DNA of 64,000 nucleotides. Source: a virus. The position numbers and the translations under genes are program-made. Shown in pieces: positions 1 through 64,000 of this stretch. Position 1 is the first letter of the stretch. The number at the start of each line of letters is the position of its first letter. A model generated the notes under the pieces. It was not told where the DNA came from. It worked only from the letters and a program-made list of their open reading frames with translations, and made no database searches. Location: positions 1 through 64,000 of IMG/VR virus record IMGVR_UViG_3300025096_003663. One strand, written 5' to 3'.

Positions 1-514
1 AAGGAGTGGGCAGAAGAAGATGCTCTAGACCGTAGCCTTCGAGCTAGAAGGAAAAAATGGGATGCCCAGAATAAAGCCGATGATAATAAATGGTACAACA
101 AATTGAATCCTTTTCGCGAAGGCGAAGAAACAGTCCATGAGGATATCGGAGGTGTGTCGGATTGGCTTCACATTGATGACGATGGTAATAAACATACATT
201 CAATAGCGAAGAAGCATATGAAGAATACAAGGATAGAGAGTGGAAAGAGAAGAACCCCGAAGAATATGAACGAAGGAAGGCATCAATAGACAAAGAGGTG
301 GGAGCCTGGCAGCAAAAAAACAGGGATGCTAATCGGGATCGGGAAGATTCTACAAAAGCATATGCAAAGGACCGAGAGGCTCGCAAGAAGGAGTGGGCAG
401 AAGAAGATGCTCTAGACCGTAGCCTTCGAGCTAGAAGGAAAAAATGGGATGCCCAGAATAAAGCCGATGATAATAAATGGTACAACAAATTGAATCCTTT
501 TCGCGAAGGCGAAG
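1..514 (+). repeat. Perfect 127-bp direct repeat, period 387 bp, in frame
   Basis: Bases 1-127 are identical to bases 388-514. The period is 387 bp (129 codons), so the duplication keeps frame. Copies diverge right after base 127/514. The left copy may extend upstream of the window, so the true repeat length is unknown. Confidence 0.95.
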
Positions 515-525
515 GAGACAGTTAA
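1..525 (+). CDS. Partial charged hypothetical protein with internal in-frame duplication (5' end outside window)
   Basis: The frame is open from base 1, so the gene starts upstream of the window; the first ATG seen is internal to the repeat and downstream of it. The visible 174 residues are extremely rich in Glu, Lys, Arg, Asp and Trp and look like a long charged helix with no recognisable domain. A segment of 42 residues that begins KEWAEEDALDR and ends KLNPFREGE occurs twice, at residues 1-42 and 130-171 of the visible part, identical at DNA level. Between the copies lies a section beginning WLHIDDDGNKHTF. The next gene starts one base after the stop. Function unknown; a structural or scaffold-like role is only a guess from composition. 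Confidence 0.7.
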   Translation, partial: KEWAEEDALDRSLRARRKKWDAQNKADDNKWYNKLNPFREGEETVHEDIGGVSDWLHIDDDGNKHTFNSEEAYEEYKDREWKEKNPEEYERRKASIDKEVGAWQQKNRDANRDREDSTKAYAKDREARKKEWAEEDALDRSLRARRKKWDAQNKADDNKWYNKLNPFREGEGDS

Positions 526-526
526 A

Positions 527-1048
527 ATGAAAGTAATAATAGAAAAAACCGAAATCGATGAAATCATTAGCGAGATGATAGAAGAAGGCTTTTTTGATCG
601 GTTCCGTGCCGGCAAAGCTGGTAGAGAAGCCGCCAAAGCGGCAAAGCCTGGCGTTGGTCAGCGGCTTGGGCGAGGATGGGATGCAATAATGGGCAAAAAT
701 TTAGAAGATTTGCCTGATGCTGAGATCGAGAAACTAACAGCACAAGCAAAAAGCATAACAGATAGTTATGTGAAGAAGCTAGAAGACTTAGCCGGTGATT
801 TGGAGTCTGATGCTGCCAAGATGGGCTTAGACACTGATTCCGTCGATAAAGCAATCAAGCCAATAAAGAATGCTTCAGAGTTTCTCAAGATTCTAGGGGT
901 AAAGCGGGCAATGTCGGCAGCAGAGGCATCTGCCTTGACAGAGCCGGAAAATATAGCATCAGGCGAAACAGAATCCGGCGAGGATATTTCTGCCGAAGAG
1001 CAAGCTGCCAGGAAGCGATACGGCTTAGACGAAAAAGAAGGAGAATGA
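527..1048 (+). CDS. Hypothetical protein, 173 aa
   Basis: Begins one base after the previous stop. The N-terminal section MKVIIEKTEIDEIISEMIEE followed by GFF resembles the short amphipathic leader seen on many T4-like phage core or scaffold-associated proteins, but I cannot assign a family. The middle is Ala/Lys/Gly rich (around residues 28-50), followed by a predicted helix (residues 60-95) and an acidic, Ser/Glu-rich tail. No membrane segment or catalytic motif is visible. It sits in a run of small charged proteins ahead of the 942-aa ligase/nucleotidylyltransferase gene, overlapping the end of its neighbour's leader. Function unknown. Confidence 0.6.
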   Translation: MKVIIEKTEIDEIISEMIEEGFFDRFRAGKAGREAAKAAKPGVGQRLGRGWDAIMGKNLEDLPDAEIEKLTAQAKSITDSYVKKLEDLAGDLESDAAKMGLDTDSVDKAIKPIKNASEFLKILGVKRAMSAAEASALTEPENIASGETESGEDISAEEQAARKRYGLDEKEGE

Positions 1049-1050
1049 TA

Positions 1051-1380
1051 ATGAGTAGTCCAAAACAAAAGAAAAAAAGAATGATAGCTAGGAAGTTATC
1101 GAATGTAAAAGCTGCTGCCGAAAAAGCAGCAGAAGAAGCTAAAGCAGCCGTATTAAAGGCAGCAGCAGAAGCAGAGGCGAAAGCTGAACAAGCCGTCGCT
1201 CAAGCAAAAGCAAAAGCTGAACAAGCAGCAGCAGAAGCGAAAGCGAAAGCCGAACAGGCTGCAGCCGAAGCCAAAGCGAAAGCTGAAGAAGTGAAAGAAG
1301 ATGTTGAGGTTGGAATCGGTTCTCTACTCCGTCGTAAGCGACCAGCGAAGAAGCGAACTGTCACGGCAAAAGAGGAATAA
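1051..1380 (+). CDS. Alanine/lysine-rich coiled-coil protein with hendecad repeats
   Basis: About 109 residues. The ATG at 1051 is preferred over the ATG at 1045 because the AAGGAG at 1038-1043 sits 7 bases before it. The core is almost only Ala, Glu, Lys and Gln, with an 11-residue unit AKAEQAAAEAK repeated three times plus a partial copy (1177-1290). Such 11-residue spacing fits a long, slightly right-handed amphipathic helix or coiled coil. The C-terminus is basic (RRKRPAKKR), which could bind nucleic acid or simply balance charge. The family is not recognisable by sequence because the composition is low complexity. Possible roles are internal head protein or core filler; this is inference. 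Confidence 0.65.
   Translation: MSSPKQKKKRMIARKLSNVKAAAEKAAEEAKAAVLKAAAEAEAKAEQAVAQAKAKAEQAAAEAKAKAEQAAAEAKAKAEEVKEDVEVGIGSLLRRKRPAKKRTVTAKEE
1177..1290 (+). repeat. 33-bp tandem repeat coding for AKAEQAAAEAK
   Basis: Three consecutive 33-bp units (1177-1209, 1210-1242, 1243-1275) and a partial fourth encode the 11-residue Ala/Lys/Glu unit. The DNA copies differ at synonymous positions, so the repeat is selected or old rather than a fresh duplication. Confidence 0.8.
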
Positions 1381-1383
1381 CCT

Positions 1384-1635
1384 ATGGATTTTCGTCAGAT
1401 GACAAAGAAATTTTTACTTGGTGAATCCTATGATTCACCAAACATTAATAGCTATATCCAGTCCCTTAAAGAGGTGCTGGAAGCCTTAAAACCTTCCTCT
1501 CAATCTGATAAAATGAGAGTAGAGATGGCTCAAAGTCACTTAAGGGAAATAAAGAGAAATAATAGAAGACTTCAAGAAAAAGTTGATCTCTTGGAAGAGA
1601 GAGTAAGAATTTTCGAAGAGGGTAAAAAGGAATAA
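1384..1635 (+). CDS. Small coiled-coil hypothetical protein, 83 aa
   Basis: Starts 3 bases after the previous stop and ends 4 bases before the next start. Residues about 45-80 form a heptad-like, charged coiled coil (for example NRRLQEKVDLLEERVRIFEE) and the N-terminus is a short mixed segment. No catalytic residues are apparent. Gene position between charged small proteins and the 942-aa fusion suggests co-translation with them. Function unknown. Confidence 0.6.
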   Translation: MDFRQMTKKFLLGESYDSPNINSYIQSLKEVLEALKPSSQSDKMRVEMAQSHLREIKRNNRRLQEKVDLLEERVRIFEEGKKE

Positions 1636-1639
1636 GCTT

Positions 1640-4468
1640 ATGGGCGGATTAGCAGGACACATGAGTCATCTGTATGACAATCCAAACCTTTCTTTCTCTA
1701 AGATGAAAGACATTTTTAATAAGGCTACAAGAGGAGAGCTCGTTGGTACAGAAAAGACCGACGGGCAGAACCTTTTCGTATCTTATAGTGTCCGAGATAA
1801 GAAAGCTAAAGCGGCAAGAAATAAGTCTAATATAAAGTCGGGAGGATTAGATCCTGCCGGACTTGCCCAAAAGTTTGCCGGTAGAGGAAACTTAGAAAGA
1901 GCTTTCGTAGACGGCTTTGCTGCTTTTGAGCAGGCTGTACAATCTATGCCGATTGAGCTACAGATAGATCTTTTTGGACCCGATGCTAATATTTTCTATA
2001 ACGCCGAAATAATGGATCCGAGAAGCCCAAATGTCGTCAACTACGATACTAAAAATTTGGTAATCCATCGAGTGGGTCATCTTGCTCTCGATAAAGAGAC
2101 TGAAGAGACTGTACCAGTAGAATCGGAAGAGCTAGTATCTCAGCTCGAACAGGCATTGGGAGCTATTCAGGACACAAAAGAGGAAGAGGATTACGGAGTT
2201 CAGGTTAATGCTATAAAAAACCTAGAAAAGTTTACTAGCGACAGCCCTACAATGAAAATCACAAAAAGGCTCGATGATCTAATGAGATCCGCTGGTCTTT
2301 CCGACGAGAATGTTGTCGGCGATTATATTATTAAAAAAGTTAGTGAAAGAATCAACGAAAGCTTTCCGGCAGCCAATAAAGATATTAAAGATATGATCCT
2401 ACAGAGGACACTTGGTCAAAAGGGAGCTAATCTAACTAAGATACTTGCTAAAATCCCGAAAGAGGAAGCTGAATATCGAGATTCAGTCCGACAGTTTATT
2501 GCTGGTAGCAAAGACTTGATTAAGGAAATAATTTATCCACTAGAAGATATAGTCCACGACTTTTCAGTCTTAGCATTAAGCGGCTTGGAGAGTGTATTCA
2601 TCTTAGATAATCAGAAAGAAGTAGAGAGACTTAGGAAAGAAGTCGCCACTGCTATTAGATCCATAGAAGGATCGGGTTCTGATGAAGCTATGTCCATCTT
2701 GAGCAAGCAGTTACAAAAACTTAAATCAATTGATAATGTCTCGACAGCCTCAGAAGGCTTTGTTTTCGATTATGATGGGAAGACTTATAAATTTACTGGC
2801 AACTTTGCCCCGATTAATCAGCTTCTCGGATTATTCCGCTTTGGGCGAGGAGATATTCCCCCAATGAAGAAAATAGATGAAGAGCAAGAACAGTTCAACA
2901 GAATAGTTGCTGTTTTTCCCGGCAAGTTCAAGCCTCCTCATTCTGGGCATCTTGGAGCTGTCGAAGAGATTTATCCGACAACAGAAGAAATGTATATTTT
3001 AATTTCTCCAAGAGAGGATAAAGGTGTTACTGCTGAAGCCTCGAAGAAAATTTGGGATATATACCTAAACAGATACGGTCTTGCCGGCAAAGCACAAGCT
3101 TTTGTATCAACCCAGCTATTCCCCGCTGCTCCAAGTCCCGTACAGGCAACCTATGAGTTTATAGAAGAGTTTGTAGAGCCGGATGATAAAGTTATTTTGG
3201 TGCTGGGTGTGAAAGATATCAAAGATGGTAGATATGCCGGAGCAGTTAGAGTCGGTCAGAATAGAGGCATAGATGTAGAGATACAGCCCATACCTCCTCA
3301 AGCCGGCGGAATAAGTGCTAGCGGAGACATGAAGCCGGCTATGGAGGCGGGCGATGAAGAGAAGTTTAAATCCCTCCTTCCCGAGAAACTAAGCCCAGAA
3401 GACAAAGATAGAATATGGAAACTAGTTAAGGGAGAGGTATCGGAAATCTCTACTGCTTCTGCCGTAGTAGGCTATGCCGATGATAAATCCGAAGATGAAA
3501 AAGAGGAAAGTTATATGATAACGAGAGAAGATATTGTTTATGAAGAAAAAGTAAGAGAAGTTATTCGTAAGAAGATCGAAAACAGAGCTTCGGTTCTTAG
3601 CGAGACTAAAGAAGAAGATACCAGTGTGATTTATGTCTCCAAGGTTCAGAAAGAGAAAATAGACAACTTTCGACTAGAACACAAACTTAGAGAGTGTATT
3701 CATAAGTTGCTGCTGCAGGAAAAAGAAGATCTTCCTCCTCACAGAAGCACCGGCATCAATGTTTTACAAGTTCTGCTAAGGACAGTTGTTTCCTCCCTCA
3801 AGACTGGCTACAAATCCCTTACCACCGACATTGAACAAAGAAATTCTTTTCGAAGCCACATCATTAATGCTGTCGTTAATTCTTTGGCTCCAATCGAACT
3901 AGACGATGAAGCAGGACAAGAGCTAAAAGAGATCGATGTAGACATAAAGGATGATATGCCAGCAGACGCCGATAAATTCATTGACGTCGGCGACGAAGAT
4001 TTTGCTTTCGATGAAGAGGAAAAAGAATCATTCCAGACGCTGCCGGGCGAAGATTTGACCGGGCGAAATGTAGCAATGCATGCATATGATAGAATTGAGA
4101 AGCAGATAGTAGATGCATACGCCGATCTAGATAACCAGCAAGATCAGAAAATGTTTTATGATTATCTTATTGCCAACCTAAAACTTTATTTTGATAGGTT
4201 TGAAGATCAATTGCAAGATGAGCTTCCAGAACCTTCCAATGCTGCTTATGAAGAAGAGAAAGAAGACGAAGAAATGGGGGCAGCGATGGGCGAGACACCA
4301 TCAGACGAAGGAATTGAAGAGCTTGAAGAAATATATTCAGATAAGCAAAGAAAATGGGCTTGTGCTCAAACCAAGGGAAGCAGAAAAAGCTTCAAAGGTA
4401 AACCCTCTCTTTCTCCGAAAGAAGCAGAGGAAATGTGCTCCGCCGACATTGAAAAACCAAAAAAATGA
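1640..4468 (+). CDS. ATP-dependent ligase-like plus HxGH nucleotidylyltransferase fusion, 942 aa
   Basis: Residues 1 to about 415 look like a covalent nucleotidyltransferase (DNA/RNA ligase superfamily): KTDG at 39-42 fits motif I with Lys39 as the AMP-accepting lysine, the Glu of FYNAEIMD (Glu123) fits motif III, and EGFVF at 372-376 fits motif IV, followed by a KFTG that could be motif V. Residues about 418-590 form a second domain, a Rossmann-type cytidylyl/adenylyltransferase with the signature FPGKFKPPHSGH; the HxGH is H434-H437. The C-terminal 350 residues are acidic and helical and end in a Cys-containing basic tail (KQRKWACAQTKGSRKSFKGK) of a type I associate with other T4-like marine phage proteins. 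Substrates are unknown: RNA repair, NAD-type metabolism or modification of a cofactor are all open. Domain calls are by motif; the combination is unusual. Confidence 0.7.
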   Translation: MGGLAGHMSHLYDNPNLSFSKMKDIFNKATRGELVGTEKTDGQNLFVSYSVRDKKAKAARNKSNIKSGGLDPAGLAQKFAGRGNLERAFVDGFAAFEQAVQSMPIELQIDLFGPDANIFYNAEIMDPRSPNVVNYDTKNLVIHRVGHLALDKETEETVPVESEELVSQLEQALGAIQDTKEEEDYGVQVNAIKNLEKFTSDSPTMKITKRLDDLMRSAGLSDENVVGDYIIKKVSERINESFPAANKDIKDMILQRTLGQKGANLTKILAKIPKEEAEYRDSVRQFIAGSKDLIKEIIYPLEDIVHDFSVLALSGLESVFILDNQKEVERLRKEVATAIRSIEGSGSDEAMSILSKQLQKLKSIDNVSTASEGFVFDYDGKTYKFTGNFAPINQLLGLFRFGRGDIPPMKKIDEEQEQFNRIVAVFPGKFKPPHSGHLGAVEEIYPTTEEMYILISPREDKGVTAEASKKIWDIYLNRYGLAGKAQAFVSTQLFPAAPSPVQATYEFIEEFVEPDDKVILVLGVKDIKDGRYAGAVRVGQNRGIDVEIQPIPPQAGGISASGDMKPAMEAGDEEKFKSLLPEKLSPEDKDRIWKLVKGEVSEISTASAVVGYADDKSEDEKEESYMITREDIVYEEKVREVIRKKIENRASVLSETKEEDTSVIYVSKVQKEKIDNFRLEHKLRECIHKLLLQEKEDLPPHRSTGINVLQVLLRTVVSSLKTGYKSLTTDIEQRNSFRSHIINAVVNSLAPIELDDEAGQELKEIDVDIKDDMPADADKFIDVGDEDFAFDEEEKESFQTLPGEDLTGRNVAMHAYDRIEKQIVDAYADLDNQQDQKMFYDYLIANLKLYFDRFEDQLQDELPEPSNAAYEEEKEDEEMGAAMGETPSDEGIEELEEIYSDKQRKWACAQTKGSRKSFKGKPSLSPKEAEEMCSADIEKPKK

Positions 4469-4476
4469 TTTTTTTC

Positions 4477-4505
4477 TTGACTTTTATAAAATGATCAGGT
4501 ATTTT
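4477..4505 (+). promoter_or_regulatory. Putative sigma70-type promoter
   Basis: TTGACT (4477-4482), a 17-base spacer, then TATTTT (4500-4505). It lies in the 83-base gap ahead of the Fis-like HTH gene and could drive the tRNA-aceBA segment as well. The -10 is a weak match; assignment is by eye. Confidence 0.4.
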
Positions 4506-4551
4506 AGTGAGGTGGTTGGGCAGGAGGCATCCAACAGCAGCATGGTGAGTG

Positions 4552-4926
4552 ATGAGTTGGAATAAGAAAAAGAGAGTATCAGGAAAAAATAAATATTATA
4601 GTATTAGAAGTAAATTAAAAAGAGAAAATAAAATTACTTCTGATTTTGAGATAATGTTAAATAATTTAACTTTAGAGGATATAATAGCTCTTAAGTTAGA
4701 ATATTCAATTAATGTTTCCGGCACACCTGTATATGGTCTGCAGTTAGCTAAATCATTGAGATATGTTTGTAAAGAGGCTCTCTATAAGCTAGCACTAAGC
4801 GCCACAAGGTCTAAAAACTCTGCTGCTCGGTTTCTCGGAGTTAGCGAGAACGATTTCCGGCAAGAACTTAAAAGAATGAGAATAGAGAGCTTCTTCTTGG
4901 ATGAAGAAGATGAAAAGAAAGCATAA
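4552..4926 (+). CDS. Small basic protein with Fis-like C-terminal helix-turn-helix
   Basis: About 124 residues from the ATG at 4552; a GTG at 4549 is directly in front and no strong ribosome site decides between them. The N-terminus is Lys/Arg rich. The C-terminal segment AARFLGVSENDFRQELKRM closely matches the Fis/NtrC-type recognition helix pattern (AA..LGv....l...lk), indicating DNA binding. The last 26 bases overlap the following nucleotidylyltransferase gene, so the two are translationally coupled. A regulator or a nucleoid-type protein is likely; the target is unknown. It follows the putative promoter at 4477-4505. Confidence 0.6.
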   Translation: MSWNKKKRVSGKNKYYSIRSKLKRENKITSDFEIMLNNLTLEDIIALKLEYSINVSGTPVYGLQLAKSLRYVCKEALYKLALSATRSKNSAARFLGVSENDFRQELKRMRIESFFLDEEDEKKA

Positions 4927-5413
4927 GATAGTAGCTATTAGCGGCGGTTTTGATCCAATACACATTGGGCACCTTAAGCTTATCCAAGAAGCATCCAAAT
5001 ACGGCAAGGTTGTTATCATTTTGAATTCTGATAGCTGGCTCGTAAGAAAAAAAGGCTATTATTTTATGACTCATGAGGAGAGAGCCCAACTTCTAGAAGG
5101 AATGAAGAAAGTTCACAAAGTCGTGCTTTCTCTGGATCAGGATGACACAGTTTGTGAAACACTTGAGAAGATAAAACCTGATTACTTTGCCAATGGCGGC
5201 ACAATAAACAAAAATACAATATCTAAAAAAGAAATAGATACTTGTAAAAAACTTAATATTGAAATGATTTGGAGCATCGGCGGCTCTAAAATCCAAAGCA
5301 GTTCGGAACTAGTTGATAAACTCAAGATTCCCAAGTCAAACAAGAAGACGGAACTGGAAGCTTTTAAAGACATAATCGATTCCTTCAATAGTGTAAATTT
5401 TCTCAAGAAATAG
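4901..5413 (+). CDS. Cytidylyltransferase-like (HxGH) nucleotidyltransferase, 170 aa
   Basis: A small single-domain Rossmann nucleotidyltransferase of the RfaE2/TagD/CoaD type. The signature GGFDPIHIGHLKLI lies near residues 14-27, and a SSSELVDKL segment near the C-terminus resembles the second substrate-binding region of the family. Family members transfer CMP or AMP from a nucleotide to a phosphorylated sugar or alcohol; which one here cannot be told. An in-frame ATG at 4910 is an alternative start. It overlaps the HTH gene and precedes the tRNA. It is the second HxGH domain in the window, the other being inside the 942-aa protein, but the two are different in length and architecture. Confidence 0.75.
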   Translation: MKKMKRKHKIVAISGGFDPIHIGHLKLIQEASKYGKVVIILNSDSWLVRKKGYYFMTHEERAQLLEGMKKVHKVVLSLDQDDTVCETLEKIKPDYFANGGTINKNTISKKEIDTCKKLNIEMIWSIGGSKIQSSSELVDKLKIPKSNKKTELEAFKDIIDSFNSVNFLKK

Positions 5414-5414
5414 C

Positions 5415-5441
5415 TTGTAATATCATTTATTTTATGATAAT
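5415..5441 (+). promoter_or_regulatory. Possible promoter ahead of tRNA-Ile and aceBA
   Basis: TTGTAA (5415-5420) and GATAAT (5436-5441) with a 15-base spacer lie in the AT-rich 45-base gap before the tRNA. The spacer is short and the match is weak, so this is a candidate only. Confidence 0.25.
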
Positions 5442-5458
5442 CTCGTAATAAGCAATGA

Positions 5459-5535
5459 GTGTTCTTAGCTCAGTTGGTTAGAGCATCCGTCTTATAAGCG
5501 GAAGGTCGTGGGTTCAAAGCCCGTAGAGCACACCA
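5459..5535 (+). tRNA. tRNA-Ile, anticodon UAU, CCA encoded
   Basis: A complete 77-base cloverleaf: acceptor stem GTGTTCT (5459-5465) pairs with AGAGCAC (5525-5531), D stem GCTC/GAGC, anticodon stem TCCGT/GCGGA around loop CTTATAA, variable loop, T arm with GGTTCAAAG, discriminator A at 5532 and encoded CCA at 5533-5535. The anticodon TAT is at 5493-5495 and reads AUA. Bacteria usually read AUA with a lysidine-modified CAU anticodon, so a UAU tRNA carried by the phage would bypass that requirement. AUA is frequent in the surrounding genes, which fits a codon-supply role. The two outer T-stem pairs are wobble type, otherwise pairing is good. Confidence 0.93.
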
Positions 5536-5551
5536 AGAACTGGATATCTTA

Positions 5552-7213
5552 ATGAGAATAAAAGAATTCTGTGAATTGTTGAGAAAGTCTTCTTACAGCT
5601 TCGAACACGAACAAATTTGCCGGCTACGGGAAGATTTAAACGATAAAATGGATCCGAAAAGCTGGCTTTCTCTGTTTGAAAATTATTTTAAAAATTATAC
5701 CAACGAAAAGGAAGTGGAATATATTATGGAAGGAAAAGTAATCAACGAAAACACCTCTCAATTTTTAAATTTACTATCGGAAAATTTTTCGACGAAAATA
5801 CAATTATTATTAGAGAGTAGAGAGGACAAAACATCTCCGAGTAATAGGCTTGACTTCTTAAGGGAAACAAAACATGTAAGAGAGGGAAATTGGAAGATTA
5901 ACAAAATACCAGATAAGATTTTAGACAGGAGAGTAGAAATCACTGGACCTGTTGATCGAAAAATGATAATCAATGCCCTAAACTCAGGTGCAAATGTTTT
6001 TATGGCGGATTTTGAAGATTCAAACTCCCCAACTTGGGAGAACTGTGTCAATGGTCAGGTTAATCTATATGATGCTATTCGAAAAAATATTGATTTTACA
6101 GCAGACAACGGAAAAGAGTATAAATTAAATAAAAGCCCAGCAACTCTCTTTGTAAGACCAAGAGGGCTACATCTACAAGAAAAAAACTTTTTAAATTATG
6201 ATGGTGTTCCAATCCGAGCGGCACTCTTTGATTATGGAGTATTCGTATCTCTAAACATAAGAGAAATGGTTGATAGAGGAGAACCGCCTTGCTTTTACCT
6301 ACCAAAACTAGAAAGTTATTTAGAGGCGAGAGTCTGGGCAGAGATATTTGCTTTTACAGAAGAATATTTTAGTATCCAGAAAGGAACAATAAAAGCCACA
6401 GTATTAGTTGAGACTCTGCCACTAGCATTTCAAATGGATGAAGTGCTTTATGAGCTGAGAGAGTATTCTGCTGGACTTAATTGTGGAAGATGGGATTATA
6501 TTTTCAGTTTTATGAAAAACCTATCATCAGAAACATTACCAGACAGAGACCAGCTAACCATGTCAAGGCACTTTATGAGCTCATACACAAATCTCCTAGT
6601 TCATACCTGTCATAAGAGAGGCAGCCATGCTATGGGCGGAATGGCAGCACAAATACCAATTAAGAATAATCCAGAGGCAAACGAAGCAGCCTTAGAAAAA
6701 GTCAAAGAAGATAAAGAAAGAGAAGTGATAAATGGACACGACGGCACATGGGTTGCCCACCCAGGATTAATAGCTATAGCGAAAGAAGTTTTTGATTTAC
6801 ATATGAAAGGGAAAAACCAAATAGATAGGGAAGTGGAAACTTCCGTGACCCGAGAAGATCTTCTTAAGATACCGGATGGTGATTGTACAGAAGAATGCTT
6901 TCGAAAAAATATTAATATTGGATTTACATATCTGAACAGTTGGCTCGATGGCAAGGGGTGTGTGCCCATAAACAATCTTATGGAGGATGCCGCGACAGCA
7001 GAGATATCAAGAACTCAGCTTTGGCAATGGGTAAAAAATAAAGCAGAGTTAACAAATGGGAAAATATGTGGGGAAGAATACTTCACTAAAATATTAAATG
7101 AAGAGATAGAAGATTCCCACGAGAATTATTTAGCTAAGAAAATCTTTAAGAATTTATGTTTATCTGATAATCTAGATGAGTTCTTAACAACAGTCTGTTA
7201 CAAACATTTATAG
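5552..7213 (+). CDS. aceB: Malate synthase (AceB/MSA type)
   Basis: Condenses glyoxylate with acetyl-CoA to give malate and CoA, the second step of the glyoxylate bypass. Similarity to the A-type enzyme runs nearly end to end: RRVEITGPVDRKMIINAL and FMADFEDS in the barrel, RPRG at 202-205 (active-site Arg), VETLPLAFQMDE and CGRWDYIFS (Mg-binding Glu and Asp), NGHDGTWVAHPG with catalytic-base Asp397, and LMEDAATAEISRTQLWQW in the C-terminal plug. 553 residues against about 533 for the E. coli enzyme. The first 58 residues do not look like the family; an in-frame ATG at 5726 with AAGGAAGTGGA upstream would give a 495-residue protein closer to the family start. The gene begins 16 bases after the tRNA and sits 9 bases before aceA. 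No frameshift or missing catalytic residue seen. Confidence 0.95.
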   Translation: MRIKEFCELLRKSSYSFEHEQICRLREDLNDKMDPKSWLSLFENYFKNYTNEKEVEYIMEGKVINENTSQFLNLLSENFSTKIQLLLESREDKTSPSNRLDFLRETKHVREGNWKINKIPDKILDRRVEITGPVDRKMIINALNSGANVFMADFEDSNSPTWENCVNGQVNLYDAIRKNIDFTADNGKEYKLNKSPATLFVRPRGLHLQEKNFLNYDGVPIRAALFDYGVFVSLNIREMVDRGEPPCFYLPKLESYLEARVWAEIFAFTEEYFSIQKGTIKATVLVETLPLAFQMDEVLYELREYSAGLNCGRWDYIFSFMKNLSSETLPDRDQLTMSRHFMSSYTNLLVHTCHKRGSHAMGGMAAQIPIKNNPEANEAALEKVKEDKEREVINGHDGTWVAHPGLIAIAKEVFDLHMKGKNQIDREVETSVTREDLLKIPDGDCTEECFRKNINIGFTYLNSWLDGKGCVPINNLMEDAATAEISRTQLWQWVKNKAELTNGKICGEEYFTKILNEEIEDSHENYLAKKIFKNLCLSDNLDEFLTTVCYKHL

Positions 7214-7222
7214 GAGCAAAAA

Positions 7223-8446
7223 ATGAGCAATGAAATAAAGAGACCATATACCGACGAAGATGTCAAAAAATTGAGAGGTTCCGTAAGAGTGGAACATACT
7301 TTGGCTCGAAACGGGGCAGAAAAGCTAAGGAAGCTTCTCAGCGAGGAGAAATATATCAATGCACTCGGTGCTGTCACCGGTAACCAAGCTGTACAGCAAG
7401 TGAGAGGCGGATTAAAGGCAATATACTGTAGTGGTTGGCAAGTGGCAGCCGACGGAAACTTGGACGGCACTATGTATCCAGACCAAAGTTTATATTCAGC
7501 TAGAAGTGTGCCCTTGGTGGTAAAAAAAATAAATAATGCTCTACAGCGAGCCGATCAGGTAGACTCAGCAGAGGATATATCTGATAAAGATTGGTTTGCC
7601 CCTATCGTAGCCGATGCCGAAGCAGGTTTCGGCGGACCTCTAAATGCTTACGAGCTTATGAAATCTATGATTGAGGCTGGAGCAGCCGGAGTTCATTTCG
7701 AAGATCAACTTTCATCAGCAAAGAAGTGTGGGCATATGGGAGGTAAGGTTCTTATTCCCACCGGTCAGTTTATCAAGACTTTGATTGCCGCCAGATTAGC
7801 ATCAGATGTATCGGATGTTCCGACAGTGTTAGTAGCACGAACTGACGCCGATTCAGCCAAGCTATTAACATCTGATATCGATGAAAGGGATCACCCATTT
7901 ATTCTATCGAAAGAGCGGACGGCAGAGGGTTTCTTCCGGATCAAAGATGGTATAGAACCAGCTATAGCCCGAGCCTTGGCATATGCACCATATGCTGATA
8001 TGATTTGGTGTGAAACATCCAAGCCAGATTTGGAGCAGGCAAAGAAGTTTTCTGAAGCGGTAAAAAAAGAATTTCCGGACAAAATGCTAGCCTACAATTG
8101 TTCTCCCTCGTTCAATTGGAGAAAACATCTTGATGAGAAGACAATAAGAAAATTCCAAAATGAGCTCGGAGCTATGGGATACAAATTTCAGTTTGTTACA
8201 TTAGCAGGATTCCACACTTTGAATAATAGTATGTTTGAGCTTTCTGTAGGATACAAAGATACCGGAATGGAAGCTTATTCTGAACTTCAGGAAAGAGAGT
8301 TTTCCAATGCTTCTCTCGGCTATACTGCCGTCAAGCATCAGCGAGAAGTCGGAGCTGGGTATTTTGATTTAGTATCGAAGACTATCAGCGGCGATGAAGT
8401 ATCGACTTTGGCACTCAAAGAATCCACTGAAGAGGAGCAATTTTAA
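7223..8446 (+). CDS. aceA: Isocitrate lyase
   Basis: Cleaves isocitrate to glyoxylate and succinate, the first step of the glyoxylate bypass. The hallmark KKCGHMGGK is at residues 167-175 with catalytic Cys169. Also present are [10 protein letters not shown] (substrate loop), [12 protein letters not shown] (Mg-binding Asp), [27 protein letters not shown], and NCSPSFNW with [14 protein letters not shown] near the C-terminus. The 407 residues compare with 434 for E. coli AceA, so it is a short but complete form that distinguishes it from methylisocitrate lyase by the KKCGH core and the NCSPSFNW motif. A ribosome site (AGGAGCAAAA) precedes the ATG. The stop overlaps the first base of the next gene. 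Gene order aceB-aceA matches bacterial ace operons, but there is no aceK. Confidence 0.96.
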
Positions 8447-8640
8447 TGCCCATTTATGTTTACGAGTGCCAAGAATGCTCCGTGGTAAAGGAAGAGCTAC
8501 AAAAAAGCACTGAAGAGCCTCTCACGGACTGTGAGGGGTGTAATGGGGAGAACTCTTTGAAGAGGATTATAGGACTTTCTTCCTTCCAACTCAAAGGTAC
8601 CGGATGGTATAAGGATGGATACTCTAAGGGAGGAGAATGA
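8446..8640 (+). CDS. FmdB-like zinc-ribbon protein, 64 aa
   Basis: Starts [12 protein letters not shown] with paired cysteines C8, C11 and C29, C32, typical of the FmdB-type single zinc ribbon. The tail ends GTGWYKDGYSK, also seen in FmdB-like proteins. Members are often called transcriptional regulators on weak grounds; the role in phages is unknown. It overlaps the last base of aceA and its own end overlaps the next gene by 4 bases (ATGA), so it is part of the aceBA transcription unit. A second copy of the family is at 24551. Confidence 0.8.
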   Translation: MPIYVYECQECSVVKEELQKSTEEPLTDCEGCNGENSLKRIIGLSSFQLKGTGWYKDGYSKGGE

Positions 8641-8870
8641 CATACATCAAGACTACAGACGAGAACTTGAATGTTATGAGGAATATTTTAAGGATCGCAC
8701 CGTCGCTAATAAAGATATCAGAACAAATGTTAGAAGAGATAGATGCTAACAATGATATCATCCAAGAGCTTGTAAGCGACTCTTTAGCTAACAAAGATCA
8801 GATAGAATATTTGGTATTGGAAAACGAAAGACTTAGTGACGAGAACGAAAAATTAAAAATAGTACACTAA
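8637..8870 (+). CDS. Small helical hypothetical protein, 77 aa
   Basis: Starts in an ATGA overlap with the FmdB-like gene. The sequence is predicted to be mostly helical, with a C-terminal coiled coil (VLENERLSDENEKLKI). No catalytic motif or membrane segment. It ends one base before the convergent stop of the trypsin-like gene on the other strand, so it closes the + strand transcription unit. No terminator hairpin is visible between the two. Function unknown. Confidence 0.6.
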   Translation: MTYIKTTDENLNVMRNILRIAPSLIKISEQMLEEIDANNDIIQELVSDSLANKDQIEYLVLENERLSDENEKLKIVH

Positions 8871-8871
8871 A

Positions 8872-9795
8872 CTATTCTCTGATTTTCCATCTCTCGGCTT
8901 CTTCTTCCTCAAGGATATCCCACTCTGGAACTTCTGTTCCCCAAAGGAATACTTTCTCTTCAACAACTATTTGAGGAGTGAAGTCCATGAACACTTTCAC
9001 TTTATGGGGAGTATTACCAGCCATAAGATCTTTTACTTGCTTCAGTGTCGGCGAGATTGTTAGATGGTGAAACCTTGTATACACAGCAGAAACGACACCG
9101 ATGACTTCCATATTCTTATTTAATAAAAGAGAACCAGAACTACCTGGTGCGGCAGGAAGAGAGAATAAGGAGTGCTTTTCTTCTGGAACATTAACAAATT
9201 TGAAGTTGCCGCTGAAATACCCCTTGAACATAGGCGAACCTTCGCTAGAATAAAGGCTAAGTGGCGAAGCGACATTATAAACGATTTCTCCTAAAACTGG
9301 GTCTTCGCCAGAAAGCACGAGAGCTCTAGCTCCTTCAATTTTGCTCACTTGGATTAAACAGGCATCAAACTTTGTTGCCGAAACATATGAGATGGCGGAA
9401 TAGACTCTATTCTTCCGATCAGATACTTTCAAGAAGTGTCTTACATCATCCGGATTCGGCACCTGACCTTTAATAGCCTCAATCAGGCTCGACACATCAC
9501 AGACATGAGCAGCAGTCAATACCACAGTGCTGTCCTTATCTTGCCAGATTATACCCCCAGAGCCGGTATATCCGGTGTAAGCTTTCTTTGTTTGCTTATC
9601 AACGACGACTCCCTCTACGAATACTGTGGAATTGTAAATTCCAGCAAGAGGAAAGTCTTCTCCAACCCCAGTGGTACAAGAAGAGGAGGCACTTAAGCCC
9701 TCGACGGTGCTTTTACTAGCCGTGCAGCTAATAGCCAGAGGAAGAAGTAGAGCGAATATCGATAAATTTTTGAGGTTATTTTTAATGTTAAACAT
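8872..9795 (-). CDS. Trypsin-like serine protease, predicted lipoprotein
   Basis: 307 residues and the only clear gene on the minus strand. The N-terminus is a signal peptide with a hydrophobic core (SIFALLLPLAISC) and a lipobox-like AISC, so Cys24 would be lipidated. The S1-fold catalytic residues are visible: His in VLTAAHVC, Asp in TKFDACLIQ, and Ser in APGSSGSLLL. The product would be anchored in the envelope, facing the periplasm or cell surface. Possible roles are degradation of envelope proteins, superinfection exclusion or help at lysis; these are inference. It is convergent with 8637-8870 and divergent from PhoH, so it needs its own promoter. Confidence 0.8.
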   Translation of the reverse strand: MFNIKNNLKNLSIFALLLPLAISCTASKSTVEGLSASSSCTTGVGEDFPLAGIYNSTVFVEGVVVDKQTKKAYTGYTGSGGIIWQDKDSTVVLTAAHVCDVSSLIEAIKGQVPNPDDVRHFLKVSDRKNRVYSAISYVSATKFDACLIQVSKIEGARALVLSGEDPVLGEIVYNVASPLSLYSSEGSPMFKGYFSGNFKFVNVPEEKHSLFSLPAAPGSSGSLLLNKNMEVIGVVSAVYTRFHHLTISPTLKQVKDLMAGNTPHKVKVFMDFTPQIVVEEKVFLWGTEVPEWDILEEEEAERWKIRE

Positions 9796-9838
9796 AAAGT
9801 ATCTATCTTTGAGAAATACTAAAATACCTGAAAGATAC

Positions 9839-9846
9839 TATTTATC
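9839..9846 (-). promoter_or_regulatory. Candidate T4-type late promoter for the lipoprotein gene
   Basis: On the minus strand the sequence reads GATAAATA, one base from the T4 late consensus TATAAATA, about 43 bases upstream of the minus-strand ATG at 9795. The phage has its own gp55-like sigma factor (25067-25768). No -35 element is expected for that class. Single eight-base match, so weak. Confidence 0.3.
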
Positions 9847-9866
9847 TCTAGATCCACAGGATTTTT

Positions 9867-11195
9867 ATGAATAAAATCACTTATATTCTCGATACAAGTG
9901 TTTATCTACATGACGCAAATGCAATCTATCATTTTGGAGAAAATGATATCATAGTGCCCTTGAAAGTGCTTGAGGAAATAGACAAGCACAAAAAAAGGCA
10001 AGATGGTGTCGGCGCCAATTCTAGAAAAATAATAAGAACATTTGATGCCTTGAGAGAAAAAGGTAATCTCTCTAGGGGTGTTAAAATTGACGAGAACAAG
10101 GGCATACTCAAAACGGTGAGTGTCAACCAAGTAGAAGACTTGCCGCCAGATCTAGATAAAAACATTCCAGATCACATCATCGTCGGCACTGTCCTCAAGG
10201 TATGTGCCTCCGTGGGCAGAGACAACACTGTTCTTGTTACCAGAGATATAAACCTTAGAGTGATAGGCGACTCTCTAGATATTAAAACCGAAGATTTCAA
10301 TCCTGATAAAGTAGTTGAAGACACAGATGAGCTTTTCTCAGGGTTTAAAGAGGTTTCGATAGCTCAGGAAGAGATTGATCAATTTTATTCTGGAGATGAT
10401 TTCGTCTTAGAAGAAAAAGCTTCAGAAAACCTTCAGCCTAATGAGTTCATTATGTTATCATCAAATATAAATGAAAAATCAACAGCCCTCGCGAGATTCG
10501 TTGAAAAGGGCTCTCCGCTCGCTCCGATAAGAAATATAAACAGTAACAACAGCAATGTATGGGGAGTTAGACCAAAAAACAAGGAACAGAGCTATGCACT
10601 AGATTTGTTGCTGGATCCATCTATTCCGATAATAACCCTAGTAGGAAAAGCAGGTTGCGGAAAAACCCTGCTAGCAATTGCAGCGGGACTAGAGCAAACA
10701 ATAGGCGAAAGCAAACATTATGATAGAATGGTGGTGTCCCGTCCGGTTGAGCCAATGGGGAGAGATATAGGCTTCCTCCCAGGCACAATAGAGGAAAAGA
10801 TGGCACCATGGCTAGCACCAATACAAGATAACTTGGAATTCCTAATGGGCAACGAAAAAGAGACACTCGATATGTATATCGAAACAGGTAAGATCCAAGT
10901 TGAAGCGCTAACATATATCAGAGGCAGATCCATAGCAAACTCTTACATAATAATTGATGAAGCTCAGAACTTGACATCTCATGAATTAAAGACTATAATA
11001 ACAAGAGTTGGAGAGGGAACCAAAATAATTCTTACAGGAGATGTCGAACAGATAGATAATGCTTATGTTGATGAGACTTCCAATGGGCTAGCCTATGCTG
11101 TTGAGAAATTTAAGCCCTACAATTTATCTGGACATGTTACCTTATTGACTGGTGAACGATCCCTTGTTGCAACACTAGCATCAAAAATATTATAG
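9867..11195 (+). CDS. phoH: PIN-PhoH protein (PhoH2-type), nuclease plus P-loop ATPase
   Basis: 442 residues with two domains. Residues 1 to about 150 are a PIN-type nuclease domain: ITYILDTSVYLHD carries the first acidic residue (Asp9) and VLVTRDINLRV the later Asp. Residues about 230-440 are the PhoH ATPase with Walker A GKAGCGKT near residue 261 and Walker B YIIIDEAQNL. PhoH2-type proteins are reported to couple RNA unwinding and cleavage; PhoH genes are very common in marine phages, including ones not linked to phosphate stress. A CAGGA lies just upstream of the ATG. It is divergent from the lipoprotein gene. Confidence 0.9.
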   Translation: MNKITYILDTSVYLHDANAIYHFGENDIIVPLKVLEEIDKHKKRQDGVGANSRKIIRTFDALREKGNLSRGVKIDENKGILKTVSVNQVEDLPPDLDKNIPDHIIVGTVLKVCASVGRDNTVLVTRDINLRVIGDSLDIKTEDFNPDKVVEDTDELFSGFKEVSIAQEEIDQFYSGDDFVLEEKASENLQPNEFIMLSSNINEKSTALARFVEKGSPLAPIRNINSNNSNVWGVRPKNKEQSYALDLLLDPSIPIITLVGKAGCGKTLLAIAAGLEQTIGESKHYDRMVVSRPVEPMGRDIGFLPGTIEEKMAPWLAPIQDNLEFLMGNEKETLDMYIETGKIQVEALTYIRGRSIANSYIIIDEAQNLTSHELKTIITRVGEGTKIILTGDVEQIDNAYVDETSNGLAYAVEKFKPYNLSGHVTLLTGERSLVATLASKIL

Positions 11196-11204
11196 GAGAA
11201 AAAA

Positions 11205-11513
11205 ATGAAAAATAAAGAACAAACAGCAGAAGCCTTGGCTACTGATGAGAATACCAATGAATCAAAGATGGCTGTACAGCCATCAGAGGGACCACTCAAA
11301 CATATGTTGGTAGACTATGTTGGAAAAGTATACACTCCAGATAATGGAGAGGTTACGGTAGAGATGGTTATTGAAACACTCGCTTCCGAGTTTCCAGAGT
11401 TCCTTTATGTAGTAGCTAAGGAGAACTGGTTACGAGGATACCAACAAGCGATGACTGATGTAGATAACTATGACAGTAGCGAAGAAGCAGAAAAAGAGGC
11501 TCTTTCAAAATGA
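11205..11513 (+). CDS. Hypothetical protein, 102 aa
   Basis: Preceded by AGGAG 8 bases before the ATG. The N-terminal third is hydrophilic; the remaining part (VDYVGKVYTPDNGEVTVEMV then an ASEFPEFLYVVAKENW helix) looks folded. No known motif. It overlaps the metallopeptidase gene by 4 bases (ATGA), so the two are translationally coupled. Function unknown. Confidence 0.6.
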   Translation: MKNKEQTAEALATDENTNESKMAVQPSEGPLKHMLVDYVGKVYTPDNGEVTVEMVIETLASEFPEFLYVVAKENWLRGYQQAMTDVDNYDSSEEAEKEALSK

Positions 11514-12205
11514 GCTTCTTACGGGAATCTAATGAAAGAATGAAGTCGGTACATTTTCTGTGGGAAAACAGAATAGATGTATATAATAAAAAAGATTTAC
11601 CCCCAGAAATAGAGATAGACTCAATATTACAAAAGATATCTTCTATTTTGCCGACATCTTTCTTGGATAATATAGATTCTGTATATGTCGGCGAATTCGA
11701 CTCCCTCAAAAAGAGGGAGGTCGATTCCGTCTATCAGGATGGGGCAATATACATCGTTCCATCCTATGTTTTCGGCAAAGAAGAGCTTCTCAGGAACATT
11801 GTCCACGAGGTTGCCCATGCTGTTGAAGAGCAGAATTCCCTTGAAATCTACGGGGATAGGGAACTTGAGGGTGAATTCGTGAAAAAAAGGATAAAACTAC
11901 TTGACAAGCTGAAGTCAATAGGTTATGATATACCATCTATAGAGTTATTTACAGATTCGGAATACTCTTCCGAGCTTGATAATTATTTTTATAAAGAAGT
12001 GGGATATCCATTGATGGCTCAACTAACAAGTAATATGTTTTCTTCACCATATGGAGCCACTTCTTTAAGAGAATATTTCGCCAACTCTTTTGAGGATTAT
12101 TTTTTGGGCAACATGAAAGATGTTAAAATTATTAGCCCAAAGGTATATGATAAAATTAACAAACTCGTAAAGAAATCGGAGGAAAAAACATATGGCAACT
12201 TTTAA
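11510..12205 (+). CDS. Predicted zinc metallopeptidase (HEXXH)
   Basis: 231 residues. The motif HEVAHAVEE has the zinc-binding HEXXH at residues 99-103. A downstream Glu in TSLREYFANSFEDYF is a good candidate for the third ligand, as in gluzincins with an ExxxxF/N helix. No signal peptide, so it would act in the cytoplasm or in the virion. Phage proteins with this compact arrangement are often annotated as metallopeptidases of unknown target; head-maturation or host-protein cleavage are possibilities, not shown by sequence. It begins in an ATGA overlap with its upstream neighbour and overlaps the next gene by 14 bases. Confidence 0.65.
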   Translation: MSFLRESNERMKSVHFLWENRIDVYNKKDLPPEIEIDSILQKISSILPTSFLDNIDSVYVGEFDSLKKREVDSVYQDGAIYIVPSYVFGKEELLRNIVHEVAHAVEEQNSLEIYGDRELEGEFVKKRIKLLDKLKSIGYDIPSIELFTDSEYSSELDNYFYKEVGYPLMAQLTSNMFSSPYGATSLREYFANSFEDYFLGNMKDVKIISPKVYDKINKLVKKSEEKTYGNF

Positions 12206-12620
12206 TATAAAAACAGAGGGAAACATTATCAATGTTGAGGTGGAAGTTCCGGCTGCAGATCCAAAGCGCCTAAACAGAAACCCTTCATCCGTTGTGGTCG
12301 ATGATGTGCTGGATTATTTATCAGCTAACGGCATAGAGGTTGTTTCATGTCTAAAGCAACAAACGCTAACAAATCGAGGAAAGAACCCGAGACTCTCAGG
12401 AACTTTTAGCTTTCAAAAGAAAGAAAGCATTTCCGTGCATAAGGCGCCGAAGCCAAAGAAAGAAGAAGTGGTAGAAGATACTTCTGAAACCACGACTGAT
12501 GAGCAGACTGCCTACTCGGCAGAAACAGAAGAATCCAGCACTAAAGAGACTAAGAAGTCAAAGAAGAACAAAAAGAGAAAGAAAGTGTACAGTGAATATT
12601 CTCAACAACAAGAAGAATAA
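12192..12620 (+). CDS. Hypothetical protein with basic low-complexity tail, 142 aa
   Basis: The first 80 residues look like a small folded domain (ATFNIKTEGNIINVEVEV and a later VVDDVLDYLSANGIEVVSC segment). The rest is disordered: a Pro/Lys/Glu region, then a Ser/Thr/Glu stretch and a very basic end (KKSKKNKKRKK). A nucleic-acid-binding role is possible from the tail. It overlaps the metallopeptidase gene and the start of the nuclease gene. No family recognised. Confidence 0.55.
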   Translation: MATFNIKTEGNIINVEVEVPAADPKRLNRNPSSVVVDDVLDYLSANGIEVVSCLKQQTLTNRGKNPRLSGTFSFQKKESISVHKAPKPKKEEVVEDTSETTTDEQTAYSAETEESSTKETKKSKKNKKRKKVYSEYSQQQEE

Positions 12621-13428
12621 AAAAGAAAATCTCCATATAACTGAATATCTATCCTTTAGCGGCGTAAAAGACTGGGACTTTTGCCCTCACTACTATAAGC
12701 TTACTCGAATTGATAAGCTATATAAGTTTGAGGGAAACATCCATACCGCTTTTGGAAAGGCTGTCCATTCTTCTTTGGAGCTTCTGATATCTAAAAAGAA
12801 TCACAAGGATATAGAATATGTGGTCAAGGAAGTGGAGAGCCAATTTATTTCCATCTTCCATTCTGAAGCAGAAAGTGTTGGAGTAGACACCGAATCGAAA
12901 GACTTTAAAGATATGGTGAAACAAGGGGAGAGCCTCTTTCCTCATGTTATTCCGTTTATGAAGGCAAGGTTTGGTAATTATGAACTTGTTTCTATCGAAG
13001 AATCACTCGATGAGCCAATCGAGGGGCAAGAAGAAAGCGAGATTAAATACAAGGGCTTTGTGGATCTCGTCATAAAGACGAGCGATGGGAAATTTCATAT
13101 CATCGACTGGAAGACATGCTCTTGGGGATGGAATTGGCAAAAAAAGACAGATCCAATGACAACATATCAGTTGACCTATTATAAAAACTTTTTTGCAAAA
13201 AAATACGGTATCGACTTAAAAAAAATAGAGACATACTTTATACTCTTGAAGAGAACAGCCAAGAAAAATATTGTTGAAGCTATTAGGGTTTCGAGCGGTC
13301 AGAAGAAGACGGGCAATGCCCTCAAGCTACTGAACACCGCGATTCACAATATTGAGAACGGCAACCATATCAAGAAAAAAACATCTTGCCGTAGTTGCTC
13401 TCTTTGGCGAAACCTTTGCGAGGGATAA
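12592..13428 (+). CDS. PD-(D/E)XK nuclease, Cas4/RecB-like with cysteine cluster
   Basis: A GTG start at 12592 is proposed because the upstream open frame overlaps the previous gene with a non-matching basic leader; about 278 residues. SFSGVKDWDFCPHYYKL and a following GKAVHSSLELL match the N-terminal part of RecB/Cas4-type exonucleases (first Cys, then the His). The nuclease core reads KGFVDLVIKT ... FHIIDWKT, giving the D..(D)xK catalytic set. The C-terminus has three further cysteines (SCRSCSLWRNLCEG), so with the N-terminal one they could bind an Fe-S cluster as in Cas4/AddB. A role in phage DNA end processing or recombination is likely. No CRISPR array is present. Confidence 0.75.
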   Translation: MNILNNKKNKKENLHITEYLSFSGVKDWDFCPHYYKLTRIDKLYKFEGNIHTAFGKAVHSSLELLISKKNHKDIEYVVKEVESQFISIFHSEAESVGVDTESKDFKDMVKQGESLFPHVIPFMKARFGNYELVSIEESLDEPIEGQEESEIKYKGFVDLVIKTSDGKFHIIDWKTCSWGWNWQKKTDPMTTYQLTYYKNFFAKKYGIDLKKIETYFILLKRTAKKNIVEAIRVSSGQKKTGNALKLLNTAIHNIENGNHIKKKTSCRSCSLWRNLCEG

Positions 13429-13429
13429 A

Positions 13430-14683
13430 TTGACAGACAAAAAAATCAAAATTCTAACAATAAGCGATCATCCATTTTCGCCATCTGGAGTAGGTACTCA
13501 AACTAGATACATCCTAGAGAAGCTCCTCCATACGGGCAAATATTCCGTAATCTCATTGGGCGGAGCAGTGAAGCATGAGCAATACAAACCCCAGAAAACA
13601 AAAGAGCATGGCGACGACTGGATAGTTCTTCCTGTTGACGGCTATGGAGATCAGAACCTTGTTAGGGCAGTTCTTAGAGATCACAAGCCAGACATGATAT
13701 GGTTTATGACAGATCCTAGGTTCTTTACCTGGCTCTGGGATATGGAAGACGAAATCAGATCAAAAGTGCCGATGATCTATTACCATGTGTGGGATAACAA
13801 GCCATATCCTTATTTTAATAAAAATTATTATGCTAGCACTGATGTAATATGTACAATATCTAAAGTTACAGACGATATTGTGAGAACCGTCTCGCCAGAT
13901 ACAGAATGCCATCGAATCCCCCATGTGGCAAATCCAGATGTCTTCAAGAAACTACCCAAAGATATCATAGAGAAATTTAAAAAACAATCAGGGCTTGATG
14001 ATAGATTTCTTGTCTTTTGGAATAGTAGAAATGCTCGTCGAAAGATGTCCGGAAGCTTGATTTGGTGGTTTAAAGATTTTCTAGATGAAGTTGGACATGA
14101 TAAAGCTCGATTGCTTATGCACACGGATCCTAAAGATAACCACGGGCAGGACTTAGAGAAGATAATTACAGAGCTCGGTCTTACTAATGGCGAAGTGATG
14201 TTTTCGACAAAGAAACTACCACCCCCAGAGTTGAATATTTTCTATAACGCGGCAGATGTTACTTGTGGGATATCGGATGCCGAAGGCTTCGGACTGTCCA
14301 CTTTTGAATCACTGGCAGCCGGTACACCTATCATTGTTTCTATGACGGGCGGGCTACAAGAGCAAGTTACCGATGGAGAAAAGTGGTTCGGAATAGGCAT
14401 TGAGCCGGCTTCTAAGGCGATTATAGGCTCTCAGGCTGTCCCATTCATCTATGAGGATAGGATAAGCCGAGAAGGCTTCATATCGGCTCTCAAAGAGATG
14501 TACAATAAAACCAACGAAGAGCGAGAAGAGCTTGGCGAACTAGGAAGAAAGCATTTGGAAGAAAATTATAATTTTGAGGAAACATTAGAGCAGTGGGATA
14601 CCCTATTGACGGATATCCACGAAAGATGTGGCTCTTGGGATACAAGAAAGAATTATAATAAATGGGAGATGTTAACCATATGA
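13430..14683 (+). CDS. Glycosyltransferase, GT4 family (GT-B)
   Basis: Start set at TTG 13430, immediately after the previous stop and about 6 bases after GAGGG; the longer frame upstream overlaps the nuclease gene. The N-terminal Rossmann half begins KILTISDHPFSPSGVGTQT, the acceptor-side glycine loop. The C-terminal donor half has DAEGFGLSTFESLAAGTP, the E-x7-E nucleotide-sugar motif of GT4 enzymes. It transfers a sugar from an NDP-sugar, retaining the anomeric configuration; substrate unknown. First gene of the sugar module; it overlaps the next gene by 4 bases. Confidence 0.8.
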   Translation: MTDKKIKILTISDHPFSPSGVGTQTRYILEKLLHTGKYSVISLGGAVKHEQYKPQKTKEHGDDWIVLPVDGYGDQNLVRAVLRDHKPDMIWFMTDPRFFTWLWDMEDEIRSKVPMIYYHVWDNKPYPYFNKNYYASTDVICTISKVTDDIVRTVSPDTECHRIPHVANPDVFKKLPKDIIEKFKKQSGLDDRFLVFWNSRNARRKMSGSLIWWFKDFLDEVGHDKARLLMHTDPKDNHGQDLEKIITELGLTNGEVMFSTKKLPPPELNIFYNAADVTCGISDAEGFGLSTFESLAAGTPIIVSMTGGLQEQVTDGEKWFGIGIEPASKAIIGSQAVPFIYEDRISREGFISALKEMYNKTNEEREELGELGRKHLEENYNFEETLEQWDTLLTDIHERCGSWDTRKNYNKWEMLTI

Positions 14684-16644
14684 AAAAGAAAGTTTTAGTA
14701 ATTGGACCAGCGCTAACATCAAGCGGATACGGAGAACATGCCCGATTGATTCTTCGTGCCCTCAGAGCCCACGAGGAGCATTTCGATATTTACTTTGAAA
14801 ACATAAATTGGGGGCAGACCGGTCACACGATTGCTGACGATGAAGAGAGGAAATGGATTGATGGACTTGGCTTCAAGACAGCAGCGCTTAAGCAGAGTCA
14901 GGGCAATGTAGATATAACAATACAAGTAACAATCCCCAATGAGTGGAAGAAGCTTGCCCCTATTAATATTGGTGTCACAGCAGGTATAGAGACGACGAAG
15001 ATAGCCCCGCAATGGATTGAGAAGAGTATGGCTATGGACAAGATCATAGTTCCGTCTGAACACGCTAAATACGGGTTCGATAACACTCAATATGTGGCAA
15101 AGAACGACGAAACTGGCGAAGAAGGAGTTTTCAAAAACCAAACTCCCGTAGAAGTAGTCCATTATCCAGTCAAGGACACGAAGCCATCTAAGCTGAAGTT
15201 GGATTTAGATAGTGATTTTAATTTTCTTACAATAGCACAGTGGGGTCCAAGAAAGAACTTGGAGAATACAATAAAATGGTTTGTTGAAGAGTTTAAAGAT
15301 GAAGAAGTCGGATTAATAGTAAAAACCAGTAAAAGGCGAAATAATGTTGCAGACAGAAATAACTGTAAAGAGAGCATAGAAAAATTACTGGCTGGATATC
15401 AAGACAGGAAATGTAAGGTTCACCTTCTCCACGGCAACTTGACAGAAGAAGAAATGTCTGGATTATACACCCATCCAAAGGTAAAATCCATTGTTACAGC
15501 TACCCACGGAGAAGGCTTTGGGCTTCCTCTGTTTGAAGCAGTGTATAACGGTATACCTGTAATTGCTCCTAACTGGAGTGGGCATGTGGACTTTTTGTAT
15601 GCCGAGAAAAAAGATAAAAAAGGAAAGGTCAAGAGTAAAGCTCATTTTACAAAAGTTGATTATGATATAGCACCAGTTCAGCCCTCAGCGGTATGGAATG
15701 GTGTATTGCAGGCTGATAGTCAATGGTGTCACCCGAAAGCTGTTTCCTTTAAGGGAGCTCTTCGGGAGGTATATAAAAACTATGGACCTAAAAAGTCTGA
15801 AGCAAAGAAGTTAGCAAAACACATTATAGAAAAGTTTAACGAGAAAGACATCTATAAAAAAATTGCTACCATTGTTAATGGCGAAGAAATAATTGCCCTC
15901 GATAAATCTGAAATTCCAAAGATTTCTCTCTTGACTTCCGTATTCGATGGAGACGAGTATATAGAGCAATTTCTAGAGGATGTTACCAGACAGACAATCT
16001 TCGAAAGTAACTGTGAATTAGTATTGGTAAATCCAGCTTCACCCGGAAACGAGAAAAAGATTATAGATAAATATATCAAGAAGTTTCCTGATAATATCAA
16101 ATATTATGAGCTGGATGAAGATCCTGGGATTTATGGTACTTGGAATTATGCACTGGAAAAGGCAACAGGAGAGTTCATCACAAACGCAAATTTGGATGAT
16201 AGAAAGTCAGTCAACTCTATTGAAAAACATGCTACAGAACTCGTATTGAACTCTGATGTTGATTTAGTCTATGCCGACTCCCTAATCACCGACAAGCCAA
16301 ACGAGACATTTGAGCAGAATAGCTCATCCGGAAGAAAATATAGTTTTCCTGATTTCTCATTTGAAAATCTTAAAAAGATGAATATGCCCCATAACAATCC
16401 CATGTGGAGAAAATCTGCTCATGAGATAGCAGGCGTATTTGACTCTAAATATAAATCAGCCGGCGATTGGGAGATGTTCCTCCGAATGGCTTCAAAAGGA
16501 AGCGTGTTCAAAAAGATACACGAGACGCTTGGGCTTTACTACTTCAATCCGAAGGGGATGTCTACAAACCCAGATAACTTCGAATGGAAGCGAAAAGAGG
16601 AGCAAGAAATCTTTAACAAGTATAAGGATTCAACAGTTCCATGA
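14680..16644 (+). CDS. Two-domain glycosyltransferase, GT4-like plus GT2
   Basis: Start at ATG 14680 because it forms the usual ATGA overlap with the preceding gene and follows GGGAGAT. About 654 residues. The first domain (to about residue 400) begins VLVIGPALTSSGYGEHARLI and carries ATHGEGFGLPLFEAVYNG, an E-x7-E GT4-type motif. The second domain (about 410-650) is GT-A fold: PKISLLTSVFDGDEYIEQFL opens it and NANLDDR supplies the DxD-like metal site, with GDWEMFLRM further on, typical of GT2. The fusion would add two consecutive sugars or one bond each. Membrane segments are absent, so it acts at the cytoplasmic face. Confidence 0.8.
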   Translation: MKKKVLVIGPALTSSGYGEHARLILRALRAHEEHFDIYFENINWGQTGHTIADDEERKWIDGLGFKTAALKQSQGNVDITIQVTIPNEWKKLAPINIGVTAGIETTKIAPQWIEKSMAMDKIIVPSEHAKYGFDNTQYVAKNDETGEEGVFKNQTPVEVVHYPVKDTKPSKLKLDLDSDFNFLTIAQWGPRKNLENTIKWFVEEFKDEEVGLIVKTSKRRNNVADRNNCKESIEKLLAGYQDRKCKVHLLHGNLTEEEMSGLYTHPKVKSIVTATHGEGFGLPLFEAVYNGIPVIAPNWSGHVDFLYAEKKDKKGKVKSKAHFTKVDYDIAPVQPSAVWNGVLQADSQWCHPKAVSFKGALREVYKNYGPKKSEAKKLAKHIIEKFNEKDIYKKIATIVNGEEIIALDKSEIPKISLLTSVFDGDEYIEQFLEDVTRQTIFESNCELVLVNPASPGNEKKIIDKYIKKFPDNIKYYELDEDPGIYGTWNYALEKATGEFITNANLDDRKSVNSIEKHATELVLNSDVDLVYADSLITDKPNETFEQNSSSGRKYSFPDFSFENLKKMNMPHNNPMWRKSAHEIAGVFDSKYKSAGDWEMFLRMASKGSVFKKIHETLGLYYFNPKGMSTNPDNFEWKRKEEQEIFNKYKDSTVP

Positions 16645-17300
16645 AATTGATAGCTTTTTCTGTATGGGGCGTTGATTTAAAATACTTATCCGGCGCCATC
16701 AGGAATGCCGAACTAGCCCAATTAGTTTACCCTGATTGGGTTTGTAGGTTTTACGTCGATTCGTTGGTGCCATTTTTTGTAATTGACGAACTTTCTAAGC
16801 TTGAGAACGTGCAGATTGTGATGACGAATGAGCTTGGGGATTGGAAATCTTCTTTTTACCGATTTGGCGATATAGATGACGATGACGTGGAAGTTCTTAT
16901 TTCCAGAGATTCAGATTCCAGGCTAAGCATCAGAGAGAAGGCTGCTGTCGATCAGTGGCTATCTAGCGATAGCGGCTTCCATATTATGAAAGACCATCCA
17001 TGGCACTATACCCATCCTATATTGGCTGGCATGTGGGGAATAAAGTCGAACGTCGTACAGAATATGAAAAAAAAGATAGCAGGCTGGGACAAGACAAATA
17101 CTTATCACTCGGATCAAAATTTTCTTAGAGATATTATCTATCCTGAGATAAAAAATAATTGTCTAATACACGATGATTTCAAGGCTCAACCATTTCCTGC
17201 CCCTCGTGGCGACGTAGAATTTATTGGTCAAGTTTTTGATGAGAACGAAGAGACAGTGAGGGAACATCTTGATGCTTTAAGGGCGGTTTTAGGGAAATGA
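16641..17300 (+). CDS. Putative glycosyltransferase-like protein, 219 aa
   Basis: ATGA overlap with the previous gene. A short GT-A-like protein: LIAFSVWGVDLKYL begins the fold, VLISRDSDSRLS contains a DSD element in the DxD position, and HIMKDHPWHYTHPILAGMWG resembles the acceptor region of small capsular or viral glycosyltransferases. No membrane segments. Substrate unknown. Family assignment rests on the DxD segment and gene context. Confidence 0.55.
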   Translation: MKLIAFSVWGVDLKYLSGAIRNAELAQLVYPDWVCRFYVDSLVPFFVIDELSKLENVQIVMTNELGDWKSSFYRFGDIDDDDVEVLISRDSDSRLSIREKAAVDQWLSSDSGFHIMKDHPWHYTHPILAGMWGIKSNVVQNMKKKIAGWDKTNTYHSDQNFLRDIIYPEIKNNCLIHDDFKAQPFPAPRGDVEFIGQVFDENEETVREHLDALRAVLGK

Positions 17301-17995
17301 ACAAAATAGCCATTTATCATCATCTTGGTATGGGCGATGCAATAGAATGTAACGGCATGGTCCGCCATTTTGCTGAAAAATACGAAATCGTTGATATATT
17401 TGCTAAAGAGTCTTACCATGAGGCTTGTAGCTTCATGTATAGAGACGACGATAGAATAATCGTAAATAAAATTGATGGCAACAATGAGAAGGAAGAGGTC
17501 TCCAGATTCCTTAAGGATTATAAGGGAGAGATTATCATCCCAGGTCATCAAAACTATTTTAAAAACATACCATACTTTAAATCTCTAAGGTATGGTCCTG
17601 GAGAATCCTTCTATCACATTGCTAATGTTCCATGGCAATATAGGAATGAAAAGTTCCATATCGATAGGGACGAGAGTGAAGAGCAGAGGGTATTAAAGAA
17701 GCTAAATCCTTATGGGCAAAAGTTCTTCTTCGTTCACGATGATCCAAGCAGAGGGCATACTATAGATGTACAAAGCCCTTATATGATTTTAAAAAATGAT
17801 CCATCTGAAAGTTTCTTTAGTATGCTTGGTGTTCTGGAGGCTGCAGAAGAAGTACACTGTATGTCAAGTAGTTTTTTCTGTTTGTTGGACTGTATTGATA
17901 AAAAAATACAAGTCAAAAAAAAATTTCTACACAAATCAATAAGAAACGTAGATTTGGGTGATGATGGTATTGTTTCTGACTGGCTTGTTGTCTAA
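17297..17995 (+). CDS. Putative GT-B glycosyltransferase (GT9-like), 232 aa
   Basis: ATGA overlap with the previous gene. The start IAIYHHLGMGDAIECNG matches the glycine loop of heptosyltransferase/GT9-type proteins (LG.GD.i..ng), and HCMSSSFFCLLDCID resembles the donor-side segment of that fold. It is shorter than typical heptosyltransferases (around 320-350 residues), so it may be a reduced form or a related non-enzymatic fold. Role in sugar transfer is inferred from family and neighbours. Confidence 0.5.
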   Translation: MNKIAIYHHLGMGDAIECNGMVRHFAEKYEIVDIFAKESYHEACSFMYRDDDRIIVNKIDGNNEKEEVSRFLKDYKGEIIIPGHQNYFKNIPYFKSLRYGPGESFYHIANVPWQYRNEKFHIDRDESEEQRVLKKLNPYGQKFFFVHDDPSRGHTIDVQSPYMILKNDPSESFFSMLGVLEAAEEVHCMSSSFFCLLDCIDKKIQVKKKFLHKSIRNVDLGDDGIVSDWLVV

Positions 17996-18006
17996 TAGGG
18001 GCTCAA

Positions 18007-18693
18007 ATGTATGAAGCAAAGAAGTTAAATATCGCATTCTTATCGAGCGACAACTATTTTGGATTAGCTGGACTAAGGACTTTAGAACATAAAAATCTGA
18101 ACATTGTGTACAGGAATTTTGGAAAAAAAGAGTTAGAAATATCTCATTTAGATATTGATTATTTGATTTCATTCTGTTATCATAAAAAAGTCAGTAGCAA
18201 AAATCTGCTAGCTGCCAAGAAAGGGAATATAAATTTTCACCCGGCTCCATTACCTTCTTATAAGGGATTTTCTGTTTATAATTTTGGAATTTTGAACGAT
18301 GAAGAAGAATGGGGAACGACAGCTCATATGATGGAAGAAGAATTTGATTCGGGCCCTATTATAAAGACTAATTCTTTTCAAATTAGTAACGAAACTGCAT
18401 ATTCTCTAAGGGAGAAGAGTAGGCTTCACCTGCTAGAGTTACTAAACGAAGTTACAAACGACATTGTTGAAGGGAGAAAGTTTAAGCTAGTTGATAATGC
18501 AGGAGGCTCATATTATTCGAAAAAGATGATGAATGAGATGAGAATGATTAGTGCGAGTGATTCGGAAGAAACTATTGAAAAGAAGATAAGGGCTTTCTGG
18601 TGCCCGCCCCATGCCGGGGCAGTCGTTAGAATTAGAAACAGAGAATATACTCTGATAAACTCAGATATTATAAAAACTTTAGGAGACAAATAA
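18007..18693 (+). CDS. Sugar N-formyltransferase (formyl-THF dependent)
   Basis: 228 residues with the formyltransferase signature: NFHPAPLPSYKG (hydroxyl-binding loop of methionyl-tRNA formyltransferase-like enzymes), then GTTAHMMEEEFDSGPII with His and Asp catalytic residues. The C-terminal RAFWCPPHAGAVVRIRN resembles the short OB-like end of the family. It is much shorter than methionyl-tRNA formyltransferase and sits within sugar genes, so it likely transfers formyl from N10-formyl-THF to an amino sugar. The DegT-type aminotransferase four genes downstream could make that substrate. Confidence 0.75.
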   Translation: MYEAKKLNIAFLSSDNYFGLAGLRTLEHKNLNIVYRNFGKKELEISHLDIDYLISFCYHKKVSSKNLLAAKKGNINFHPAPLPSYKGFSVYNFGILNDEEEWGTTAHMMEEEFDSGPIIKTNSFQISNETAYSLREKSRLHLLELLNEVTNDIVEGRKFKLVDNAGGSYYSKKMMNEMRMISASDSEETIEKKIRAFWCPPHAGAVVRIRNREYTLINSDIIKTLGDK

Positions 18694-18694
18694 A

Positions 18695-19003
18695 ATGGCA
18701 GATACTTTAGGTGGATTAGTTGATAAACTTGTCACTATTGACATGAAGATGTGGAATAACCAAGAATTTCTATATGAGGTAAGGAGATTAACTTTCGATG
18801 AATTCGAAGCAAAGCACACAGATTCCAGACAGAAAAGAAAGGATCTTTTTGAGTCGATCAAAAAGTGTTGTGACTTGAATGTACAGAGAAATCAATTGAT
18901 TGATGAAATAGACGAAAAAATTGTTGAGATGCTTAAGGCTCTCCTGAAAGGAAGCGAATTGGACGACGGCAAGTTTATTCAGAGAAAACATAAAACATAC
19001 TGA
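18695..19003 (+). CDS. Small helical protein in sugar module, 102 aa
   Basis: AGGAGA precedes the ATG by 8 bases. Short protein starting MADTLGGLVDKLVTIDMKMW with a later CCDLNVQRNQLIDEIDEKI. The arrangement recalls small proteins of unknown function that accompany polysaccharide loci and end in an NQQRN-type helix. No catalytic motif. Its place between formyltransferase and FkbM-type methyltransferase suggests a partner protein; function unknown. Confidence 0.55.
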   Translation: MADTLGGLVDKLVTIDMKMWNNQEFLYEVRRLTFDEFEAKHTDSRQKRKDLFESIKKCCDLNVQRNQLIDEIDEKIVEMLKALLKGSELDDGKFIQRKHKTY

Positions 19004-19011
19004 GGCAAGTT

Positions 19012-19710
19012 ATGATACACGGTAATGAAAATTTATTATTTGGAGAACTCTATAAGCAGCTACCTAATGGCGGTCGCTTTATCGAGATAGGGAGTAGAGA
19101 CGGAAAAGATCATTGTTTTCGTCTGGCAACCAAGGATGGTTGGACAGGCTTTTGTGTGGAGGCAAACCCAGAAATTGCAAATTATTCTTTAAAAAAAACA
19201 TATGAAAACCTACCAGAGGTAAGAACATTCAACTATGCTGTCATGGCAACAAAAGGTAGCGTTGATTTCTATATTGAGGCAACTGAGAATAGCGGAGTAT
19301 CCAGTATCTTTAAAAACAGAGCATCTGGTCAAGATTCGGGGATTAGAAGAGCGATTTCCAAAACTGTTTCCGTTCCATCGATTTCGCTGTATGATTTTTG
19401 GTTATCAGTAAAAAAACCGCCTGTAGATCTACTAATGATTGATACAGAAGGATGTGATGCTGAAATTATTATGTCAACTGATTTTTCCGATTTTAAGCCA
19501 GAATTTATAATGGCGGAAACAACATTTATGTATTATTACTTGGAGCCGCATCTAAAATCAAACAATATAAAAGTTTGGGATATGATCAATGAACATCTTT
19601 CATCTTATGGATATGAACTGATATTACAGAATAACGATATAAATTACAAAAGACAATTCTGCCCAGAATTGATTGATACACCAATGAACGCAGGATGGAG
19701 GAGAATGTAG
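19012..19710 (+). CDS. FkbM-family methyltransferase
   Basis: 232 residues. RFIEIGSRDGKDHCF is the SAM-binding loop of the FkbM family (VDVGA.DG in others), and LLMIDTEGCDAEII matches the characteristic mID.EG.e..vl..; the ending EFIMAETTFM fits the family. Enzymes of this family O-methylate sugars in polysaccharides and natural products. No membrane segment. The next gene overlaps its last bases or begins just after, with GGAGGAG placed inside this gene's end. Confidence 0.75.
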   Translation: MIHGNENLLFGELYKQLPNGGRFIEIGSRDGKDHCFRLATKDGWTGFCVEANPEIANYSLKKTYENLPEVRTFNYAVMATKGSVDFYIEATENSGVSSIFKNRASGQDSGIRRAISKTVSVPSISLYDFWLSVKKPPVDLLMIDTEGCDAEIIMSTDFSDFKPEFIMAETTFMYYYLEPHLKSNNIKVWDMINEHLSSYGYELILQNNDINYKRQFCPELIDTPMNAGWRRM

Positions 19711-19712
19711 AA

Positions 19713-20948
19713 ATGAGAATACCTAGAGCATGTATAGTGAGAGAGTGTGGGTACGTTGTCTTGGACGACGAGAATAAGAAAGCATACAGAGTATTGAACA
19801 AGCCATCATACGATATAGTGACATCTGAGATGTTCAAAGAGCGAGAGGGATTGTTTTGGCCAAGAATAATGGAGAAGAATGTCTCTTCTGACGATGGCTT
19901 GATAAAGAGCGACGAAAAGTTTAAGACGGTAGAAGTTGAGTATCTAGAGCATGTTGTCTATTGGACTGAAATGTCCTTTTTCGACATCAAACAATCATTA
20001 TTGTTTCTGTGTGATATTTCTAAGTATTTAGCGGAAAGCAATGTTCATATGGTTTCTCACCTGTGGAATATCAGTCTAAGCAAGGGAAAGCCCTTTTTGA
20101 TAGACTTGGGAGATTTCAGAAGAGGATCCAATTTGCTGGCGATTTATGAAACTATAGTCTCTACATTGTCGGAAAAAACAAGCCATCACATACCAGAAGG
20201 GTATCAGCCATCTAAGTGGATGAATAACCATGACTACATTCTTTACGAGCTAGAGAAAATAAGGCATGGCATCGGCTTAGAGATAAAAGATGTAAATATT
20301 CTCATAGACAAAACAAGAGATGTCGTATCGAAAATTGACATAAAGCAGAAACATATTCGTTGGGACACATACCCTACACAGAGAGACATGCCCGACACAT
20401 TGGAGGGATTGACTGCTTACGCTCCGAGAAATAGACCAAACCTGTGTAAAGTGCTGGAGAGTAAAAAGCCCGAAACACTGCTAGATTTGGGATGTTCTTA
20501 CGGGCTGTATAGCTTTTACGCTTCATCCTTTGGTACTAAGACAGTTGGTTTAGATTATAGTCATGAGATGATTTCATCAGCGAATAAAAAAGCTGACTTC
20601 CTTGATACAGATTGTAGTTTCGGCTTCATTGATTTACTTAATGTGAAAGAGTGGGGCTTAAACGGGGTATATGAATCTTTCGGAAAAAGACTCAAATCAG
20701 AAGCAGTCATAGCCCCAGCCCTACTACACCATGTTCATGGACGAGGCACCTCGGTGGAGGATATCATTCGAGAGTGGATGTCTTGTGCCGAAAAGTGGAT
20801 TATGGTGGAGCATATACCAAACGATACAACTGGTCAGATAATCTCAGCCGACAAGATTGTAGAGACATTCAAAGAAGGCGGGTTTAAGAATATATCTGTT
20901 CTAGACTCCAAGCCTCTTCCAAGGAAATGGATTTTGGCAGAAAGATGA
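19713..20948 (+). CDS. SAM-dependent methyltransferase with NoeA-like N-terminal half
   Basis: Start at ATG 19713, 9 bases after GGAGGAG; a longer ATG at 19695 is possible. About 411 residues. The C-terminal half has LLDLGCSYGLYSFYASSFG, a class I SAM loop, followed by an acidic residue after TVGLDYS. The N-terminal half includes HLWNISLSKGKPFLIDLGDF, a pattern like the NoeA/kinase-like region in which a conserved HxWN and a DxGD-like motif occur. Such two-part proteins appear in surface-sugar loci. Substrate unknown. The gene overlaps the aminotransferase by 4 bases. Confidence 0.7.
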   Translation: MRIPRACIVRECGYVVLDDENKKAYRVLNKPSYDIVTSEMFKEREGLFWPRIMEKNVSSDDGLIKSDEKFKTVEVEYLEHVVYWTEMSFFDIKQSLLFLCDISKYLAESNVHMVSHLWNISLSKGKPFLIDLGDFRRGSNLLAIYETIVSTLSEKTSHHIPEGYQPSKWMNNHDYILYELEKIRHGIGLEIKDVNILIDKTRDVVSKIDIKQKHIRWDTYPTQRDMPDTLEGLTAYAPRNRPNLCKVLESKKPETLLDLGCSYGLYSFYASSFGTKTVGLDYSHEMISSANKKADFLDTDCSFGFIDLLNVKEWGLNGVYESFGKRLKSEAVIAPALLHHVHGRGTSVEDIIREWMSCAEKWIMVEHIPNDTTGQIISADKIVETFKEGGFKNISVLDSKPLPRKWILAER

Positions 20949-22057
20949 TACCAATCTACAAGCCGTACCTTCCAAGCAATTCTTTAAGATATGCCCATGA
21001 AGCGATTGATTCAACTTGGATCTCTTCTTCTGGGAAATTTTTAGAAAAAGCAACAGAACTACTATCAGAATATCTTGGCACCAGCTATGTTCAGCTAGTA
21101 AATAACGGGACGAGTGCAACACATCTTGTCTCAAAGGCACTAGTGTATAAACATCCAAATGTTAATAAGATCATTTTACCAAACAATGTTTATGTTGCTG
21201 CTTGGAATTCTTTTCTTTATGATAAGGAGTTCGATATTGCCCTGAGCGAGCCGAACTTATCAACATGGAATATTGATCTGGAAAGTTGCCCCCCTCTAGA
21301 TGCTGATGTGGCAGTCTGCTTTGTCCACAATCTTGGGAATATAGTGAATGTTCCCAAGTTTATGAGAGAAAATCCAGGAGTTGTCTGTGTCGAAGACAAC
21401 TGTGAAGGTCTTTCTGGCGAGTACGAAGGTAACAAATCTGGCACAAAATCTCTTGCCTCTTCCCTATCTTTTTTTGGGAACAAGACAATCACATCTGGCG
21501 AGGGCGGAGCCGTTGTGGTTGCTGACGAAGATACTTACGAATATTTGAAATGTATACAAGGTCAGGGTCAAAGCAAAGAAAGGTATGTACACAGCCATCT
21601 TGGTTACAATTATAGGATGACCAATGTTCAAGCTGCAATACTAGCAGGTCAGCTAGAAATAATATCAGAGATATTGGAAATGAAATCGGGACTTTTCAAT
21701 TTTTACAGAGAAGGTCTGTCTTCTGTCGATGGAGTTTCCCTTCAAAGGCAAGAGGAGGGCACGGCTCACTCTAATTGGATGTTTTCTGTCAGAATTCACG
21801 GCTCAAGCGGGTACGAAGATTCTTCCAGATTTTTATGCGAAAGAGGCATAGAGACTAGACCAATGTTTTACCCGTCTTCGAAGCACGACCACATTAAGGC
21901 TTCTAGTCTTGTGGCGAAGGGCACTGAGACTAATGCTGAGATTCTAAATAGGGAATGTATCATACTTCCTTCTTTTCCAGAGTTAAGTAAGAAAGAGCTG
22001 GATCACATCGTTGAGTCAATTAAATCTTTGGCAATAAAAGTACAAAGCCAGAGGTAG
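20945..22057 (+). CDS. DegT/DnrJ/EryC1-type sugar aminotransferase (perosamine-synthase-like)
   Basis: Start at ATG 20945 (ATGA overlap); the ATG at 20927 would only add six residues of poor match. About 370 residues. MIPIYKPYLPSN and NNGTSATHLVSKAL are typical of PLP-dependent sugar aminotransferases; the PLP lysine is in SFFGNKTITSGEGG (Lys180). It converts a 4-keto-6-deoxy sugar nucleotide to the 4-amino form using glutamate. With Gmd three genes downstream, GDP-4-keto-6-deoxymannose is the likely substrate and GDP-perosamine the likely product; a dTDP-sugar enzyme cannot be excluded. Confidence 0.8.
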   Translation: MIPIYKPYLPSNSLRYAHEAIDSTWISSSGKFLEKATELLSEYLGTSYVQLVNNGTSATHLVSKALVYKHPNVNKIILPNNVYVAAWNSFLYDKEFDIALSEPNLSTWNIDLESCPPLDADVAVCFVHNLGNIVNVPKFMRENPGVVCVEDNCEGLSGEYEGNKSGTKSLASSLSFFGNKTITSGEGGAVVVADEDTYEYLKCIQGQGQSKERYVHSHLGYNYRMTNVQAAILAGQLEIISEILEMKSGLFNFYREGLSSVDGVSLQRQEEGTAHSNWMFSVRIHGSSGYEDSSRFLCERGIETRPMFYPSSKHDHIKASSLVAKGTETNAEILNRECIILPSFPELSKKELDHIVESIKSLAIKVQSQR

Positions 22058-22060
22058 TTC

Positions 22061-22996
22061 ATGAAGTATAAGAAAATTTTAATTACTGGCGGAACTGGGA
22101 TGGTGGGCACTGCTCTTAGGAAGACTCTTCCCAACATGGTCTTCCACTCTTCCAAAGATTTTGATCTTAGAGATCCCTCAGAAGCCAAAAGGATGATGGA
22201 TAAGCATAGTCCAAATGCCGTGATCCATTTGGCTGCCAAAGTTGGAGGAGTAAAGGGCAACACTGATTATGTTGCCGACTACTACTCGGACAATATCCTC
22301 ATAAATACAAACGTGTTAAATGCTTCTCACTTATTCGGAGTAAAGAAGGCTGTCTCTCTATTATCAACATGTATATATCCAGATAAAGTCAGATATCCGA
22401 TTACAGAAGAGCAACTTCACGAAGGGGAGCCTCATTTTTCTAATTTTGGCTATGCTTATTCCAAGAGAATGATCGAGATACAGAGTAGAGCTTACAGACA
22501 GCAATATGGTTCCAACTTTATATGTGCTGTGCCGAATAATTTGTACGGAGGGCACGACAATTTTGATCTTAATAACAGCCATGTTGTACCTGCCTTGGTT
22601 CGTAAGATTTGGGAAGCAAAACTGTCAAACAACTCGTCTGTTGAAGTGTGGGGCAACGGAACTCCAGTTAGAGAGTTCACATATTCGAAAGACATAGCAG
22701 AGATACTTCTTTTCTTGCTCGACAATTACGACGATAAAGAGCCGATAAACATTGGGAATACAGAAGAGCACTCAATAGCAGATGTGGCGAAGCTTATTTG
22801 TAAGCAGTTGGATTACAGTGGAGAAATAGTCTGGAATACAGATATGCCATCTGGACAACATAGGAAGCCAAGCGACAACACGAAACTGATTGACTTGGGC
22901 TGGGATAAGAATAGATACACTCCCCTAAAAGAGGGCTTAAAAAACACCTGTGATTGGTTTATAATGAACTATCCAAATGTAAGGGGTGTTAAGTGA
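22061..22996 (+). CDS. fcl: GDP-L-fucose synthase (GDP-4-keto-6-deoxymannose epimerase/reductase)
   Basis: 311 residues with the NADP loop ITGGTGMVGTAL, HLAAKVGGVKGN (family-specific), STCIYPD with catalytic Ser/Cys surroundings, and YAYSKR (Tyr, Lys). VWGNGTPVREF and a NIGNTEE..SI segment match the C-terminal substrate part. It epimerises and reduces GDP-4-keto-6-deoxymannose to GDP-L-fucose. It follows the aminotransferase after 3 bases and overlaps gmd by 4 bases, so three consecutive genes handle the same intermediate. Confidence 0.9.
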   Translation: MKYKKILITGGTGMVGTALRKTLPNMVFHSSKDFDLRDPSEAKRMMDKHSPNAVIHLAAKVGGVKGNTDYVADYYSDNILINTNVLNASHLFGVKKAVSLLSTCIYPDKVRYPITEEQLHEGEPHFSNFGYAYSKRMIEIQSRAYRQQYGSNFICAVPNNLYGGHDNFDLNNSHVVPALVRKIWEAKLSNNSSVEVWGNGTPVREFTYSKDIAEILLFLLDNYDDKEPINIGNTEEHSIADVAKLICKQLDYSGEIVWNTDMPSGQHRKPSDNTKLIDLGWDKNRYTPLKEGLKNTCDWFIMNYPNVRGVK

Positions 22997-24012
22997 AAAC
23001 GGCGATTATAACGGGAGTTACTGGACAGGACGGCTCCTACTTAGCAGAACTGCTCTTATCTAAGGGTTACAGAGTGATCGGCTTAAAAAGAAGAACCTCC
23101 TTGATAAATACGGCAAGGATAGACCATATCTTTTCCCACGAAAACCTAATCCTGGAATATTACGATCTTGAGGATTCGGGCTGTATCTACAAACTAATAA
23201 ATAAATACGAGCCCGACGAGATTTACAACCTTGCTGCACAGTCTCATGTAAGAGTGTCTTTTGATATGCCTGAGCACACAGTTAGCGGAGTGGCTATTGG
23301 ACCTCTTAAGATTCTTGAGGCGATAAGAAATATGAATCTCTGTGATAAGATAAAGTTTTATCAAGCTTCGTCATCAGAGATGTACGGTGATAATCCAGAC
23401 TACCCTTTTAACGAAACCTCAAGGCTTATGCCGGCTTCTCCTTATGCCTGTGCTAAAGTGTTCGCCCACAACATTGTCAGGAATTACAGAGAGTCCTATG
23501 GCATCCATGCCTCTAGTGGAATTCTGTTTAATCACGAATCACCTCGGCGAGGAGAAACCTTTGTTACTCGAAAGATAACCTTGGCAGCAGCCCGGATAAA
23601 GCTTGGACTACAAGATCAGCTATGTCTAGGAAACCTGGATGCTAAACGAGACTGGGGTCATGCTAAAGATTATGTCCTGGCAATGTGGAAAATGTTACAA
23701 AAAGAATCTCCGTCTGATTATGTCATCTCTACTGGGGAGACTCATTCAGTCAAAGAGTTCTTGGAGGAAGTTTTCGATTGTGCTGGGCTTGACCCATATA
23801 AATATCTAAAAATAGATGCTAGACTGTTTAGACCACACGAAGTGCCTTATCTGCTAGGTGATAGTACAAAGGCTCGAAAGGAACTTTCTTGGACACCAGA
23901 GCATAGCTTTAAGACACTAGCAAAAGATATGTATGAAGCCGATTACGAACAGGTGATCAGCTCTGAGGGACGATACGGGCATATCGAAAAAGCGCTGAGA
24001 GAGACAATTTGA
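22993..24012 (+). CDS. gmd: GDP-mannose 4,6-dehydratase
   Basis: GTG start in a GTGA overlap with fcl. 339 residues; the NADP loop is GVTGQDGSYLAELLLSKGY, and the RRTSLINTARIDHI stretch, QASSSEMYG, SPYACAK (Tyr/Lys), ILFNHESPRRGETFVTRKIT and LGNLDAKRDWGHAKDYV all match GMD closely. It dehydrates GDP-D-mannose to GDP-4-keto-6-deoxy-D-mannose, the shared precursor of fucose and perosamine. Length and motifs indicate an intact enzyme. No GDP-mannose pyrophosphorylase is seen here, so the substrate would come from the host. Confidence 0.93.
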   Translation: MKTAIITGVTGQDGSYLAELLLSKGYRVIGLKRRTSLINTARIDHIFSHENLILEYYDLEDSGCIYKLINKYEPDEIYNLAAQSHVRVSFDMPEHTVSGVAIGPLKILEAIRNMNLCDKIKFYQASSSEMYGDNPDYPFNETSRLMPASPYACAKVFAHNIVRNYRESYGIHASSGILFNHESPRRGETFVTRKITLAAARIKLGLQDQLCLGNLDAKRDWGHAKDYVLAMWKMLQKESPSDYVISTGETHSVKEFLEEVFDCAGLDPYKYLKIDARLFRPHEVPYLLGDSTKARKELSWTPEHSFKTLAKDMYEADYEQVISSEGRYGHIEKALRETI

Positions 24013-24014
24013 CG

Positions 24015-24371
24015 ATGACAGAAAAGAACGAAATAGACCATCGCCCATGGGGAATGTATGAAGTTTTGTATTCCGGCGATATCTGCAAAGTAAAGAGGAT
24101 AGTCGTCAACCCAAGGCAGCGACTAAGCTTACAGTCACACTCTCAGAGAAGAGAGACCTGGATTATAGTACAAGGAGCAGCCCTCTATCAAAAGGGCGAG
24201 TTTGGACTGGGCTCCGCGACGGCAGGAGATCATATCATAATAGAGAAAAATGAAAAGCACAGGATAGAAAACTGTGGTAAAGAAGAACTGATTTTTATAG
24301 AAGTTCAGACCGGTGAATATTTTGGCGAAGACGATATTGTTCGCTATGAAGATTCTTATGGTAGGACTTAA
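24015..24371 (+). CDS. Cupin, mannose-6-phosphate isomerase type II C-terminal-like
   Basis: About 118 residues from ATG 24015; a TTG at 24009 overlapping the gmd stop is an alternative. DHRPWGMYEVLYSGD and LSLQSHSQRRETWIIVQGAA give the metal-binding cupin residues (His, Glu, with a later His in KHRIEN). FIEVQTGEYFGEDDIVR is the standard ending of the isomerase domain of ManC-type proteins. As a free-standing domain it would interconvert mannose-6-P and fructose-6-P, feeding GDP-mannose synthesis. It is the last gene of the sugar module. Confidence 0.8.
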   Translation: MTEKNEIDHRPWGMYEVLYSGDICKVKRIVVNPRQRLSLQSHSQRRETWIIVQGAALYQKGEFGLGSATAGDHIIIEKNEKHRIENCGKEELIFIEVQTGEYFGEDDIVRYEDSYGRT

Positions 24372-24384
24372 GGAGGAAACTAAG

Positions 24385-24558
24385 ATGAAACTTTCAGATC
24401 AAGCAGTTGGTGCCCTGATGATGGCACTCCAAAAATGTCTAATGGAACAAACAGATATTGTCCCACTGTTGGGCGAGATGGATTTTACACCAGACGATGT
24501 AGGGAACTTAATTGTAGAGAACCCACCTAAGTTTGAGGTGCCCACAAAAAATGCCTAG
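24385..24558 (+). CDS. Small hypothetical protein, 57 aa
   Basis: Starts at ATG 24385, 8 bases after a strong AGGAGG (24371-24376); the longer frame upstream lies inside the previous gene. Sequence MKLSDQAVGALMMALQKCLM then a segment with IVPLLGEMDF and VENPP. Reads as a short helical protein often found in small phage genes next to the FmdB-like protein. It overlaps that gene by 8 bases. Function unknown. Confidence 0.65.
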   Translation: MKLSDQAVGALMMALQKCLMEQTDIVPLLGEMDFTPDDVGNLIVENPPKFEVPTKNA

Positions 24559-24790
24559 ATATACCTATCAGTGTGAGGTATGTGATGAATACTTCGAAAT
24601 CACCCACGGGATGAAAGAACATCCAGAACCTTGTGAATGTGGGGAGATTTTGACGAAGATTCCATCCATGCCACTCGATATGAAGCTAAAAGAAGGCAAG
24701 AAGAAGGTCGGAGACACAGTGAATACTTATATAGAAGATTCCAGAGATGACCTCGTTCAGCAAAAGAAAGAGATGGAAAGTAAGAGATGA
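24551..24790 (+). CDS. FmdB-like zinc-ribbon protein, 79 aa
   Basis: Starts MPRYTYQCEVCDEYFEI; cysteines C8, C11 and C28, C30. The second pair is CxC (PCECGE) instead of the usual CxxC, followed by LTKIPSMPL, the family's typical short segment. The C-terminal half is charged and helical. It is a paralogue of 8446-8640 and again overlaps its downstream neighbour by 4 bases. Role unknown. Confidence 0.8.
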   Translation: MPRYTYQCEVCDEYFEITHGMKEHPEPCECGEILTKIPSMPLDMKLKEGKKKVGDTVNTYIEDSRDDLVQQKKEMESKR

Positions 24791-25104
24791 ATTATTTAGT
24801 AATAGCATTGGCATTGGTTATTATCTTTATGGCTTGGTTTTGTTATAGATTACTCCGGAATCTATACAACCTGTCGGAAGGTATTCACGATGTTGTCATT
24901 GAGATAGAAGGCTTCACAAAGCACCTCGAATCAATTTACGAAATGGAAATGTTTTATGGGGATGAGACACTAGATTCACTCCTCCGACACTCTAGAGCAC
25001 TGAAAGAAAACTTGGGCGAATTCACAAGAACAAATGCAGCAGAGCTGGAGGATAGGGAGGAAATAGATGAAGAAGAAGAGACTGACTCGGAAGAGACGGA
25101 ATAA
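24787..25104 (+). CDS. Single-pass membrane protein, 105 aa
   Basis: ATGA overlap with the FmdB-like gene. Residues 3-20 (YLVIALALVIIFMAWFCY) form one strong transmembrane segment, followed by a helical region and a very acidic C-terminus. The topology suggests an anchored protein with a cytoplasmic tail. Could be a holin-like accessory or a membrane-linked scaffold, but nothing decides this. Its last 38 bases overlap the sigma-factor gene. Confidence 0.6.
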   Translation: MNYLVIALALVIIFMAWFCYRLLRNLYNLSEGIHDVVIEIEGFTKHLESIYEMEMFYGDETLDSLLRHSRALKENLGEFTRTNAAELEDREEIDEEEETDSEETE

Positions 25105-25768
25105 GAAAGAGAAGAGAGATTATTTCACCGAAGTCCATCAAGAAGCGATTGTAAGATATGCTCAAACAACCGATCTTAAAGAACGAGATCAATTATATGA
25201 AAAACTGATAGGTCCAGCATTCAACGAAATGGTCGATAAGATCGTCTATACCTATAAGTTTACAAACTTAGCAAATATTGATGATCTAAAAGCCGAATGT
25301 AAAATTTGGCTTACAACGATTTTGAACAAGTTTGACCCAGAGAAGGGCTCGAAAGCTTTTAGCTATTTCAGTGTTATAACTAAGAATTGGTTTATACATA
25401 AAGTAAAGCATAATAGCATTCGGCTCAAAAGAGAGGTATACTTCGAAGAAGTTGCTGATCTGGACGAGATGAAAAATCTAGTAACTCACAACGACTACTA
25501 CGACCGACGAGAAAAGAAGGAGTTTTGGGATTCTTTAGGCAAGGAACTTGATGTGTGGGAAGGCGAAGCGGTGAAAGCAAATGAAAAAAGAGTCGTCGAG
25601 GCAATAAGAATTATACTTTCGGAGCCAGAAGACATAGAAATTTTCAATAAAAAAGCTATTTATTTATATCTCAGAGAGATAACAGGTCTAAACACAAAGC
25701 AGATTGTAAATAGTTTGAACAAAGTGAGAACGAAATACAAGCTGTTTAAGGAAGACTGGGACGTATAA
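25067..25768 (+). CDS. Late-transcription sigma factor (T4 gp55-like)
   Basis: 233 residues; GGGAGG 6 bases before the ATG supports this start. ANIDDLKAECKIWLTTILNKFDPEKGSKAFSYF spans sigma region 2 (split here to show the DLKAE and FDPEKGSKAFSYF cores), followed by VITKNWFIHKVK, the part that contacts the -10 element. The basic N-terminus (KKKRLTRKRRNKK) and the short C-terminal end (KLFKEDWDV) fit gp55, whose C-terminus binds the sliding clamp. It would direct host RNA polymerase to late promoters of the TATAAATA kind. It lies directly before the virion genes. Confidence 0.75.
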   Translation: MKKKRLTRKRRNKKEKRDYFTEVHQEAIVRYAQTTDLKERDQLYEKLIGPAFNEMVDKIVYTYKFTNLANIDDLKAECKIWLTTILNKFDPEKGSKAFSYFSVITKNWFIHKVKHNSIRLKREVYFEEVADLDEMKNLVTHNDYYDRREKKEFWDSLGKELDVWEGEAVKANEKRVVEAIRIILSEPEDIEIFNKKAIYLYLREITGLNTKQIVNSLNKVRTKYKLFKEDWDV

Positions 25769-25769
25769 A

Positions 25770-26069
25770 ATGAAGAGTAAATTTGTTAGCCATCTCGAAC
25801 AAGCTATCGATAATATAAGAAATGATCGATCTATAGCATCAGAGCTTCTGGGCGATGTTTCAGAATATATTGGTCAAAACAAAGAGAGACACAAAGATGT
25901 CGGTCAAGTTGCCGCTAAATATCTGGAAACTCTTCAGAGATCCAACGAGCAGCTAGTCAAACTAACAGCCATGTTACAGAGGGCAGACGACGATGAATAC
26001 GGAGACTTGACGGAAGACGATAGAGATAAGCTGTTCGAATCGTTCGAGGAGGACGGATCGAATGGCTGA
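25770..26069 (+). CDS. Small helical hypothetical protein, 99 aa
   Basis: Starts 1 base after the sigma-factor stop. Mostly helical with an acidic C-terminus (DEYGDLTEDDRDKLFESF). In T4 the co-activator gp33 works with gp55, and adjacency here makes such a role worth testing, but no sequence feature beyond an acidic hydrophobic end supports it. It overlaps the next gene by 8 bases. Confidence 0.55.
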   Translation: MKSKFVSHLEQAIDNIRNDRSIASELLGDVSEYIGQNKERHKDVGQVAAKYLETLQRSNEQLVKLTAMLQRADDDEYGDLTEDDRDKLFESFEEDGSNG

Positions 26070-26655
26070 TAAAAAGAAATCAACAGTGAACACTGAAATA
26101 GAATGGGGAGTATTAAACCCCAGGCAAGATAGTGTTATTAAAGACAACTTTGAGAAGAATGATGTTCAGTGGTTATCATATATAACGAATAAGTTTGTTG
26201 ACTCAATCAACTCTGATGACGATTATATCAAGAAAGGTATTATAGAGAGGATTGAGCCCGACCCCGACCGACTCTTGCCGTCTGGAGTTTATCGATGTAA
26301 GGTCAGATGGGTAGAAGGTGACGGAATCAGCACTGTTGAGTCTATGTCGTCGGAACTAGAAACTACCTCCCATTCTCTAAATAATTTACGAAGAACATAC
26401 GAAGGAGAGCTTTCAAAGAAGCCCCAGATTGGGCAAGAATGTACAATCAAAGTACCGAAAACGAACTTGAGGCACATAGACGGTGAAATCTTAGAGCTAC
26501 ATAACAGATTTTGGTATACAACGGCAGGAGCCAGCAGGAAGCGAACCAAGCCAACATCTGCTAAGAATGCGAATCAGAATGGCGGGGCAACAGGAAATAA
26601 CGGCATTTCGACGAGTACAAGCGAAGATACTCAGACTGCTGAAGGGAGCTCTTAA
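26062..26655 (+). CDS. Putative baseplate-associated protein, 197 aa
   Basis: First gene of the virion block. The middle contains GVYRCKVRWVEGDG and KKPQIGQECTIKVPKTNL, beta-rich segments that could form an OB-like fold as found at the start of gp5/VgrG-type hub proteins. The C-terminus is a low-complexity Gly/Asn/Thr/Ser linker. No catalytic motif. Position directly before a peptidase and a spike protein supports a baseplate-hub context. Function inferred from context only. Confidence 0.5.
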   Translation: MADKKKSTVNTEIEWGVLNPRQDSVIKDNFEKNDVQWLSYITNKFVDSINSDDDYIKKGIIERIEPDPDRLLPSGVYRCKVRWVEGDGISTVESMSSELETTSHSLNNLRRTYEGELSKKPQIGQECTIKVPKTNLRHIDGEILELHNRFWYTTAGASRKRTKPTSAKNANQNGGATGNNGISTSTSEDTQTAEGSS

Positions 26656-26673
26656 TAAGAGAGAGGTGCCCAA

Positions 26674-27282
26674 TTGGCGAATAATAATTTAAAGAGATAC
26701 AATAATTTATCCTACTTATATTCCCCATTCAGGGAAGAGGTGATCCAACTGATCCTATCAATACGCCAAAATCAGCTTCCGTTCGTTGTGTATGAGACAT
26801 ACAGGACACCACAAAGGCAGAAGTATCTAAACCACAGTGGCTATAGCACAAACGAGGATCCCTTTCTCAATGCCCATGTTAACGGGTTAGCAATAGATTT
26901 TATGTTAAACGAGAAAGCTGTAATATCTCCATCAAGTGACTCAATGACGATAGAACAGATAGTAGAGAAAGCATTGGACGAAAGAAATTCACCAAAAAAC
27001 TTGGTGATATATGATATAGGAACAAACCTTCTGCCGGCGGACGGCAAGGAAGCTAGGACGATTGTAGAGAACCAGAATGTTTTAGATTTCTGGCAGAACT
27101 TAGGAAAGCTGATAAAGAACCAGTTCCCAAACTTGTCTTGGAACGGAGATAAGAACAAAAAAGAGAACCAACTTATTGGTATTGACCCACCACATGTAGA
27201 ATTTAAAAAAACATCCAGTTTGATACGATCTGGTATCGCTCGACAAGAAATCAAGAGAGCGGGAGCCCCAGGGCTAAAATAG
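26674..27282 (+). CDS. M15-type peptidase (D-Ala-D-Ala carboxypeptidase/endolysin fold)
   Basis: TTG start at 26674 after AAGAGAGAGGTG; no ATG fits better. 202 residues. Zinc ligands of the M15 family are visible: NAHVNGLAIDFM gives His68 and Asp75, and DPPHVEFKK gives Glu/His at about 174-176; YETYRTPQRQ is the usual upstream segment. It cleaves peptidoglycan cross-bridges. Between a beta-rich protein and the spike protein, the likely role is local cell-wall digestion during injection, in the place of the lysozyme domain of T4 gp5. It could instead serve at lysis. Confidence 0.75.
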   Translation: MANNNLKRYNNLSYLYSPFREEVIQLILSIRQNQLPFVVYETYRTPQRQKYLNHSGYSTNEDPFLNAHVNGLAIDFMLNEKAVISPSSDSMTIEQIVEKALDERNSPKNLVIYDIGTNLLPADGKEARTIVENQNVLDFWQNLGKLIKNQFPNLSWNGDKNKKENQLIGIDPPHVEFKKTSSLIRSGIARQEIKRAGAPGLK

Positions 27283-27295
27283 GAGAGGACGAAAG

Positions 27296-28195
27296 ATGAA
27301 ATCAAAAGCGATAAAGGGATTCAATCCAGAGCTAGATAGCGAACTAAATTCTATGCCAGACGGAAAGGGTGTACTCGGCAAAGGTATTGCGGGATCCCCC
27401 AGTATAGAAGAAATTCCATCATTAATAGTAACGGATAGAGATTCTGTTTATCCGCCAGACCCAAAAACAAATGCTCAGATGGTGTGTACGGTTGATAGAC
27501 CGAGAAGCAGAGTTAGCGGCTATTCATCAGATACCCAGGCTGGGTGTATGGATATCGTCGTCGGCAGATTAGGATATGAATCGAGAAGTGTCTCGGTAGA
27601 TCCAGATTTTACCAAGGATGCAGCAAGAATATACATAAGCCAAAAAACAGATGTTGATACCAATTTTAAGCTCATAGAGGGCGGAGTCGGAATGGCGAAA
27701 GCCAGATCTGCTATCGCCATCAAAGCTGATGGTGTCCGGATAATAGGTAGGGAAGGCATCAAAATAGTAACGGGCACAGATAAGAAAAACTCCCAAGGAG
27801 GGGACATACGGTCTATCACTGGTATCGATATTATCGCGGGCAATAAAGAGGCAGAACTTGAGCCCATGGTAAAGGGTGAAAAACTGACTGACTCTTTGGG
27901 TAAGATGGCGGATCACGTAGTTAAACTTAATGCGATTGTGGATCACTTACTGGTTACACAAATGAACTTTAATTCTTCTATCTCTAGTCACTTCCACTAT
28001 TCTCCCTTCTACGGTAATGCTACAACACCATCGGACTCGTGTGTAGCACAGGGAAGCAAGGCATCACTAGACCATCTACAGGAAACGAAGCGATCCCTTT
28101 CGTTTCATAAAAACAATGTTCTTAGCTGGAAGAATAATTGTCTATGTCCATCCGGGCAAGACTTTATCTTGAGCCGATGGAACAAATCTAACTAG
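27296..28195 (+). CDS. Baseplate spike protein, beta-helix type (gp5-like)
   Basis: 299 residues. Residues about 130-185 contain an alternating pattern: SAIAIKADGVRIIGREGIKI then VTG and later IRSITGIDIIAGN, typical of triple-stranded beta-helix needles in gp5/gpV-like spikes. The C-terminal part carries HFHYSPF and other His/Cys residues that may bind metal at the tip. It follows the M15 peptidase and precedes the giant virion protein, as part of the hub-baseplate order. Trimerisation is expected by analogy. Confidence 0.7.
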   Translation: MKSKAIKGFNPELDSELNSMPDGKGVLGKGIAGSPSIEEIPSLIVTDRDSVYPPDPKTNAQMVCTVDRPRSRVSGYSSDTQAGCMDIVVGRLGYESRSVSVDPDFTKDAARIYISQKTDVDTNFKLIEGGVGMAKARSAIAIKADGVRIIGREGIKIVTGTDKKNSQGGDIRSITGIDIIAGNKEAELEPMVKGEKLTDSLGKMADHVVKLNAIVDHLLVTQMNFNSSISSHFHYSPFYGNATTPSDSCVAQGSKASLDHLQETKRSLSFHKNNVLSWKNNCLCPSGQDFILSRWNKSN

Positions 28196-28205
28196 GGGTG
28201 ACTCA

Positions 28206-31200
28206 ATGGCGAAGAAAAAGAAAGCAACTACAGTAGACGAATCCCATCCCCCAAATCCGGATGATCAGTATAGCACCGTCATCCCTCCCATTGTGGAAGA
28301 TTGGACTTACCGCCCGGTTAATAAGCCTTTTTATGATCCTGAAGCTGTAGCATATGCTATTATAATTCAGTCTGGAAAGAAAATAAAGGGAGAGATATAT
28401 CTAACTCCGGATGAATCTGTTGATACTTCAACATTGCCCCGAGATAAAAATTCAGAGAAGAAGATTGTTAAGCAATCCACATTTCCTCACATCATCTCAG
28501 AAGCGAAAGAAAGAACTCTAAAATATTATAATAAAAGAGTAGATCCAGGAAACATTGAACTTCTTTCAGATTTGACGATCATCGAGCATGTACACATTTC
28601 GACACGCCCGCGAGCCCCAAACTTATTCTATGTCACCATCGATGCACCTAAATTTGATTTAATACCAGATTTGGGAAGATATATTTTGACACCCATAACC
28701 AAAGAAAGCTCTCTCTATCAACTGGCAGAGGAATATAAAGATTTCTTCCGGATTACTGATAATACAGAAAAAGGCAAAAGAGCACGAATCTCTGAAATAC
28801 TTCGAGCTAACGGCATTAATGTATTGGAAGCCGACAACTCAGAAGTAGAAGAATGGATATATAGAGTAAATTACGGGCTCGAAGATCCACCAGGTAAAGA
28901 CTCGAAATTCAATAAGGGCAGCGAAATTTACCTTCCCAACACGGAGCCTGACTTCTCTCGGGTGATATCAGGAGGGAAGGAGATAGAACTTCATATTGGA
29001 GACACTAAGCAAGATATAGGAAAATTAATAGCTCTTCTGAAAATCTATGATGAAAAAATTAGAGAATCTCAATTTGTAGTGAAGAATTTTGATATTGATC
29101 GGCAGATTAAAGAATTGGAAAATTTCCTACCTCGAATACGAACCCACTTCTTAGATAACGATTATAATTTTAGGAATTTCTTAGAAGACAATATTCGGCT
29201 AGGGCTGGATAAAGATTCCAATCTTATATACATAGGAATCAGCTCGTCCGGCAGTGTAGCATATTTAAATAAGGCAATGCCGAGCTTAGCACTCGAATCC
29301 CCTTTCAACAATCCAAGAACTATGAATTTACTCTCTTACCTACAAGAGATAGTATTGTTAAGTTCATCATCACTCCCATGGAAAGATTTCTTAAGCCGTT
29401 ATATATCTCCAGCCCCTCAAATTGTCAGTAGAGATCCTCAAAGTGTATTTGAAGATGCTCAGCAAAATACCAAAACTATTTTAGAACAGTTAGCTTCTCG
29501 CTTTGACAAGTTTTCAGCGAAAAGCAATCGGCAACTTGGTGAAGAGAATTCTATATATGGATCCGTACAGATAATGAACGGTATCTTTAATCAGCAGACA
29601 TCGGCTCTTCGAGACACTGGAGATGCAGTTATACGAGACTTAGCGAACATTAGCGAAAAGATCGAGAACCCCGGTGCCAGTGCTTGTGGAGCTGGCGCCA
29701 CGGTGTATAACGAAGTTCTTAATAAGATAGATTTCAAATCATTGGTGGCTTCAGCTATTGATTGTCTCAAGGAGCAGGTTCCATTTGATTGTGAAGATAT
29801 CGTTTTAGCAATTGCTGAAGAGAATCTAGATGCAGTTGCCGGAATCTTCCGGGCAAGAATAAATCCACAATATCACGACATACTGGAAGAAGCTTTACAG
29901 ATCGCCACATCAGGTGATTTCACTCTTTATCAAATAAAATATGAATATCAGTTTTATAAACCCTTAGAAGAAAAACTAGCTCAAGCTTCTGAAGGGCAAA
30001 TTTTCTTAGGGGCATTAGAATACGGACTCAATTCCGAGGGAGTAGATTACAATTCCTTGTTCCAAGAAGTATGTTCCTACTTATCCGATCCACGTCAAGC
30101 CTTATCAGATCTGACAGATGCGTTCTTCCTACCAACAATCTTTTTACCTGATAATCTTCCTACCGTTGATATCGATGAAATGACTACCGTTGCTTTCGAG
30201 AAAATGCTTCTTGAGCTCGTTTCATCGCTTATCGTCAAAACAGTTCAGGCAGTCATATCCACTCTCTTGAACCGATGTAGAGAAGGATCAGGATCGGGAG
30301 ATGGCTCTTCCTCTCCCGGCTACGGCTCTGGCTTGGATGTCGGAGCTGCCATTGCCGATAATGTTGGCGCACCCAACTTTAGAGAAGCAATGGAAGATTT
30401 GCTTGATTCACTTGGAACCTCTCCGTGGTCACCAGCATTGCCTACTGGTGGTGCATTCGAATTGATTGAATCCGGCACCGTCCAGCTAGCCTCCGATATC
30501 AGTTCCAGTTTGACTTCCTCTACTCTCGATATGGTAGAGACAGAAAGTAAATTCCTGGTTATGCAGAATCTTTTTACAATCTTAAAAGGGGAACTTACGA
30601 GTCCAGAGATCATAAGATTGTTAGAGGGTAGGGCATCTCCTTCTCTGCTCCAAGTGGTATTGAATATTATCCATCCTAGTTCCACCCAGCCACAGAATGA
30701 GATATTGTCTCCTCTTCGAGATTCCATCATGACGAAAGGAGATGTGGAAGAGATGTTTCAAAAAATAGCTAGCCTAGTAGATCTTGGACCTACGATTGAG
30801 CAAGTTAATATCTTAAGTAACCAACTCGGTTGCTCGTTGGACGACTTTGTTTCTTCAAGGGTGCCCCTTTGGTGTAATACACTTCCTCCCGATCAGACAA
30901 CACCTGTTGCTGAATCTGTAATTTACGATGAAAAGGAAAACTTTCTGGACTATTATCGATACTTGTGGAAGCCCAGCAACATGCTTCCTGATCCCTGTGA
31001 AGATCCAAACACCAATATCAACACCATAGTTCCCAAAGACAGCAACTCTTTCAGCTTCATGTTGGACAAGGTGCTAAAGACTATCTTTGATAATGTGTAT
31101 ATGGCTTATGATTCGTCCGTTCTTTCATTTCCAGACCCGATGTTTGTATTGACAGAAGAGCCTCGTAAGATCCCAAGAGTTCAAAGGACAGGCGCACAGG

Positions 31201-34200
31201 TGTCTATTGATTATTATAATTTTCAAAAATTACAAGAAGAAGAGCTTTCCTTTGAAATTCCGGATCAATTTGGACACGGATATGTTATAAACCCTGAATT
31301 CCAGAGATTAATATCAGACGGAATAGTACCAGCCGATGGTGATCCTAACGGACCTTATGGACCATATACGACAGAGAAACTAGATCTCATCGGTCGCCTG
31401 GCGGATATTCTACCAGAAGGTATACCCCTTACCGACTTTGGTTTAGACTCGGCAGGAAAGATGTTTGAGCTTCTTAAAGATTTTTTGGTAAGAAAACCTG
31501 CACCTCGAATTACTGTTAATGATACTGTTCCCGAGCTGGCAGCCAATTCAAAGGCAGCCCTGAAGAACATAGATAATTTAGTATTGAATTCTTCAACTCC
31601 GGGTCAAATTGAACTTGAGCTACAGCAGCCCACGGTGCTGGGAAATGTAGAATCCAAGATGATGCAGTATGTGCTACAGTTGAAGATGATGGAAAATAAT
31701 GATTTTCTACTTAAGATAGGTCAATTTCCACCAGATCTAGGAGCTCTCGCCGTCCAAGAGCCGGTACAATCTGAAAATTCTGCTTTCTTTTATGAAGAGT
31801 ACGAAGGTAATATTACCTTCCCTGCCACGGCTCACGATTTACTTCAATATGTGAGAAGTAACACTCCGTCCGCGATTTTTAATGACTTTCAACAAAAAGC
31901 AGACTTTCAGCGATTAATATATACAATAACAAGAAACGGCATAGAACATTATAGTGGAAACTTTTCTTCTCCTCCTAATGTTTTCAATGATAACCTGGTT
32001 GGAGATCTGAACGAATTTTCTGACACGGTAATGTATCACGATATTATCCGCCAGATGTTTTCTGGCATCTCTTCTCATATTCTGACATCGCCCATGCTTA
32101 GGTTTACAGGCGATATGGGCAAGTCCATCATTCGGGTACCATATTTATCTATTGTCGATTGGTCACCCCTCCCCAATGAAGACGAGGCTGCCTGTGGGCA
32201 CGATCCACACATCCTCTCCATAGATACTATTCGGCGACAGATGAAAGAGGATTACGAAAATAAGATTAATAAGATTGAATGCGACGATCTAGGGAACGAG
32301 ATAAGCTCCAATGCCCAGGGTCGTAAGGATCTCTCCTCCCTAGAGAAAGCCATTATGTCGGGATGTGTTCTCACCACCTTGAGGACTTATTCTCTAGAGC
32401 AGCTTTTAAGATCTATGTTTCCAGTCTCAGTCTTTTCAGGTTCGGATTTTATGACAGAAGTCCAGTTGAAATACATTGTTGATAAGGTTAATGATAACAT
32501 ATACGATAAAAGCGAGAGCTACTATGATGCTTTTCTGCAAGAACTGGAGAGAGTCTTTGGTGATCGAATGGAGGAATTTAGTCCTTACGGAACCATACCT
32601 TCGGTAATAGCAGACGGCAATAAATCGGGCATAAGCTGGGTTTATGCCCAAAGGGCTTTGGATGAGTTCTACGGAGCTAAGGATTTAGCAACAGAGGAAT
32701 TATCCTCAAGCCCCATAGGCAACGCCAATCTCGGCGGAGCATCCACACCAACAAACTCAGACATTTTCCAGCCAAGTTCAGACGAAGAGATTATCTCACA
32801 ACCCTCTGCCTCGCCCCCCACACCAGCGACGGGAGGCTCGTCTACTCAACCTCCGCTCTCTGCTCTAGAAGTTGGCTCGCCACCCAGTAATTTGCCTGCT
32901 CAAATAGAGGTAGTGGATACTGATGTTTCCGAGTCTTTGAATCCTGGATTATTAGAAGACCCCTGTACTGATCTGAATGTTCCGTCCCTGATTCCCACTA
33001 CTCCGCTGAGAGAAAATCTTAAATATAGAATAGCATTTCTCATCGAAGAGCAGGTTTATTCTTTGCTAGGAAAGTTACAAGATTTAATATCTTTTAAGGG
33101 CAACTTGTCTTTAGACGATAATTTTCTTACAAAAATCCTACCTCTGCTAGATACTCCTCGCTATGACGGTGACCCTCGTTTTGCCGAAACAGGAGACTAC
33201 GGGACAGTGACAGCAATCGCTCTCAAATCTCAAGCCGAAGAATATAATGATAAATTTAACCAATGGAAGGCTTCTAAAGAAGCTATATTGAGACTTTTCA
33301 GGCAAGCCCCTTTTCCTTCTGAGGCATATCGACAGGCTATGATAGATTCATTGGAGGCACCAGATCCACTGACTTTAGGAAGAAATTCAATTCCAGTTCT
33401 TGCTAGCACTGATTTGGACGGGACTACATTCTATTCTAAGCACACTGATAGTAGTGATTTATCTATGAAACGAGAACTTAAATATATGTCTGTTTCGAAT
33501 TTTAAACAGATTCTTTCAGCGAAGCTCGATGAATTCAAAACTTGGTATGAAGACGACGAAAGAGAAACAAATTGGAATGGCGAGTTTGGATTATTTAGCC
33601 ACCAAGAAGGCTCCGATAGTAAATACTATTGGGATCTTACTTCCAAGGGAGACGACGGGCAAGAAGGCAATAAGGGATTTTGGGAATGGTTTTTTGCCGA
33701 CAGTCAGTATAAGGACATGGATAAGTTCGCTCGAACATACCCCTATCCAGAATATGATGATTTTTTAGAAGGCATCCAGAAACATACCCCGATTCCAAAT
33801 GCGAGGGGGCTAGAATCATATTCCGGTGAATCCACACCGTCTTTTGACCCATCAGGCGAAGCGGGAAAACTCTTCTTAGAAAGATATATCCTTACAGAGA
33901 AGCAGGAGTCTGAAGAGACAGATGTATTTCCAGGCACAAGATTCATGTCCAGTGATCCCGATAGTCCGACCATTGCCAAAGAAAAGTTAGGTGGAGAAAT
34001 TAATTTAAGTTCTCAAGAAATACAAAATATTACCACATTTGCAGGGCAGATGAACGGGATTGCCATACAAGGGGATTCTGAACATTCTCCTGACAGCAAT
34101 GTCGCTGATAAATTTAAAAAGATATCCTTTGGACTTAGACTTAGCTATGTCTCGCCACTTTCGCCTTTCGTCCCAAAGTCTGATGAAACACACACTCTGA

Positions 34201-36143
34201 AAGTCGGCGGATACAATTGGAAACAGTCGTTCAACTCCACATGTCAAGAGAAAAGTAAATCATATGTGTTGAGAGAAGAGTATACTAAAAAATTCACAAG
34301 TTCTGAAGCAATTGGCGAGGCTCTGGAATCAACAGTAGGAACTTTACAGGGATACCAGGAGTTTGGTCCTACAGAGCCCGAAGAAGCAGAACAGTTGTCA
34401 GAACAAGTGTTGGAATCTGCAGCAAACTCTTTAGCCGAATCCGAAATAGAGAGTATGGCTGTTCACCGAGATGTAATGGTGTTCCCTATATGTTCGGTGG
34501 AATTGCCTATCCAATTATCCGACGATTTGAAATTTAAAGATTTCTTTAATTCTCTTGAAGTTGGACAAGGCTTTAAAAGCAAAAAGTTGGAAGATCTGTT
34601 CAATAACCAATATATGATACCTTTGGTTGAGCAAATGAAGAAATCTCAGCCATATAAATTACTTTTCAAATATTGTATCCCGTCCGATCCAATACTTTCA
34701 GCTACTTCGATATATTCGAATATAGTGAATGAGCTGCCTCAAGAATTTTTTAGCAAAACTAAGGAAGAGCTAAAGAGCCTCTTCGAAGTAGCTTTAAACG
34801 GCGGAGATTATACTTTCGAATCAACATCCCAAAGAGAATCTGGCGGCAATCGAGGGGCATATGCTCGTGCTTCCGCGAATTATGGAACTGACGGCAAAGC
34901 CCGAGATCCAAGTTTGTTTGACTTCGCGATAAAGACACCAAAGCTTATTTTTAAAGGACTTACAGAATTTATTGATCCAGTCATTGCCCCAGCATCAAAG
35001 ATAGTAAAGGCTGCAAATGCAGGTATGCTTATACCCCAAGTTATGAAGATTTTGAATCCGGATGGAACTGCCGGCGGCACCAACGACGAGAACTATTTCT
35101 TGACTCAAGTAGCTTTCCCTCGCGGCTCAATCCCTTTTCCAACTGGGGATATGCTTGGCGACGAGGTGACTGTCATCGATAAAGCACAAGGCTTTGGAGG
35201 AGCATCGGTAGATGAAGAGATAGTAATGTTTCGTTTTAGAGATGCTCAGCTTAAGAGCTCGGAAACCGGAAACAATTTGTTCGATAGATATATACAAAAT
35301 GTCTTTATGAAATATAAGCCACCTCTTGCCGCCATGGAGGAATACTATGAAAATGCTTCTGACTCAGCCCTTGTCCCTGAGAGCGAATCTCCGCTCTTCT
35401 CTGAAGAAACTAAAGCATTTCAGCGATTCGCACTCGGAACAGTGAAAAGGGACTTTGGATTAGTGGCTGGAGCTCTTATGAGCCAATATTCGAAAGATCT
35501 CAAAAAGGTGAGAGATGGTGTGGTGGAAGAGCTCAAAGACAGAGAGATGCTCACCGAAGAACTAGATATCCAACTTCATTTAGATGTTCTGCACCCGTTC
35601 TCCCGAGCTTTGTTTCAATTCTTACGCCAAGCTTCTGATTCGGTTACCTGTGGTGCCCGAGATGTGATAATAGGAATCTTACGAGGTGAAATAGTAGTAA
35701 ATCCTACTTATTTCAGCGGCATGGCAACCGGGTTTCTTACTGAAGTAGATATTAAAACAGAAATCGTATCTCTAAAGACAGACTCACCAATCGTGGATTG
35801 GGTTATTTGGGGCACAAACGGAGGTGCTTTCCATATTTCTAACCCGCCGATACCACAAACTATCTTTCCAGGATATCCCCTACCTTTGCCAATCACACCA
35901 GTAGCAATGTCTTCTCTTCCTTACGATATGGTACCATATGGACCAGGACCACCCCACAGTCCTCTTGGACATATTTACCATGCAGTCGTTGCAGCAGAGG
36001 GGCTGGCGAATGTGGATCTCGACATGAAAGATATCTTGAGAGAGGAAGAAGGCTTAGAAAGCAAGAAAAAGCTTCGTGGAAAACTATGTATAGATATGGA
36101 ACAAATCTCTGCCGAAGAAAGAAAACGGCGAGGCTTGGAGTGA
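28206..36143 (+). CDS. Giant virion structural protein, 2645 aa
   Basis: The longest gene in the window, running from the spike to gp25. No single domain dominates. Near residues 180-255 a segment (SSLYQLAEEYKDFFRI ... FNKGSEIYLPNTEPD) resembles a LysM-type module, suggesting peptidoglycan contact. Several predicted coiled or alpha-helical stretches, a Ser/Gly linker (around residue 700) and a Pro/Ser/Thr-rich linker near 1505-1560 separate lobes. A Cys-rich region occurs near 495-530. Many T4-like phages of marine origin carry very large baseplate or tail proteins here, but I do not know a close match. Baseplate location is inferred from neighbours only. Confidence 0.75.
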   Translation: MAKKKKATTVDESHPPNPDDQYSTVIPPIVEDWTYRPVNKPFYDPEAVAYAIIIQSGKKIKGEIYLTPDESVDTSTLPRDKNSEKKIVKQSTFPHIISEAKERTLKYYNKRVDPGNIELLSDLTIIEHVHISTRPRAPNLFYVTIDAPKFDLIPDLGRYILTPITKESSLYQLAEEYKDFFRITDNTEKGKRARISEILRANGINVLEADNSEVEEWIYRVNYGLEDPPGKDSKFNKGSEIYLPNTEPDFSRVISGGKEIELHIGDTKQDIGKLIALLKIYDEKIRESQFVVKNFDIDRQIKELENFLPRIRTHFLDNDYNFRNFLEDNIRLGLDKDSNLIYIGISSSGSVAYLNKAMPSLALESPFNNPRTMNLLSYLQEIVLLSSSSLPWKDFLSRYISPAPQIVSRDPQSVFEDAQQNTKTILEQLASRFDKFSAKSNRQLGEENSIYGSVQIMNGIFNQQTSALRDTGDAVIRDLANISEKIENPGASACGAGATVYNEVLNKIDFKSLVASAIDCLKEQVPFDCEDIVLAIAEENLDAVAGIFRARINPQYHDILEEALQIATSGDFTLYQIKYEYQFYKPLEEKLAQASEGQIFLGALEYGLNSEGVDYNSLFQEVCSYLSDPRQALSDLTDAFFLPTIFLPDNLPTVDIDEMTTVAFEKMLLELVSSLIVKTVQAVISTLLNRCREGSGSGDGSSSPGYGSGLDVGAAIADNVGAPNFREAMEDLLDSLGTSPWSPALPTGGAFELIESGTVQLASDISSSLTSSTLDMVETESKFLVMQNLFTILKGELTSPEIIRLLEGRASPSLLQVVLNIIHPSSTQPQNEILSPLRDSIMTKGDVEEMFQKIASLVDLGPTIEQVNILSNQLGCSLDDFVSSRVPLWCNTLPPDQTTPVAESVIYDEKENFLDYYRYLWKPSNMLPDPCEDPNTNINTIVPKDSNSFSFMLDKVLKTIFDNVYMAYDSSVLSFPDPMFVLTEEPRKIPRVQRTGAQVSIDYYNFQKLQEEELSFEIPDQFGHGYVINPEFQRLISDGIVPADGDPNGPYGPYTTEKLDLIGRLADILPEGIPLTDFGLDSAGKMFELLKDFLVRKPAPRITVNDTVPELAANSKAALKNIDNLVLNSSTPGQIELELQQPTVLGNVESKMMQYVLQLKMMENNDFLLKIGQFPPDLGALAVQEPVQSENSAFFYEEYEGNITFPATAHDLLQYVRSNTPSAIFNDFQQKADFQRLIYTITRNGIEHYSGNFSSPPNVFNDNLVGDLNEFSDTVMYHDIIRQMFSGISSHILTSPMLRFTGDMGKSIIRVPYLSIVDWSPLPNEDEAACGHDPHILSIDTIRRQMKEDYENKINKIECDDLGNEISSNAQGRKDLSSLEKAIMSGCVLTTLRTYSLEQLLRSMFPVSVFSGSDFMTEVQLKYIVDKVNDNIYDKSESYYDAFLQELERVFGDRMEEFSPYGTIPSVIADGNKSGISWVYAQRALDEFYGAKDLATEELSSSPIGNANLGGASTPTNSDIFQPSSDEEIISQPSASPPTPATGGSSTQPPLSALEVGSPPSNLPAQIEVVDTDVSESLNPGLLEDPCTDLNVPSLIPTTPLRENLKYRIAFLIEEQVYSLLGKLQDLISFKGNLSLDDNFLTKILPLLDTPRYDGDPRFAETGDYGTVTAIALKSQAEEYNDKFNQWKASKEAILRLFRQAPFPSEAYRQAMIDSLEAPDPLTLGRNSIPVLASTDLDGTTFYSKHTDSSDLSMKRELKYMSVSNFKQILSAKLDEFKTWYEDDERETNWNGEFGLFSHQEGSDSKYYWDLTSKGDDGQEGNKGFWEWFFADSQYKDMDKFARTYPYPEYDDFLEGIQKHTPIPNARGLESYSGESTPSFDPSGEAGKLFLERYILTEKQESEETDVFPGTRFMSSDPDSPTIAKEKLGGEINLSSQEIQNITTFAGQMNGIAIQGDSEHSPDSNVADKFKKISFGLRLSYVSPLSPFVPKSDETHTLKVGGYNWKQSFNSTCQEKSKSYVLREEYTKKFTSSEAIGEALESTVGTLQGYQEFGPTEPEEAEQLSEQVLESAANSLAESEIESMAVHRDVMVFPICSVELPIQLSDDLKFKDFFNSLEVGQGFKSKKLEDLFNNQYMIPLVEQMKKSQPYKLLFKYCIPSDPILSATSIYSNIVNELPQEFFSKTKEELKSLFEVALNGGDYTFESTSQRESGGNRGAYARASANYGTDGKARDPSLFDFAIKTPKLIFKGLTEFIDPVIAPASKIVKAANAGMLIPQVMKILNPDGTAGGTNDENYFLTQVAFPRGSIPFPTGDMLGDEVTVIDKAQGFGGASVDEEIVMFRFRDAQLKSSETGNNLFDRYIQNVFMKYKPPLAAMEEYYENASDSALVPESESPLFSEETKAFQRFALGTVKRDFGLVAGALMSQYSKDLKKVRDGVVEELKDREMLTEELDIQLHLDVLHPFSRALFQFLRQASDSVTCGARDVIIGILRGEIVVNPTYFSGMATGFLTEVDIKTEIVSLKTDSPIVDWVIWGTNGGAFHISNPPIPQTIFPGYPLPLPITPVAMSSLPYDMVPYGPGPPHSPLGHIYHAVVAAEGLANVDLDMKDILREEEGLESKKKLRGKLCIDMEQISAEERKRRGLE

Positions 36144-36149
36144 TAAATA

Positions 36150-36521
36150 ATGTCTGGAATTTCGCCATCTCTACCTTTAAGAAGGGATCCACAGTATGCT
36201 GGATATGCCCTGAACTCCAACATGCTTGATGTAGTAAAGCAAAACTTCAAGCATTTGGTCCTCACGGCACCAGGGGAAAGGATGATGATTCCTGATTTCG
36301 GTGTCGGGATCAGGAACTTTCTTTTTGAACAAAATGACCAGTCCACATATGCCGCCATCCGTGGAAAGCTGGACGAACAGGTTCGGAAATACATTCCATT
36401 TATAGCAATCCAAGAAGTCCAGTTTGAAGGCGGAGAGATTCAGGATAATGGTGTTCAGATAGTTATAACATATGAAGTGGTTCCGCTTCAGTTCAGTGAT
36501 ACGCTTTCAATAGAAATTTAA
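36150..36521 (+). CDS. Baseplate wedge protein, gp25-like (W-like)
   Basis: 123 residues, close to T4 gp25 (132). The family core is visible: NMLDVVKQNFKHLVLTAPGE followed by RMMIPDFGVGIRNFLFE. Gp25/W forms the inner baseplate wedge and starts sheath assembly. It begins 6 bases after the previous stop, and its downstream neighbour is the gp6/J-like gene, the standard order in contractile phages. This identification is the main evidence for a myovirus. Confidence 0.9.
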   Translation: MSGISPSLPLRRDPQYAGYALNSNMLDVVKQNFKHLVLTAPGERMMIPDFGVGIRNFLFEQNDQSTYAAIRGKLDEQVRKYIPFIAIQEVQFEGGEIQDNGVQIVITYEVVPLQFSDTLSIEI

Positions 36522-36537
36522 GGGAGGAGGATAACAT

Positions 36538-38331
36538 ATGCCCTCTGGCAAAAAGATATCAATAAATTATACAAGCAGGGACTTTGACACCATCAAGAGT
36601 GATCTGGTCAACTATGCTAAAAAATACTATTCTGACACTTATCAGGATTTCTCGGAAACTGGATTCGGCTCTTTGATGCTGGATACGGTTTCTTATGTGG
36701 GAGACATTCTCTCATTCTATGTAGACTACCAGGCGAACGAGGGATATCTAGCAAGTGCCATTGAATACGATAATGTGGTCCGCCATGCCCGACAACTAGG
36801 ATACCGGCTAAACAAGAGCCCTTCTTCCTATGGTACTGTAGCTTTTTATATAGTAGTCCCGGCAGTTGTAGATGGACCGAACCGAGCATATATGCCGATC
36901 CTCAAGCAGGGGTCCGTTCTCTCTTCCGACAACAACACCAGATTTACCCTAACAGAAGATGTGGATTTCGCTAATACCAAAAACAATGTCGTAGTTGCCA
37001 CAGTAAACAGCACAACCGGTCTGCCGACATCCTATGCAATCCAAGCTTACGGGCAAGTGGTTTCCGGAAGAATCGTCGAAGAGACAGTTTCAGTCGGCGA
37101 CTATGAAAGATTTAGGAAAGTCGAATTAGGCGGCACCGATATAGCGGAAATAGTTTCAATCGAAGATGCCGAAGGGAATGAGTATTTCGAGGTAGAAAAC
37201 TTATCTCAAAATGTTATTTTCCGAGCAGTAACAAATACCAACTCAGACGACAGAGAAAACACCCCATATCTTCTTAAACCACGATATATCTCCAGAAGAT
37301 TTACGACTGAAAGAGATAGAAATATAACAACAATACAGTTTGGTAGCGGAGATGAGAGCTCAGATAAGAGTTCAGCCATTTCAGAACCAAGCTCTGTAGT
37401 TATGTTTTCCTACGGCAAAGAATATATTTCAGATACAGCAATAGATCCAACAAGGCTCGTTGATTCTAACAAATTTGGAGTCGCCCCGTCTAACACATCG
37501 CTTAGAATAAGATATCGACTCAACAGTGCTGCTAGCAATAATGTGTCTGCCGGCGGTTTGACATCAATTGAGACATCTAACTTTTCTTTTGAAAACGAAA
37601 ATGATTTATCTAATATTCTCGTAGAATCTGTAGTATCTTCTGTTGAAGCAAACAATGAGAGTGCTATTGTTGGCAACATTTCGCTACCAACATCTGAAGA
37701 GATAAAAATAAGAAGCTTAGGTATGTTCTCAACACAGCATAGAGCAGTTACCAGGGAAGATTATATCAACCTCACTTATGCAATGCCAGAAAAGTTTGGA
37801 GCCGTGAAGAGAGCAAATCTTATCCAGGACAACAAATCTTTTAAGCGAAATCTAAATCTTTATATCATCTCAGAAGACGAGAACCAAAAGTTGGTACAGT
37901 CCAATCAATCTCTAAAAAGTAACTTAAAAACTTGGCTAAATAAGAACAAGATGATATCTGATTCGATTGATATACTAGATGCCAAGATAGTCAACTTTGG
38001 CATTGAGTTCGAAGCAATCGGAGAGGTAGACCAAGATAACTTTGACTTACTATCTGATGCTGTCGAGGCTCTATCTGAAAAATTCACAAAGAACTACGAC
38101 ATCTCGGAGAATATTTACATCTCAGACATCTACTCTACTCTAAAGAATGTTGATGGAATCTTGGATGTAACCAGTGCCAAAGCTGTCCTGAAAGTCGGCG
38201 GAGTATACTCTGATGTATTTTACGACTTCCAAGAGAACCTTTCGGCAGACGGAAGAATGATAAACATACCGAATAATGTCATCGTAGAACTTAAGCTGCC
38301 AGACATAGACATAAAAGGAGTTATTAGATAA
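36538..38331 (+). CDS. Baseplate wedge protein, gp6/J-like
   Basis: 597 residues, near T4 gp6 (660). NYTSRDFDTIKSDLVNYAKK at the N-terminus, FSETGFGSLMLDTVSYVGD, and LSFYVDYQANEGYLASA are the Baseplate_J core. The central beta-rich part and a LGMFSTQHRAVTREDYINL segment also match. It forms the wedge ring of the baseplate. A strong GGGAGGAGG lies 7 bases before the ATG. The stop overlaps the next start by one base. Confidence 0.9.
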   Translation: MPSGKKISINYTSRDFDTIKSDLVNYAKKYYSDTYQDFSETGFGSLMLDTVSYVGDILSFYVDYQANEGYLASAIEYDNVVRHARQLGYRLNKSPSSYGTVAFYIVVPAVVDGPNRAYMPILKQGSVLSSDNNTRFTLTEDVDFANTKNNVVVATVNSTTGLPTSYAIQAYGQVVSGRIVEETVSVGDYERFRKVELGGTDIAEIVSIEDAEGNEYFEVENLSQNVIFRAVTNTNSDDRENTPYLLKPRYISRRFTTERDRNITTIQFGSGDESSDKSSAISEPSSVVMFSYGKEYISDTAIDPTRLVDSNKFGVAPSNTSLRIRYRLNSAASNNVSAGGLTSIETSNFSFENENDLSNILVESVVSSVEANNESAIVGNISLPTSEEIKIRSLGMFSTQHRAVTREDYINLTYAMPEKFGAVKRANLIQDNKSFKRNLNLYIISEDENQKLVQSNQSLKSNLKTWLNKNKMISDSIDILDAKIVNFGIEFEAIGEVDQDNFDLLSDAVEALSEKFTKNYDISENIYISDIYSTLKNVDGILDVTSAKAVLKVGGVYSDVFYDFQENLSADGRMINIPNNVIVELKLPDIDIKGVIR

Positions 38332-39746
38332 TGGCTATTAAGAGATATATTGCTGATGCAGATAACACCATAACGGATGCCCTTAAATCAAACCTGATTG
38401 ACTCCGGAAGCCTAGCAAACATGGGAGAGGCAGACATCCTAGAGGTTTTCTCAATAAGAGGACAAGCCACATCTTCATCACTAGAGATTTCTCGGGCACT
38501 AACAAAGTTCCCAGTATCTACTATCATATCTGACCGAGCGGCAGGCACGATACCAAAGAGCGGAAGCACCAACTTTGTGTTACGACTTTCCAATGCTCCT
38601 CACTCGGAGACAACCCCAACAAAATTTAATTTAACAGTCCAGCCTATTTCCCGCTCTTGGGAGGAGGGATACGGGCTAGATATGGAAGAGTATAAAGACC
38701 TCGGGGCATCTAACTGGGTATCCTCATCTACAGGAGTATCTTGGACGACAGAGGGAGGGGATTATCTCACTTCTTCAAACTATAATGTATATTTTCCCGG
38801 CGGCGACGAAGATTTAGAAGTTGATATCACAAACCTCGTTGAGCAATGGATTGATGGAACCTTTTCCAACTATGGAGTGGGGGTTCATCTAACAGCCAGC
38901 GAGGAGAACTCTTCTAGAAGCTATTACACGAAAAAGTTCTTCGCCAGGGACAGCGAGTTTTACTTTAAGCGCCCATATGTCGAAGCAAGATGGGACTCTT
39001 CTGTTTCAGACGACAGGAACCAGTTTATTATCAGCAGTTCTCTTTTGCCGGCTGAGGATAATCTAAATAAGATCTATTTTTATAATAAATTTCGTGGAAA
39101 GTTTGTTAATGTGCCGGCAGTTGGAACGGGCAGCATATATGTTAGCCTCTATTCCGGTTCGGTCGGTCCTCTTGGAAGTAAACTAGATCTCCAAGGTGCC
39201 GCCACTTCCATAGAAGGAGCTTATGTCTCGGAAGGGATATATTCCGCATCGGTAGCTATTGACACGAGTTTTACTACATTATACGATGTATGGCACGATA
39301 ATGCTGGAACCGAGTTTTTTACCGGCAGTGCTATCAATCCAGTATCGTTCAATGCTTCATCGGATGACGAAGACGAAGAATACATCATTAAAATAACTAA
39401 CTTGAAATCTTCATATTCTAAGAACGAAAAATCACAGTTTAGAATGTATGCGAGAACAAAAGATTGGTCACCAAATATTTACACAATCGCCACTTCAGAC
39501 ATAGAGAATACTACAATAAACGATATGTACTACAAGCTCTATAGGAGCTCTGATTTGTATGAAGTCATTCCGTATGGCACTGGAAGCACGAACCATACGA
39601 AGCTTTCTTACGATGATAAGGGAAACTACTTCAATTTTGATATGTCTCTCCTACAAGAGGGCTACGAATATACATTCAAATTCTTGATAGAAGAGTACGG
39701 TGAATTTGTGGAACAGAAAGAAGAATTTAAATTTAGAGTTGATTAA
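38331..39746 (+). CDS. Virion protein with DNRLRE-like beta domain, 471 aa
   Basis: The central part (residues about 80-215) has the regular spacing of a DNRLRE-type beta sandwich: SRSWEEGYGLDMEEYKDLG, NWVSSSTGVSWTTEGGDY, then VDITNLVEQWIDGTFSNYGV. The ends are beta-rich. In phages such domains are found in fibre or baseplate-fibre connectors. Protein lies between gp6 and the LamG protein. Role inferred; baseplate wedge or fibre attachment. Confidence 0.65.
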   Translation: MAIKRYIADADNTITDALKSNLIDSGSLANMGEADILEVFSIRGQATSSSLEISRALTKFPVSTIISDRAAGTIPKSGSTNFVLRLSNAPHSETTPTKFNLTVQPISRSWEEGYGLDMEEYKDLGASNWVSSSTGVSWTTEGGDYLTSSNYNVYFPGGDEDLEVDITNLVEQWIDGTFSNYGVGVHLTASEENSSRSYYTKKFFARDSEFYFKRPYVEARWDSSVSDDRNQFIISSSLLPAEDNLNKIYFYNKFRGKFVNVPAVGTGSIYVSLYSGSVGPLGSKLDLQGAATSIEGAYVSEGIYSASVAIDTSFTTLYDVWHDNAGTEFFTGSAINPVSFNASSDDEDEEYIIKITNLKSSYSKNEKSQFRMYARTKDWSPNIYTIATSDIENTTINDMYYKLYRSSDLYEVIPYGTGSTNHTKLSYDDKGNYFNFDMSLLQEGYEYTFKFLIEEYGEFVEQKEEFKFRVD

Positions 39747-39748
39747 GA

Positions 39749-42700
39749 ATGGGAATTAAAGATTTATTTAATAACGAGAAAGATACTAAAGTAGTATCTG
39801 CTACGAACAAGAAGAATATTTCCGAGGAAATTGAGTCCGAAGGGTATTATACATCCGAAATACAGGAAAAGAACAAGTTCGAGCCCCATGTTGACTATTC
39901 GCTACCAAGAAACTTTGCTAAGTTTGGTTCGGCGAAGAAGTATTATGAAGACTCAATAACAGGAATATATACCACTTATCCATTCGATGGCTCAAAGAAA
40001 AATAAGACCCAATGGATGCTGACTGCCTCCGGTATTGATAGATATATCTTCGAGAACGAATATCCCAGAACGAACGGCTATATAGACTTTTCTTATGGCG
40101 GCTGGGGATCTACTTCATTATCTACTGGGTCAACCACAGTGTATGCTCTTCCGTCCACCACAGAGTACATTACAATATATGGTGGACCAAATAAAGATCC
40201 GAATGGTTCCGGCAAAACTCTAGCTAGCATTTTCGCCAACTCAAGCTCAAACTTTTATGATGTCTCTGATAATCGAGAATCGAATTTAGAATTTGCCGAT
40301 GGCGGTAACACTGTCGAATGGTGGATGAAGAAAGATGCCTTTGTCGCTGCTGGCCAGCAAGAAGTTGTTTTTGATTTATGGTCTAGCGGATCAACGACGG
40401 GTACCCCTGCCGGCGACTATGGTAGATTTGCTGTTCTCGTTAACAGTTCTTCGTCGCCGATTCATCTCTCTTATTTGTCTGGAATTTTTGGAATTAATGC
40501 TAGTTTTGATGGTGCACTTGCTCCTACAGCGGCATCTATAGCAGACGGCAATTGGCACCACTATGCCATCAGCGCTAATACCACACCATACGAATATTTG
40601 TCTAATACAAAAAGCATTTTGTTTGATGGAGCCGCCGAGTATATCGAAGTTGGAGCGATAGGAGGCACTGCTGATATCGGCGGCCGAACAAATACATCGC
40701 TATCTCTATGGTGCAAGATGACTTCTCTTGCAGTCGCCGCCAATGTTTATGGAAACGGCACCGCCGGAAACACGAATAGATTAAAGATATTGCCCGACGG
40801 CACGTTTCAAGTAACAATGAATAACGCTGGCGGCACTACTTTCCCCGCGACCGGAGCGGGATTAGTTGCCGCTGATACATGGTGTCATTTGGTTTTTACA
40901 TACGACAGTTCAGACACGACCAACGGTGCAAAATTATATATCAACGGGGTCATTCAGAATGGAGCGGGCGACGCAACTAATGGCGCCTTGGATATTCCGA
41001 CACAGGCACCAGCGCTGGCTAGCGGTCGCGCCGGCACAGCCGCTAGTCCATTTCCTGGGAATATAGATGAACCGAGTTTTTGGGATAGAACACTTTCCGC
41101 ATCTGAAGTTCTAGGACTTTATAACAATGGAACTCCAACAGATCTAAAGGGCATGCCTGGATTAATATGCTGGTATAGGATGGGAGACGATCCTCGCGAT
41201 AGTACAGACAGCACCGATCCCGCAGCGAGAATTTATGATCAAGTGGGCAGCAACAACGGCACTCCTGTAGATATGGAATCCACAGATATAGTTGAAGATG
41301 TGGCCGGCATCGGGCAGTGGGGGCGCATAAAAGCAGACTTGTATGTGGACGGTGTGTATAAAGATTCAGTTTCTGGGAGCGGAATCAATGAAGTAACAGG
41401 AGCACTAATCGCCAATGTTGGATCTTATTACGAGGCTAGGGCAGCAGACGATTTATCTGTTGAGTTTACTGGATCTGTTGTTCCCGGATGGTGTAAACTC
41501 TCCGCCTCTATTGACGAATTTCGTTTCTGGAAAACTGCTAGGACTGATAAGCAAATAGGAATGAATTGGTTTACTCAAGTGGGTGGCGGCACAAACATTG
41601 ACGATGCAAACACCGACCTCGGTGTCTATTATAAGTTCAACGAAGGAATCACTCAAACTGTCAGCATTGACTCGAAAGTCTTAGACTATTCTGGTCGATT
41701 CTCTGATGGTACCTGGACTGGGTATAGCGCTGGAGCAAGGAGCACTGGCTCTGCCATGGTGGATGCCGGTGCCACAGATTCAGAGTTCAAGGATCCCATT
41801 ATCTACTCTTTCCACCCAGAAGTGGTTTCACTATCGACGACCAAAGCGATGGAAGGCACAGAATATGATTATGGGAATGCTTCTAGTATTTATTACAGCA
41901 TCCCGTCTTGGATCATAGAAGAGGACGACACAAGAGGAGATTTATTAAACCTAACTCAAATAATCTCAAGCTTCTTCGACTCTCTCCAACTGAAGATCCA
42001 GGATATCCCAAGGCTCAAAGATGTTCAGTATGTCTCATCCTCTCAAAAGCCTTATCCGTTTACGAAGCGAGGAATAGAGTCGCTAGGCTTCACAGCCCCA
42101 GATTTATTTGTAGAATCAACTCTCCTCGAAAATGTAGCTTCCAGAAATGAGACAGAGAATTTCGACGAGAAAATATACAATATCAAAAATGTGATATATC
42201 AGAACATCTACAACAATCTTCTGTATATCTACAAGACAAAGGGAACTGCTAAATCTTTTAGAAACCTAATGAGATGCTACGGCATTGATGAAGAGTTGAT
42301 GAGAGTCAATCTCTACATCGACGGAGCCACTTACGATCTGGAAGACGGCTATAAGATAGAAGGCTTGGATAAGAAGTTCGTCAACTTTGCCGGACCAGAT
42401 AGATTCAATGGCTCTGTTTACCAGACAGCCTCTTCCGACATATCCAACTCGGTTTCGTTCCTCACAGCTTCCACTTTCGATCATCCAATGACTGTCGAAG
42501 TCGAGGCAATATTTCCAAAGAAATTCACAAAAGAGGACACTCTCTATTTCGAGACAAACTTTGTTTCCTCTTCTCTATTCGGCATTCATACAGCCAAAGA
42601 TGATGGAAGCGACTATACTTGGGAGACAGGAGATCCCGCCAACTTCCAAGTATATTCGGTAAGAAACTCAACTGAATCTGCTCACGGAAAGTTCGTTCTA

Positions 42701-44245
42701 AAGAGCACAAGCGAAAATTCGCCTTTCCCAACTCTGGAAACAGAGATCTACAAAGACCTCTATGATAATACTAACTGGAATTTTGCCGTAAGGCTCAAGC
42801 AAGAGTATGAGATACTAAACACGGGCTCAGTCCCGATTCCAGCTAGCGACAACTCATACATCCTAGAGTTCTATGGTGTCGAGACAGAAGGAGACTATGT
42901 AAGAAATGAGTTTATCCTAACCTCATCCCTTGCTTATGCTTCTGGTTCAAACTTTATCAAGAATAATAAGAGGCTCTACACAGGAGCTCACCGAACTAAC
43001 TTCACTGGCTCTACATTGGAGAAGACGGATGTTAAGATAACTTCTAATCGAGTTTGGTACAGCTATCTAGACAGCGAAGTCATGAGGGTCCACGGCAAAG
43101 ATTCTACAAACTACGGCACGAAATATCCGTTCGAGAACACATATGCCCTATACAAGGAGATAGGTGTTGAGATTCCCTCGATTGATACTCTCGCTCTCCA
43201 TTGGGGATATAACACCCTAAGCAGCTCGGATGGCGGCAGCGGTCCAGGATACACAGCAGGCTTCCATGTCGATGATCTATCTTCTGGCTCAACAGCAGCA
43301 AATGTTACTTATGGCTCTCTCGATGATGTCTTGAAGAAGGAACACCCAGGACGAGGAAACTTCTTCCTAGCATCAGACACCGATGCTATCACTAAAGAGT
43401 ATCTCTCGAATGCTAAGCTTCAAGGTCCGGAAACTATGCAGTCCGATGATCTGATTCAGATAATCAACGGGCAAGACGATCAAATATTCACAAGAGAATC
43501 CAGACCACAACAATTCAGGTATGCTATTGAGAAAGGAATGCACCAGGTTATTTCGGACGAAATGATAAATGTTTTCGGCTCGATCATCGACTTCAACAAT
43601 CTTATCGGAGAGCCCGTAAACAGGTACCGCCAAGATTATCAGGATCTAGGAAAGCTAAGACAGATATTCTTCAGCCGAGTAAAGAACACTCCGAATCTCA
43701 TAAAATATGTAGACTTCTTCAAATGGATCGACGGCTCCATCACAGAGATGCTACAACAGCTTATTCCAGCTACTTCAAACTTTTCACCAGATGTGGCAAC
43801 CGTTGTCGAGAGTCACATACTCGAAAGAAATAAATACTACAACAAGTTTCCGACAATAGAATTCAAAGAAAACATCCCAGAAGATGCGGCAAGAGGAATC
43901 AATGAACTTTGCTATCCCTGGAAAGAGGGTCATGCTCCACAAAACGGGAAGCAAAACACTAGCTGTTTTTGGTGGAGAAACAGAGCAACCCCAGGACAAC
44001 TCCCTCTAAACCCAGACCCAGACTCTGTTCGTTCCGGAGTAATAAGCATTGCCCACAGCTCATTTCAGAGAGAACTAAATACTCTATACCGATTTTCTGG
44101 TGACGGCATTCTAAATACTGATGAGGATGCTAATGATCTAAGTGTGGTGAAATCAGTTATTAAGTTTGGAGCCAAGGGATTTATTTCCATTTCTGCTGAT
44201 GATGTAGCTCTGGAAGAGGAGGATTGTACAGATGGGGAAGAATAA
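39749..44245 (+). CDS. Large virion protein with nested LamG domains, 1498 aa
   Basis: Residues about 175-660 contain LamG/concanavalin A-like material. The first LamG begins NTVEWWMKKDAFV and runs to NWHHYAISAN, then resumes at GQWGRIKADLYVDGVYK and SIDEFRFWKTARTDKQIG. Between them (about residues 280-517) sits another complete LamG: SNTKSILFDGAAEYIEVG, SLSLWCKMTSL, DTWCHLVFTYDSSD, LYINGVIQNG, IDEPSFWDRTLSASEVLGLY. LamG domains bind glycans, so this protein may contribute to adsorption. The C-terminal 800 residues are non-repetitive and may bind the baseplate (SYVDFFKWIDGSI-like segments). Ends 14 bases after the start of a small overlapping gene. Confidence 0.7.
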   Translation: MGIKDLFNNEKDTKVVSATNKKNISEEIESEGYYTSEIQEKNKFEPHVDYSLPRNFAKFGSAKKYYEDSITGIYTTYPFDGSKKNKTQWMLTASGIDRYIFENEYPRTNGYIDFSYGGWGSTSLSTGSTTVYALPSTTEYITIYGGPNKDPNGSGKTLASIFANSSSNFYDVSDNRESNLEFADGGNTVEWWMKKDAFVAAGQQEVVFDLWSSGSTTGTPAGDYGRFAVLVNSSSSPIHLSYLSGIFGINASFDGALAPTAASIADGNWHHYAISANTTPYEYLSNTKSILFDGAAEYIEVGAIGGTADIGGRTNTSLSLWCKMTSLAVAANVYGNGTAGNTNRLKILPDGTFQVTMNNAGGTTFPATGAGLVAADTWCHLVFTYDSSDTTNGAKLYINGVIQNGAGDATNGALDIPTQAPALASGRAGTAASPFPGNIDEPSFWDRTLSASEVLGLYNNGTPTDLKGMPGLICWYRMGDDPRDSTDSTDPAARIYDQVGSNNGTPVDMESTDIVEDVAGIGQWGRIKADLYVDGVYKDSVSGSGINEVTGALIANVGSYYEARAADDLSVEFTGSVVPGWCKLSASIDEFRFWKTARTDKQIGMNWFTQVGGGTNIDDANTDLGVYYKFNEGITQTVSIDSKVLDYSGRFSDGTWTGYSAGARSTGSAMVDAGATDSEFKDPIIYSFHPEVVSLSTTKAMEGTEYDYGNASSIYYSIPSWIIEEDDTRGDLLNLTQIISSFFDSLQLKIQDIPRLKDVQYVSSSQKPYPFTKRGIESLGFTAPDLFVESTLLENVASRNETENFDEKIYNIKNVIYQNIYNNLLYIYKTKGTAKSFRNLMRCYGIDEELMRVNLYIDGATYDLEDGYKIEGLDKKFVNFAGPDRFNGSVYQTASSDISNSVSFLTASTFDHPMTVEVEAIFPKKFTKEDTLYFETNFVSSSLFGIHTAKDDGSDYTWETGDPANFQVYSVRNSTESAHGKFVLKSTSENSPFPTLETEIYKDLYDNTNWNFAVRLKQEYEILNTGSVPIPASDNSYILEFYGVETEGDYVRNEFILTSSLAYASGSNFIKNNKRLYTGAHRTNFTGSTLEKTDVKITSNRVWYSYLDSEVMRVHGKDSTNYGTKYPFENTYALYKEIGVEIPSIDTLALHWGYNTLSSSDGGSGPGYTAGFHVDDLSSGSTAANVTYGSLDDVLKKEHPGRGNFFLASDTDAITKEYLSNAKLQGPETMQSDDLIQIINGQDDQIFTRESRPQQFRYAIEKGMHQVISDEMINVFGSIIDFNNLIGEPVNRYRQDYQDLGKLRQIFFSRVKNTPNLIKYVDFFKWIDGSITEMLQQLIPATSNFSPDVATVVESHILERNKYYNKFPTIEFKENIPEDAARGINELCYPWKEGHAPQNGKQNTSCFWWRNRATPGQLPLNPDPDSVRSGVISIAHSSFQRELNTLYRFSGDGILNTDEDANDLSVVKSVIKFGAKGFISISADDVALEEEDCTDGEE

Positions 44246-44393
44246 TATCGGAAAGAATAACTCTTTCAAAAACAAGGTGAAGGGATTCGCTGCCACTATC
44301 GGAACAGACGATGAAGACACAAATTATATATTAGCAGAGAACGGTGATGTTATTACGACAGAAGTCGGGGAAGAATTGACGATTGAATCCTAA
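44232..44393 (+). CDS. Small hypothetical protein, 53 aa
   Basis: ATG at 44232 lies 14 bases inside the end of the LamG gene and the frame stays open to TAA at 44391-44393. It fills almost all of the apparent 175-base gap. The C-terminal part reads NYILAENGDVITTEVGEELTIE, a kind of short beta repeat seen at the end of small virion or fibre-linked phage proteins. The upstream sequence GAGGAGGATTG provides a ribosome site. Function unknown. Confidence 0.6.
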   Translation: MGKNNIGKNNSFKNKVKGFAATIGTDDEDTNYILAENGDVITTEVGEELTIES

Positions 44394-44420
44394 TTACAAC
44401 AAACAGAACGGAGATTTCCA

Positions 44421-44909
44421 ATGGCAAATGTAAAAATATCAAACTTACCAGCAGCAGCAGATGTTACAGGCGATGACCTGCTTCCTGTTGTCGATGGCGG
44501 AACCACAACACAAAAAGCAACTTTTCAACAAGTATTGGACTATGTTACGGGCTCTACTTTTGGCGAGCTTAATGTTAGCGGCTCTCTCATAGCAGATGTA
44601 GCACTAAGCGGAGCAGTCGGATCAGAAATAACATCAACTTCCTACTCTCTATCTTCTGCCGATAGAGGGAAGACACTCCTGTTTAGTAGTTCCGCCACTC
44701 AAGGAATCACTTGTTCATCGGGGCTCGATGTCGGCTATAATACCACCTTTATTCAACTTGGGAGTGGTCAGTTGGAGTTGTCTGCCTCGGCAGGAACTTC
44801 AATACTGAATCGCCAAAGTCATACAAAAACAGCGGGACTATACGCAGCAGCAAGTGTTGTAATAATTTCAGCTAACACATATTTGTTTGCTGGCGATACC
44901 TCGGCATAG
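44421..44909 (+). CDS. Short fibre-type protein, 162 aa
   Basis: ANVKISNLPAAADVTGDDLL followed by PVVDGGTTTQKATFQQVLDY is the common N-terminal start of phage tail fibre or collar proteins, which bind the particle. The remainder is Ser/Thr/Gly rich and beta-like (SYSLSSADRGKTLLFSSSA). Short for a full fibre, so it may be a truncated or accessory fibre. ACGGAGA precedes the ATG. Confidence 0.65.
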   Translation: MANVKISNLPAAADVTGDDLLPVVDGGTTTQKATFQQVLDYVTGSTFGELNVSGSLIADVALSGAVGSEITSTSYSLSSADRGKTLLFSSSATQGITCSSGLDVGYNTTFIQLGSGQLELSASAGTSILNRQSHTKTAGLYAAASVVIISANTYLFAGDTSA

Positions 44910-44921
44910 GAGAAACCGTTC

Positions 44922-45230
44922 GTGTCTTTTATTTTTTTACCAAACCTAAAAATCATTTCTGGAGTCACTTCGACTGGCGGAGACATTTTCGACAATCCAG
45001 TGGCTTCATCATTTACAACATTTGAATACTCTGGCTGGGATGGAACAGTCGCGAACCCAATAACAAGTTCTGATTTTTCAGTCTATCAAAACTCGGCAAC
45101 AGCCAGTTATCAGTATCCAGCCTGGGACGGCACAGTTGCCAACCCAATAACAAGTTCTGATTTTTCAGTCTATCAAAACTCGGCAACAGCCAGTTATGAG
45201 TACCCTAGCTGGGAAACTGGTTCCGCATAA
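44922..45230 (+). CDS. Small fibre-like protein with 29-aa repeats
   Basis: GTG start after AGGAGA. 102 residues, of which two nearly identical 29-residue units begin WDGTVANPITSSDFSVYQNS, and a third partial unit ends the protein (YEYPSWETGSA). The Trp/Ser/Thr composition resembles surface-exposed fibre repeats. No globular domain. Located between a fibre-type protein and the propeller protein. Function is likely structural. Confidence 0.6.
   Translation: MSFIFLPNLKIISGVTSTGGDIFDNPVASSFTTFEYSGWDGTVANPITSSDFSVYQNSATASYQYPAWDGTVANPITSSDFSVYQNSATASYEYPSWETGSA
45036..45209 (+). repeat. Tandem 87-bp repeat, two units
   Basis: Units start at the TGG codons 45036 and 45123, with a third start at 45210. 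Within the units about 53 bases (45060 on, and 45147 on) are identical, while the segment before differs at synonymous sites. Confidence 0.85.
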
Positions 45231-45263
45231 TAAAATAAAATGAAAAAGAAGAGTATTTACTTG

Positions 45264-45269
45264 TATAAT
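45264..45269 (+). promoter_or_regulatory. Possible -10 element before the propeller gene
   Basis: A perfect TATAAT (45264-45269) lies 15 bases before the ATG at 45284 in a 53-base gap; no matching -35 is seen. The short distance to the start and lack of -35 leave it weak. Confidence 0.25.
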
Positions 45270-45283
45270 AGAAAGAGAATCAA

Positions 45284-48200
45284 ATGACAGACAGTTTCTT
45301 AAAAATAGCACCATTCCAATTATTTAGTTCATCAGTAGATACCGGCTACAATGCCGAGATCTCAGCTAGCTTTAAGCCGGGCATCGATATAACTAATATG
45401 AAAACAGATCGATACTCCGATCTGAATGATGCTCCAATGCAAGGACCGTTTACCGAGAAGTATGTGGGCGGAAGCCAATACAGACATGTCCCTCTGAACG
45501 ACGGCAACGATACACCGCTTACTCGCCCAGAGCTATACAATATTACAATGACATCCAGTGTCCTCAAAGTTATAGGACCAGATAATATTGATGTCAATCG
45601 AGCACGAGCTCCTTACTTTCGCGATGGCTTCTCCAAAAGACCAGTCAACATAGCGAATATACATACGACCGGCTCCGATGTAGGAAACTACCAGCATGAT
45701 TACCAGGTTGTACAGACGGTAAGCAGAACTACAAACAACCGAGCATTCACCGAGGCAACTGGTTCAGGCTTCGCTCAATATCTCACAACACAATTTGTGA
45801 GTGGAGCCAAAGATCCGAATCGGACACTTCCAGACTTCGATATAGACGGCAAGAATGAGTTCGTCTTCGTCAATCGTTTCAATGCCCCAGGAGGCACTCA
45901 GGTAAGCTCTAGGGGTGTTTTAGATACATATGCCGAGGAGTATGCCCCCGCCAACGATATCAACACTAGGAACTACACAGTTCGCTCTCAGCTACGTTCT
46001 GATTTAGCAAGACACACACCGAAAGCTGGTACTGGAATACCGACACAATATCATAACGACAACAGGAATCCGAAGATAGATTTTACAAAGGATCCTATAA
46101 TAGTTCCTGATCGATATGCTTCTCGAATTTTGACAGAACGAAAATTAACAGCTAGCGATGCCTCCACTGACGATGTTTATGGATATGCAGTATCTATGGT
46201 TTCCGGATCTGATGGTATTTACATCTTGGTAGGTGCCAGGGAGAACGATTCATCGGATACAAACAACGGCGCCGCTTATATTTACCAGGTAACCAACTCA
46301 GGAATATTATCTGAGCAGAAACTAACAGCAAGCGATGGCTCGCCCCAAACCAACCAGCTTTTTGGAACTTCTGTTTCTATCACTTCCGGCACCGATGGAA
46401 TTTATGCCATCGTCGGAGCGCTAGGTGATGATGAAGCAGGCACATACGATGGTGCCGCCTACATCTATCACTCAACTAGTGCTGGAGTGTTGACCGAGCA
46501 AAAGCTAACAGCTAGCGATCCTCCTCTTTCCAATTATCGCTATTTTGGCAACTCTGTTTCCATCGCCTCCGGCACTGATGGCATCTATCTCTCTGTGGGC
46601 GCCATCGGAGATGATGAAGCTGGATCTAATGATGGCGGCGCTTATCTCTATCACTCGACAAGTGCCGGCATCTTGACAGAACTTAAGCTAACAGCTAGCG
46701 ATGCACCCACTTCAGCCGCTAGAAACTTTGGCAACTCTGTTTCAGTCGCCTCCGGTACTGATGGCATTTACATCTCAGTTGGTGCATATGGCGATAGCGA
46801 AGTTGGTCCAGATTATGGTGCCGCTTATCTTTATCATTCAACAAGTGCTGGACCCTTGACTGAGCTTAAGCTAACAGCTAGCGATGCAGGCTCCTCAGCG
46901 ACACCGCGTTTTGGCACTTCCACCTCTATTGCCTCCGGCACTGACGGCATTTATTTACTTGTCGGAGCCCGAGGAGATGATGAAGTTGGTCTAAACGACG
47001 GCGCCGCTTATCTCTATCACTCAACAAGTGCTGGACCCTTGACAGAACTTAAGTTGACAGCAAGCGATGAGCCTGCTTCAGACGCTAGAAACTTTGGCAA
47101 CTCTGTTTCAGTCGCCTCCGGCACTGACGGCATCTATTCACTGGTGGGCGCCGATTTGGAACCAGACGATGTTGGAATATTACAAGGCGCCGCCTATATT
47201 TATCACTCAACAGCTACCGCTTTGATAGCCCAGAAGGTAACACCCAGCGATGGCTCGGAATCAATAGCTCAAAGGTTTGGATCGTCAGTATCGATTGTCT
47301 TGACTACCAATCAAGTGGGTGCTAGCGACGTGTATGTTCTAGCAGGCGCCAGCGGCGATGATGTCGGACCAGGCGGCACCGATGCAGGTGCCGCATATCT
47401 CTATAGCGGCTCAAACAGCCAATTGAGATATAGTAGTGAATATTCTCAGTCATATGATAACGGATTTATAACTCATGCCATACCTCGGTCTGATTTGAAA
47501 TATAGATGGATTCAAGCATCAGCCCTAACAACCGAGGCAGAATTACCAGGATATCAACACAGTAGCCCCACTCCATTCGGACCCTACGACGATATAAACT
47601 ATGTTTTAGATAGTGGAAATCCGGCACTTCATAATATAATCGGCGATGTAGTCGAGCCATCGAGGGGAGACTTCATTGGTATTTCTGGAACAGGATTAGA
47701 TAAATCAGGCATAGATATCCAGACTACACTCGGATCAATAAACCTCCTTTCCAAGACAGCAGCCACCATTTTTAATGTTTACAATGGACCTTACCAATAT
47801 TCTTCCTGGAATCAAGTAAGAAACAGCTACAACCCAATCGTCAGACAGCTTGTAAGGGAGAGTATTCTATCCCTCGCCAACCCACAGAAGACAACAACAA
47901 ACTCCTTGGGAAATCAGGTATTTTCGAAAAGAAGTGATGGGGTAACAAACTATAAAGAGCCAGTTGTGAGCGAAAATGCTCATCCCGTTGAGCATAATCT
48001 TCTGGTCCGACCAGACCTCACCTCTCAGGAGACAATCCCTTCATCTTTGAAGTATTCTTTCGCCAACAATCTATCTTCTTTTACTCGGCAGTCTATCGTA
48101 AATAAGGCTAACATCCAGCAACAGAACCAGAGCTCTATGTATGACGATATCAAAGACTACTATCTAGAGTCTCAGCCAGGCGGAGATAATCCGGTAGAGA

Positions 48201-51200
48201 AGTTGCTCGACATCAAATATTCTCAAGGATTATATCCAGCCGTAGCAAACACATTCATCAACATCACTCGGGAACGAACTGAATACTCCGAAGTTGCCGG
48301 CACTGGAAGCAATGGCTATGACAGGATTTTCGGCAAACAAAGAACTTTCTATAAAGAAGACGAGATAAGAAATTCTAATGCTCCTAACTCACAGGGCTTC
48401 GCTCCTTCCGAAAATGTTATAGATTTCAGCTCTTCTTACGATTTCAGCGAAAACATCTCAACCAACTTCATTAACGACGATTCCAGCATCGTTCGGCTTG
48501 ATGATACATTGGGTAGCAATGCTTTCTGCTTCGGCACAAATCCAGGCTCAAGCCCGTCAACCAGATTTTTACAGTGGAAAGACACTTTCTTGACATCAAG
48601 TGTGTCCTCGGATATTTCTCTGTCTTTTGAGATTACGAGAGGGACATACGGAACATTCGATGGAACAGTCACGCTAGAAGAACCTTCCTTCTTGCAGCCA
48701 GGTAAGGCAGTTTATGTACAATATAGGCTTTCAGATGGAGGAGCTTGGCAAACAGCAGATACGATACTTCCTGGCGACCTTACAGCAGGCAACTATTCTC
48801 TCACGGCTTCCTCTTTCGATCCTGGTGGACCTGCTTTTGTTAGAATTTCCCAAGAAGTATTTAGCGGACAGGGAACATCGAATGGCTACCAGTTTGATAA
48901 CTATGCCATCAGAAATCTAAATATTACAGCTTCTACTGTCGATACAAACAAGCCAGCTCTCAACTTTGACTCGATGGCAACAGACGGAATAAAATCTTTT
49001 CCAGAAAGTGCCTCTTATAGGGATTATAACGGAGAATTGATGCAGGATTCAGACGAGACTATGTTCTCCACGAGCCCGCTTCCGTCACTATCCTATTTGG
49101 AACTCTATAATATAAAAGTCAATCAGTCAAGCAGCGGCTATGTCGAGCGACTAACAGAACAAATTGCTGGCGAGAACTCTTGGTATAATACATACAATGA
49201 TTATGCTGTCGATGTAAGACCCCACACAAAGAATAAGAGCATAGTCCCAGAGTTCAGGATGTCAGATCACATCCCATACTACATTGTTGATAAGGGTAAT
49301 GATTTCAGAGCCCCAAATAAGAAAATACTATCTCTCAACGGAGCATCCATCACATCAAGTGCTGAATCAGTGTCTTCGGAACTCTTTGATAACAACTTTG
49401 TTACAAAGTATGTTCAGTCATCGAATACAGCACGATTCGCCAGCATGACAGATGAGCACGAAGATGTAGCCAGTGTCAGCAATGTAAGCTTTACTTGTAA
49501 AGGAATAAAGAAACTTCTTCCCTACAACGGATTCTACCCCAAAGACAGAACGGTTCAGATCGGAAACCTGCTTAGCGAATCCTTGTCCACGAATGTCGAA
49601 GGCACATACGAAGGAGTGGAAGGATCCTTTCCAAAACAAGGCTGGCAAGGCATCCTCAAGCCACTTATGTCGCCAGGCATTCTTTACAACTCGATCAAAT
49701 CAGGCATCGCTGTTGACTACCCGATTTACACAGGAAGTATTCCAGGGCTTGTAGCGGGCGATAATACACCATCTGATTTCAGACTCGATGTTGGACCAAA
49801 CTACCGCTTACCATTCGAAACACTCGTCGATGTAAAAGGAAATCTCCCAGAAGGAACGGAAAACCCAATCAGATTGGTATCCGCCTTTGTTACTGACGAA
49901 TCAGATTTCAACACCGATCAACTGTTCAACTACAAATCCGTATGGAACGGGCAGAAGACAGACTTATTCGAACTTGGGATGCACAACTTCCTAGCCGAAA
50001 CCGTTGACTTCTTTTTACCACAAAGCGGATTGAGCAACTTCAGGTCACAACCAGAAAACGAATGGGATAGGTTCAAGGAAGGCACCTCATACTATATGGA
50101 TATCGTTCTCCGAGATTCCGTCGAGATGAACAAGTTTATCGAATACTCAGGCAGCGGAGAAATAGTAGAGAACTTAAAATTTGGAGCTAGCGACGGGGAA
50201 TTAGATGATCGATTTGGTATATCTGTTGACACCGTAGAGGGTTCTTCGGGAGAAGGTATCTATGCTTTAGTTGGATCCGTCATCGGCAAAATGTATCTTT
50301 TTCAGAATAGATTTGATACAACAGGCTGGAAACAGTTGGAAAGTATTGAAGTATCACCATTAGACACTCCTTATATGTCTGTATCGATTGCCTCTGGAAC
50401 TGACGGCATCTATATGCTCGCCGGCAACAGTTTCGATAGCTCATTGCCTTATGCCGCCAATCAACAAGGAGCAGCATATTTATATCATTCATCCAGCACT
50501 GGAATTTCAAAGCAAGCTCTTTCAGCGAGCGATGGAGCAAGCTTTACGATGCCAAGGTTTGGGACATCGGTATCAGTAGCATCTGGGACAGACGGCATCT
50601 ATGCTCTGGTTGGTCAACCAAGGGACATTGGCGGTACCATGAATGCTGGTGCGGCTTACCTTTTCCACAGCAAGAGTAGCGAACCATTTTATATAGATAG
50701 GCTTGGACTCACGAACCAGAAATGGCAGACAAAAATAACATCAAGCGATGTTGGCTCGATAGATCTTTTTGGACAATCAGTTTCTGTTGCCTATGGTAGC
50801 GACACTGCCTATATGTTGATTGGCTCAACAGGAGATGCCGATGGCGGATCAGGAGCAGGAGCGGCTTATCTCTTTCACAGTAAAAGCGGCACACCATTTT
50901 ATGTTGATAATACTGGTCTAACAAACCAAGAGTGGCAGACAAAGATTACGGCAAGCGATTCGACGGCAGGCACGAATCTAGGAGATTCAGTATCTATTGT
51001 TTCCGGCACCGACGCATTATATATGGCAGTCGGCGGAACTGACGAGTCTACCATAGCTTCTGATGCCGGGGCAGCATATCTTTTCCATAGTCAAAGTGGA
51101 ATTCCGTTTTACATTGATAGCACTGGTCTGACAAATCAAGAATGGCAGACAAAACTAACAGCTAGCGATGCCGCTGCAGACGATAACTTCGGCAACTCAA

Positions 51201-52921
51201 TATCTAATGTAGTTGGTGCCGAAGGGATATACACTCTCGTTGGAACTCGACTTGGCTCTTCTTCTCTCGGCGAAGATGCTGGCAAGTCATATATCTACCA
51301 TAGCCGAAGTTTGGGTGTTTCAGAGCAAATAATGAGTGCTTCGGACGGACTTCCTTATCAATATTTTGGAACCTCAGTCTCCTTGATCAGCTCTTCGATT
51401 TTGCCGGATGAATTATACTCAACAATGGGAGCGTCAACAGCATCTTTCGCTGTCTCTGGATCCGGAGCGGGATATATGTTCGCTGGAACATTCGGCTCTC
51501 TGTCTGGCACAATCGGCATTCAAAATGTCCAACAAGATTACAGGCAGCACGGTAAGCTATTCGGCTTACCGCTAGAAGATGCTTACGATCCAGCTTATGC
51601 CGCTTACACCCCGCCAATGTTTTATGGCGAGGCAGTAGCAAGAATAAAGTTCACCCCAACCGTAACTGACAACTACACACTTGATGAGATCATAGAACAG
51701 GCGACGGTAGAAGAAATAATAACTGTTGACTCAAATCGAGTAGCTACAGTGAACGGCTTTGTAAAATCACTTACGACATTACAAGAGCAAAACAGAATGC
51801 CCGTCAGCTCATCAGTCAACTTATTCGGAAAGTATTTCGAGAAAGGGGCAACTTGGAATGCCGAATCGGGACAAGCAACAACTATCGACGGTGCTACAGC
51901 CCAGCCATCATGGGTCGTATCAACCAAGTTTGAAAGCCCAGTTTTGGATGTTTCTAGTAGCAAATACAACGATCTTTATTCGGCTCACCTCCCTGATGCT
52001 GATATGGCGACAAACTTCAATTTCTACCCAGGCGAGATAAACAGAACAAACCCAAGAACAATGTGGACAAGCTACGGCAAAACTCCAACTGGAACAAAAG
52101 CTGTTACATTGGAACTGAGAGAATCATTTCCCCACAAAGTGCTGGGACGAGCAAGTGCTACGACTGGCTCCCTAATGAGGCAATGTAAGTTCGATAAGGG
52201 AGTGACGAAGAAGGTCGGCACCGTCCGAGGCACCAAGGAGATCAGCGAAGCTATCGTTATGATTCCTTACTTGGACAAGGCAGTAAAGCATGTAACCACT
52301 CAGGTCGAGGGCTACAACCTCATTCGACTGAATAGGTCGATATACAATATCCAGAAGAAAAACTTTGAGAAAGAAGGTATAGCAATAAAGACAGCCGCTC
52401 GCCGAAATAACGAACAGATCGAGAGCACTACATTTACAGATATGTTCCAGGCAATGGAGAACTACAATGTGCCTCCAAATATGGATTTCCTGAAGTATGA
52501 CGACATTGCCCCGTTCGCTATGTATTTTTTCGAGTTCAACCAAACACTAGACCAGGATGATCTAACGGACATCTGGCAAGGGACTATGCCAAAGGCAGCC
52601 CTAAAGGTGGAGAAGGACGAGGTAACGATAGAACATCAAGTAGATCCGTATGAGTTCTTTGGATACATAAAGGACCAAACATTGATCGGGCAGATGAAGT
52701 TTTTCACCTTCAAAGTAAAGAAGAAGGCAAAACAAAATTATTATGAGATAACCAAGGATGCCACAGACGATAGTAGATTTAGATTTACATTCTCCAGCGA
52801 TCCTGAAGCAACAGCAGTCCCACCACAGGGAAGCTATAACTGGCCGTATGATTATTTCTCTCTTGTAGAAGGAATTGACATCGAAGCAAAATATACTTTG
52901 AAAAATGAGGATGAGGGGTAA
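45284..52921 (+). CDS. Giant fibre/adhesin-like virion protein with two seven-bladed FG-GAP-type propellers, 2545 aa
   Basis: Two runs of seven repeats, residues about 282-707 and 1634-2069. Each blade of roughly 60 residues reads like L-TASD..., FGNSVSVASGTDGIYISVGA and then GAAYLYHS, i.e. the FG-GAP/integrin-alpha type. Seven blades is the usual closed number. The regions before, between and after are beta-rich and non-repeating. The final 350 residues (for example TTFTDMFQAMENYNVPPNMD) are more alpha-helical. Adhesion to host surface is likely for the propellers. No signal peptide or catalytic site is visible; N-terminus should bind the particle. Sits with gp25, gp6 and LamG genes. Confidence 0.75.
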   Translation: MTDSFLKIAPFQLFSSSVDTGYNAEISASFKPGIDITNMKTDRYSDLNDAPMQGPFTEKYVGGSQYRHVPLNDGNDTPLTRPELYNITMTSSVLKVIGPDNIDVNRARAPYFRDGFSKRPVNIANIHTTGSDVGNYQHDYQVVQTVSRTTNNRAFTEATGSGFAQYLTTQFVSGAKDPNRTLPDFDIDGKNEFVFVNRFNAPGGTQVSSRGVLDTYAEEYAPANDINTRNYTVRSQLRSDLARHTPKAGTGIPTQYHNDNRNPKIDFTKDPIIVPDRYASRILTERKLTASDASTDDVYGYAVSMVSGSDGIYILVGARENDSSDTNNGAAYIYQVTNSGILSEQKLTASDGSPQTNQLFGTSVSITSGTDGIYAIVGALGDDEAGTYDGAAYIYHSTSAGVLTEQKLTASDPPLSNYRYFGNSVSIASGTDGIYLSVGAIGDDEAGSNDGGAYLYHSTSAGILTELKLTASDAPTSAARNFGNSVSVASGTDGIYISVGAYGDSEVGPDYGAAYLYHSTSAGPLTELKLTASDAGSSATPRFGTSTSIASGTDGIYLLVGARGDDEVGLNDGAAYLYHSTSAGPLTELKLTASDEPASDARNFGNSVSVASGTDGIYSLVGADLEPDDVGILQGAAYIYHSTATALIAQKVTPSDGSESIAQRFGSSVSIVLTTNQVGASDVYVLAGASGDDVGPGGTDAGAAYLYSGSNSQLRYSSEYSQSYDNGFITHAIPRSDLKYRWIQASALTTEAELPGYQHSSPTPFGPYDDINYVLDSGNPALHNIIGDVVEPSRGDFIGISGTGLDKSGIDIQTTLGSINLLSKTAATIFNVYNGPYQYSSWNQVRNSYNPIVRQLVRESILSLANPQKTTTNSLGNQVFSKRSDGVTNYKEPVVSENAHPVEHNLLVRPDLTSQETIPSSLKYSFANNLSSFTRQSIVNKANIQQQNQSSMYDDIKDYYLESQPGGDNPVEKLLDIKYSQGLYPAVANTFINITRERTEYSEVAGTGSNGYDRIFGKQRTFYKEDEIRNSNAPNSQGFAPSENVIDFSSSYDFSENISTNFINDDSSIVRLDDTLGSNAFCFGTNPGSSPSTRFLQWKDTFLTSSVSSDISLSFEITRGTYGTFDGTVTLEEPSFLQPGKAVYVQYRLSDGGAWQTADTILPGDLTAGNYSLTASSFDPGGPAFVRISQEVFSGQGTSNGYQFDNYAIRNLNITASTVDTNKPALNFDSMATDGIKSFPESASYRDYNGELMQDSDETMFSTSPLPSLSYLELYNIKVNQSSSGYVERLTEQIAGENSWYNTYNDYAVDVRPHTKNKSIVPEFRMSDHIPYYIVDKGNDFRAPNKKILSLNGASITSSAESVSSELFDNNFVTKYVQSSNTARFASMTDEHEDVASVSNVSFTCKGIKKLLPYNGFYPKDRTVQIGNLLSESLSTNVEGTYEGVEGSFPKQGWQGILKPLMSPGILYNSIKSGIAVDYPIYTGSIPGLVAGDNTPSDFRLDVGPNYRLPFETLVDVKGNLPEGTENPIRLVSAFVTDESDFNTDQLFNYKSVWNGQKTDLFELGMHNFLAETVDFFLPQSGLSNFRSQPENEWDRFKEGTSYYMDIVLRDSVEMNKFIEYSGSGEIVENLKFGASDGELDDRFGISVDTVEGSSGEGIYALVGSVIGKMYLFQNRFDTTGWKQLESIEVSPLDTPYMSVSIASGTDGIYMLAGNSFDSSLPYAANQQGAAYLYHSSSTGISKQALSASDGASFTMPRFGTSVSVASGTDGIYALVGQPRDIGGTMNAGAAYLFHSKSSEPFYIDRLGLTNQKWQTKITSSDVGSIDLFGQSVSVAYGSDTAYMLIGSTGDADGGSGAGAAYLFHSKSGTPFYVDNTGLTNQEWQTKITASDSTAGTNLGDSVSIVSGTDALYMAVGGTDESTIASDAGAAYLFHSQSGIPFYIDSTGLTNQEWQTKLTASDAAADDNFGNSISNVVGAEGIYTLVGTRLGSSSLGEDAGKSYIYHSRSLGVSEQIMSASDGLPYQYFGTSVSLISSSILPDELYSTMGASTASFAVSGSGAGYMFAGTFGSLSGTIGIQNVQQDYRQHGKLFGLPLEDAYDPAYAAYTPPMFYGEAVARIKFTPTVTDNYTLDEIIEQATVEEIITVDSNRVATVNGFVKSLTTLQEQNRMPVSSSVNLFGKYFEKGATWNAESGQATTIDGATAQPSWVVSTKFESPVLDVSSSKYNDLYSAHLPDADMATNFNFYPGEINRTNPRTMWTSYGKTPTGTKAVTLELRESFPHKVLGRASATTGSLMRQCKFDKGVTKKVGTVRGTKEISEAIVMIPYLDKAVKHVTTQVEGYNLIRLNRSIYNIQKKNFEKEGIAIKTAARRNNEQIESTTFTDMFQAMENYNVPPNMDFLKYDDIAPFAMYFFEFNQTLDQDDLTDIWQGTMPKAALKVEKDEVTIEHQVDPYEFFGYIKDQTLIGQMKFFTFKVKKKAKQNYYEITKDATDDSRFRFTFSSDPEATAVPPQGSYNWPYDYFSLVEGIDIEAKYTLKNEDEG
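46131..47405 (+). repeat. FG-GAP-type propeller I, seven blades
   Basis: Repeat starts are marked by the recurring CTAACAGCTAGCGATG-like sequence near 46143, 46320, 46506, 46689, 46870, 47054 and 47239. Blades 4 and 6 share an exact stretch of 38 bases (46718 and 47084, 366 bases apart). Confidence 0.85.
50185..51490 (+). repeat. FG-GAP-type propeller II, seven blades
   Basis: Blade starts by the AGCGATG-like marks lie near 50187, 50350, 50522, 50725, 50944, 51157 and 51331. Units are longer and more variable than in propeller I and include a repeated FYIDSTGLTNQEWQTK insert in three of them. Confidence 0.8.
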
Positions 52922-52930
52922 TTAATATAA

Positions 52931-54031
52931 ATGACGTTCTTTGATCCGAAAGAAGATGTAATCGATATAGAGTTCACTCAGTTTGGCAAACACATGTTAG
53001 CTAAAGGGAAGTGGAATCCGGTATACTATGCCTTTTATGACGACGATATCATTTACGATTCAGAGTATGCCGGAGTCACCGAAAGCCAGAACGACATACA
53101 ATCCAGAATAACTGGAAGTGCCAGGGCAAAAAATCAATATGTCTTTAGTGGCATCGAGACAGAAATCAAGAAGCTGATGGATGACCTCCCATACGGAGAC
53201 AATGAGAAAGACAAGATAAGCCTCCAGGCGACAGACGATAGAGAATATTCATTGAGCTATCCTCTCGGCAGAAGCGACATTGGAAAAGAAAAATATCCAG
53301 CTTGGTCAATAACCTTCCTCAAAGGCGAACTGAGCAGCTCACTACCATACAGCACTTCCTCTCTCGGAACAGTGCCTCGAATCCACCTCTTCGCCAAGAA
53401 TGTAGAGTTCAATACTGAAGTTAGAAACAAATTTGCCGATACAGCCGACACAGCCGAGGATTGCCCGACCGGCTCAGCGGTGGAATCAAGTTTGAGCCAA
53501 ATAGGCGAGTCTGGAAATGATATGGTTGAGCCATCTGATCTAGTTTTTGCAAACAAAGTTTACGAAGACGGAACTTACATAAACATCGTAGAAGATTATC
53601 TTTTGATGGAAATGTTGGAAAAGAACACTCCTTTCGACGAGAAAAATGTTGATATTGAGGTATTCTTATACGAGAATAATCTCAAGACAGGCAAGGAAGT
53701 TCTCACTCCACTAAAATTCAAGAAAAAGAAACCTTCGGTAGTAGACGGCATCTTAATAGATGAAGCAGACGAAGACAGAGAACAACAAGCAGAACTAACA
53801 CCAGATTGTGTAGAATACTTTTTCAACATAAGAGTGGACGATGAAATTCCAGAGGATGTCCTTTGCCGAGCAGTTAAGAAGCGCCGAGATCTTGGACTCT
53901 ATGCTCCGCCGGTCGTATGTCCAGAGGAATTTGCTCCACTCTCACCCCCCGACGGTCCCTGTCCTCCAACCACTCAGAGCTGCCCAGATCCTGTTGAGCC
54001 AACTTGTGATGATATAGAGGAGGAAGAATAA
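52931..54031 (+). CDS. Virion structural protein, 366 aa
   Basis: The N-terminus MTFFDPKEDVIDIEFTQFGK and the following YYAFYDDDIIYDSEYAG resemble a structural protein widely seen in T4-like marine phages. The middle is alpha/beta without obvious motif; the C-terminal tail is Pro/Cys rich (CPPTTQSCPDPVEPTCDD). Likely part of the tail or baseplate. Starts 9 bases after the propeller gene. Confidence 0.65.
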   Translation: MTFFDPKEDVIDIEFTQFGKHMLAKGKWNPVYYAFYDDDIIYDSEYAGVTESQNDIQSRITGSARAKNQYVFSGIETEIKKLMDDLPYGDNEKDKISLQATDDREYSLSYPLGRSDIGKEKYPAWSITFLKGELSSSLPYSTSSLGTVPRIHLFAKNVEFNTEVRNKFADTADTAEDCPTGSAVESSLSQIGESGNDMVEPSDLVFANKVYEDGTYINIVEDYLLMEMLEKNTPFDEKNVDIEVFLYENNLKTGKEVLTPLKFKKKKPSVVDGILIDEADEDREQQAELTPDCVEYFFNIRVDDEIPEDVLCRAVKKRRDLGLYAPPVVCPEEFAPLSPPDGPCPPTTQSCPDPVEPTCDDIEEEE

Positions 54032-54034
54032 TAG

Positions 54035-57000
54035 ATGTTGAGTATAGAAGCAATAAAAAGCACAGTTCCTGTTGCAAATATTAAGTCCATTATCTTACAA
54101 AACCCCTCGTCTACAGTGGGATCAGGCACGGGGATGGTAGTTCGAGTAAAGGCAACAGCCATTACAACAGCTAACGAATTGGGTTTTGATACTTCAGCCT
54201 CCACAGCATTTTTGTCGGTACCAAAATTAGAATTTAATTCACACCTCGGAGTAGCACTAATCCAAAGCACTAGTACCAAACTCACCTCTCTCCTTCAATC
54301 CTTTGGAACGAACCTTTTGAAATATATAGGACCGGCTAATCAGTGGAAAGGTAATGCCGCCTTTGATAGTTTTTTGAGTCATAAACTTGGCAACTCTGTG
54401 GCGATTCCTGACTTTAAAGCAAAGTTTATGGAGGTGATACATCAGCCTCTTTTCGGCAATATCGAGTCTCCGATTTTGGAGAAAATAGACAACAACGGAC
54501 AAACAATCAAAACAGTCCCATTAGAATTCGAGTTTAGTGTAGATAAGCAAACCCCCACTCATTTAACTTATTTTATTGTAAGCTTTTTAGATATTAACGG
54601 AATTGTGGAAGAAGTAAATTCACAGTCTCCCTTTCCTGACTCCGATGGAGCTCCCACTCTAGGATTGAACACAGTCGATTTGGAAAATCTCACAGGACTT
54701 TCATCTCCAGTAAAAAATGACACTATCTTTCAAGCAGGCATACTCTCTGGACACACTTCCTTTTTTCAACTTCCGAATGGAAAATTTTGGACGGGTCCGG
54801 TAGAGAAAGAGGGCGGTACTTACCAAACAGATACCAAAATTCCTCTTACTGTCCGAGAAGCTAGAAATGTGAAGATTCAAGATTTTAGAAATCTTGAGCC
54901 GCTTGAAGCGGTAGAAGTAATGAGCGATTTCACAGGAGAGAAAGAACAACTACGACTTATCTTGGAGAACTTCAAGCCTCGGATTAGGACTCTTGATCCA
55001 TCTCGAAACAAGCCTCACCCATATATTAGCGAATTATTTTCATCTATCGGTGTCCACAACAAAGTAAATCTCATGTTTATGATAAATTTTGAAGATATGT
55101 TGTTTAGCAACTCGATATATGGCGAACTGTGGAAGACAGTATATGCTGATATAAAACAGCAGATTTTTGAATTTTCGGCGATAAAATCGCTTAGGGTTTA
55201 TCGTCAGCAAGTAGAGGAAGAGAAAGGCACTAATTCCATAGGTTCGCCAGTTCAGAGACTAACACCAGTTCAAGGAACATTTCCGGAACTCATTGCTGTG
55301 TCCGGGCAAAGCCAAAACTCTTCGACACTCACAGAAGTTGCCAATTTTAAAGAAGAGACTAAAATGACACTATCGGAAGGAACCAGTATTAGGTGCTTTA
55401 GTATCACTGACAGCTCCATTCCTGAATCATCGATTTCACAGTATCGTTATTATGTAGAAATGGATTTGTATGATGGATCGTCAGATTTCCTGAAGTCGAA
55501 GGTGCAAGTTTTACAGAAATTCCTATATACACTGGAAAATTATCTTTCGGATATAATGAACTCTACTCTCCGAAATGACAGCGCCGCCGGAGACGATCAG
55601 CTTCGAAGAGAGGGATACAGCCCACAGTTTGGCAACCTTACAGAAGGCTTCGCTACGAAGATGAGGGGAAAATATCAAACTCGGCTAAAGGCAGGTGTTG
55701 CAAGCTTCTTAGAGGTCATATCCCTCTTCACACCTGATAATACACCGAGTAATACTGAGTTAGACGAAGTAGGCTTTTCCGTATCCGCCACTCAAGAGTT
55801 TATGAATATGATATTAAACCCTAGCCACACAAACCCAGAAAGCATCGGTGCTGCATTACAAATCGTCGCGACAACTATTTCCCAAATCCTGTCTTTTGTT
55901 GGCGAGGATTTAGCATCTCAAGACCCAGCCGCCATCCTACCAGCATCTTCTCCTCGGTCCACCTCAAAAAGATGCGCTATGATTTCTAAACAGTTTTCAC
56001 AAGCAGTGGATATGAGGGAATTAAGCTCTGGAGGGTACGATTACCTTTCTTCAAATTTAGCTGTAGCAACATCCGAGCCCAACAATCTAGGTCTTCGAGA
56101 CATAGGAGGTATTGCTTTTAGACAGAGAGTTCAATCGGAAACTTTAAAATACTATGTTCAGACACAACCAGATTTGACTACTGGACTAACATCTGACAAG
56201 AAAAGTTATGGAGGCACTGTTACTGTTGGGTACCGAGAAATGAGCTATTTGTCACCATCCCAAGTATTCGTCGGTCCCACTACCGACAAAACCATCGATC
56301 TTCTCGGATTCCTCAAGACCAACGAAAGGGCAATAGTGTTAGAATCACAAATAGTCAACAATACACTCAGCCAGAGAAACTCAGTTGTTGCCAGTACGGT
56401 ACCAGATCAGTTTTCTGTTACCTTCAAGAAAGCCTGGGACAACAAGGAGCGAAAGTTTTCCCCACCACAGCAAGTGTCGTTTTTTGAAGAAAATATGAAT
56501 CTAATAAAGACACCGCTACGACCACCCGGCGCCCCCGTCGTTAATGCCTCCCAATCCACAACCGAAGATGGTGAAGTGCTCGTGATCTTCGGAGGAGACG
56601 GCAAAACAAGGACAGCTCCAGCTTCCCTCTATCAGTCCTTGTTCAATAAAAGGATGGCGAATACAGAACCAGACCGTGAAAAATATGATATAAATAATAC
56701 CAGCAATTTTTTAGAGTCTATGACAACAGATCAGGTAAGGGACTTACCAAATCAAATAAAGGCATTATTTCAATCAAGCACCGGAGCCCAATCAGAAGTG
56801 AACCCAACAAATAGGGCTGAGAAAAATCTTCTTAGCGATCCAAGCCTAAGTGCCATCTCGACATTTCGATATAAAATGATTGTTGAAATTCAGTGCCTGG
56901 TGCAATTCGACAAGCTGGATGGACGATATTCGCTCTCGTCGCCAATCTGGACAACACTAGACGAGAAGCTGTTTAGCTCTTTTGTCGATAAGAAAGTGCT

Positions 57001-58069
57001 TTGCCGTCTAGTAGAGTATTCGGCACCACCAGAATTTGGGTTGAATCACCCGGAAGATTTGAAGATGCATGTGCATGATCGATATTTCACCCTCTCGCCA
57101 GATACTATGGTGACGAATCCGGTATCAGTTGGGGCAACAGAATCGACATCGTTTATCAACCACGATTACGAATTCGTGAATTCGGATTTTGACGGATCCC
57201 CTGAATTTGGAATGACATACTTACCCACCAGCCCCCCGAAGCCTGTCGATCCTAGGATTTTGAATGCCATAGATCGCCTTAAACACTTTACCAACAAGTT
57301 GAGCGAAAATTCAATCATGGATGCCTTTCATTCGATTCCAGGCAGCACAAAGAAATCATCAACGAGCCCGAGTGACTCTATGCTTCGAACTGACGAGATT
57401 GCAATTTTGTCGGCAACTCAAAAAGCCACATCTGCTAAGCTGGCGAAGCTCAATAAGACAATTGACTCAACTCGGGGATTATTAAAGGCGAAAGAGAGAG
57501 AGGCATCGCTGACAACGGCTAACATAGTGTCCAATTCTTTCACCTCTTCGGAGAAAGCACAGCTCCAGCAAAAGAGTGTTTCGATAGCTCAAGAGATGAA
57601 CTCGCTAAGGGTAAAACTAGCGAATGACGAGCAGCAGCAAAGCGCGGCAAAAGAGGCTCTAAACATAGCCAACAATAATGCCGAGTCTTTCTCTTCCGGC
57701 GGAAAGAGCTATACTTCGGTGGAAGATCCAAACAATGTCTCTCAGGTTGGTCCGCCTAATCAAACATTTACATCAACAGAACAGCTTATGACTGATTATG
57801 GCTTACTGATAAGCTCTATAGAGCATGACGCATCCCTGGGAATTGTCAAAGAAGAGAATATTGACAAACTTCAGAAGTATTCGGGCTACATTGCCGGGCA
57901 AGATGGCGACACCGAACAATTCTCAAATGAGATTGAAAGTATCAAGATCTCATCCCAAGAGCCGGACACTGTTGTTAAGAATGCTGAAGAGTTACAGCAG
58001 AAAGAGCTCGTTACCTCTTCGGGCACCGTCGTCGGGAAGAATCAAACTAATAGGGGTGTTAAGAAATGA
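54035..58069 (+). CDS. Large virion protein, 1344 aa
   Basis: Preceded by GAGGAGGAAG about 8 bases before the ATG. No clear catalytic motif. The first 270 residues are beta-rich; residues about 1090-1200 form a long coiled coil (KLAKLNKTIDSTRGLLKAKE and a later AQEMNSLRVKLAND), and a Gln/Ser-rich end follows. Structural role inferred from position in a run of virion genes. It overlaps the next gene by 4 bases (ATGA). Confidence 0.65.
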   Translation: MLSIEAIKSTVPVANIKSIILQNPSSTVGSGTGMVVRVKATAITTANELGFDTSASTAFLSVPKLEFNSHLGVALIQSTSTKLTSLLQSFGTNLLKYIGPANQWKGNAAFDSFLSHKLGNSVAIPDFKAKFMEVIHQPLFGNIESPILEKIDNNGQTIKTVPLEFEFSVDKQTPTHLTYFIVSFLDINGIVEEVNSQSPFPDSDGAPTLGLNTVDLENLTGLSSPVKNDTIFQAGILSGHTSFFQLPNGKFWTGPVEKEGGTYQTDTKIPLTVREARNVKIQDFRNLEPLEAVEVMSDFTGEKEQLRLILENFKPRIRTLDPSRNKPHPYISELFSSIGVHNKVNLMFMINFEDMLFSNSIYGELWKTVYADIKQQIFEFSAIKSLRVYRQQVEEEKGTNSIGSPVQRLTPVQGTFPELIAVSGQSQNSSTLTEVANFKEETKMTLSEGTSIRCFSITDSSIPESSISQYRYYVEMDLYDGSSDFLKSKVQVLQKFLYTLENYLSDIMNSTLRNDSAAGDDQLRREGYSPQFGNLTEGFATKMRGKYQTRLKAGVASFLEVISLFTPDNTPSNTELDEVGFSVSATQEFMNMILNPSHTNPESIGAALQIVATTISQILSFVGEDLASQDPAAILPASSPRSTSKRCAMISKQFSQAVDMRELSSGGYDYLSSNLAVATSEPNNLGLRDIGGIAFRQRVQSETLKYYVQTQPDLTTGLTSDKKSYGGTVTVGYREMSYLSPSQVFVGPTTDKTIDLLGFLKTNERAIVLESQIVNNTLSQRNSVVASTVPDQFSVTFKKAWDNKERKFSPPQQVSFFEENMNLIKTPLRPPGAPVVNASQSTTEDGEVLVIFGGDGKTRTAPASLYQSLFNKRMANTEPDREKYDINNTSNFLESMTTDQVRDLPNQIKALFQSSTGAQSEVNPTNRAEKNLLSDPSLSAISTFRYKMIVEIQCLVQFDKLDGRYSLSSPIWTTLDEKLFSSFVDKKVLCRLVEYSAPPEFGLNHPEDLKMHVHDRYFTLSPDTMVTNPVSVGATESTSFINHDYEFVNSDFDGSPEFGMTYLPTSPPKPVDPRILNAIDRLKHFTNKLSENSIMDAFHSIPGSTKKSSTSPSDSMLRTDEIAILSATQKATSAKLAKLNKTIDSTRGLLKAKEREASLTTANIVSNSFTSSEKAQLQQKSVSIAQEMNSLRVKLANDEQQQSAAKEALNIANNNAESFSSGGKSYTSVEDPNNVSQVGPPNQTFTSTEQLMTDYGLLISSIEHDASLGIVKEENIDKLQKYSGYIAGQDGDTEQFSNEIESIKISSQEPDTVVKNAEELQQKELVTSSGTVVGKNQTNRGVKK

Positions 58070-60306
58070 GTCACAGTAAAGTAGGTAAAAGGGCGGCATA
58101 CATCAATAAATCGCTTCTAAGAATTTCTTCTTCTGATATACCAGATCCGATTAGAAAAATTCTTAAGAGGTATTACACCACAAAAGAGGAATCTATAAAA
58201 TATGCTCAGGATTTATTTCCATCTCCGTATTTTAATTCAAGTGTGAAAGAAAACAGTCTAGATGTCGGACTAATAGCCTCCGTCCCCCTAGAAAGACTAT
58301 ACGAATTTGCTTCTGCCGTCAATACGACTGCTAGATTTTCGGACTACTATTATCGGAAAGTGCTTCCTATGGATAAAGACACATTAGAAAAATCCAACAA
58401 AGTAGGCACCACAGACTATATCGATGTAAACTCTTATTATAGCTTTTATGCTAAAATATATGAAAGTGTTCTCTCAAAAAACCCTACATTGCCAGAAAAT
58501 ATACTCCCCAGCTTTTATGCTCTATATGCTCAGGGGGTTTATGAGCAAGACAATGTAAAGCCTCTCAACAATATTGACTCAAACTTTAAATCCGATATCG
58601 CCGAGGGCTTCTTTTCTTCCTTAGCAGGCAATGAGAAAGTAAAGTCGAGATTTATGAAGTATTTCAACGACTATGGAACAGCCTTGTCTAATATGATATC
58701 TTCTGACAGCGAAAGTGCTACGACCCTCAGCAATCTGAGTCTAAATTATTCAACCTATGTCTTTACTGAATCCAGTATTCCCCTCTTTACTTCCGAGGCA
58801 ACAAAGGGAGAAATGTTTCCTATGTATAACAAGGTTTCTTTCTCTACAGATACTAACACGGCATTTTCCAACATACTGAGAGAACTCAAGATCGAGAAAG
58901 AGCTTGTCCGAGAGATAGTTGGAACTGCTGAAGACGAGTTAGTTCCTTTTGGGCAGAGTATTGAAAAATATACCCCTTCAGACTCTGGACCTCCGAATCC
59001 TTCCGATGCCTTTAGTGATCAGAAGATGAAGATGTGGGATGTAAAAGAGTGGATTACTGATAAAATTTTTAACAGTGTGCCAACCGGAGTGGAGATAGGA
59101 GAAAAGGAAAAGTTGGTATCCGCTGCCGACGAGTCCATTCAAAAGTTGTTTACGAAAATGATTCTCTCCGCCCGGATAAATGATCTTTCTAAAAACAGAC
59201 TTAGAACCTTGGAGGAGATGATGGACGGTAAGCCGTCATATTCTGAAGAAGTAATGTACAAGATAGAGAAATTTGATTATCTCGAAACAAAAAGCCCCAC
59301 CGTTCAGAGGAATCCGATTGCTACATTCTACATACCGAATTCATCAAAGCTAGATGTTTGTAACTTCATCGATACTCAAGTTAAGTATGGGAAGCGATAT
59401 AAGTATGTTGTTTATTCCTATGACCTGGTGATCGGCAGCGAGTATAGCTATCCTGATGCCTCTTCGAAGGATGGTAAAATCTTAAAGGTGACTGTGAAAT
59501 ATGACCCTAGCATTAAAATAATAGAAAACAAGATTTCCGAATTGGATGAGGTAGTCGTAGTGGATCACCCTCCTATGGCTCCGGGTATCTCTTTTGTTCC
59601 ATACCGAGAAATAAATAATAAGGTATTAATCAACCTAAACTCTTCGACTGGAGATAGGCTTTTAGTGCCTGTGACTCTCGATAACTCAGATGTTGAGAAG
59701 TTTGAGTTGATTAAAAAGTCACAAAGAAGAATAGATGATAAAATTCGCTTTAAATCTGACGATATATCTGCTATATTTGAAGTGTACCGGACTACAGAGA
59801 AGCCTAAGAGCTATCAAGATTTCGCCGGCAAAAAATATACTGTCACAGGAGAACTATCTTCGGCAGCCGCTTTTAGAGATGATATAGAGCCTAATACGGA
59901 CTATTATTATTCCTTTAGGACTAGGGATGTTCATGGCAATGTGTCGAATCCGTCTGTTGTCTACAAAATCAAGATGGAAGATCTTGGGGATGGTCCCCAC
60001 TTTCTAGATGTTGATGTGGTAGACTTCGAGGAAATGGACACTGCAGCCACCGGCAAAGAAGTAGTGAAGGCAATGAGAAGGTATGTTCAGATACTACCAA
60101 CTGTCCCCCAAGGGCTACTTAATGTAAAGGAATCTGATTTGTTAGATGTAAATACTGTCGATGGAGTGACTAGTGTAGTTCTTGGAGTAGCTGACGAATC
60201 ATTATGGAATAAGAAATTTAAAATTAGATTTACATCTAAGAAGACAGGAAGAAAGGTTGATTTAGATGTAAATTTTGTTGTAGAACATAAACTAAAACAA
60301 ACTTAA
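58066..60306 (+). CDS. Virion protein with fibronectin-type-III-like segment, 746 aa
   Basis: Residues about 505-640 look like Ig/FnIII-type beta sandwiches: HPPMAPGISFVPYREINNKV, then EPNTDYYYSFRTRDVHGNVS with VVYKIKM, a typical closing FnIII strand pattern. The N-terminal half is mainly helical. Such segments are frequent in tail and fibre proteins, where they bind carbohydrate or give spacing. No enzyme motif. Confidence 0.65.
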   Translation: MSHSKVGKRAAYINKSLLRISSSDIPDPIRKILKRYYTTKEESIKYAQDLFPSPYFNSSVKENSLDVGLIASVPLERLYEFASAVNTTARFSDYYYRKVLPMDKDTLEKSNKVGTTDYIDVNSYYSFYAKIYESVLSKNPTLPENILPSFYALYAQGVYEQDNVKPLNNIDSNFKSDIAEGFFSSLAGNEKVKSRFMKYFNDYGTALSNMISSDSESATTLSNLSLNYSTYVFTESSIPLFTSEATKGEMFPMYNKVSFSTDTNTAFSNILRELKIEKELVREIVGTAEDELVPFGQSIEKYTPSDSGPPNPSDAFSDQKMKMWDVKEWITDKIFNSVPTGVEIGEKEKLVSAADESIQKLFTKMILSARINDLSKNRLRTLEEMMDGKPSYSEEVMYKIEKFDYLETKSPTVQRNPIATFYIPNSSKLDVCNFIDTQVKYGKRYKYVVYSYDLVIGSEYSYPDASSKDGKILKVTVKYDPSIKIIENKISELDEVVVVDHPPMAPGISFVPYREINNKVLINLNSSTGDRLLVPVTLDNSDVEKFELIKKSQRRIDDKIRFKSDDISAIFEVYRTTEKPKSYQDFAGKKYTVTGELSSAAAFRDDIEPNTDYYYSFRTRDVHGNVSNPSVVYKIKMEDLGDGPHFLDVDVVDFEEMDTAATGKEVVKAMRRYVQILPTVPQGLLNVKESDLLDVNTVDGVTSVVLGVADESLWNKKFKIRFTSKKTGRKVDLDVNFVVEHKLKQT

Positions 60307-60335
60307 TACTATTTATTACGATAGGAGTGAATAAA

Positions 60336-61274
60336 ATGGCTTTTTTGGATAATTCTGGAGATATTATATTAGATGCGGTGCTGACCGATACGGGCAGGCT
60401 CCGGCTAGCACGAGGCGACGGCTCGTTTAGAATAGCGAAGTTCGCACTAGGCGACGACGAAATCGACTACGGGAAATACAACGCCAACAATCTAAGCGGC
60501 AGCGCCTACTACGATTTAGACATCCTCAAGACACCAGTCTTCGAGGCATTCACAAACAATGCTTCAAACATGCAATCTAAACTAATCTCAATCGCTAGAA
60601 CGAATTTATTGTATCTTCCGGTAATAAAGAAAAACACCCGAGATGCCTCAACAGCTATGTATTCCGACTCTGATGTCTCTAATTTATTTTTAGTTAGTGT
60701 CGATAATACAACCACTACAGCGATTAAGAATTGGGAACCAGATACTCAGGGCATTCTCTTCCCGACGGATAGTTCCAATGCCCATATTCGCTTAGATCAG
60801 GGGCTCGATACTGATCAGCTAACTGCTGCAAACCCTATCGACGCCGATCTTAAAGAGACACAATATATCGTAGAGATGGATAATCGATTTGGATATCTAC
60901 TGTCAAAGACGAACGAGAAAGCAGATATTTCCTTTGTTGATGATGATAGCATAGCTAGTTATTTCCTATCCCAAGGGGTTGTTAGTAGCAACTTTATCAA
61001 GAATATGGAACCTAACAGTACGGACGGCAGCAATAAGGCAGGTTCCAGTTTGGCGGGACCGAGAGGAACGAAACTAACGACGAAGATTCGGGCATCTACC
61101 GATCTTTCTTCCACAACATTCTTGTTCTCCAAGCTTGGCTCGACAATGACTCTCCCGACTGGAACGGGTGGTTCGGCTGAAACTTATCTTACCATAGATA
61201 CTGTACTAAAAGTTACCGGGGCAACTACAGGATACAAAATTGATGTGCCCGTTAGGTACATTAAAAAGCAATAG
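60336..61274 (+). CDS. Virion structural protein, 312 aa
   Basis: Start at ATG 60336, 6-7 bases after AGGAGTG; the GTG at 60327 lies within that ribosome site. AFLDNSGDIILDAVLTDTGR and the following LARGDGSFRIAKFALGDDEI are characteristic of a conserved marine T4-like structural protein. The end (KIDVPVRYIKKQ) is beta-rich. First of three similar-sized virion genes in a row. Confidence 0.65.
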   Translation: MAFLDNSGDIILDAVLTDTGRLRLARGDGSFRIAKFALGDDEIDYGKYNANNLSGSAYYDLDILKTPVFEAFTNNASNMQSKLISIARTNLLYLPVIKKNTRDASTAMYSDSDVSNLFLVSVDNTTTTAIKNWEPDTQGILFPTDSSNAHIRLDQGLDTDQLTAANPIDADLKETQYIVEMDNRFGYLLSKTNEKADISFVDDDSIASYFLSQGVVSSNFIKNMEPNSTDGSNKAGSSLAGPRGTKLTTKIRASTDLSSTTFLFSKLGSTMTLPTGTGGSAETYLTIDTVLKVTGATTGYKIDVPVRYIKKQ

Positions 61275-61284
61275 AGGTTAAATA

Positions 61285-62325
61285 ATGGCAACAGTTTATA
61301 AAACATTTCTCAATAACGATGTCGCTTCGACACGAACTTTACTACACGAATCGGTCCCGGTCACGGGCACCATCGTCTCAGGCACATACGCCGACACTAA
61401 CATCAAGAACTACTCCCACGGACTCTTCCAGTCTGTGTATGACTATCCATACCTTAGTTCGTCAGCGAATCACATCTTTGATATCACATGCGGATACTCT
61501 AGCACTTCTCCATTATCCGCCTCCGCTGTAACAGACGGTGTTGCTGCTAGCGACATTAAAGACAAAATCAATATGTACAACCAGATGGCTCAAGTTCTAG
61601 TAGGGCACGATGTCGAAGGAAATATCCAAGAGTTCGATCAGGACGGAGATATTTCAGGCGGCGGCACTAAGATGAAAGAAGCCTATGTTCTAAACTTCGC
61701 TCGCCTCTTGACAAAAGACGAAATAAAGAAGGGCTCGTTTTCTCTCAAGGTTGCCACAGGCTCGGCAAACGATCCGGTTGACTTCGCAGACTTGCTGACG
61801 ATATCTGACTACGGAGCGGAAAACGATTATCGAGTAAACTCACCAGCAGCAGAATATGGAATTCTGTATACATCATCTGCTACTCCAAGCTCAGACTCTG
61901 GGGTTGGACTGCTGTATTATCAAGCTGGAGTTGCTGTGCTTACAGCATCACTTTTCGACGGTGCCCTGCTGGCTGACTCTGAAACATATACTGGCTCTCT
62001 CTCGGCATCCAACATTCAGTCTAATGCTGATGCTATTCGAGCCAGGATCTACGATGTGGCATACAATAATACGACAGAACTAAACTCATCAGTTTATTTT
62101 TGCCGAGTGAATCACAACGAGTTTAACTATAGTGCTAATCCTACATACCTGAGCAGCAGTAAGATCGTAGTGAAAGACCAAGCCACGGATGCTCCTGTTT
62201 CGTATACGACTACTGTCGGACTGTATTCTGCCGATAATGAACTTTTAGCAGTCGCGAAAGTTTCGGAGCCTCTTAAGAAGGATCCGACGAATGAGCTGAT
62301 TCTTCGGGTAAGACTAGATTACTAG
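61285..62325 (+). CDS. Virion structural protein, 346 aa
   Basis: Starts 10 bases after the previous stop with GAGGTTAAATA upstream. Beta-rich. Ends with a segment NELLAVAKVSEPLKKDP then ELILRVRLDY which corresponds to the end of the following protein (NLIGIAKLATPVRKREN then FTFKMKMDF), showing that the two are diverged paralogues. Part of the tail/fibre block. Confidence 0.65.
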   Translation: MATVYKTFLNNDVASTRTLLHESVPVTGTIVSGTYADTNIKNYSHGLFQSVYDYPYLSSSANHIFDITCGYSSTSPLSASAVTDGVAASDIKDKINMYNQMAQVLVGHDVEGNIQEFDQDGDISGGGTKMKEAYVLNFARLLTKDEIKKGSFSLKVATGSANDPVDFADLLTISDYGAENDYRVNSPAAEYGILYTSSATPSSDSGVGLLYYQAGVAVLTASLFDGALLADSETYTGSLSASNIQSNADAIRARIYDVAYNNTTELNSSVYFCRVNHNEFNYSANPTYLSSSKIVVKDQATDAPVSYTTTVGLYSADNELLAVAKVSEPLKKDPTNELILRVRLDY

Positions 62326-62336
62326 AAACATGAATT

Positions 62337-63455
62337 ATGTCGTTTTACAAATTCGATCCTAGCGATATTCTCTACAACAGGATAAGAACTTATCCTCGGG
62401 TCCACTTTGATATTCACACGGGCTCGATATATTATAACGAGAATGTCAACAAGTTTGGAACCCCAAACGGAAATGTATCACTCCAGGAGCTAGCTACACT
62501 GAAAGCATCTGGGGGAGACTATTATACTTTCGTTACGAAGGATAGTGGACTTGCAGCTTTCAATACTGTATCCACCACGGCTTTTAACGGACTGAGTTTT
62601 GGCGATGTGATTACTTCGTCTCTCCCACAAACAGCTTCGATCTCTATTGAATACCACGAAGAGGGAGACAGTCGCCTTCACATTGATGCTCTGAGAACTC
62701 ACACGGACAACTATACTTACCTAAGCAATCATTATGCTTTTAGTTCCTCTTTAGGAGATAAGGACACACAATCGCTAACATTGGTGAGCTTCCCGTCCAT
62801 TTTCTACGGCTCATCTATCAAGAAGGGGAGTGTAGATTTAAAATTTTATATCACTGGAACACTGATCGGGCAACTTAGAGATGAATACGAAAACGGCGAA
62901 CTTATACAAGTTGGTCCGCCTGGTAGCACGGGGTCGGGGAGTGTTGCCGGTGTAGCATACTACGGAGAGGGGCTTCTCCTCCTCACGGGAAGCTGGAACA
63001 TCACAGAAGAGTCTCAAGATTTTTATGACGGACTGGATTATCCAAAGTGGAAGTATTTTGCCTCGCCAGGAATTCCGCCATTCCCAGAAACAGAATCAAC
63101 GAATTATTCGATTGATCTCAGCGGCACGAACTATGTTCCAGTGGTTACAATGTTGGCTCATGCTAAAAAGGCTCATCTAAACCACTCGAACAATCCCACG
63201 GTCATTACTTATGGACAAGCTAATACCAGAGACACTGGAACTCTTGGGTTTTATGAGCGAACGGACTTAGATATTAAAAATGTAGCCAAATACCCGTATA
63301 ATGAAGATACGGGCTCTTTTAAGAAAGAAACATATGTCTCCAAAATTGGAATATACGACGAAAACAGAAACTTGATTGGGATTGCAAAACTGGCAACCCC
63401 AGTAAGAAAAAGAGAAAATGATAACTTCACTTTCAAAATGAAAATGGATTTTTAG
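62337..63455 (+). CDS. Virion structural protein, 372 aa
   Basis: Beta-rich protein whose C-terminus is related to that of 61285-62325 (see that entry). A Gly-rich loop (GPPGSTGSGSVAGVAYYG) lies near residue 200. The stop overlaps the first base of the next gene (taGTG). Likely tail or fibre component; no catalytic motif. Confidence 0.65.
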   Translation: MSFYKFDPSDILYNRIRTYPRVHFDIHTGSIYYNENVNKFGTPNGNVSLQELATLKASGGDYYTFVTKDSGLAAFNTVSTTAFNGLSFGDVITSSLPQTASISIEYHEEGDSRLHIDALRTHTDNYTYLSNHYAFSSSLGDKDTQSLTLVSFPSIFYGSSIKKGSVDLKFYITGTLIGQLRDEYENGELIQVGPPGSTGSGSVAGVAYYGEGLLLLTGSWNITEESQDFYDGLDYPKWKYFASPGIPPFPETESTNYSIDLSGTNYVPVVTMLAHAKKAHLNHSNNPTVITYGQANTRDTGTLGFYERTDLDIKNVAKYPYNEDTGSFKKETYVSKIGIYDENRNLIGIAKLATPVRKRENDNFTFKMKMDF

Positions 63456-63973
63456 TGTTATTAGGATTAGATATTTCAACAAGCATCACGGGATTATGTG
63501 TTCTGGATGCTAGCGGCACCATTGTTCACTCTGACTATATTGATATGAGAAAAGAGAAATCTTTTTACGAAAAAGTGAAGAAGGCAAAAGACATCATTGC
63601 CGCCACAATAAAAGAGCATAACATAAAAGAAGTCTGGATAGAACAATCTCTCCAGGCTTTCCGTCCCGGATTGAGCTCGGCGAAAACCCTGCTTACGCTG
63701 GCTAAGTTCAACGGCATCTTGTCGTGGACAATTTGGGAATCAGGAATCGAGCCAAATTATGTTGGAGCGAGCACAGCAAGAAAATCTTGTGGGATCAAAG
63801 TCCCGAGAGGAGAGAAGGCAAAAAATGTTGTAGTGAACTTTTTACTTGACAACGAGCCCTGTTTTGAGGTAGAATATACAAAGTTCGGAAATGTCAAACA
63901 ACATTTTTTTGATATTGCCGATGCTATCATAGTAGCGAAAGCAGGTTTTACATGTCACACGAAGAAAAGCTAG
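63455..63973 (+). CDS. RuvC-like Holliday-junction resolvase
   Basis: GTG start overlapping the preceding stop by one base. 172 residues with the RNase H fold acidic set: Asp6 in LLGLDISTS, Glu63 in EVWIEQSL, and FFDIADAIIVAK carrying Asp153 and Asp156. The family length is typical for RuvC. It resolves recombination intermediates and helps package or debranch phage DNA. Marks the return from virion genes to DNA metabolism. The next gene starts inside it, overlapping by 22 bases. Confidence 0.8.
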   Translation: MLLGLDISTSITGLCVLDASGTIVHSDYIDMRKEKSFYEKVKKAKDIIAATIKEHNIKEVWIEQSLQAFRPGLSSAKTLLTLAKFNGILSWTIWESGIEPNYVGASTARKSCGIKVPRGEKAKNVVVNFLLDNEPCFEVEYTKFGNVKQHFFDIADAIIVAKAGFTCHTKKS

Positions 63974-64000
63974 ACACCCTCAAGAATGTCTTGTCTTTCT
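63952..64000 (+). CDS. Start of a further gene, truncated at the window end
   Basis: ATG at 63952 within the end of the RuvC-like gene; the frame is open to the end of the window and reads MSHEEKLDTLKNVLSF. The start is only supported by the overlap habit of the genome. Product unknown. Confidence 0.4.
   Translation, partial: MSHEEKLDTLKNVLSF

What the first reader, a model, noticed from the sequence alone, without database searches (positions are those of the whole stretch)
1640..4468. Fusion of ATP-dependent ligase-like domain with HxGH nucleotidylyltransferase
One protein carries KTDG, a motif III Glu and EGFVF, then a separate HxGH Rossmann domain, then an acidic tail. Both halves form nucleotidylated products by different chemistry, which could mean two steps on one substrate, such as cofactor or RNA end processing. 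The substrate is unknown.
Basis: partly seen in the sequence, partly recalled or inferred. Interest (0 to 1): 0.65.

Follow-up and report, generated by a model that had tools for sequence, protein, structure and literature searches.

The report
Phage-packaged ligase plus nucleotidyltransferase protein
A marine phage gene joins an RNA/DNA-ligase-type enzyme to an NAD- or CoA-synthesis-type enzyme, and hundreds of related phages keep this pair together, mostly with a sequence mark suggesting it is packed in the virus head and injected into the host, so it may be an overlooked early-infection tool.

Summary
ORF 1640-4468 (942 aa, on an IMG/VR phage contig) has a ligase-type domain (LD, aa 2-401; K39-T-D-G, ARNK, E123, EGFVF, K384) and an HxGH nucleotidyltransferase (NT, aa 420-600; H434/H437). 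AlphaFold gives pLDDT 93 for LD alone. Foldseek puts NT with NMNAT/PPAT; LD's top PDB hits are ATP-dependent RNA/DNA ligases, with weak E-values. Pfam RNA_ligase is the family most LDs match (16 of 59, weakly).

More than 570 IMG/VR stretches encode LD. In 74 of 78 untruncated cases NT is in the same protein, in either order; once it is the next gene. In 63 of 67 LDs with residues upstream, the LD is preceded by [LIV]xE|GG, the cleavage motif of T4-type prohead proteases; 14 others, and the window's, start M-GG. The phage encodes such a protease. LD-first proteins stay in one chain; NT-first ones would be cut in two.

The closest named relatives are cyanophage DUF6267 plus 'cytidyltransferase' (fused in S-PM2d138, adjacent elsewhere); published proteomics found that cytidyltransferase in virions.

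Best reading: a capsid-packaged, injected AMP-transfer pair, most likely for RNA-end repair and/or NAD+ supply. The substrate is unproven.

The parts
1640..4468 (+). LD-NT-C fusion protein, 942 aa
1643..2842 (+). Ligase-type domain (LD), aa 2-401; motifs I K39TDG, Ia ARNK58-62, III Glu123, IIIa-like IHRVGH142-147, IV EGFVF372-376, V K384; large helical insert between III and IV (about aa 163-361)
   Evidence: alignment A4; model m2172b1a354f4 pLDDT 93.2, pTM 0.90; Foldseek PDB and viral; Pfam RNA_ligase matched by 16 of 59 members
1640..1648 (+). M-GG start; equals the Gly-Gly that follows [LIV]xE in homologues with upstream residues
2897..3439 (+). HxGH nucleotidyltransferase domain (NT type B), aa 420-600; HxGH 434-437; SxTxxR-like element with Arg replaced by Lys (aa 558-565)
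   Evidence: phrog_395 E 1.1e-5; Pfam CTP_transf_like 0.029; Foldseek PPAT/NadD prob 1.00; family HMM 4e-47 (the window sequence is in the seed)
3515..4429 (+). C-terminal acidic/helical module (aa 626-930), encoded as a separate gene in L009 (8923-9759) and L021 (8394-9185); conserved 'STGINxL' and 'KQRxWACA...EMC' segments
1384..1635 (+). Small conserved upstream gene (83 aa) with capsid-targeting-like N-terminus KKFLLGE|S; homologues next to LD genes of LD-first loci
527..1048 (+). 173-aa protein with leader ending MIEE|G, candidate co-packaged internal protein
4549..4926 (+). 125-aa downstream gene conserved in LD-first loci
4901..5413 (+). Separate small HxGH nucleotidyltransferase gene (HldE-like), also present in L007, L010, L020, L027, L029

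Best explanation
The protein is a phage early-infection enzyme of a widespread two-domain type: a covalent nucleotidyltransferase of the RNA/DNA-ligase fold (LD) plus an NMNAT/PPAT-like HxGH adenylyltransferase (NT). Inferred mechanism: it is made with the head proteins, enters the prohead, is trimmed in most relatives by the T4-gp21-type protease at [LI]xE|GG so that LD begins Gly-Gly, and is ejected with the DNA. In LD-first proteins such as the window's, LD and NT stay in one chain. In NT-first proteins the same cleavage would release NT and LD as two co-packaged polypeptides. In the host, LD self-adenylylates on the KxDG lysine and passes AMP to a 5'-phosphate end, most likely RNA cut by host defence nucleases; NT uses ATP to make a dinucleotide cofactor, most likely NAD+ from NMN. 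Shown here: the domains, predicted folds and pairing. Supported indirectly: packaging. Inferred only: injection and substrate. My estimates: folds 0.9, coupling 0.85, packaging of the family 0.7 (of this leaderless protein 0.5), RNA-end plus NAD role 0.3.
For: Fold: LD model pLDDT 93; PDB top hits Trl1 adenylyltransferase, T4 Rnl1, ASFV DNA ligase (prob up to 0.96), Naegleria RNA ligase; RNA_ligase the commonest Pfam match, 16 of 59, best 4.4e-5; catalytic Lys, Glu and Gly invariant. NT: PPAT/NadD prob 1.00. Coupling: of 84 LD loci 6 are cut at the contig edge without NT; of the other 78, 74 carry NT in the same ORF, 1 in the next gene, 3 not found; orders LD-NT, LD-X-NT, NT-LD and several NT subtypes. 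Packaging: 63 of 67 LDs with upstream residues follow [LIV]xE|GG and 14 others start M-GG; at 70% identity clustering 22 of 38 clusters are purely [LIV]xE|GG and 12 purely M-GG. In six proteins a similar ~13-residue leader precedes both NT and LD (L038, L051, L057, L060, L069, L072). Own contig encodes a gp21-like protease (phrog_207, 2.7e-56), terminase and portal. T4 gp21 cuts after L/I-X-E and T4 internal proteins are ejected (PMC9026906). Mel-JY01 capsid protein has LISE|A at residue 60, its likely scaffold nine such sites. Terminase lies downstream in 39 of the loci L037-L085. Cyanophage cytidyltransferase T4-GC190, adjacent to DUF6267 T4-GC71 in P-HM1, was found in S-SM1 virions (PMC3037559), and a cytidylyltransferase in S-CREM2 virions (PMC10665884).
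Against: The window protein has no leader, so its own packaging rests on homology and neighbours. No proteomics of this phage exists, and the S-CREM2 authors note that co-purification is possible. Foldseek PDB E-values for LD are weak (best 8e-3) with TM about 0.25. The GxHH change in NT type A and the Arg-to-Lys change in the window's SxTxxR element could lower NT activity. In NT-first proteins the predicted cleavage separates the domains, so one-substrate channelling is not general. Nothing tested here identifies the substrate. The LD-DUF6267 link is structural only: hhalign is not significant.
Confidence: 0.5

Rival explanations
1. NAD+ economy module: NT is an NMNAT that rebuilds NAD+ on entry against NAD-depleting defences, and LD uses NAD+ (or returns NMN) as its adenylate source, so the two recycle NMN and NAD+.
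For: Sub-threshold NT matches are mostly NMN/NaMN adenylyltransferases; the chemistry couples directly (established knowledge of NAD+-dependent ligases); phage NMNATs are discussed for NAD+ supply (PMC10665884).
Against: No domain-Ia-like NAD+-binding module was recognised; structural neighbours are ATP-dependent ligases; PPAT is an equally good structural match for NT.
Confidence: 0.25
2. Late-expressed cytosolic enzymes encoded beside head genes but not packaged; the [LI]xE-GG junction is a conserved linker rather than a cleavage site.
For: No direct proteomics for this family; the aligned DUF6267 proteins have no such leader; some LD proteins have no leader.
Against: The motif is very constant across diverged leaders, a similar leader precedes NT in several proteins, and leaderless members begin at exactly the same Gly-Gly; cyanophage cytidyltransferase is found in virions.
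Confidence: 0.25
3. Injected DNA-end or nick-sealing ligase acting on the phage genome itself at entry.
For: Structural hits include DNA ligases (ASFV, human Lig1, T4).
Against: Pfam matches favour RNA ligase and the two best PDB hits are RNA/tRNA ligases; it gives no role for NT.
Confidence: 0.15
4. LD is a catalytically dead structural or core domain of the head.
For: Head-gene synteny and association with core-like peptides.
Against: Active-site Lys, Asp, Gly and Glu invariant in 59 sequences, with the equivalent Lys, Asp, Gly and Glu invariant in the aligned DUF6267 proteins.
Confidence: 0.07

Closest known systems
Pfam DUF6267 (PF19782, phrog_455) plus cyanophage 'cytidyltransferase' (phrog_395/3041; T4-GC71 plus T4-GC190), e.g. 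Synechococcus phage S-PM2 S-PM2d138
   Same: Same LD-NT architecture, fused in S-PM2d138 and adjacent in P-HM1 and many cyanophages; collinear motifs HxxHLxD, KxDG, PNxxxY, xxH, EGxV, K; a 591-aa S-PM2 protein matched by Foldseek E 8e-6, prob 1.0
   Different: No significant sequence-profile match; Asp instead of Glu at motif III; no [LI]xE|GG leader seen; DUF6267 has no assigned function and no paper in the held library names it
T4 internal head proteins (Alt, IPI-III) with capsid-targeting sequence
   Same: Short N-terminal peptide ending in L/I-x-E before the mature enzyme (in most relatives), gp21-type protease in the genome, head-gene neighbourhood
   Different: Ligase-type and NMNAT-type domains rather than ADP-ribosyltransferase or anti-restriction proteins; the motif also lies inside longer proteins between domains; the window protein has no leader
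T4 RNA ligase 1, tRNA ligase Trl1 adenylyltransferase domain, Naegleria Rnl
   Same: Nucleotidyltransferase motifs and predicted fold
   Different: Sequence similarity at the limit; large helical insert between motifs III and IV; N-terminal GGxxGHMxHLYD element; phage-head context
NMNAT / NadD / phosphopantetheine adenylyltransferase (CoaD)
   Same: HxGH Rossmann nucleotidyltransferase fold
   Different: Every NCBIfam match is below its cut-off, so the substrate class cannot be assigned; the SxTxxR arginine is Lys in the window
Polyvalent proteins (Iyer et al. 2017, PMC5512222)
   Same: Multi-domain phage proteins predicted to be injected; some LD relatives carry ParB-like or other extra domains
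   Different: In the passages found in that paper, RNA ligases are mentioned only in the 2H-domain context and 'adenylyltransferase' does not occur; LD-NT proteins are tied to T4-type head processing

Membership tests
Covalent nucleotidyltransferase (ATP-dependent ligase) superfamily | KxDG lysine, motifs Ia, III, IV, V in order | tested here: met
   invariant or nearly invariant in 59 sequences; 0 of 20,000 shuffles
Covalent nucleotidyltransferase (ATP-dependent ligase) superfamily | ligase fold | tested here: inconclusive
   all credible top Foldseek hits are ligases but best E 8e-3 and TM about 0.25; Pfam RNA_ligase weakly in 16 of 59
Covalent nucleotidyltransferase (ATP-dependent ligase) superfamily | Lys-AMP formation and end sealing | not testable with these tools
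   needs biochemistry
HxGH nucleotidyltransferase superfamily | HxGH motif and Rossmann fold | tested here: met
   H434/H437; Foldseek prob 1.00 to PPAT/NadD
NMNAT (NAD synthesis) | match to an NMNAT family model above cut-off | tested here: not met
   NCBIfam matches sub-threshold
NMNAT (NAD synthesis) | conserved SxTxxR arginine | tested here: not met
   Lys in the window and L006; Arg in most other type-B domains
T4-type capsid-targeted internal proteins | leader ending in L/I-x-E at the mature N-terminus | tested here: not met
   absent from the window protein, which starts M-GG; present in 63 of 67 homologues that have upstream residues, so the family claim stands but this member is not filed there
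T4-type capsid-targeted internal proteins | gp21-type protease encoded by the same phage | tested here: met
   phrog_207 E 2.7e-56 in L095
T4-type capsid-targeted internal proteins | presence in virion and injection | not testable with these tools
   only published proteomics of distant cyanophage relatives
DUF6267 (PF19782) | Pfam match above cut-off | tested here: not met
   no DUF6267 match for the window protein nor among the families listed for A4
DUF6267 (PF19782) | same fold and motif order | tested here: met
   Foldseek to the 591-aa S-PM2 protein E 8e-6, prob 1.0; collinear motifs; hhalign not significant

The most novel reading that the evidence does not exclude
A widespread class of T4-like phages packages a ligase-type adenylyltransferase together with an NMNAT-like partner in the capsid, often as one precursor with its own capsid-targeting peptides that the prohead protease cuts, and injects them as a pre-made RNA-repair and/or NAD+-recycling kit; DUF6267 plus 'cytidyltransferase' of marine cyanophages is the same system.
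Probability: 0.4. Interest if true: 0.8.

Novelty: new variant of a known kind. Interest (0 to 1): 0.58.

Why it matters
It proposes a fold and chemistry for a family of unknown function (DUF6267) found with 'cytidyltransferase' in many T4-like cyanophages and for hundreds of LD proteins in uncultured phages. It suggests that phages inject ready-made end-repair and cofactor enzymes, which would act before any phage gene is expressed and so meet host tRNA-cutting or NAD-depleting defences first. The predicted cleavage site makes this testable by routine virion mass spectrometry.

Tried and rejected
Single-sequence search of viral contigs found no relatives. PDB sequence-profile searches with the LD and DUF6267 alignments gave only chance matches. 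hhalign LD versus DUF6267 was not significant even with 77 sequences; a forced alignment was collinear but cannot count as statistics. Foldseek of the two-domain model returned only NT matches in the displayed list, so LD was modelled alone. Coronavirus spike hits (prob about 0.04) were discarded as noise. Literature searches for an RNA-ligase/NMNAT fusion, for a packaged, ejected RNA ligase and for DUF6267 returned nothing in the held library. Considered and dropped: an upstream leader for the window ORF (the extra open frame is 11 codons with no leader-like sequence).

Full report
WHAT IS THERE. The window is part of an 81,247-base IMG/VR virus record. ORF 1640-4468 encodes 942 aa. Residues 2-401 carry ligase motifs (K39TDG, ARNK58-62, Glu123, EGFVF372-376, K384) and residues 420-600 an HxGH nucleotidyltransferase (H434, H437). 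KxDG alone is common by chance (34% of shuffles), but the ordered set and the HxGH motif each occur in 0 of 20,000 shuffles. Single-sequence family searches see little: Pfam CTP_transf_like 0.029, PHROG 395 'cytidyltransferase' 1.1e-5, nothing for the LD.

FOLDS. An alignment of 48 relatives gave a two-domain model of pLDDT 89; Foldseek assigns the second domain to the PPAT/NadD/NMNAT group (prob 1.00). The LD modelled alone reaches pLDDT 93, pTM 0.90. Its best PDB matches are the Candida tRNA-ligase adenylyltransferase, T4 Rnl1, ASFV DNA ligase and Naegleria RNA ligase. E-values are weak (8e-3 and worse) and TM is low, plausibly because of a helical insert of about 200 residues between motifs III and IV. 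Sequence agrees: RNA_ligase (PF09414) is the Pfam family matched by most members, 16 of 59, best 4.4e-5; the match seen in full, L032, scored 21.1 bits against a cut-off of 27. Active-site residues are invariant. I take a ligase-type fold as very likely but not proven.

RELATIVES AND COUPLING. Over 84 loci (window, three phage records, 80 IMG/VR), 74 have NT in the same ORF, one (LR756500) in the next gene, six are cut off by the contig end, and three untruncated ones lack it: L034, L036 and L063, the last with a kinase-like N-terminus. Several loci are near-duplicates of each other. Orders differ: LD-NT (window and most of L006-L033), LD-500 aa-NT (L035, L047), NT-LD (Mel-JY01 and most of L038-L085). 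Several NT subtypes occur: canonical HxGH, a TxGH form, and a GxHH form in most of the 41 type-A proteins. The LD search did not use NT, so the association is informative.

PROCESSING AND PACKAGING. Among 81 LDs with a recognisable Gly-Gly start, 47 of 49 internal and 16 of 18 short-leader ones are preceded by [LIV]xE; 14 begin M-GG. Met removal before Gly would give the same N-terminus; this is inference. At 70% identity, 22 of 38 clusters are purely [LIV]xE|GG and 12 purely M-GG. T4 gp21 cuts after L/I-X-E (PMC9026906). The own contig has a gp21-like protease plus T4-type terminase and portal. In Mel-JY01 the capsid protein carries LISE|A at residue 60 and the likely scaffold nine such sites, as expected for gp21-type processing. 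In six NT-LD proteins a similar ~13-residue leader containing a terminal Glu precedes both domains. Terminase follows the LD gene in 39 of the loci L037-L085. Neighbouring genes in the LD-first loci, including 1384-1635 in the window, carry leaders such as KKFLLGE|S or WKEFILNE|G.

A consequence needs care. In LD-first proteins the motif lies before LD only, so LD and NT stay joined. In NT-first proteins the same cut would separate NT from LD. Coupling is therefore by co-packaging as well as by fusion, and strict substrate channelling is not a general property.

CLOSEST KNOWN. Foldseek against viral models matched a 591-aa S-PM2 protein (E 8e-6, prob 1.0). By length and annotation I identify it as S-PM2d138, which is Pfam DUF6267 (1.6e-111) followed by a CTP_transf_like domain: the same architecture. 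In P-HM1 DUF6267 (T4-GC71) and cytidyltransferase (T4-GC190) are overlapping genes. Of 77 further DUF6267 loci, 3 are fused to and 37 followed within 1.5 kb by a strict HxGH/TxGH motif; 10 more end at a contig edge. GC190 was detected in S-SM1 virions (PMC3037559) and a cytidylyltransferase in S-CREM2 virions (PMC10665884), with the authors' caution about co-purification. Profile comparison of LD with DUF6267 is not significant, so homology rests on fold and motif order.

MECHANISM. I commit to an injected AMP-transfer pair: LD forms Lys-AMP and acts on nucleic-acid 5' ends, most likely RNA; NT makes a dinucleotide cofactor, most likely NAD+. Steps shown: domains, predicted folds, pairing. Supported indirectly: processing and packaging. 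Inferred: injection, substrates, counter-defence role. The window protein itself lacks a leader; its packaging, if real, must use its C-terminal module or partners.

VERDICT. Observation confirmed; interpretation partly supported; a new variant of the T4-type packaged enzyme theme, with interest 0.58.

Noticed in passing
5552-8446: The phage contig encodes malate synthase (5552-7213) and isocitrate lyase (7223-8446), a complete glyoxylate shunt, just downstream of the LD-NT cluster; L034 also has an isocitrate-lyase-like ORF (9538-10776) downstream of its LD gene. Glyoxylate-shunt terms co-occur with viral auxiliary metabolic genes in PMC4053976 and PMC5332604 (not read).
   Followed up: partly
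9867-11195: PIN domain plus PhoH-like ATPase in one protein.
   Followed up: no
8872-9795: Trypsin-like serine protease domain (Pfam Trypsin_2 3.5e-10) on the minus strand, next to a plus-strand PhoH gene.
   Followed up: no
1-525: Partial ORF with a long internal repeat (KEWAEEDALDRSLRARRKKWDAQNKADDNKWYNKLNPFREGE occurs twice).
   Followed up: no
1045-1380: Ala/Lys/Glu-rich 111-aa histone-like protein next to the LD gene; similar proteins precede LD in L006 and L021.
   Followed up: no
L063:5083-7224: LD fused to a protein-kinase-like N-terminal region instead of NT, upstream of baseplate-like genes.
   Followed up: no
L005:9128-11851: Flavobacterium phage immuto protein combines a Pol-beta-like nucleotidyltransferase region, an NMNAT-like domain and metalloprotease-like HExxH segments.
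   Followed up: no
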